Source: a virus. From it: a stretch of DNA of 23,273 nt. Positions 1-23,273 of the stretch are shown here, in pieces; within the stretch, counting starts at the first letter, position 1; the number at the start of each line of letters is the position of its first letter. A program made the position numbers and the translations under genes. Under the pieces are notes generated by a model, which saw only the letters and a program-made list of their open reading frames with translations, searched no databases and was not told where the DNA came from. Where the stretch lies: IMG/VR virus record IMGVR_UViG_3300037842_000103, positions 1-23,273 of that record; one strand, written 5' to 3'.

Positions 1-828
1 ATTATGACTGTCATCTGCGATAGTAGCAGTTAAAGTTCCATCACCTAAATTAGTCAGAGTAACAGCACCAGATAGGTCTCCTGCTAAAGTGATAGTAGGA
101 TCTGCAGTAGCAGTAGTTGCAATTGACATAGCATTTGCACTGAATGTAGCAGAACCAGTTACAGCACCAGTTAAAGCAACTGAAGCACCAGCACCTAGTT
201 TCTGACCTAAGTTGGTCGAAACAGTCGTAGCAAAGTTAGCATCATCACTTAAAGCAGCAGCCAACTCATTAAGAGTATCTAGAGTTGCTGGAGCAGATGC
301 CACCAAGTCAGAAACTTCTGATGAAATTACTCCTCTAATAGCAGTATTAGTAGACAACAAGTTACTGTTGAGTAAATCAACTCTAGCAGATTCGTCAGAT
401 ACTAACGAACGGATAGCAGTATTAGTACCAGTTAATCCAGTCCATAAGTCACCGTCTTCAGTTTCTAAAGCAGTTGCTCTACCTTGTAAAGCAGAGATAT
501 CGCTGTCGTTAGAACTAATCAACGAACGGATAGCAGTATTAGTACCAGTTAATCCAGTCCATAAGTCACCGTCTTCAGTTTGTAGAGCAGATATTTCAGC
601 ATCGTTATCTGTAATTGTAGATCTAATTGCTGTATTAGTAGCAATCAAGTTATTTTCTAACTGCGTGATTTTATTTGTATTATCCGTAGGACTATTTACT
701 AACATATCGTCAGTAATAGTTCCAGTTGTTATTGTGTTATTTGCGTGTAATTTATTGTTTGATCCGAATACTACGTTGCTTCCAACGTTTAATCCGTGTT
801 TTGCGACAAATGCTTTTTTAGTTGCCAT
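1..828 (-). CDS. Partial repeat-rich tail fibre/adhesin (N-terminal 276 codons; continues past the left edge)
   Basis: The frame opens with ATG at 828 and stays open to base 1, so the C-terminus is outside the window. The N-terminus reads MATKKAFVAKHGLNVGSN, followed at residues 26-33 by KLHANNTI, a segment also found inside the 1220-aa fibre (KLHANNTISNDTLTNAML). After that come four TNTAIR stalk units, one LDTLNELAAALSDDANFATT module (typical of phage tail-fibre repeats) and an IADDSHN segment. All of these have close counterparts in the 1731-aa protein. A plausible role is a trimeric fibre stalk that carries a receptor-binding tip beyond the window. An exact late promoter box lies 88 bases upstream. 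The ribosome site is weak (GGAAAAGAA). The gene is certain; the function is inferred from repeat style and context. Confidence 0.85.
   Translation of the reverse strand, partial: MATKKAFVAKHGLNVGSNVVFGSNNKLHANNTITTGTITDDMLVNSPTDNTNKITQLENNLIATNTAIRSTITDNDAEISALQTEDGDLWTGLTGTNTAIRSLISSNDSDISALQGRATALETEDGDLWTGLTGTNTAIRSLVSDESARVDLLNSNLLSTNTAIRGVISSEVSDLVASAPATLDTLNELAAALSDDANFATTVSTNLGQKLGAGASVALTGAVTGSATFSANAMSIATTATADPTITLAGDLSGAVTLTNLGDGTLTATIADDSHN
194..344. repeat. Dispersed DNA repeat shared with the 1731-aa fibre gene
   Basis: Bases 194-248 are identical over 55 bases to 3841-3895. Bases 250-297 are identical over 48 bases to 4551-4598. About 44 bases starting near 309 (agaaacttctgatgaaatta and onward) match the stretch near 4611. 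The best matches for one gene therefore come from different copies inside the other gene. This indicates mosaic exchange or gene conversion rather than one simple duplication. Confidence 0.85.
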
Positions 829-894
829 AAGAGTTCTTTTCCGTCTAAGTTAAAAAAATTAGCAACTACTAAATTGCCTTTGTCACTTTATTGA

Positions 895-910
895 ATAATA
901 TAAGTATTAT
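895..910 (-). other. Hairpin at the predicted 5' end of the partial fibre mRNA
   Basis: On the transcribed strand ATAATA-CTTA-TATTAT forms a 6-bp A/U stem with a 4-base loop. Its first base (910) is where a late transcript from the box at 916-923 would be expected to begin. A second adhesin gene shows a similar 5'-terminal hairpin (7771-7784). The stem is all A/U, so stability is modest. Confidence 0.4.
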
Positions 911-915
911 GGGTA

Positions 916-923
916 TATTTATA
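916..923 (-). promoter_or_regulatory. T4-type late promoter box for the partial fibre gene
   Basis: Exact TATAAATA on the minus strand, in the intergenic gap between the 131-aa gene and the partial fibre gene. In T4 this box is recognised by the phage late sigma factor gp55. Initiation would be near 910, giving a leader of about 80 nt. I see no convincing terminator for the preceding gene in 929-989. Confidence 0.75.
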
Positions 924-989
924 AACCCAAATTTTTATTAAAGTCTCAATTTAACCTTTCTAGAATTAAGTCTTTATATGTTTATCTGC

Positions 990-1385
990 CTATTCCTCAA
1001 CAACCGTTCTGGTTGATTTAAATTCAACACCAGTTGTAGTTGGGTCAGCATAAAGTAGAATATTACCACCAACCAGTTCAACTGAATATTCACTCAATGA
1101 AATATCATTAGTTTCGAGTGTAGCATATTCAGTATAATCCATACTACCACTTGAATTTTTTACTGCAGCGATAGTCGTATAATTATATGCACCAGTTTTA
1201 TTTGCCACAACATTATATGTTACAGCAGCAACTGCATCTGAAGATATAGAATCTATTGCTGTGTTTTCGTCTCCAGAAACAATCTGTTCGAATGTCTCAA
1301 CCGTTGGTTCTGCAGTTGCTACATTTTCTCCAACAACTCTTGAAGACATTATTTCAGCGAATAATCTATTTCTACTTTTTGCCAT
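990..1385 (-). CDS. Short stalkless adhesin-like protein (131 aa): anchor plus head domain
   Basis: The N-terminus MAKSRNRLFAEIM matches MAKSRSRDLADII of the 1731-aa protein, which fixes the start codon. From about residue 42 to the end the protein follows the same pattern as the last ~90 residues of the 1731-aa and 288-aa proteins. For example TAIDSISSDAVAAVTYNVVA aligns with QTIDTFGTADARTVKYLVEI, DYTEYATLE with VLSEYATVT, and there is a shared closing K/RxxRT or KxVKLA strand. It is therefore a miniature of the giant fibre with the repeat stalk removed. It lies immediately downstream of the giant gene, with a terminator and a late promoter between them. It could be an alternative tip, an assembly cap or a degenerate copy. 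No enzyme motif is visible. Confidence 0.85.
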   Translation of the reverse strand: MAKSRNRLFAEIMSSRVVGENVATAEPTVETFEQIVSGDENTAIDSISSDAVAAVTYNVVANKTGAYNYTTIAAVKNSSGSMDYTEYATLETNDISLSEYSVELVGGNILLYADPTTTGVEFKSTRTVVEE

Positions 1386-1391
1386 AACTTA

Positions 1392-1399
1392 TATTTATA
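1392..1399 (-). promoter_or_regulatory. T4-type late promoter box directly abutting the 131-aa gene
   Basis: Exact TATAAATA on the minus strand, with only six bases (TAAGTT) between the box and the ATG. T4 late transcripts start about six bases after the box, so the mRNA would begin at or next to the start codon. There is no Shine-Dalgarno sequence in that gap. Confidence 0.75.
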
Positions 1400-1417
1400 A
1401 CACTGAATTTCGTGCGC

Positions 1418-1440
1418 AAAAAAGGAGACCGAAGTCTCCT
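1418..1440 (-). terminator. Intrinsic terminator of the 1731-aa fibre gene (UUCG loop)
   Basis: On the minus strand AGGAGAC-TTCG-GTCTCCT forms a 7-bp stem capped by a stable UUCG tetraloop. It is followed directly by a run of Ts (TTTTTT). It sits 27 bases after the TGA stop at 1467 and before the next late promoter. Confidence 0.9.
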
Positions 1441-1466
1441 CTTTATTATAACTTACTTACTTACAA

Positions 1467-4400
1467 TCAAGCAACAGTTGCCAACTTAACTACCTTAACA
1501 GCAGAAGATGAAACGGTTGGAGTACAAGTCACAGTAAGTGTACTACCAGTTATACTAGCATCAACTGAACCTAACTCACTAGCACCAGTAGTAACAGTCG
1601 CATACTCAGACAATACAACATTAGTACCATCGTGAGTAAGAAGAACTTCCATAGAATGGAACTCATTCGCAACAGTGTCTTCAATCTCAACAAGATACTT
1701 AACTGTTCTAGCATCAGCAGTACCGAAAGTATCGATAGTCTGAGCAGTAGTACCACTAAGTGTTGCAGAAGCAGTGCTAATGTCAGCATTAACGTCAACG
1801 AAGTTTGCAGCACTTGAGTAAGTCTGAACAGATACAACATCATCTGCAGCAGCACCATCCGATAACCAAACAGAAGTAGTATTCGCTGCTTCATAGTCAG
1901 AACCAGCAAGTAGCATAATACCATTCATAAATACAGAGATCTTACCTGCTGTATAATCAAGTGTCGTACCGAAGTCATCAACACCAGTAAATGATTGCTG
2001 ACCAGCAGTAGCAGTATATGCTAACTCTGTGAACACATAATTGTTATTCGCAGCATATGCTTGGAATGCAGTATTCGAAACATAAGTAGAACTCAAGTGA
2101 GCATTACTTGCGAAGTCATCAGATATCGATACAGCGAAACTTGCAGTATTAGAACTAAACGAACCAGAACCAGTAACATCACCAGTTAAAGTAACAGTAG
2201 CACTAGCACCTAGTTTCTGACCTAAGTTGGTCGTTAAGGTAGTTGCAAAACTAGGATCGTCACCTAATGCAGTAGCTAACTCATTTAACGTATCTAGAGT
2301 CGCAGGAGCAGATGCTACTAAGTCAGCAACAGCACTATCAGTATAAGCACGGATAGCAGTATTACTAGCAGTTAAGTTTGTATTAACTAAATCAATTCTA
2401 GCAGACTGATCTGAAACTAATGAACGAATCGCAGTATTAGTACCAGTTAATCCTGACCATAGATTAGTATCTACTGTCTGTAGAGCAGAAATATCCGAAT
2501 CATTAGAACTAATTAAAGACCTAATAGCAGTATTACTAGCAGTTAAGTTAGAATTAACTAAATCAATTCTAGCAGATTCGTCAGAAACTAACGAACGGAT
2601 AGCAGTATTAGTGCCAGTTATTCCAGTCCATAAGTCACCGTCTTCCGTCTGTAGAGCAGAAATATCTGAATCATTAGAACTAATTAAAGATCTAATAGCA
2701 GTATTGGTTGAAAGTAATTCAGTCCAAGTTGCTTTATCAGATACATTGATTACAGTATCAAAAGTAGTTCCATCAGCAACAGAAATACGGAAGTTATTGT
2801 TAGCAGTAGTAAATGCTGTTCCAGTAACACCAGCAACAGTCTGAGTAGACATACTTGTAACACGACCATCAGCACCAACAGTTACAACAGGAACTAATGT
2901 AGCAGAACCATAAGCACCAGCAACAACACCTGAGTTAGCAAACGCAGTAGAAAGTGATACAGCATTAGCACTAAAGTTAGCAGAACCAGAAACAGCACCA
3001 GTTAATGTAACACTAGCACTAGCACCTAGTTTCTGACCTAAGTTAGTAGTCAGAGTTGTAGCAAAGTTAGCATCATCACCTAAAGCAGCAGCCAACTCAT
3101 TAAGAGTATCTAGAGCAGCAGGACTAGAATCAACTAGATTAGCAACAGCAGTATCAGTATAAGAACGGATAGCAGTATTAGTAGACAACAAGTTACTGTT
3201 AAGTAAATCAACTCTCGCAGATTCGTCAGATACTAAAGATCTAATAGCAGTATTAGTACCAGTCAATCCAGTCCATAAGTCACCATCTTCAGTTTGAAGA
3301 GCAGTAATATCTGAATCATTAGAACTAATCAGAGAACGGATAGCAGTATTAGTACCAGTCAATCCTGCCCAAGTTGCTCTAGTGTTTAAGTCTGTTTGCA
3401 ATCCATCTACGTTAGCAATAGTATGATTATGAGAATCATCAGCAATTACTGCAGTAATAGTAGCATCACCTGAACCATCAAAAGACGCAGAACCAGTAAC
3501 ATCACCAGTCAGTCCAATAGTCCTAGAAGTTGCTAAAGCAGTCGCAGTTGCAGCATTACCAGTAGTAGAACCAGAAGTACCAGTTACATTACCAGTTACA
3601 TTACCAGTTACATTACCAATTAGAGTATTCGCAGTTAAGTCACCAGTAACGGTTGTGTCACCAGAAATAGCACCACCAGTTTTATCAAACTTAGCATCTA
3701 ATGCAGTTTGTAAACCATCAACGTTTCCAACAATATGATTATGAGAATCATCAGCAATCGCAGTCGTAATAGTGATAGCATTAGCACTAAATGAAGCAGT
3801 ACCTGATACATCACCAGATAATGTTACAGTAGCAGTAGAACCTAGTTTCTGACCTAAGTTGGTCGAAACAGTCGTAGCAAAGTTAGCATCATCACCTAAA
3901 GCAGCAGCCAATTCATTTAACGTATCGAGCGCAGCAGGACTTGAATCAACTAGATTAGCAACAGCAGTATCAGTATAAGCACGGATAGCAGTATTACTAG
4001 CAGTTAAGTTTGTATTAACTAAATCAATTCTAGCAGACTGATCTGAAACTAATGAACGAATAGCAGTATTAGTACCTGTTAGATTAGTATTTAATACATC
4101 AACTCTCGCAGACTCATCAGAAACTAATGAACGGATAGCAGTATTAGTACCAGTTAAGTTTGTATTAACTAAATCAACTCTCGCAGACTCATCAGAAACT
4201 AATGAACGGATAGCAGTATTAGTGCCAGTCAATCCAGTCCATAAGTCACCATCTTCAGTTTGAAGAGCAGTAATATCTGAATCGTTATTACTAATTAAAG
4301 ATCTAATAGCAGTATTAGTACCAGTCAATCCTGCCCAAGTTGCCTTAGTGTTTAACTCAGTCTGTAATCCATCTACATTACCGATAATATGGTTATGAGA

Positions 4401-6662
4401 ATCATCAGCAATAGTAGTTGTGATAGAAACAGCATTTGCGCTGAATGTAGCAGAACCTGACACATCGCCAGTTAAAGCAACTGAAGCACCAGCACCTAGT
4501 TTCTGACCTAAGTTGGTCGTTAAGGTTGTCGCAAAGTTAGCATCATCGTTTAAAGCAGCAGCCAACTCATTAAGAGTATCTAGAGTTGCTGGAGCAGAAT
4601 CTACAAGACCAGAAACTTCTGATGAAATTACTCCTCTAATAGCAGTATTAGTAGATGTAATCGCCGACCATAAGTTAGTATCTTCAGTTTCTAGATCTGA
4701 TACATTACCTTGTAAGGTAGAGATGTCGCCATCGTTAGATGTAATCAATGCACGGATAGCAGTATTACTAGCAGTTAAGTTTGTATTAACTAAATCAATT
4801 CTAGCAGACTGATCTGAAACTAATGAACGGATAGCAGTATTAGTACCAGTTAAACCAGTCCATAAGTCGCCATCTTCAGTTTCTAAAGCAGTTGCTCTAC
4901 CTTGTAAAGCAGAGATATCGCTGTCATTAGAACTAATTAAAGACCTAATAGCAGTATTGGTTGAAAGTAATTCGGTCCAAGTTGCTTTATCAGATACATC
5001 GATTTGAGTATCAAATGTAGTACCGTCAGCAACCGCAACACGTAAGTTGTTATTAGCAGATGTAAATCCAACAGAAGTTACACCAGCAACAGTCTGAGTT
5101 GTTACACTTGTAACACGACCATCATTACCAACAGTTACAACAGGAACTAATGTAGCAGAACCGTAAGTTCCGCCAGTAACACCTGAATTTGATAACGTAG
5201 TAGAAAGTGATACAGCATTAGCACTAAATGAAGCAGAACCAGTAACATCACCAGTTAATGCAACGGTAGCAGTTGAACCTAGTTTCTGACCTAAGTTGGT
5301 CGAAACAGTAGTTGCGAAGTTAGCATCATCACCTAAAGCAGCAGCCAACTCATTAAGAGTATCTAGAGCAGCAGGACTAGAATCAACTAGATTAGCAACA
5401 GCAGTATCAGTATAAGAACGGATAGCAGTATTGGTAGAAACTAATGCTGACCATAGATTAGTATCTTCGCCTTGTAGAGCAGTAATATCGCCATCGTTAG
5501 ATGTAATCAATGCACGGATATCAGTATTAGTTCCAACTAAGTTTGTATTAAGAACATCAACTCTAGCAGATTCATCAGATACTAATGAACGGATAGCAGT
5601 ATTAGTACCAGTTAAGTTTGTATTAACTAAATCAACTCTAGCAGATTCGTCTGATACTAAAGATCTAATAGCAGTATTAGTACCAGTTAAGTTTGTATTA
5701 ACTAAATCAACTCTAGCAGATTCGTCTGATACTAAAGATCTAATAGCAGTATTAGTACCAGTTAATCCTGACCAAGTTGCTCTAGTGTTTAAGTCTGCTT
5801 GAAGTCCATCAACGTTAGCAATAATATGATTATGAGAATCATCAGCAATAGTAGTTGTGATAGAAACAGCATTAGCACTAAATGAAGCAGTACCAGTAAC
5901 ATCACCAGTTAATGCAACAGTAGCACTAGAACCTAGTTTCTGACCTAAGTTGGTCGTTAAGGTTGTCGCAAAGTTCGCATCATCACCTAACGCATCCGCA
6001 AGTTCGTTTAATGTATCTAGAGTTGCTGGAGCAGAATCTACAAGACCAGATACCTCTGAAGAAATTACTCCTCTAATAGCAGTATTAGTAGATGTTATCG
6101 CTGACCATAGATTAGTATCTTCAGTTTCTAGATCTGATACATTACCTTGTAAAGCAGTAATATCACCATCATTAGAACTGATTAGAGATCTGATAGCAGT
6201 ATTAGTACCAGTTAGATTAGTATTAAGAACATCAACTCTAGCAGACTGATCAGATACTAAAGATCTAATAGCAGTATTAGTACCAGTTAAACCAGTCCAT
6301 AAGTCGCCATCTTCAGTTTCTAAAGCAGTTGCTCTACCTTGTAGAGTACTGATGTCACCATCGTTAGAACTAATCAGAGAACGAATCGCTGTGTTACTAG
6401 CAGTTAAGTTAGAATTAACTAAATCAATTCTATCAGTTTCTACGTCAATATTGCTTTGCGTAGAAGAAATTTGAGAATTTACGTATGTATTTGATGCTAA
6501 CGTACTTGTGTCGTTAGTAATTTTTGATTCAACAGCATTTAAGTCTATTGAAATTTGTGATAATGTTACACCATTATTTGCCGATACATCTGCGTGATTA
6601 CTGGTATATATACTTTTTTTACCAATTATATCCGCGAGGTCTCTAGATCTTGATTTAGCCAT
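1467..6662 (-). CDS. Giant modular tail fibre/adhesin (1731 aa) with 26 stalk repeats
   Basis: Residues 1-16 (MAKSRSRDLADIIGKK) are an anchor-type N-terminus shared with the 131-aa protein. Residues ~80-1510 are a stalk with 26 copies of a unit starting (S/T)NT(A/D)IR. The commonest form is 25 residues (75 bp) with coiled-coil-like spacing of hydrophobics. The stalk also holds six LDTLNELA super-modules near residues 215, 433, 695, 912, 1186 and 1455, each followed by FATT...NLGQKLG. A TLVPVVTVG...DKATWTELL module occurs twice (about 490-562 and 1244-1314). From ~1540 on there is a head: an FTGVDDFG...VFMNGIMLL segment, then a VNADI...KYLVEIED beta domain, both paralogous to the 288-aa protein. 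The ribosome site is AAGGAAAA. The likely role is a trimeric fibre that contacts the host. There is no S74 chaperone and no catalytic motif. Confidence 0.9.
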   Translation of the reverse strand: MAKSRSRDLADIIGKKSIYTSNHADVSANNGVTLSQISIDLNAVESKITNDTSTLASNTYVNSQISSTQSNIDVETDRIDLVNSNLTASNTAIRSLISSNDGDISTLQGRATALETEDGDLWTGLTGTNTAIRSLVSDQSARVDVLNTNLTGTNTAIRSLISSNDGDITALQGNVSDLETEDTNLWSAITSTNTAIRGVISSEVSGLVDSAPATLDTLNELADALGDDANFATTLTTNLGQKLGSSATVALTGDVTGTASFSANAVSITTTIADDSHNHIIANVDGLQADLNTRATWSGLTGTNTAIRSLVSDESARVDLVNTNLTGTNTAIRSLVSDESARVDLVNTNLTGTNTAIRSLVSDESARVDVLNTNLVGTNTDIRALITSNDGDITALQGEDTNLWSALVSTNTAIRSYTDTAVANLVDSSPAALDTLNELAAALGDDANFATTVSTNLGQKLGSTATVALTGDVTGSASFSANAVSLSTTLSNSGVTGGTYGSATLVPVVTVGNDGRVTSVTTQTVAGVTSVGFTSANNNLRVAVADGTTFDTQIDVSDKATWTELLSTNTAIRSLISSNDSDISALQGRATALETEDGDLWTGLTGTNTAIRSLVSDQSARIDLVNTNLTASNTAIRALITSNDGDISTLQGNVSDLETEDTNLWSAITSTNTAIRGVISSEVSGLVDSAPATLDTLNELAAALNDDANFATTLTTNLGQKLGAGASVALTGDVSGSATFSANAVSITTTIADDSHNHIIGNVDGLQTELNTKATWAGLTGTNTAIRSLISNNDSDITALQTEDGDLWTGLTGTNTAIRSLVSDESARVDLVNTNLTGTNTAIRSLVSDESARVDVLNTNLTGTNTAIRSLVSDQSARIDLVNTNLTASNTAIRAYTDTAVANLVDSSPAALDTLNELAAALGDDANFATTVSTNLGQKLGSTATVTLSGDVSGTASFSANAITITTAIADDSHNHIVGNVDGLQTALDAKFDKTGGAISGDTTVTGDLTANTLIGNVTGNVTGNVTGTSGSTTGNAATATALATSRTIGLTGDVTGSASFDGSGDATITAVIADDSHNHTIANVDGLQTDLNTRATWAGLTGTNTAIRSLISSNDSDITALQTEDGDLWTGLTGTNTAIRSLVSDESARVDLLNSNLLSTNTAIRSYTDTAVANLVDSSPAALDTLNELAAALGDDANFATTLTTNLGQKLGASASVTLTGAVSGSANFSANAVSLSTAFANSGVVAGAYGSATLVPVVTVGADGRVTSMSTQTVAGVTGTAFTTANNNFRISVADGTTFDTVINVSDKATWTELLSTNTAIRSLISSNDSDISALQTEDGDLWTGITGTNTAIRSLVSDESARIDLVNSNLTASNTAIRSLISSNDSDISALQTVDTNLWSGLTGTNTAIRSLVSDQSARIDLVNTNLTASNTAIRAYTDSAVADLVASAPATLDTLNELATALGDDPSFATTLTTNLGQKLGASATVTLTGDVTGSGSFSSNTASFAVSISDDFASNAHLSSTYVSNTAFQAYAANNNYVFTELAYTATAGQQSFTGVDDFGTTLDYTAGKISVFMNGIMLLAGSDYEAANTTSVWLSDGAAADDVVSVQTYSSAANFVDVNADISTASATLSGTTAQTIDTFGTADARTVKYLVEIEDTVANEFHSMEVLLTHDGTNVVLSEYATVTTGASELGSVDASITGSTLTVTCTPTVSSSAVKVVKLATVA
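3579..3614. repeat. Three perfect 12-bp tandem units inside the giant fibre gene
   Basis: ACCAGTTACATT is repeated three times without change and encodes NVTG-NVTG-NVTG on the minus strand. Units of 12 bp keep the frame, so copy-number slippage would lengthen or shorten the protein by four residues at a time. Confidence 0.9.
4033..4232. repeat. Tandem 75-bp repeats, set B
   Basis: Units begin with gcagact at 4033, 4108 and 4183, exactly 75 bases apart. Each encodes one 25-residue TGTNTAIRSLVSD(E/Q)SAR stalk unit. The second and third units are nearly identical over about 50 bases; the first differs at several silent positions. Confidence 0.85.
5566..5765. repeat. Tandem 75-bp repeats, set A
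   Basis: Units begin with gcagatt at 5566, 5641 and 5716, exactly 75 bases apart. The units at 5641 and 5716 are identical for about 50 bases into the third, which then diverges at the module boundary. This is a recent in-frame expansion of the 25-residue stalk unit. Confidence 0.9.
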
Positions 6663-6720
6663 GGGAGTTTTCCTTGTTATTTAGAATAGTTTTTGTAAAA
6701 TATAACCTTTGAGTCGTAAT

Positions 6721-6798
6721 TTAATCATCCAGGTGTTCATTTCCCACCTTTAGATGTTCAATATCCCATCTATAGACTATAACAATGTTGGTGTTCAT
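6721..6798 (-). CDS. Possible 25-codon upstream ORF in the leader of the giant fibre gene
   Basis: It starts at the ATG inside the loop of the first leader hairpin (GGTGGGAAATGAAC) and ends with TAA at 6721-6723, encoding MNTNIVIVYRWDIEHLKVGN plus five more residues. The purine-rich GGTGGGAA just before the ATG could act as a ribosome site, although the spacing is short. The ATG in the third hairpin opens a second small frame (6681-6740, 19 codons), also starting MNT because the hairpin is repeated. Either may be chance. Translation would open the hairpins, so a coupling role is conceivable. Confidence 0.25.
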   Translation of the reverse strand: MNTNIVIVYRWDIEHLKVGNEHLDD

Positions 6799-6807
6799 TT
6801 CCCACCA
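6731..6807 (-). promoter_or_regulatory. Triple-hairpin leader RNA element upstream of the giant fibre gene
   Basis: Three hairpins on the transcribed strand. H1 is 6807-6789 (UGGUG stem, loop GGAAAUGAA, CACCA). H2 is 6772-6751 (UAGAUG, loop GGAUAUUGAA, CAUCUA). H3 is 6749-6731 (AGGUG, loop GGAAAUGAA, CACCU). Loops are conserved (GGA at the 5' side, UGAA at the 3' side). The stems differ by paired changes: U-A versus A-U at the outer pair, and G-C versus A-U at the third pair of H2. All three lie between the late promoter box at 6829 and the ATG at 6662, so they are in the 5' leader. The repeated pattern suggests binding sites for a protein or the ribosome. No known RNA family is recognised. 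Confidence 0.6.
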
Positions 6808-6828
6808 GTTAAAAGGTTCTTACAGTAT

Positions 6829-6836
6829 TATTTATA
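6829..6836 (-). promoter_or_regulatory. T4-type late promoter box for the giant fibre gene
   Basis: Exact TATAAATA on the minus strand, 17 bases past the stop of the 288-aa gene. Predicted initiation is near 6823, giving a leader of about 160 nt that contains the triple-hairpin element. This is the longest leader of any gene in the window. No terminator separates it from the preceding gene, so read-through is also possible. Confidence 0.75.
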
Positions 6837-6852
6837 AGAATAAACGTTCTGT

Positions 6853-7719
6853 TTAGATAGTTATGCTTGTTCTGATAACTTTAATTGTTGTGTTAGAATT
6901 GATAGGTGTAACTTTCAACCTTACTGAACCACTATCAATATCGCTGTCAATACTGCCTAAAGTATTTAAGGATTTGATGGCACCATATTCTGTTATATAG
7001 GTATCTGACCCATCGTGTAATACCATTACTTCCGAAGTTTGATATGTGTTGTTAGCATTGTTTGTCATTTGAACAATATACTTAGCACTTCTATAATCAC
7101 CAGTTCCCCAACTATCGACTACGGTTTCACTAACAGCACTTGTAGTTTGCGTATTAGTTGTGATGTCAGCATCCACATTAACCCAAGATAGATATGCTGA
7201 GTATGCCTGAACGCAAACGATCTCATCAGGACCTGTGCTATCAGTAAGTGTGATCGAACTTGTATTTGAAACGTAAGTATAGTCAGTATTTGCTTTAAGT
7301 AAAATACCATTTAGATGAACAGTTAAATTACTTTTATCGTGAATTAATGTTTTACCAAAGTCATCTGTTCCTTCAAATACAGTTTGATTATTAGAAGAAG
7401 TGAAATTGAATTGATTGAAAGATTTTCTAGTGAGGGAATCTTTGTCTGACCAAGAAAGGGTTCCAGAACCGTCTGTTTCTAGAACCTGTGCTGACGCACC
7501 ATCTGAAGTCGGGAAGGTGAATGGATTAGTATTACCTAGTGTGAGTGTTCCTATTTTAGAAATTGCGGTGTTAGAACCGATTTCGAAAATAGCACTTCCG
7601 TCGGAAGAGAAGAGTTTCTTATCTCTGGTGTTTAAGGCAATTTCGCCTTGTTGTAAGTCTGCAGTTGTTGGTGACTTGCCTCTGACAGCAGACCGTTTAA
7701 TCTTTAATATCGATGCCAT
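6853..7719 (-). CDS. Adhesin/fibre protein (288 aa): Mtd-type anchor plus the shared head domain
   Basis: Residues 1-50 carry MASILKIKRS...LQQGEIALNTRDKKLF, a pattern shared with the 342-aa and 132-aa proteins. It resembles the N-terminal region of phage tropism determinants (Mtd-like), by memory of the family only. A short linker follows. Residues ~104-170 (FTSSNNQTVFEGTDDFGKTL...VHLNGILLKANTDY) and ~171-288 (VNVDADI...YRSAKYIVQMTNN...VLHDGSD...ITEYGAI) match the last ~190 residues of the giant fibre. The protein thus looks like a short fibre with the same head but a different anchor. Ribosome site AAAGGAAAA, 10 bases before the ATG; the start codon lies in a 12-bp palindrome CCATATATATGG (7716-7727). 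It has its own late promoter. Confidence 0.88.
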   Translation of the reverse strand: MASILKIKRSAVRGKSPTTADLQQGEIALNTRDKKLFSSDGSAIFEIGSNTAISKIGTLTLGNTNPFTFPTSDGASAQVLETDGSGTLSWSDKDSLTRKSFNQFNFTSSNNQTVFEGTDDFGKTLIHDKSNLTVHLNGILLKANTDYTYVSNTSSITLTDSTGPDEIVCVQAYSAYLSWVNVDADITTNTQTTSAVSETVVDSWGTGDYRSAKYIVQMTNNANNTYQTSEVMVLHDGSDTYITEYGAIKSLNTLGSIDSDIDSGSVRLKVTPINSNTTIKVIRTSITI

Positions 7720-7770
7720 ATATATGGTTTTCCTTTCAAAGTCTATGTAGACCAGTTATAATCAATTTTA

Positions 7771-7784
7771 GTGTTATATAACAC
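7771..7784 (-). other. Perfect 14-bp palindrome at the predicted 5' end of the 288-aa gene's mRNA
   Basis: GTGTTATATAACAC is its own reverse complement. The late box at 7792-7799 predicts initiation near 7786, so the RNA would begin with a GUGUUA/UAACAC stem, two or so bases from its 5' end. Such 5'-terminal stems can protect mRNA from decay. As DNA it could equally be an operator for a dimeric protein. Confidence 0.5.
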
Positions 7785-7791
7785 TTTTGTA

Positions 7792-7799
7792 TATTTATA
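7792..7799 (-). promoter_or_regulatory. T4-type late promoter box for the 288-aa adhesin gene
   Basis: Exact TATAAATA on the minus strand, 20 bases past the terminator stem of the preceding gene. The leader would be about 66 nt. Confidence 0.8.
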
Positions 7800-7818
7800 A
7801 CAAAAATATATTATGCGT

Positions 7819-7842
7819 AAAAAAAGGTGCCGAAGCACCTTT
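7819..7842 (-). terminator. Intrinsic terminator of the 342-aa gene (UUCG loop)
   Basis: On the minus strand AAAGGTGC-TTCG-GCACCTTT makes an 8-bp stem with a UUCG loop, followed by a T run (seven Ts counting the stem end). It lies 20 bases after the TAA stop at 7862. It has the same design as the terminator after the giant fibre gene. Confidence 0.92.
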
Positions 7843-7861
7843 CATCATTTTGAGTTACTTA

Positions 7862-8890
7862 TTAGTAAGTACCACCGTCAATGATAGCATCAACTTGTGC
7901 TAAAGTATAACCAGTAGCAGTAATATCTACTGTGCCAGCAGGTTCAGTTTGAGTATCTTTATAGAACACAATAACACCAGAAGCAGAAGCATCTCTATGC
8001 CAACCAGAGTACTTAGTAGTAGCACCAACAACATACTTACCATACATACCAATATCAACAGTATCTGCAGAGTTGTTAGCAGATAACTTAATAGCAGAGT
8101 CATCAACGTTTACAGTAGAAGATGAAATATAAGTAGTAGCACCCTCAACAGTTAAGTTACCATCAACAGTTACGTTACCACCAACACCTAAATCGCTTGT
8201 GACTGATAGATCGTTACCGATTGTTACGTCATTAGGTAAACCAACTTGGAATGAAGTTCCTTCACCAGCAGAACCTGAAACTTCAACCTCGTTAGTAGTA
8301 CCAGTAACAGCAGAAGCATAGTTACCAGTAGTCTTAGTGCCTAAAGCAATAGAGTTGTCAGCAATAGTATTAGCAACAACAGCACTTGCTGAAAGTTGAG
8401 TAGCAGTAATAGTTCCGTCAGCAATATCACCAGCAACAATAGTTTTGGCAGCAATCTTAGCAGAGGTAACAGCACTATCTTGGATTTGATCAGTATCAAC
8501 ACCAGACGATTTAATAGTAACAGCACCAGATGTAACATCAAAGTCTTCAGAATCAAAACTCGCAACACCCTTATTAGATGAAGATGCATCTTCACCAGCA
8601 ACAGTAATTGTACCACCAGTTGCCGATACGTCAATACCTTCACCAGCAGAAACCGTAAGAACGTCATCAGAGAAACCAGCATTATCAGATGATAACGTAA
8701 TAGTTGCTGCATCAGTACCGTCTGCAGTTGCTAATGAATAAATATCGCCAGACAGTATTTGGGTATCACCGTTGGTATCACCAACAAATAGTTTCTTGTC
8801 TACAATATTTACTGCAATTTCGCCTTCTACAAGACCTGTTGGAACCGAATCGGCAGTATTACTTCTTTTTAATTTAATTATTGATGCCAT
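7862..8890 (-). CDS. Fibre-like virion protein (342 aa) with Mtd-type N-terminus and IDGGTY C-terminus
   Basis: Residues 1-46 ([10 protein letters not shown]...[20 protein letters not shown]) are the same anchor type as in the 288-aa and 132-aa proteins. The middle (about 98-190) has [20 protein letters not shown] followed by repeated DGTIT/ADNSI-like turns. The KGVASF...FxVTSGAVxIK module also occurs twice in the 1220-aa fibre. Around 230-262 ([20 protein letters not shown]) is a fibre repeat seen in many marine T4-like phages. The last ~70 residues ([20 protein letters not shown]...[10 protein letters not shown]...[15 protein letters not shown]) are a typical C-terminal module of marine myovirus structural proteins. 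SD CAGGAG lies 9 bases before the ATG. It is flanked by its own late promoter and terminator, a self-contained unit. Confidence 0.88.
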
Positions 8891-8924
8891 TCGGACACTC
8901 CTGTATTAATTCGTTGTTATATTC

Positions 8925-8932
8925 TATTTATA
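8925..8932 (-). promoter_or_regulatory. T4-type late promoter box for the 342-aa gene
   Basis: Exact TATAAATA on the minus strand, preceded by a T run, in the 51-base gap between the 101-aa and 342-aa genes. Predicted initiation is near 8919, giving a leader of about 28 nt with a good SD (CAGGAG). Confidence 0.8.
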
Positions 8933-8941
8933 AAAAAAACT

Positions 8942-9247
8942 TTACCGCAATCCACCACTTCTAGTTGGTTTGGTTTGGTTTGTTCTTTTTTCCTTAACAT
9001 TCTCTGGGACGAAATTTAAATAATAATTTAAATCATCCTTCATTTTTCTATTTTTCATTTCGAGTTCTAAGATTTGATTAATAACAGTTCTTGGAACTGG
9101 AATGTTTTCATTTTCTTTTAACTCTTTTTCTAACATTGATATTTTAGTTCTTAGAGCAAGAACAACTTTATTAAGTAAATTTATTTGCTCTTCGGATTGT
9201 TTTGTATATTCAGTTAAAATATTTTCTGCTTGTTTATAATTTTCCAT
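8942..9247 (-). CDS. Small coiled-coil protein (101 aa), unknown
   Basis: The protein is highly charged and helical. Residues ~10-50 (EYTKQSEEQINLLNKVVLAL to EKELKENEN) show heptad spacing of Leu/Ile/Val, and a second helix follows at ~57-78. The tail is basic (KRTNQTKPTRSGGLR). It lacks the Asn/Thr-rich beta character of its neighbours, so it may be a scaffold, chaperone or linker for fibre attachment rather than an adhesin. The gap to the preceding gene is only 4 bases (TAGGTGAATG), with AGGTG as a close ribosome site. It is the last gene of the long co-directional run before the separately promoted cassettes begin. No family recognised. Confidence 0.8.
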   Translation of the reverse strand: MENYKQAENILTEYTKQSEEQINLLNKVVLALRTKISMLEKELKENENIPVPRTVINQILELEMKNRKMKDDLNYYLNFVPENVKEKRTNQTKPTRSGGLR

Positions 9248-9251
9248 TCAC

Positions 9252-9650
9252 CTAAAAAGTTCCACCATTCAAATCACCAAAAGTGGGAGTTCCATTTGCA
9301 GCAACCTGCATAATTTGCCCACTAGAACCATTAATATAATCTACTATTCCACCAGTCTTAGCAAAAAGAATTGAATTTTCTGTTGCTGTGCCCAATGTTA
9401 ATGTGTTGCTTACAGTAAAATTAGTATAAGAACCACTACCACCAAGAACAATACTTTCAAGGTTAGCAATTTTATCCATTGCTAATTTACCACCAATATA
9501 TTCTACGGTAGTTGATACACTCGAATTGGCAGTCTGTCCAATGAATAATTTATCAGACGAAAAGGAATATGCTAATTCACCATTAGCAAGGGAAGGTGGG
9601 GTGTCAGTCGTTTGACTGCGTTTTATTTGGAGTATAGTATTGGCGGACAC
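9252..9650 (-). CDS. Small fibre-like protein (132 aa) with Mtd-type N-terminus; GTG start
   Basis: The start is GTG, overlapping the upstream stop by one base (TAGTG), which indicates translational coupling. Residues 4-40 (NTILQIKRS...PSLANGELAYSFSSDKLFIG) match the anchor of the 342-aa and 288-aa proteins. The middle is a beta-rich fibre repeat (ESIVLGGSGSYTNFTVSNTL). The end is FGDLNGGTF, close to the DGGTY and DGGDF ends of two neighbours. It is probably a short accessory fibre or an adaptor onto which other fibre parts dock. The function is inferred only from shared parts. Confidence 0.85.
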   Translation of the reverse strand: MSANTILQIKRSQTTDTPPSLANGELAYSFSSDKLFIGQTANSSVSTTVEYIGGKLAMDKIANLESIVLGGSGSYTNFTVSNTLTLGTATENSILFAKTGGIVDYINGSSGQIMQVAANGTPTFGDLNGGTF

Positions 9651-9907
9651 TAGAAATCTCCTCCGTCTAATCCAACATTATCACCATCATAAGTAAATAC
9701 TTTTTCGGATTTAAATGTGTTAGTATTTTCATCCCAGATTAAAGTCGCACCAGATTCTGTTCCTTCTGCTTTTGATTGATCAACATCTGATAGAGAACCA
9801 GCAGTTGTAGCAACGCCAGTACTTTTAATTGTCATTGTTGGTTCCGAAGAACTCATCGTAGCACTAAACCCTGAAGATGTCGAAGAAATTTTAGCAGTAA
9901 TTCCCAT
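9650..9907 (-). CDS. Small virion-like protein (85 aa), unknown
   Basis: A beta-rich, Ser/Thr-rich protein. Residues ~38-75 (GSLSDVDQS...GATLIWDENTNTFKSEKVF) follow the 'LsDVD...GatLxyD...F' linker pattern common in tail fibres of marine phages. The C-terminus is GLDGGDF, resembling those of the 132-aa and 342-aa proteins. It is separated from the upstream gene by 4 bases and overlaps the downstream start by one base, so it is co-translated in a tight small-gene cluster. It may once have been one protein with the next gene, since linker and anchor parts are split across them; that is speculation. Confidence 0.8.
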   Translation of the reverse strand: MGITAKISSTSSGFSATMSSSEPTMTIKSTGVATTAGSLSDVDQSKAEGTESGATLIWDENTNTFKSEKVFTYDGDNVGLDGGDF

Positions 9908-9911
9908 AACC

Positions 9912-10247
9912 TTATCTCGTCACTTGCGGGGTTACTGTTACCATCCCCTCAATTAACCTTGATGTGGTGTTTGCAGCAGATGTTAATTCGACATCATACA
10001 CATAACGACCCGACTCTAAATTAGCAGTTGTAGTTCTTCCTAATGATAGTATTACCACACCATCAGATCTTGGTGATCCGAAAACAAGAGCAAAAGTTGT
10101 TGATGTTTCTGAAGCATAATGCTTTCTAATTTGACCGTCACCAGCATAACCAGTTAAGTCTTGAACATTACCGTTGTCGTCTGTTACTGTGATCGAAGTA
10201 GAAAAGTCTGAACCTTGGTCAATGATTATATTTGCTTTAGCACCCAT
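9912..10247 (-). CDS. Small conserved baseplate/fibre-associated beta protein (111 aa)
   Basis: The sequence reads MGAKANIIIDQGSDFSTSIT, then DLTGYAGDGQIRKHYAS near residues 31-47, then ESGRYVYDVELTS near 78-90 and EGMVTVTPQVTR at the end. This order (IDQGSDF, LTGY..QIRKHY, G.Y.YDVEL, EG.VTVTP.VTR) is a recurrent small structural protein next to fibre genes in marine T4-like phages, remembered as a family without an assigned name. Its beta-sandwich look recalls N-terminal domains of baseplate proteins that hold receptor-binding proteins. It follows the 1220-aa fibre gene after 3 bases, so it may be an adaptor for that fibre. Confidence 0.82.
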   Translation of the reverse strand: MGAKANIIIDQGSDFSTSITVTDDNGNVQDLTGYAGDGQIRKHYASETSTTFALVFGSPRSDGVVILSLGRTTTANLESGRYVYDVELTSAANTTSRLIEGMVTVTPQVTR

Positions 10248-10250
10248 ATA

Positions 10251-13200
10251 CTATTTATTTCCTTTAAGTGTTTCAACTTCAGCAGAAAGTTCTTTAATTG
10301 CTTCAATTAATAATGCATGTAAAGAATCATAATTAACTACCTTATGTTCTTCATCAGTATTCAAACCAGTAACAGTCTTAACTGCTTGTGGTAAAACCTT
10401 TTCAACATCCTGAGCAATTACACCAGCAGATCTAGAACCGTCTTTCTTCCAATCAAATTCAACACCAGTAAGTTGTTTAACCTTATCTAAGGCATTCTCA
10501 ACTGGAGTAATGTTTTCTTTTAGTTTTATATCTGAAGCAGTAGTTGTAGAGTAAGCAATTACGTCACCATCACAATGTAAGTCTCCATCGTTTTCTAGAC
10601 GCATATCTAGAACACCATCTAAGTACCAATCGTGAGTAGTGGCATTAATCTTATAATAATCATTAGTGTCTACACCAATTTGTGTTATATTACTTCTTTG
10701 GTCAGCATCAACACTAAGAGAGTGTGTAGTTCCTTCACCCGTAGTGGCAGCAGTAGAAGTTAAACCAGTTCCACCAGTAACAGTCGCAACATAATTACCA
10801 GAAGTATCAGTTCCTAATACAACATCATTGTTATAGGTTGTAGTAATATTAACAAGAACGTTTCCAGTTCCGTCAAAATCAGTGTTGGCATAACCCGACA
10901 CATCACCTGCTAATCGAACACCAACATTTCTGGAAGTTGCTAATTGAGTTGCAGTATTCGCATTACCAATAGTATCTTGATCACCAATAGCATTAACACC
11001 AGCAAGATTAATGTTAGCAGTACCATCAAAACTTACTCCACCGATAGTTCTAGCAGTTGCTAGGGCAGTAGCAGTATCTGCATTACCAGTCACAGCACCT
11101 TCAAAAGTTCCAGCAACCATTGTCTCAGAACCAACTGTCCATTTATCTGCAGTTTCGTCCCATAATAATGTCTTATCTGCAGAGGTTCCACGTTCAATAG
11201 AGATACCACCATCTTGAGATGGGGCACCAGTTTCGTTACTATTGAGAACAATAATATTATCAGCAAGGTTGATAGTTTCTGTATTAACAGTAATTGTATT
11301 ACCAGATACCGTTAAGTCCCCACCAATAACAACACTATTAGTAACATTCAAACTATTACCAATTGTCACATTATCAGGTAAACCAACTGTGACCGTACCA
11401 TTAGTTCTTGATACAGTAGTTTCATTAGCAGTAGCACTAATTCCTAGCACCGCACCAGTCGAAGCATCCTTAAGAGCAACTGCTCCAGAAGTTACTGAGA
11501 AATCGCCAGAGTCAAATGAGGCAACACCCTTAACGGTTGTATTCGCAGCATCGATCGTCTCATCAAACATAACACCATCAGCAGTCGAAATTCGTAAGTG
11601 GTTATTCGAAGAAGTATATGTAAACCCAGAAACACCAGCAACATTCGCATGACTGATTCCAGTTACTTGTCCTTCCTTATTAACCGTGATTGTAGGAACT
11701 TGAGTCGCATTACCTCTTGTCGCACCAGCAGTCATAGTGTTAGCAAGTTGAGCAGTTGATATACCCGCAGTTTTAATACTTACCGCACCAGAAGTTACAC
11801 TAAAGTCTGCATTAGCAAAAGAAGCAACACCTTTAGTAGAGGTCGTAGCATCCTCACCTGCGATAGTTAATTCGTTTGCAGCAACAGTAATATCAATACC
11901 AGAACCCTCAGTAAATTGTAGAGTTTCGCCTAAATTTACCGCATCAGTCGTACCTGCAGCACCATCCCTGATGGTAAAACTAGGATTGGCGAGCATAGCA
12001 TTAGTAAGGGTGTCGTTTGAGATAGTATTGTTAGCATGCAACTTAGCATTAGCACCAATTACCGTCGTGCCTTCATTCGAGATAGCACCAGCAATGTCAG
12101 TATCACCATTAACATCTAAGTTAGTTGTGATATTAACATTACCAGTAACTGCTACATTAGTTGCAACAGTAACATTATTAGCATATACTTGATGCCATTT
12201 ACTTGTCACACTACCTAATGAATTTCGTGTGGCAGTAGCAGGAACAATACTTGAAATAAACGTGCCAGTAGTAGTGATTGTATCAGTAGTTGTATCACCA
12301 AGAACTGTGTTGCCATTTACATTTAATGTGTCAAATATCGCTGCAGCAACCGAGAATGCTGAGTTAGCAGGGAAAGCGAAGTCTCCACCGATAGTCAGGT
12401 TTCCGTCAATAACCGTGTTACCCATTGCATATAAGTTCTTACCAATCTTAACAGAGTTAGCAGTTTCTACAGCATAACCAGTTGTGACAGAAGTACCAAC
12501 ACCAACAGTAGTACCAAACGTAGCAGTTCCTTCAGTATGCTGATTAGCAAAATTACCTTTCATAGTAATTGTATCAGAAGTATCATTACCTAAAGTAATG
12601 TCACCATCAGAAGTAATATTACCTGTTGCGTGAATATTACCACCAACATTTAAGTTCTTAGCAATACCAACACCACCACCAGTTACGATAGCACCAGTTC
12701 CAGTTGTAGTTGATTGAGTTGTATCTGAAAGACTTAACGTACTAAGAGATGTATTACCAGCAACAGTTAAATTTTCATCAACATTTAATTCTTTAATTCT
12801 ACCTAGACCAGAAACGTAAACATTAGCAACGTTTCCTTTTACTGTAATTGTATCAGTAGACGCATTACCTAGTGTCATATCACCATTGGCAGTAAACGTT
12901 CCATTCACACCTAACGTTCCACCAACAACAGCATTATTCGCATATACCGTGCCTTTAGATCTGATGTCAGTCCATCTACGAGTAACAGAACCCAACGAAC
13001 CAGCACCATCAGTCTTAGGAATCATTGAAGTTGAAACACCTTGACCCGCAGCAGTACCTAGTGACAATTCATCTACATTAGCAACACCGTCAATATAAAG
13101 GTCTTTAAATTCTTTAGTAGCAGAACCTAAGTCATATGTGTCATCAGTAGTAGGTGTGATATGACCAGTTGAAGTTAAACCAACAACCGTAACATCACTC

Positions 13201-13913
13201 GAGAAGTTTGCTTGACCATTTGAATCGATCGTACAAACTGCTGTATTACTAGAATCCGTAATAGTGAATTTAGAATCACCGTTGGTATCAACCATTTTGA
13301 TGTATAAATCAGAATCACCAGCAGTAGCATCTTTAGCAAGATACATTTCTACTCTATCAGTATCACTTGAGAATACTAGAGCAGGAGAATCACCATTGTC
13401 ACTGAATGTTGTATTAGAACCTGATAAAATGATGTTCGAAGAGTTTGAAGATAAGTCAGAAATATCTCTTAAAGTTAATGATTTAAAATCTAACGCATCA
13501 GTAGAACCAGCAACTCTTAAGAATTGACCTAGACTACCACCAGTTACACGGATACGTGAAACGTCACCCATAATAATTCTATCAGTACCAGCAGATGTAA
13601 AGTTTACATTACCAGTGAAAGTAGTATTAGCAGAGATGGTTAGTGTAGTAGCATTAACCGTTGTATTAGAACTGATAGATATGACACCATCAGCAGAAGT
13701 GTTACCACCTTTAAGAGTAGAGGTTCTTAATTCGTTAGCAGTAAACGTACCTTTAATATGTCCATTACCGTATGAAGTTCCACTTCTATTAGCAGAACCT
13801 GCTCTTGAAACCGTAACAACGTTGTTACTAATAATAGTTGCTACTTCGTTGGTATTATTTCTCCAACTATTGAAACTATCATTTAGTTCTGTGTTTGAAA
13901 CTGATATTGCCAT
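10251..13913 (-). CDS. Long tail fibre (1220 aa) with C-terminal peptidase S74 self-cleaving chaperone
   Basis: The body (residues ~1-1090) is made of short beta modules: TLGNxSxDTITxKGN repeats, YDLGSATKEFKDLYIDG and SLGSVTxxW segments (fibre 'DLG..W.D' units), KLHANNTI near 626, and KGVASF...VTSGAV units. A VPTITVNKEGQVTGI module near 741-794 matches one found twice in the giant fibre. The C-terminus is an S74 intramolecular chaperone: SDIKLKENI starts at residue 1127, followed by GVIAQDVEKVLPQAV, VVNYDSLHALLIEAIKEL and a closing helix. In this family the Ser (S1127) and a Lys five residues on (K1132) drive cleavage just before the Ser once the trimer has folded, so about 94 residues would be released. 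It is the only S74 protein in the window. Confidence 0.92.
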   Translation of the reverse strand: MAISVSNTELNDSFNSWRNNTNEVATIISNNVVTVSRAGSANRSGTSYGNGHIKGTFTANELRTSTLKGGNTSADGVISISSNTTVNATTLTISANTTFTGNVNFTSAGTDRIIMGDVSRIRVTGGSLGQFLRVAGSTDALDFKSLTLRDISDLSSNSSNIILSGSNTTFSDNGDSPALVFSSDTDRVEMYLAKDATAGDSDLYIKMVDTNGDSKFTITDSSNTAVCTIDSNGQANFSSDVTVVGLTSTGHITPTTDDTYDLGSATKEFKDLYIDGVANVDELSLGTAAGQGVSTSMIPKTDGAGSLGSVTRRWTDIRSKGTVYANNAVVGGTLGVNGTFTANGDMTLGNASTDTITVKGNVANVYVSGLGRIKELNVDENLTVAGNTSLSTLSLSDTTQSTTTGTGAIVTGGGVGIAKNLNVGGNIHATGNITSDGDITLGNDTSDTITMKGNFANQHTEGTATFGTTVGVGTSVTTGYAVETANSVKIGKNLYAMGNTVIDGNLTIGGDFAFPANSAFSVAAAIFDTLNVNGNTVLGDTTTDTITTTGTFISSIVPATATRNSLGSVTSKWHQVYANNVTVATNVAVTGNVNITTNLDVNGDTDIAGAISNEGTTVIGANAKLHANNTISNDTLTNAMLANPSFTIRDGAAGTTDAVNLGETLQFTEGSGIDITVAANELTIAGEDATTSTKGVASFANADFSVTSGAVSIKTAGISTAQLANTMTAGATRGNATQVPTITVNKEGQVTGISHANVAGVSGFTYTSSNNHLRISTADGVMFDETIDAANTTVKGVASFDSGDFSVTSGAVALKDASTGAVLGISATANETTVSRTNGTVTVGLPDNVTIGNSLNVTNSVVIGGDLTVSGNTITVNTETINLADNIIVLNSNETGAPSQDGGISIERGTSADKTLLWDETADKWTVGSETMVAGTFEGAVTGNADTATALATARTIGGVSFDGTANINLAGVNAIGDQDTIGNANTATQLATSRNVGVRLAGDVSGYANTDFDGTGNVLVNITTTYNNDVVLGTDTSGNYVATVTGGTGLTSTAATTGEGTTHSLSVDADQRSNITQIGVDTNDYYKINATTHDWYLDGVLDMRLENDGDLHCDGDVIAYSTTTASDIKLKENITPVENALDKVKQLTGVEFDWKKDGSRSAGVIAQDVEKVLPQAVKTVTGLNTDEEHKVVNYDSLHALLIEAIKELSAEVETLKGNK

Positions 13914-13921
13914 ATTTTTCT

Positions 13922-14119
13922 CTACTTAATAAGTTGTTGTAGTAATTCTTTTATTTCTTTCATATCCTGTTTAAGGGATTGAACGTCATCGTTCATTTCT
14001 CTGTCTTTGTCACGTCTTGCCTTATACTTCTCTAGACTAGACATATTAGAGTTTAGGACTGCTTGGGTATTTGTATCCCTTATCAGTTCTTCCTCATCTT
14101 TTATCTTCAAAGTTTTCAT
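13922..14119 (-). CDS. Small coiled-coil protein (65 aa) of marine phage type
   Basis: The sequence begins MKTLKIKDEEELIRDTNTQA (LKIKDExxLxRDxxxxAVLNxN pattern). From about residue 28 it becomes a charged helix with regular Leu/Met spacing (SLKQDMKEIKELLQQLIK), a likely coiled coil. Small proteins of this pattern recur beside structural genes of marine phages, but I know no assigned function. The gene ends 8 bases before the 1220-aa fibre start, so it may be translated together with it and could assist its attachment or folding. Its ATG follows an 83-base gap holding a short hairpin. Confidence 0.82.
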   Translation of the reverse strand: MKTLKIKDEEELIRDTNTQAVLNSNMSSLEKYKARRDKDREMNDDVQSLKQDMKEIKELLQQLIK

Positions 14120-14157
14120 AGTATTTACTTGACTTATTCACACTTTAGTAGTATAAT

Positions 14158-14172
14158 AGAGGTGTTGCCTCT
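14158..14172 (-). other. Short hairpin between the DUF4815-type gene and the 65-aa gene
   Basis: AGAGG-CAACA-CCTCT on the minus strand, a 5-bp stem with a 5-base loop, in the largest gap (14120-14202) of the long co-directional run. No T run follows, so it does not look like an efficient terminator. It may be an attenuation or mRNA processing point. No exact late promoter box is present in this gap. Confidence 0.3.
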
Positions 14173-14202
14173 TTGATATAATAGTAACTAAACTGTTTTA
14201 AT

Positions 14203-17200
14203 CTATTTCTGTAATGCAATTGCTCTCATATCTTTAACCAAAGGAACAATATTAGTTCCAGTACTTGTCATAACAATCTTAATTGCAAACGTTTTATATG
14301 TATGATAGATACTACCACCAGCAGAACGATAAGCAACAACTCCACTATTAGAACTATTTAGGTGAGCATGAGAGTTAGCACTTGTCAAGAATCCTTGACC
14401 ATCTGTATTAGCACTAAATCCAAATTCAAACTCTTTCATATCAGTATTATCAACTGAGTCAGAATAAGTATTACTAGAAGTTATTTGAGTCAAAGGAGTA
14501 AAGTCCTTATCAGCAAATGCATCAGCATCTTCAGAGTTATGAATTGCAGCATACACTTTAACTTCAGTACCTTGAGGTTTATAAGATGTTAAGAATACAC
14601 TTAAATCTTCCGCATCCTGACCATCTGCTAACTCAATAGGTTTAGTGAAATATCTAACAGATGCACCACCAACCTCTTTATGTTCATCAGTATTAACATT
14701 ATTTATCACATTACCAATAACGATTCCATTGATTCTTGATTCGTCAATAACTGGAGATACATATGTATCAGTCGTAGAGAAAGAACCTTTCAATACTAAT
14801 GACTTCTTAGAACCATCAACAGCAGTTAAACCTGTTTCGTTAGTCTTAGAATATACTTTCTTCTCACCAATTAAGAAATCGTTTTCAACACCAGTATCAA
14901 TATTAGTATATGAAGAACCAATAACACCTGAAGTAGATGTAGTTCTTGTAGTCCAAGAAGCAACAGTATTACCGTGAACGATTTGCGGAATCTTAGGGAT
15001 AGCAGTATTAAACGCAACGTTGTCAACTGAAGTCACTCTAGATGTAGCACCCGAAACCTGACCACGAGCATAACCGTTTGCCCAAGAACCAGTCGCATTA
15101 TCTAAGTAAAGTTTACCATTAGTTGAGTCAGTGAACCTAACAAAACCACTGTTAGTATTGGCAGTAAATGCTGCCACTTTACCTTTACCACTCGTGAAGT
15201 TAGAACCCAATATGAGAACTGAATTATTACCAGTTGCCATAGTACCAAACTTAGCAGGATTATATGGGTCTACCTTAACAATAACAGTACCATTAGCATA
15301 CTCATTAACAATACTTCTTACAGTGCCATTAGCAGAAGTAGCAGTTGTATTAGCAATAACAGTACCAACCGTAACATAATCACCTGCAGCATTACCAGTA
15401 ATTCCTTGAAGGGTTAATACTGACTCAGCAACAACTTTCTCACCGTGGTTAAATGTGCCATAGTTATTATCAACACTCATAAACTCAATATCATCATTCT
15501 CTACGTAGATCGTACCACCACTTGTTGTAAAGTCTGCTCTATGTAATTTGAACTTAAGATCTTCAGACTGAATCGGAGACCAAGTCTTATCGTTAGCAGA
15601 AGTAAACATTACTCCAGCAGCAGGTTGCTTATGAATTAATTCATTAGTATCTACATCAGTTCCACCAAGTTCACCAACCCATAATGCGAAGTCGTCAGAA
15701 TTACCACCTGGAATAATAGTCATCGCATAATCCGTACTATTCTTCAAGAATACTGGAGAGTCGAATGTAAACGAAGTAGCAGTATCGGAAGAAGTTGCAT
15801 TAGCACTCACTTCACTTGGTTGTAAAGTTTTAGAACCATAAGGAACAATTGTATTCGTAGGGAATCCAGTTTCAACTTCTCTAATTTGTACAGTGACAGG
15901 GAAAGTGCTAGACTTCTTACCAAAGTATAAATCTAGTTTAGTAATAAACGCACCATCAGACTCGCCAGCAACAACTGAGAAAGTTTGTGATAATGGATCC
16001 GAAGATGGCCATCTTCTCCAATTTCTTGTTCTAACAGATGTTAAAGTTCTATTATCAGATACATTATTATCAGAAAATTGAGGAGTTACCATATTGACAG
16101 ACGAACCTCGTTGAGTCACATCTAATCCAATACTTGTATAATCACCGTGAGCAGAAGTAGTTACTAAGTCTGCTTGAGTAGTTGTATTTGAAATATCTTT
16201 CAATTCAAAACGTCTAGTACCAACACGGAATTTAAGGTTACTATCATTAGGAACACGGAACATACCGTAAACATTACCAGAAGCATCTGTCGTTAGACTA
16301 GAACCCTCTGAAGTAGTATTAGCAAATGATGAGTTAGCAGGTGTACAATACAAAGTTACTGGTTCGTCATCGAAATATGGATACACACGGGTATTAGGTT
16401 TCATTCTAGTACCAGTAAACTGAATCATTCTAGAACGGATATACTCACGAACAGCAACATTAGTTACTTGGTTACCCATAGAGAAAGTTTCCGTTGATGG
16501 ACTTACTGAGGTCGTGATACCATTTATAATTTGGTTAGTTTGAGTAGTAGTAGTTGTAGACCCACTCCACCAATTTCCAGAAGAAGTTGTTGAAGAAGTC
16601 TCACCAGTCGTTGCCCAATTACCCCAATCAGTTCCAGTAACACCAGTTCTATCTGCAATTTCAGCAATAGCATCATACATTCCACTGAAGTCCATTTGAA
16701 TGTCAGGTAGAGTAGTTGTATCGCCAGTATTGTCAGCAGCAGGGTTTAGATTAACTTCACCTTGCCAGTTGAACGATAATTCTTGTACTGGGTTTCTTAA
16801 CTTACTTCCAAACGGTTGAGATAATAACTCAGTATTAGTATAATCAAGAGTAATTAAATCGCCAGTCTTAGTCACGTTTGAAGAAGTAAGAGATAAGTCT
16901 TTAGTGAAACTTACATCAGATCTATTAAATGTAGGTCTCAATTCAGATTTATTTCTATCAACTGCAGCACGATAACCAACCTTACTTGAGTCGGCAATAT
17001 TATGACCATCAAAGTTATCAACTAAGAAACCATTCTTAAATCTATCAACACCAGTAGTACCAAACATTTGTTTGTTCTTAGCGGATGCTTCTAATGCATT
17101 AAGAGATGAATAGTATTCAAGGTTCTTGATACGTTGTTCAACAGAACGAAGATCCTTCATCGTATATCTACGATTATTTTCAAGATCTAACATTACTTGA

Positions 17201-20100
17201 TAGTCAGTTCTGTTGTATGCTTTAGCAACATATGAAGATAACGATGGGAATACTGGAACATTTAACACACCAAGTGTCATCGCTCCTGCTAATTCATCAG
17301 GAGTTCTTGGAGTTAGAGCAGGAACACCTTTAGTGACTTCTACTTTACCCTCTTTAGTTAATACAACTCTATCCTTTCTGGGCAAGTAGTATTGAATATC
17401 TGCTTGGAAGTTTTCATCAGGAGTTGGCATCATCGCACCAGACGAGTCAATACTAAATGCAGTTAATTCCGCAGGGTTAGTAGGTGCTAAAGCAACAGTA
17501 CCAGTCGCAGATGGAGTAACTGTATTTGTTTTAATAGGTCTAAAGTCTACCGCATCTCTTAGATCGTATCTCTTACCAGTGGTAGGAGAATTGAATAGAG
17601 GAATTTCTTGAGTAGTAATAGCAGAAGTGTTAGCAGAATTAGTATCATCAATTGGGTATGAGTCTACAGATAAGTAACCAATACCAGTTGATGTATCTCT
17701 ATTGAAGTAACTAAACTTAACCATTAATCCAACATTAGTTAAGTCGAGTGAACTTGTTGCTTTCTGTTTAAGGAAAGAAGTATCGTAGAATGCATCCTTC
17801 ATACCGTTGTCTAATTCGAAGTCTGACGTTACATCATTACTCGCAGTAGTAACTCCAGTATTAGAACCCTGATAAACAGAAACTAATTTGAATGCATCAG
17901 CAACACCTAGTGACCAAGCACCATTCTTACTAGCACTATGCGAACCAGTATTAATATGAATGAACTTATCTTTCAATACAGTCTTAGCAGTTTGAACAGC
18001 ATCAGTTCTTAAACGGTTAAAGTAAACCGAAGCAGTAAATGTAGAAGCAAGGTTTGCTTGACCTAGATTAACTTGATGTTGAGATGAAGTTGAAGTGATA
18101 CTACCGTTTGACGTTAAGTCAAAGATATAACCACTAGGGAATGAAGTTTTATGTGCTACTGCAGCATCAGTTCCAGAGAATACATCAACAACTTTCAATG
18201 AAGTGTCAGTCGTAATTTCAGAAACTATTTGAGCAGCATGAGCACCACATTTAATAACATCACCAACTTGATATTGCGTAGTAAATACTGTTGAAGTACC
18301 AGTAACTGTATTACCAGTATATGAAACGTGTCCAGTATGAGCAGCAGTATCAACTGCTGTTTTAGAAACGATTAATATATTTCTTTCATCAGTATTTGAT
18401 AACGGAGAACCAGTATCATTATTAACTTCAGTACCACCTGCGTGGGCAGAATTTGCCGTTACAATTGAAGTTCCGTCAGTAGCAAACGTTACAGTCTGCT
18501 CAGTTCTGTACACAAATTGAGTATCTACATTGTTAGATGCGTCTTTAAGTGTCTTAGTACCGTTTTGAGTGAAAGGGAATACAAGAGTGTTAAGACCTGC
18601 TTCTTGTAGTTTAGCAGAACCATTAGTTTCAAGTACAATATCACACATTGATTTTGGACCAGTCGCATTGTTCTCGTAAATACCTCTTACATCAGAGAAT
18701 GATTTGCCACTGTTCATTTGAACGTCGAATAAGTAAACTCTAAATTGACCTAATGAAGTTCCTGGAGTACCTGCATGATATTGGAAACCACGAACTCTTG
18801 CTGTACCAATAGCACTACCACTAGCACCAGTTGTACCGAAGTTCTTACCAGAAATACCAGTTTGAGCAGCATCGTGTAGAGCAACTTCTCTTAAACCTTG
18901 GAAGTCCCAAGTACCAACACATTCTTTAGCAATAACGTAGTTACCAAATGCTTGACCAATTGTACGACCATCTTTAGTATCCCAATCAGTTGCTTTATCA
19001 GCATCTCTGAATACAGATGATTCAATAGAAATTTTATTACCACTTACATAACCAATACCTTTTTCTACTTCACATACAAGTTTATTAACATCACCACCAT
19101 CAGCAGAAGAATAACGACCAAGGTTGTTATCACCTTTTAGGTGTTCTCTAATTCTTAGGTTAAATGGTTCGATAGCAAAGTTACCACTAGTTTCGTAACT
19201 TCTCTCGTTAATATAACTACCCAAGTCTGAGTATGTTGTATCAGTAAATCTTTGAGAGATAGCACCGTTCTCGATCTCAGCAACACTAAAGAATGTAGTT
19301 GTATTCGCAGCAGTTAAACTTCTTACTGCTAGAGTAGGTTCCATCTTAAGACGAGAAGCACCTGGAGCAGCAAAGTTAGTAGAACCAGTTGAGTTATCAA
19401 GTAATGAAGAATCCGCATTAGAATCGATAATAGTTTCTCTTGTTTCGAAACCAACCTTTTTATTAGGAGTAATTGAATACTTATCAACAATAACACTTTG
19501 AGGAGCAACTCTTACGAAATTACCTTTATGATAAACAACACCATCAGATACAGTTGCTCTGAATCCTTCACCAGTCGCACTTGAAGTAATTGTATTACCA
19601 GCAACAACAAAATCGTTATTACCTGAATGTCTTAATAATAATGTTTCATTATCAGTAAATGTTTTAGTTGTATTGTTAGAACCAGAGTTTGTGTAGTTTA
19701 CAAATAATGATAAGTAGTTTGGCGAAGCAGCCTCAGAACCCTCTTTAGCATCTACCAATTTAGCAGTCATTCCAGAAGTAGCACCTGTCACAACAACATT
19801 AGCGATAGCACTTCCATTAAAGAAGTCGCCCAATAGCATTACACGGTTGTTAGCATCCTTATCTCTAAGTTTAACATAATCAACAGTGCTAGTTGAAACA
19901 CCAACACCACTAATAACCGTACCATCTACTACAACTTCATTAGCAAATCGTTCTACTTGATTTTGCAGAATCGATTGCATTTGAGTTAATTCTCTTGCTT
20001 GAACAGAATATCCTGGACGGAATAGAACTCTATGAAAATTCTTTGTTTCGTCGAAGTCGTCGAAGTAAGGGGATTGGTTTAGGTTTGTTTCGATGCTCAT
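14203..20100 (-). CDS. Very large DUF4815-type virion structural protein (1965 aa), probable baseplate/fibre-hub component
   Basis: The N-terminus (NLNQSPYFDDFDETKNFHRV, then VLFRPGYSVQARELTQMQSI at about 24-43, ILQNQVERFAN) is the signature start of the DUF4815 family of marine T4-like phages. Near residues 1225-1245 it has IQFTGTRMKPNTRVYPYFDD, another family landmark, followed by a Ser-Leu-Thr-rich region, a W-R-R-W-P-S-S-DPLSQTF stretch near 1360, and beta-rich C-terminal domains. The Ser/Thr-rich low-complexity stretch just before the landmark (STTTTTQTNQ) is probably a flexible linker. The gene follows gp8 by 6 bases, with a strong AAAGGAAAA ribosome site. Its position after gp8 is where T4 has genes 9-12, so a hub linking baseplate and fibres is a fair inference. 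The family's exact role is not known to me. Confidence 0.9.
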   Translation of the reverse strand: MSIETNLNQSPYFDDFDETKNFHRVLFRPGYSVQARELTQMQSILQNQVERFANEVVVDGTVISGVGVSTSTVDYVKLRDKDANNRVMLLGDFFNGSAIANVVVTGATSGMTAKLVDAKEGSEAASPNYLSLFVNYTNSGSNNTTKTFTDNETLLLRHSGNNDFVVAGNTITSSATGEGFRATVSDGVVYHKGNFVRVAPQSVIVDKYSITPNKKVGFETRETIIDSNADSSLLDNSTGSTNFAAPGASRLKMEPTLAVRSLTAANTTTFFSVAEIENGAISQRFTDTTYSDLGSYINERSYETSGNFAIEPFNLRIREHLKGDNNLGRYSSADGGDVNKLVCEVEKGIGYVSGNKISIESSVFRDADKATDWDTKDGRTIGQAFGNYVIAKECVGTWDFQGLREVALHDAAQTGISGKNFGTTGASGSAIGTARVRGFQYHAGTPGTSLGQFRVYLFDVQMNSGKSFSDVRGIYENNATGPKSMCDIVLETNGSAKLQEAGLNTLVFPFTQNGTKTLKDASNNVDTQFVYRTEQTVTFATDGTSIVTANSAHAGGTEVNNDTGSPLSNTDERNILIVSKTAVDTAAHTGHVSYTGNTVTGTSTVFTTQYQVGDVIKCGAHAAQIVSEITTDTSLKVVDVFSGTDAAVAHKTSFPSGYIFDLTSNGSITSTSSQHQVNLGQANLASTFTASVYFNRLRTDAVQTAKTVLKDKFIHINTGSHSASKNGAWSLGVADAFKLVSVYQGSNTGVTTASNDVTSDFELDNGMKDAFYDTSFLKQKATSSLDLTNVGLMVKFSYFNRDTSTGIGYLSVDSYPIDDTNSANTSAITTQEIPLFNSPTTGKRYDLRDAVDFRPIKTNTVTPSATGTVALAPTNPAELTAFSIDSSGAMMPTPDENFQADIQYYLPRKDRVVLTKEGKVEVTKGVPALTPRTPDELAGAMTLGVLNVPVFPSLSSYVAKAYNRTDYQVMLDLENNRRYTMKDLRSVEQRIKNLEYYSSLNALEASAKNKQMFGTTGVDRFKNGFLVDNFDGHNIADSSKVGYRAAVDRNKSELRPTFNRSDVSFTKDLSLTSSNVTKTGDLITLDYTNTELLSQPFGSKLRNPVQELSFNWQGEVNLNPAADNTGDTTTLPDIQMDFSGMYDAIAEIADRTGVTGTDWGNWATTGETSSTTSSGNWWSGSTTTTTQTNQIINGITTSVSPSTETFSMGNQVTNVAVREYIRSRMIQFTGTRMKPNTRVYPYFDDEPVTLYCTPANSSFANTTSEGSSLTTDASGNVYGMFRVPNDSNLKFRVGTRRFELKDISNTTTQADLVTTSAHGDYTSIGLDVTQRGSSVNMVTPQFSDNNVSDNRTLTSVRTRNWRRWPSSDPLSQTFSVVAGESDGAFITKLDLYFGKKSSTFPVTVQIREVETGFPTNTIVPYGSKTLQPSEVSANATSSDTATSFTFDSPVFLKNSTDYAMTIIPGGNSDDFALWVGELGGTDVDTNELIHKQPAAGVMFTSANDKTWSPIQSEDLKFKLHRADFTTSGGTIYVENDDIEFMSVDNNYGTFNHGEKVVAESVLTLQGITGNAAGDYVTVGTVIANTTATSANGTVRSIVNEYANGTVIVKVDPYNPAKFGTMATGNNSVLILGSNFTSGKGKVAAFTANTNSGFVRFTDSTNGKLYLDNATGSWANGYARGQVSGATSRVTSVDNVAFNTAIPKIPQIVHGNTVASWTTRTTSTSGVIGSSYTNIDTGVENDFLIGEKKVYSKTNETGLTAVDGSKKSLVLKGSFSTTDTYVSPVIDESRINGIVIGNVINNVNTDEHKEVGGASVRYFTKPIELADGQDAEDLSVFLTSYKPQGTEVKVYAAIHNSEDADAFADKDFTPLTQITSSNTYSDSVDNTDMKEFEFGFSANTDGQGFLTSANSHAHLNSSNSGVVAYRSAGGSIYHTYKTFAIKIVMTSTGTNIVPLVKDMRAIALQK

Positions 20101-20111
20101 TTATTTTTCCT

Positions 20112-21905
20112 TTAAAAATCTAAAATGATTTTAATGTCTTCAATTTGTTTTGGATCTCTTGTCACTGGTTGTATGTTTTCAGTAAATAAGATTTCCCCAG
20201 AATATGTATTCGCTTCTGGACCCTTGATCGCTTCAACAGTCGCAACCTTTGTTTCACTTGTGCTTTTAAGTATAATATCATCTTTAGTGAATGCTGCATA
20301 GTCGCTATAACTATCTACATCATTCGCATATACCGTATAGAAAGATGGATCTGATTCAGTTTCATCTTCTCTAATATAAACGACGTTACCATTTGCTGAC
20401 TTAACTGCATTTACTAATGCTGCAGAACTTCTTGCTACTGGACCTAATTCTGTCACGAATTCTAATTCACCAATTTCAGCACGTAATCTATTTCTTTCAT
20501 TTGTTAAGATATCACCAACAACCAATGGGTTCTTTGGATCAGAACCTTCCATTTGATTATATGAAATACCCATTCTTGTAGTCAACCTTAATGCAGCAGG
20601 ACTATTAGATGTATTAGCAACATTTTCGATAGTTGTTGTATTGTTATTAGCATCTACCTTTAATACTGGATCTTTTAAGATACTAATAGTTCTAAATTCT
20701 GTATTACTTGGAATGTATCCATTACCGTTAGCAGAAATACCCTCAGTTCCATTATACTTAACAGTTAGCATTAACCTATCGGCACCTAATTCGCGAATTG
20801 GGTCTGAACCATGTCCACCAACTGGACTGATTACAGCATTAGCAGTAACTCCAGCACCGTGAATATTATTTGATGTAATTAATACGGTTGCCCTTGTGTA
20901 GTCTTGACCAACAGCAATAACTGCTACGTTTGAAATAGCACCAGTTGAAGTATCAACCCTTGAGTATGCCTTAGCACCAGCACCATCACCAATAAATGTT
21001 ACAGTTGGTGAGATTATAATCCTTGAGTCTGTATTACAAGTTGTAGCAAATGCAGTATTAACTGTAAGTGTTTTAGTTGCACCAGAATAATCGATAACAC
21101 GTCTTAACTGACCAGCACCCGTACCTGATAATACATAAACACTAGAACCATTATAGTAGTTGTCGATTGGTGATGGTGGATTATCACCTGCAGCAGACAT
21201 TTTCAAACTATCTCTACCACCTGCTTCCACAACACCATTAGCAACCATATGATAACCTGAACCAACGTTCACAGTTTCTACAACTTGAATAGAACCATTA
21301 ACTGCAGCATTTTGTACTGCCAATTGTCTATCGGATTCAATAGAACCATCACCAGCAGAAATAGTTTTTACTGGCATATGTGATGGTGTTAAGAATTTCT
21401 CTGCCTCACCTAAAGAAACTGAGTATATGTATTTCCAAGTATAACCATCTGAGGTCGTAAACGGTAATGTTGAGAACCCATTAGGTTTGATTGTTGATGC
21501 AGCACCTTTATTATTGTATAAGCATTTATATACATTATACTCATCAGTCAGCACCCAAGTCGCACGTGCATAGACGTCTTCGTCTGTATCTCTGTACATC
21601 GAATATACTGTACCAGTATTCCAATCGTATCTTGTTGTGACATGAGAACAATCACTATCGTTGATTTTCTTAGCACCAATAAATTCTCTATGAATATTAT
21701 ACCTTAAATATTGGTCAGTATCGTCTGTTTGATCTGGGACGGGGTCTTCTGCCCAAGCATTAGATCTACCAATAACACAATAAAGAATTGTAGAACGTTT
21801 TACTGTGCTACTATCTTCTTCAGCATTCATTGCGTGAACGAATGCTTTAGCATTGTTAATTGATAATTCTTTAGTTGCGTAGATTGTTGTAGATGATGAA
21901 GGCAT
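20112..21905 (-). CDS. 8: Baseplate wedge subunit, T4 gp8-like (597 aa, enlarged)
   Basis: Several blocks match T4 gp8 in order: GRSNAWAED near residue 50 (T4 GRSEPW), VYKCLYNN near 125 (T4 VYRCLD), TSDGYTWKYIYSV near 155-167 (T4 GDGYVWEYLFEI), FRTISILKDPVLK near 405 (T4 FRQISIITNPLEAK), and the C-terminal IEDIKIILDF (T4 EEINILFTF). In T4 gp8 dimerises and builds the outer baseplate wedge with gp6, gp7 and gp10. T4 gp8 is 334 residues. The extra ~260 lie mainly between the DGYxW block and the FRTISI block, with GSGY...V and GxxYTRATVLI beta repeats. The start overlaps the previous stop by one base (TAATG), and a late promoter box lies 13 bases upstream. The identification is strong. Confidence 0.92.
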   Translation of the reverse strand: MPSSSTTIYATKELSINNAKAFVHAMNAEEDSSTVKRSTILYCVIGRSNAWAEDPVPDQTDDTDQYLRYNIHREFIGAKKINDSDCSHVTTRYDWNTGTVYSMYRDTDEDVYARATWVLTDEYNVYKCLYNNKGAASTIKPNGFSTLPFTTSDGYTWKYIYSVSLGEAEKFLTPSHMPVKTISAGDGSIESDRQLAVQNAAVNGSIQVVETVNVGSGYHMVANGVVEAGGRDSLKMSAAGDNPPSPIDNYYNGSSVYVLSGTGAGQLRRVIDYSGATKTLTVNTAFATTCNTDSRIIISPTVTFIGDGAGAKAYSRVDTSTGAISNVAVIAVGQDYTRATVLITSNNIHGAGVTANAVISPVGGHGSDPIRELGADRLMLTVKYNGTEGISANGNGYIPSNTEFRTISILKDPVLKVDANNNTTTIENVANTSNSPAALRLTTRMGISYNQMEGSDPKNPLVVGDILTNERNRLRAEIGELEFVTELGPVARSSAALVNAVKSANGNVVYIREDETESDPSFYTVYANDVDSYSDYAAFTKDDIILKSTSETKVATVEAIKGPEANTYSGEILFTENIQPVTRDPKQIEDIKIILDF

Positions 21906-23273
21906 TAAATTGATCCGTATTTATAGTATGTATTAGCACTTGACAAATTAGTATTCGCCCATGCTATTTTCACGTTAGCAGTAGTATCATTCGTTACTAT
22001 ATTTAGGGGAATTGCATAGAACGATTTGTGAGCATGCTCAACTATAATCGTATCATTATTCGCAAATTCTGATAAGAACGAAGTACCACTACCGTTTAAT
22101 GTATAACTTCCATTATTTATACTAATTGTTCCATTTGACTGTGACAATTTACCATTATCAGAAGATACCGACACATTAACATAGGCATTACTTTGTGAAC
22201 GGAACTTACCGAATAATGCTTGACCAGCAGGATGTACAAGTTTTAATGCATAATCACGGTATCTGTCAAGAGAAATTGCTGAAATAATCTCATAAGAGAA
22301 TTCTTGATAGTATTCGCTGTCTTGGATATAACCACGAGCAGAGGATACGTGACTCCTAGTTGTAGCATAATATCCTTCAGCATTAGCAACACCACTTAAC
22401 CCTAACGTGACCACAGCACTTGTAGCAAGTGGACGATCGGATGCTTGTAATATAACACTCTCGCCTTGCTTATATGCATAACCAGAATCTAAAGTTCTTA
22501 ACCCAGTAATCGTACCATTAGCACCAACGTTTGCTTTGATGTCAGCATTATCACCTAACACACCTTCGTCTTTGATTGTAACAATAGTAGCACTACCAGT
22601 ATTAATAACACTTCTAGTATCTGCTTCTAATCCTGGAGTATAAGATGAGTTAAATGATTGTAGAGCAACTGTTGCGTTGTTAGCAAAAGTAATATTTCCT
22701 GGCTTTCTTTGTAATAAGTCTTGCCAAACCCTAACAGTCATTTCATATTTACCATCAGGGTTTATGATAATATTAATAGGTTGATTCGGACCAGCACCTG
22801 CTTTAACGTGAGCAGTCGCACCAGTTGATGATTGAACAATCTTATCATTCGTATCGAGTTTAGTAAAACTAGAATTGCCAGTTCCCCAATTCACGTCAGT
22901 GCTTTGTAAAGTTATGTATGATTCGCCAATGCCTAAAGAAGCAATATCATTTTCTCTCACTTTGATAGTAGGTGCAACTGAATAACCAGCACCACCTACA
23001 ATTAATGATATCTTATCAATTGAACCAATTGTTTCTGCTGAGAATAATAATGAGTCAGATAACTTAGTATGGATATTTTCAATCAATGTGTTAGATGTAT
23101 CGTTCGCCGTATTACCAATTATTGTAGATGAACCAACAACCCTTAATCCTTCGTTTTGGATAAATGCTTTCATCGGACCATTATCAAATTGAGATGAAAC
23201 ATTAGCAGTTGTATTAGCACCAACTTGTAGAGTGACTAAATGTCTGTCATCTGCACCACCAACACCTGCGGTA
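21905..23273 (-). CDS. C-terminal part (456 codons) of a large baseplate-region structural protein, open at the right edge
   Basis: The frame is open through base 23273, so the real start is outside the window; the ATG at 23173 is internal. Translation upstream of it continues as HLVTLQVGANTTANVSSQFD. Visible parts are GxGYSVAPTIKV-type beta repeats (near 22980) and, toward the C-terminus, YIQDSEYYQEFSYEI...YRDYALKLVHPAGQALFGKF, a motif seen in big structural proteins of marine myoviruses. The end (TANVKIAWANTNLSSANTYY) overlaps the gp8 start by one base. Position directly before gp8 matches T4 gp6/gp7, and a gp7-like wedge initiator role is possible, but no T4 gp6 or gp7 block was recognised in this fragment. 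Confidence 0.85.
   Translation of the reverse strand, partial: TAGVGGADDRHLVTLQVGANTTANVSSQFDNGPMKAFIQNEGLRVVGSSTIIGNTANDTSNTLIENIHTKLSDSLLFSAETIGSIDKISLIVGGAGYSVAPTIKVRENDIASLGIGESYITLQSTDVNWGTGNSSFTKLDTNDKIVQSSTGATAHVKAGAGPNQPINIIINPDGKYEMTVRVWQDLLQRKPGNITFANNATVALQSFNSSYTPGLEADTRSVINTGSATIVTIKDEGVLGDNADIKANVGANGTITGLRTLDSGYAYKQGESVILQASDRPLATSAVVTLGLSGVANAEGYYATTRSHVSSARGYIQDSEYYQEFSYEIISAISLDRYRDYALKLVHPAGQALFGKFRSQSNAYVNVSVSSDNGKLSQSNGTISINNGSYTLNGSGTSFLSEFANNDTIIVEHAHKSFYAIPLNIVTNDTTANVKIAWANTNLSSANTYYKYGSI
21918..21925 (-). promoter_or_regulatory. Possible internal T4-type late promoter box before gp8
   Basis: Exact TATAAATA on the minus strand inside the last codons of the upstream gene (encoding YKY). 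It is 12 bases from the gp8 ATG and would give a leader of about 7 nt. T4 late promoters do occur within upstream genes, but in AT-rich coding DNA a chance match is possible. Another exact copy at 22114-22121 sits deep inside a coding region. Confidence 0.4.

Follow-up and report, generated by a model that had tools for sequence, protein, structure and literature searches.

The window analysed here, a stretch of 23,273 bases from a record classed as viral, holds a baseplate and tail-fibre cluster on its minus strand, as judged from open reading frames and PHROG matches. Within this cluster, between the gene for a giant fibre and the next fibre gene, which runs off the window, lies a small gene for a protein of 131 aa (Table 1). 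Its frame starts with ATG, has no internal stops and is intact, as an earlier note on this DNA had stated. A counterpart occupies positions 3717-4109 of contig L002, the sole relative found in IMG/VR. It is likewise intact, with 76% identity, and thus escapes the outcome that the earlier note had named as counting against its idea, a gene broken or absent in all relatives. The gene order in L002 is that of the window: the contig starts inside the giant's stalk and continues with the giant's head, the small protein and the next fibre, here whole (4226-7237, 1003 aa, with the MATKKAFVAKHGLN start and a C-terminus that matches tail-fibre and baseplate PHROGs). Contig L003, from a sample whose number neighbours that of L002, carries the 288-aa protein and the giant's start. 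Because the two contigs overlap by 145 identical bases, they are probably one phage in two pieces.

Table 1. Features of the small gene and its surroundings in the window.
Feature	Position	Strand	Basis
First part of the next fibre (MATKKAFVAKHGLN...), truncated at the window edge	1..828	-	Translation
Late-promoter-like TATAAATA of the next fibre gene	916..923	-	Motif search
Small protein, MAKSR anchor and gp9-C-like head, no stalk	990..1385	-	Intact ORF, 131 aa
Small protein's head, residues ~35-129	999..1283	-	Profile matches; T4 gp9 C-terminal domain fold
Small protein's N-terminal anchor	1344..1385	-	8/12 residues in common with the giant's start
T4-type late-promoter-like octamer TATAAATA of the small gene	1392..1399	-	6 bases before the ATG
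Terminator-like UUCG hairpin and T run, between giant and small gene	1419..1444	-	RNA fold -14.5 kcal/mol, z -3.7
Giant fibre, 1731 aa	1467..6662	-	PHROG tail fibre matches
Giant's head, residues 1634-1729	1476..1763	-	Profile match; AlphaFold2; T4 gp9 C-terminal domain fold
Giant's anchor MAKSRSRDLADI	6627..6662	-	84% identity over 55 residues with L003
288-aa protein, KRS-type N-terminus; same head at 6862-7146	6853..7719	-	Head match; phrog_967 E 7.9e-11

Between the window and its relative, Nei-Gojobori counting gives dN/dS values of 0.26 for the small protein, 0.32 for the giant's head, 0.19 for the 288-aa protein and, with dS near saturation, 0.05 for the giant's first 50 codons. The small gene is thus under purifying selection, and its conservation and selection rule out a chance open reading frame. 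Searches elsewhere returned no match to the small protein by tblastn against 50,697 phage records or in a scan of genome contigs, no Pfam model at its cut-off and, by sequence, no phage protein in the PDB. The giant's N-terminus matched no phage record either, and IMG/VR gave only the L003 contig. The giant's stalk repeats differ strongly between the window phage and L002/L003; its anchor and head are conserved.

The earlier note also credited the small gene with its own promoter. A T4-type late-promoter-like octamer, TATAAATA, does precede the ATG, both in the window and in L002, where it stands five bases upstream (3704-3711). This promoter is also known in cyanophages, as NATAAATA (PMC2984593). 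The octamer occurs seven times in the window, always on the coding strand, against a chance mean of 3.2 on both strands; three of 100 shuffles reach seven. Across loci, 56 of 78 sites lie at most 200 bases before an ATG-started ORF of at least 80 aa, compared with 16 of 101 sites of a rearranged control word. These counts keep near-duplicate loci and exclude L039 (a copy of S-SM2), the repeat fetches L001, L014 and L095, and the T4 stretch L096. Most of the 56 (46 sites) stand 11-60 bases from the start, and only four stand within 10 bases: those of the small gene in both phages, and those of one further gene, present in L054 and in L056, a locus that nearly copies it. Since the T4 late octamer spans positions -13 to -6, transcription of the small gene would start on its ATG or a single base upstream. 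Genes with TATAAATA 5-8 bases before the start codon (window 1385-1399, L002 3704-3719, L054 3599 onward) may be leaderless late genes; a literature search on leaderless late phage genes returned nothing usable.

Expression of the small gene may also be set apart from that of the giant by what lies between them. The window has a terminator-like hairpin there (a pattern scan reported it on the plus strand only), and L002 has two terminator-like UUCG hairpins with T runs in the same interval. We infer from these signals that the small gene is expressed separately from the giant, and the very short leader suggests that its protein is probably made in low amounts. The giant's own leader contains two identical 17-nt copies of GGTGGGAAATGAACACC (coding strand; 6732-6748 and 6790-6806), each of which could fold into a 5-bp hairpin, and one similar sequence occurs in L003's leader. 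These copies are a possible translational control site.

The small protein and the giant start alike. Their N-termini, MAKSRNRLFAEI and MAKSRSRDLADI respectively, are identical at eight of 12 residues, in keeping with the shared MAKSRxR anchor described in the earlier note. To put this figure in context, 295 distinct N-terminal 12-mers from ORFs of the fetched loci were paired with residues 2-12 shuffled; none of the 43,365 shuffled pairs reached eight, the maximum being seven, in three pairs. Without shuffling, 216 of 43,365 pairs score at least eight, and the 15 examples listed look like shared fibre or tail families. Among the loci then in the set, MAKSRxR starts were confined to the window's two proteins and their counterparts in L002 (small) and L003 (giant). 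The agreement thus exceeds chance. BLASTP inside the window pairs the two N-termini at an E-value of only 0.057. AlphaFold2 places an anchor helix at residues 3-14 of the small protein with a pLDDT of 65-68. About 20 residues then separate anchor from head, which begins at residue ~35; the repetitive stalk is absent, and the earlier claim of nothing between the two ends holds to that extent. Twelve residues make a short anchor, which counts against the same acceptor for both proteins. Further, the ~40 conserved residues that come next in the giant are missing from the small protein, so MAKSR by itself may not suffice to attach the giant.

The other end of the small protein is also related to the giant. 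Profiles were built from the C-termini of other fibres, with both small proteins kept out: one from 15 heads detects the small protein at 1e-8 among 802 ORFs, and one from 81 distinct heads detects the two small proteins at 1.3e-10 (the window's) and 4.5e-10 among 4,899 ORFs. Comparison of the two small proteins with 40 heads by hhalign gives a probability of 96 and an E-value of 4e-9. The small head of ~95 aa is therefore homologous to the giant's last ~95 residues, and the earlier description of it as a diverged version of the giant's last ~90 residues stands. Divergence is deep: the two heads are 17% identical, and BLASTP within the window finds no significant match between them. The small head keeps the alignment's invariant tyrosine and lacks the HDG and YRS consensus of most heads, having KNSSG and VAAV there instead; it ranks among the most diverged members. 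Pfam gave only single-member matches to the 46 aligned heads, at E 0.007-0.01, and the head profile found no phage protein in the PDB by sequence.

A tree of 83 heads, built from few columns and leaving many forks open, separates the small pair from the giant pair and gives the small pair a very long branch (2.79). A single clade of the small and giant pairs was not rejected (p-AU 0.125). A recent copy of the giant is ruled out by the low identity and by the heads not joining in the tree. The small gene could have arisen by duplication of the giant followed by loss of the stalk, or by capture of a separate head. The earlier note had offered, as its alternative, that the gene is a mere relic of such a stalk deletion. 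An anchor and head without stalk would be the expected remains of a duplicated giant, and the tolerated clade allows for it. However, the dN/dS of 0.26, a frame intact in two phages, a conserved promoter-like site and heads that are so dissimilar and lie apart in the tree all speak against decay, and we consider a relic highly improbable.

AlphaFold2 models the small protein with a mean pLDDT of 88.1 (94-96 for each block of ten residues from 41 to 130) and the giant's last 108 residues with a mean of 95.8. Both predicted heads have eight strands in the same order; a difference between these folds had been named beforehand as refuting the pairing. The agreement is partly built in because both models used alignments of related heads, that of the small protein (A6) containing the giant's head and that of the giant's head (A7) omitting the small proteins; each head is predicted with high confidence. 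For both, Foldseek returned T4 gp9 (1qex) as the best solved match. VIA-align 2 aligned the small protein with gp9 169-283 (Z 14.0, rmsd 2.1, 108 residues; the best of 992 chains) and the giant's head with gp9 169-284 (Z 14.8, rmsd 2.0, 108 residues). Next came a protein from a variant of Klebsiella phage KP1 (Z 11.2 for the small protein and 12.1 for the giant) and tailspikes at ~10. The fold of both heads also matches tailspikes of Acinetobacter phages (6c72, 6e1r) in their C-terminal regions.

By sequence, T4 gp9 is assigned to phrog_967, a family matched by 17 of the 46 aligned head regions (A6), whereas the small protein has no match to it at E 0.1. With gp9 alone, hhalign gave only a meaningless 16-column match for the small pair; the head profile aligned with gp9 in register at E 0.0045 and a probability of just 8%. 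Because these hhalign results are weak, the link to gp9 rests on the fold and on phrog_967. T4 gp9, which connects the baseplate wedge to the long tail fibre, has an N-terminal coiled coil, and its middle domain defines the gp9 connector. The likeness lies in the predicted head fold and in a helix that precedes the head, as the coiled coil does in gp9. The small protein is far shorter (131 aa against 288 aa) and has no middle domain.

What such a head does may differ between systems. In tailspikes, the C-terminal region of this type is the tip, with nothing further known to be attached there. In T4, gp9 is bound to gp7 through its N-terminal domain, and its C-terminal domain is where the long tail fibre attaches, coaxially (PMC3004832). 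Since gp9-type heads serve as sockets in T4 and as tips in tailspikes, the predicted fold leaves both fibre-carrying and host contact possible for the small head. The word head need not mean a receptor binder: because the closest solved fold is that domain of gp9 where another fibre attaches, the protein could be a connector just as well as a receptor binder, a cap or a plug. The small protein could thus be a minimal gp9-like connector, with its MAKSR helix on the baseplate and its head a socket for another fibre, for example the one encoded next; the giant would then be a long-arm version of the same connector. Both the gp9-like fold and its T4 role agree with this, as does a fibre gene that comes next in the window and in L002. 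The reading is nevertheless a doubtful one, since the Acinetobacter phage tailspikes match too and are not known to carry anything further, the N-terminal and middle domains of gp9 are absent, and neither phrog_967 nor hhalign with gp9 alone links the small protein to gp9 convincingly.

Heads of this family are common among marine phages. The window and the fetched loci, 92 in all without L039 and repeat fetches, contain the domain 106 times, and 101 of the 106 lie within 12 residues of the C-terminus. Twenty-four of the 106 belong to proteins no longer than 150 aa: 18 of the LISQKNF type, two each of the MPYIVG and LTLRTVKG types, and the two MAKSR proteins. An automatic count gives 30, six GTG-started proteins (L072-L077) having been measured from an internal methionine. 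The sample contains the best 80 of at least 527 loci, picked by similarity to six heads of the cyanophage and 288-aa types, and the 24 of 106 is no census. Twelve loci have two or more head-bearing ORFs, whose N-termini agree at eight of 12 positions in the window and at no more than four of 12 elsewhere. In this sample, stalkless heads are thus ordinary among marine phages, whereas one with its neighbour's anchor is not. The pair that the earlier note proposed to seek in relatives, with the same anchor and head, with and without stalk, was seen only in this lineage.

Several of these proteins resemble the small protein in part. The cyanophage tail fibres of S-SM2, S-SRM01 and S-TIM5 have a homologous C-terminal head, but are long proteins with other N-termini. 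The 137-aa protein of L054/L056 (start MATLTLRTVKGS) likewise runs from a fibre-type N-terminus directly into the head, yet agrees at only two of 12 positions with the other head protein of its locus. The 114-115-aa stand-alone heads of the LISQKNF type (18 of the best 80 loci) also consist of little beyond the head; unlike the small protein, they lack the MAKSR start, and their genes lie in a neck and terminase neighbourhood. L070 (271-1626) encodes a 446-aa neck-type protein with two tandem heads at its C-terminus. In L050 (6616-7294), L048, L082, L010 and L011, two small genes, one for a protein of 110-112 aa and one for a head of 114-123 aa, form a conserved pair behind a fibre of ~930-1200 aa, upstream of a large terminase gene read from sequence. 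This pair is reminiscent of bead-type neck fibres.

These neighbourhoods raise the prospect that the small protein is a stand-alone head or bead fitted elsewhere, at the neck or on another fibre, with its MAKSR start a different or shared adaptor. In marine phages, genes for 114-115-aa heads without MAKSR do come after those for a fibre of ~1000 aa and a protein of 111 aa, upstream of the gene read as large terminase, and the bead-chain neck fibre of A-1(L) is built from separate small genes (PMC10966104, section 8). The small gene, however, lies within the baseplate and tail-fibre cluster, and its product's N-terminus matches the neighbouring fibre, not neck proteins; a bead is accordingly unlikely.

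We tentatively favour, at somewhat less than an even chance, a reading in which the small protein has a structural role in the tail fibres of a marine, T4-like phage, as the giant's counterpart without a stalk, mounted on the acceptor that the giant uses. It would most likely be a minor component of the virion and share the giant's docking place. This reading draws on the anchor match, head homology by profile and fold, conserved gene order, selection, the promoter-like site, the terminator-like hairpins and the phrog_967 match of the 288-aa neighbour. The modest confidence of the helix, the single known relative and the missing HDG and YRS of the small head count against it. The small protein would form a trimer, as gp9 does, and its MAKSR helix would enter the same baseplate socket as the giant's. 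A candidate for this socket is the 288-aa protein, encoded just before the giant and the small gene and without a match in the PDB by sequence. It ends in the window's third head, beside those of the giant and the small protein, which the earlier note did not mention. Since the T4 long fibre docks on the C-terminal domain of gp9, the gp9-like head of the 288-aa protein may be the acceptor.

With such an acceptor, a short head at the baseplate would replace the arm of ~1700 residues in a minority of the sockets, and the ratio of short to long would be set by the small gene's separate, probably weak, near-leaderless expression. The same anchor and the low amounts suggested by the very short leader would also suit an assembly factor or plug that is no part of the virion and occupies the site only until the giant takes its place. 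No result favours such a factor over a stable part of the virion, and larger head-bearing proteins are mostly fibre-like; we regard it as quite unlikely.

In Listeria phages, short receptor-binding proteins arise from internal starts. A literature search on short forms of receptor-binding proteins returned nothing usable, and the truncations in the part of PMC7301860 consulted are engineered ones. Going beyond the favoured reading, we speculate that one gp9-type head is built both with a long stalk and with none, on the same plug, and that the two are mixed at equivalent positions on each virion, a proposal that is still rather improbable. Its ratio would be set at transcription and translation, by the terminator-like hairpin and the near-leaderless late gene.

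If true, paralogues with and without a stalk would share one fibre site, in a mosaic that the genome itself encodes. Several fibre genes per phage tail raise the question of how positions get shared out, and two separately controlled paralogues whose essential difference is the stalk would offer a clean natural test of competing parts at identical sites. More broadly, an unnamed head domain that is widespread in marine phages and has no Pfam model is recognised here as a fold relative of the fibre socket of T4 gp9, and this gp9-type fold offers a structural reading for many 'hypothetical' fibre ends.

Follow-up and report, generated by a model that had tools for sequence, protein, structure and literature searches.

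The leader of the giant tail fibre gene in a T4-type phage contains three tandem hairpins that are very probably a real, so far undescribed RNA control element. They were found in IMGVR_UViG_3300037842_000103, a viral fragment of 23,273 bases (referred to below, over its whole length, as the window) with T4-type tail and baseplate genes on the minus strand. A marine origin of this phage is plausible; the closest isolates, identified with its VrlC-like protein, are phages of Ochrobactrum, Rhizobium, Pelagibacter and Methylophilales, at ~31–35% identity. Two other contigs, L014 and L039 (IMGVR_UViG_3300038360_000014 and IMGVR_UViG_3300038326_000034), encode a VrlC-like protein with a 100% match to that of the window and probably represent the same phage species; both contigs stop short of the fibre leader.

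Tandem hairpins downstream of a late promoter

An earlier note on this DNA had reported that GGTGTTCATTTCCCACC occurs at 6732-6748 and 6790-6806, that a diverged third copy lies between these 17-mers (6751-6772), and that each copy can fold into a hairpin of 5–6 Watson-Crick pairs closed by the loops given in Table 1. All of this was borne out, including the compensatory nature of the stem differences (outer pair U-A or A-U, third pair G-C or A-U). The invariant loop letters are GGA and UGAA; of the four occurrences of the loop class, GGANA(N)UGAA, in the window, three are in the fibre leader. The hairpins end 126, 88 and 68 nt from the fibre AUG. When the whole window was resampled 300 times with a Markov-1 model, hairpins sharing the first three and the last four loop letters within 100 nt were obtained as two pairs and no triple; tandem hairpins with common loops are far beyond chance.

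The motif TATAAATA, which matches the T4-type late promoter, was detected seven times in the window, against 3.2 expected, with all seven copies on the minus strand. Several of them lie directly upstream of genes, and the same positions are kept in the relative L015 (see below). With the distance from promoter to transcript start known for T4 late promoters, the fibre transcript is predicted to begin at ~6823, which gives a leader of ~161 nt up to the ORF start at 6662 (-). Judged by the conserved promoter just upstream, the hairpins would lie within the transcribed leader; since their stems hold no G-U pair, we infer their strand from this promoter. No G+C-rich hairpin followed by a U run, as in an intrinsic terminator or attenuator, was found at 6600-6900. 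Another copy of the motif, at 1392-1399 (-), ends 6 nt before the ATG of a 131-aa ORF (990-1385, minus strand), whose late mRNA, given this spacing, may be leaderless. The N-terminus encoded by this ORF, MAKSRNR, resembles MAKSRSR of the giant fibre.

Table 1. Features of the fibre and connector leaders in the window
Feature	Position (strand)	Remarks
Tail fibre ORF, 1731 aa, downstream of the hairpin leader	1467..6662 (-)	PHROG tail and tail-fibre families, best E = 6.8e-85
Probable Shine-Dalgarno AAGGA of the fibre gene, outside the hairpin domain	6671..6675 (-)	Read off the sequence
3' strand of candidate helix P0 (AAAGGU, bulge, UUUUAC)	6695..6710 (-)	Predicted by folding; L015 counterpart AAGGCA
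Hairpin 3, AGGUG-GGAAAUGAA-CACCU	6731..6749 (-)	No counterpart in L015 (alignment of both leaders)
Hairpin 2, UAGAUG-GGAUAUUGAA-CAUCUA	6751..6772 (-)	L015 orthologue UAGUUA-GGAUAGUGAA-UAACUA
Hairpin 1, UGGUG-GGAAAUGAA-CACCA	6789..6807 (-)	L015 orthologue UGGUG-GGACAAUGAA-CACCA
5' strand of candidate closing helix P0 (GUAAGA-ACCUUU)	6812..6823 (-)	Predicted by folding; L015 counterpart UGCCUU, seen with hairpins imposed
Fibre-gene T4-type late promoter, TATAAATA	6829..6836 (-)	Exact match; same place in L015
Connector-like tail protein ORF, 288 aa	6853..7719 (-)	phrog_967, baseplate wedge tail fiber protein connector, E = 7.9e-11
Companion hairpin B, GGUCU-ACAU-AGACU	7740..7753 (-)	Covaries in 31 phage leaders
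Companion hairpin A, AGUGUU-AUAU-AACACU	7770..7785 (-)	Stems differ in L018, L083, L087
Connector-gene late promoter, TATAAATA	7792..7799 (-)	Kept in L015, L018, L087 and others

The homologous leader and the distribution of the array

Within the window by itself, just two stem pairs covary; stronger evidence comes from L015, which was reached via the upstream connector gene (contig IMGVR_UViG_3300048634_000122; L012, L015) and whose connector protein is 83% identical to that of the window. A homologous leader with retained pairing, on which the earlier note had made its reading depend, does exist in this contig, the sole relative found to hold it: L015 keeps the promoter and two hairpins. In hairpin 2, two double compensatory changes (UAGAUG/CAUCUA to UAGUUA/UAACUA) reduce the identity of the stem strands to 67% and leave the pairing complete. 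The loops are ~90% identical between the two leaders, the linkers and flanks 45–59%. Over the five hairpins, in an alignment built on the hairpin model, covariation was 0.567 against 0.214 when shuffled (0/500 shuffles) and at most 0.10 once the partner strand was slid, with 90% of the cells paired; these statistics, drawn from few sequences (two phages) and an alignment fitted to structure, are supportive and not proof. The compensatory changes in homologous leaders place the array, at the level of sequence comparison, among covarying cis-RNA leader elements. The absence of hairpin 3 from L015 indicates that the copy number varies, as in binding-site arrays.

The computed energy of the leader is ordinary. 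Its unconstrained fold is unexceptional (z = -1.1), hairpin 2 is absent from the free-energy minimum of the window (pair probability 0.02), and the hairpins of the unconstrained L015 leader have pair probabilities of 0.06–0.14. It is therefore the comparison of sequences, and not folding energy, that carries the case. When the hairpins were imposed, both leaders shared one enclosing helix (P0), formed by ACCUUU/AAAGGU in the window, where it is extended by GUAAGA/UUUUAC, and by UGCCUU/AAGGCA in L015, with two pairs differing on both sides (A-U to G-C and A-U to U-A). With two sequences as its basis, P0 is a candidate closing helix around the hairpins.

The GGANA(N)UGAA class was seen in two phages, those represented by the window and L015. 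A covariance model of the hairpin detected only the five known copies in 1.07 Mb of related loci and 0.54 Mb of further loci, and no further strong match in 57 records, ten of them complete named phages; searching the whole records of ten named phages gave just weak, chance-level matches, as did comparison of the leader nucleotides with named phages (chance matches only). GTDB genomes yielded no match to the two-hairpin pattern or the connector protein, and no comparable non-coding array was found when all related loci were searched for tandem hairpins with any other common loop of at least 7. The fibre N-terminus, used as a query, retrieved L003, whose contig begins inside the gene, and L015/L094. 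Rfam 15 gave no match to the window on either strand at E up to 1, which is consistent with the earlier statement that no named RNA family has this form, and leaders of this kind on the fibre genes of T4-like phages were not described in the open-licence literature searched.

Several candidates were rejected. The exact 17-mer had six matches in viral contigs, all in G+C-rich unrelated sequence, and the two-copy array pattern had two, both peptide-coding repeats in phages; the pattern TGGTGGGAN{2,4}TGAACACCA matched in context only in L015 (as L101), the others being chance matches. Two identical hairpins AGUUA-AGUUUGUAU, 75 nt apart, are also present inside the fibre ORF itself (5615-5703, plus strand), where they constitute a coding repeat.

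A companion hairpin in the leaders of connector genes

In many phages a start-proximal hairpin of the form NNNNU-AYAU-ANNNN lies 20–26 nt before the AUG of genes of the connector family. In 31 distinct leaders, all five pairs (5/5) have changed on both sides and 95.5% of the cells are paired; covariation was 0.765 against 0.250 when shuffled (0/500 shuffles) and at most 0.22 when slid. Since the leaders were collected via the connector gene family, and not via the hairpin, the AYAU hairpin is no selection artefact, and its nine G-U against no A-C pairs indicate that selection acts on the mRNA strand. The companion is a statistically stronger object than the fibre array. The presence of a covarying leader on the connector gene as well suggests that structured late leaders on fibre genes are recurrent in these phages.

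Related forms were found upstream of homologous genes in the isolate Synechococcus phage S-8S55 (tail fibre gene; CCGAU-UUAU-AUCGG) and in the single-cell record AG-345-F15 (GCAGU-AUAU-ACUGC). Rfam, run against six relatives, gave no match at the gathering score. The AYAU hairpin is widespread before connector genes of the MASxxKIKRS type (L015, L018, L083, L087, L137-L197), often with a second AUAU, ACAU or AAAU hairpin, or a terminator-like hairpin, upstream of it. In L156, L164 and L173, a TATAAATA and the AYAU hairpin are separated by a strong terminator-like hairpin (AAAAGGGGAG...CTCCCCTTTTT; upstream of position 4001), which calls for an explanation of how the connector gene is transcribed in these loci.

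Relation to known RNAs and possible function

In general plan, the fibre element resembles a translational operator or a leader stabiliser, but it lacks a defining feature of each of the RegA, gp43, RegB, CsrA and guanidine-II sites and fits none of the named families tested. The earlier interpretation thus stands as far as it proposed a multi-site RNA element in the fibre leader, selected on pairing (the promoter and the pairing in L015 are kept, and Rfam gave no match), but not in the examples it offered, RegA and gp43. The T4/RB69 gp43 operator is a hairpin with a UAAC or UAAA loop that lies about 40 nt upstream and extends to the ribosome binding site (PMC3014915). It shares with the fibre array the small hairpin of conserved loop and variable stem base in a T4-type mRNA leader (PMC3014915); however, the operator is a single hairpin on an early/middle gene, whereas here two or three hairpins precede a late structural gene, and loops of the form GGANA(N)UGAA, at least 68 nt from the fibre AUG, do not support a gp43-like site. 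The SELEX ligand of RegA is unstructured, and RegA sites either overlap the start codon or lie directly next to it (PMC3014915). The conserved pairing and the position 68–126 nt upstream of the AUG speak against a site of this kind, and no RegA gene is present in the 23,273-base fragment; the likeness consists in phage post-transcriptional control via mRNA leaders and in the companion loop context UUAUAUAA, which resembles part of the SELEX consensus aaAAUUGUUAUGUAA (PMC3014915).

T4 RegB requires GGAG or GGAU and an A-rich sequence on its 3' side and acts on early mRNAs, late transcripts being resistant (PMC3014915). GGA is common to its sites and the fibre array, in which GGAU occurs in 2/5 loops and GGAG in 0/5. 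Several GGA-containing hairpin loops per leader also recall CsrA/RsmE targets. The CsrA consensus is A-N-GGA, and the conserved 3' UGAA is not known to play a part in CsrA binding; the A-N-GGA context is absent here, position -2 before GGA being U in 5/5 hairpins of the window and L015. The ribosome decoy suggested in the earlier note is conceivable and unsupported, with GGA just 1–2 nt from the NUG triplet. Like the fibre element, the cyanophage RNAs wcaG, manA and PhotoRC-II are structured leaders in T4-like marine phages (PMC2864571), but they are attached to host-like metabolic genes, and none was matched in the window by Rfam.

We give about even chances to the reading that 6823-6695 (-) is a loop-recognised, probably protein-bound, post-transcriptional element on the late fibre mRNA. 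This domain would comprise the outer helix around two or three hairpins with interchangeable stems. The conserved loops would be recognised by a factor acting in trans, most probably a phage or host RNA-binding protein, the multiple copies would provide avidity, and the array would act at a distance on the stability or translation of the mRNA. The combination of a conserved loop, a free stem and a variable copy number is the signature of a loop reader. The array stops 68 nt short of the AUG, or about 45 nt short in L015, and leaves the Shine-Dalgarno sequence free; it would therefore not simply cover the start site, and direct occlusion of the Shine-Dalgarno sequence is unlikely.

A possible, though on balance doubtful, alternative is that the hairpins, lying near the 5' end, protect this very long late transcript against 5'-end-dependent decay, with GGA and GAA stacked as consecutive sheared purine pairs that would make the 9–10 nt loop unusually stable, no protein reading it. 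Consecutive pairs of this type are stable, and the invariant GGA and GAA are precisely letters able to form three of them; moreover, the hairpins begin ~15 nt into the predicted transcript and clear of the ribosome binding site, and a short 5' tail protrudes from the outer helix. However, the inner loop letters A5 and U7, not needed for mere stacking, are also conserved, two or three copies exceed the need of a cap, and the computed hairpin stability is modest. It is the conservation of the inner loop letters and the repetition of the copies that lead us to prefer a protein-bound array, both over such a stabiliser and over a switch. A metabolite-controlled switch of the guanidine-II (mini-ykkC) type would be built on the same plan, a leader with at least two small tandem hairpins whose loops are conserved and whose linker varies (PMC5486947), and mini-ykkC was likewise first taken for a protein site, given its small repetitive hairpins (PMC2864571). 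This reading is nevertheless improbable: the two stem-loops of guanidine-II have ACGR tetraloops (PMC5486947) and G+C-rich stems, in contrast to GGANA(N)UGAA and AYAU without any Rfam match here; the fibre loops lack complementarity to one another, the array is far from the ribosome binding site, and a late structural phage gene is an unusual target of metabolite control.

Another kind of switch, in which UGGGA of a hairpin pairs alternatively with UCCCAU at the fibre start codon, the start site being freed when the hairpins form, agrees with the rise in the unpaired probability of this region in the window from 0.20 to 0.44 with the hairpins imposed. In L015, however, the values are 0.65 without and 0.67 with hairpins, i.e. 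the effect is not conserved, and the second L015 hairpin has no GGG, which makes this the least credible of the readings considered. It is also very improbable that the repeats act at the DNA level (operator dyads, a cruciform, or a recombination or replication site) or are duplications with no RNA function. The near identity of hairpins 1 and 3 indicates that local duplication did happen, but a DNA-binding protein would conserve sequence and not pairing, whereas hairpin 2 changed two pairs on both sides and kept its pairing; in addition, the G-U bias of the companion is RNA-strand behaviour, and both elements lie directly downstream of late promoters.

The connector leader, with its different loop, would fit a scheme that tunes the output of late tail-fibre genes. 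In its boldest form, which we consider rather unlikely, T4-like phages of this group would label every tail-fibre late mRNA with a distinct loop carried on tandem hairpins, GGANA(N)UGAA on that of the giant fibre and AYAU on that of the connector. One or two phage RNA-binding proteins, or contacts between loops, would read this code and so set the ratios of fibre proteins post-transcriptionally. Since A-N-A-(N)-U is present in both loops, a single reader recognising two variants of its site is conceivable.

To the extent that the tests allow, the fibre element is real, undescribed and small in its known distribution. The UUAU-loop form upstream of the tail fibre gene in the isolate S-8S55 makes the question testable in culture. 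Post-transcriptional control in T4-type phages is known mostly for early and replication genes (gp32, gp43, RegA, RegB). If the proposed reading is true, late tail-fibre mRNAs would be under a layer of control of their own, in which a covarying element with conserved loops sets the output of host-recognition proteins.
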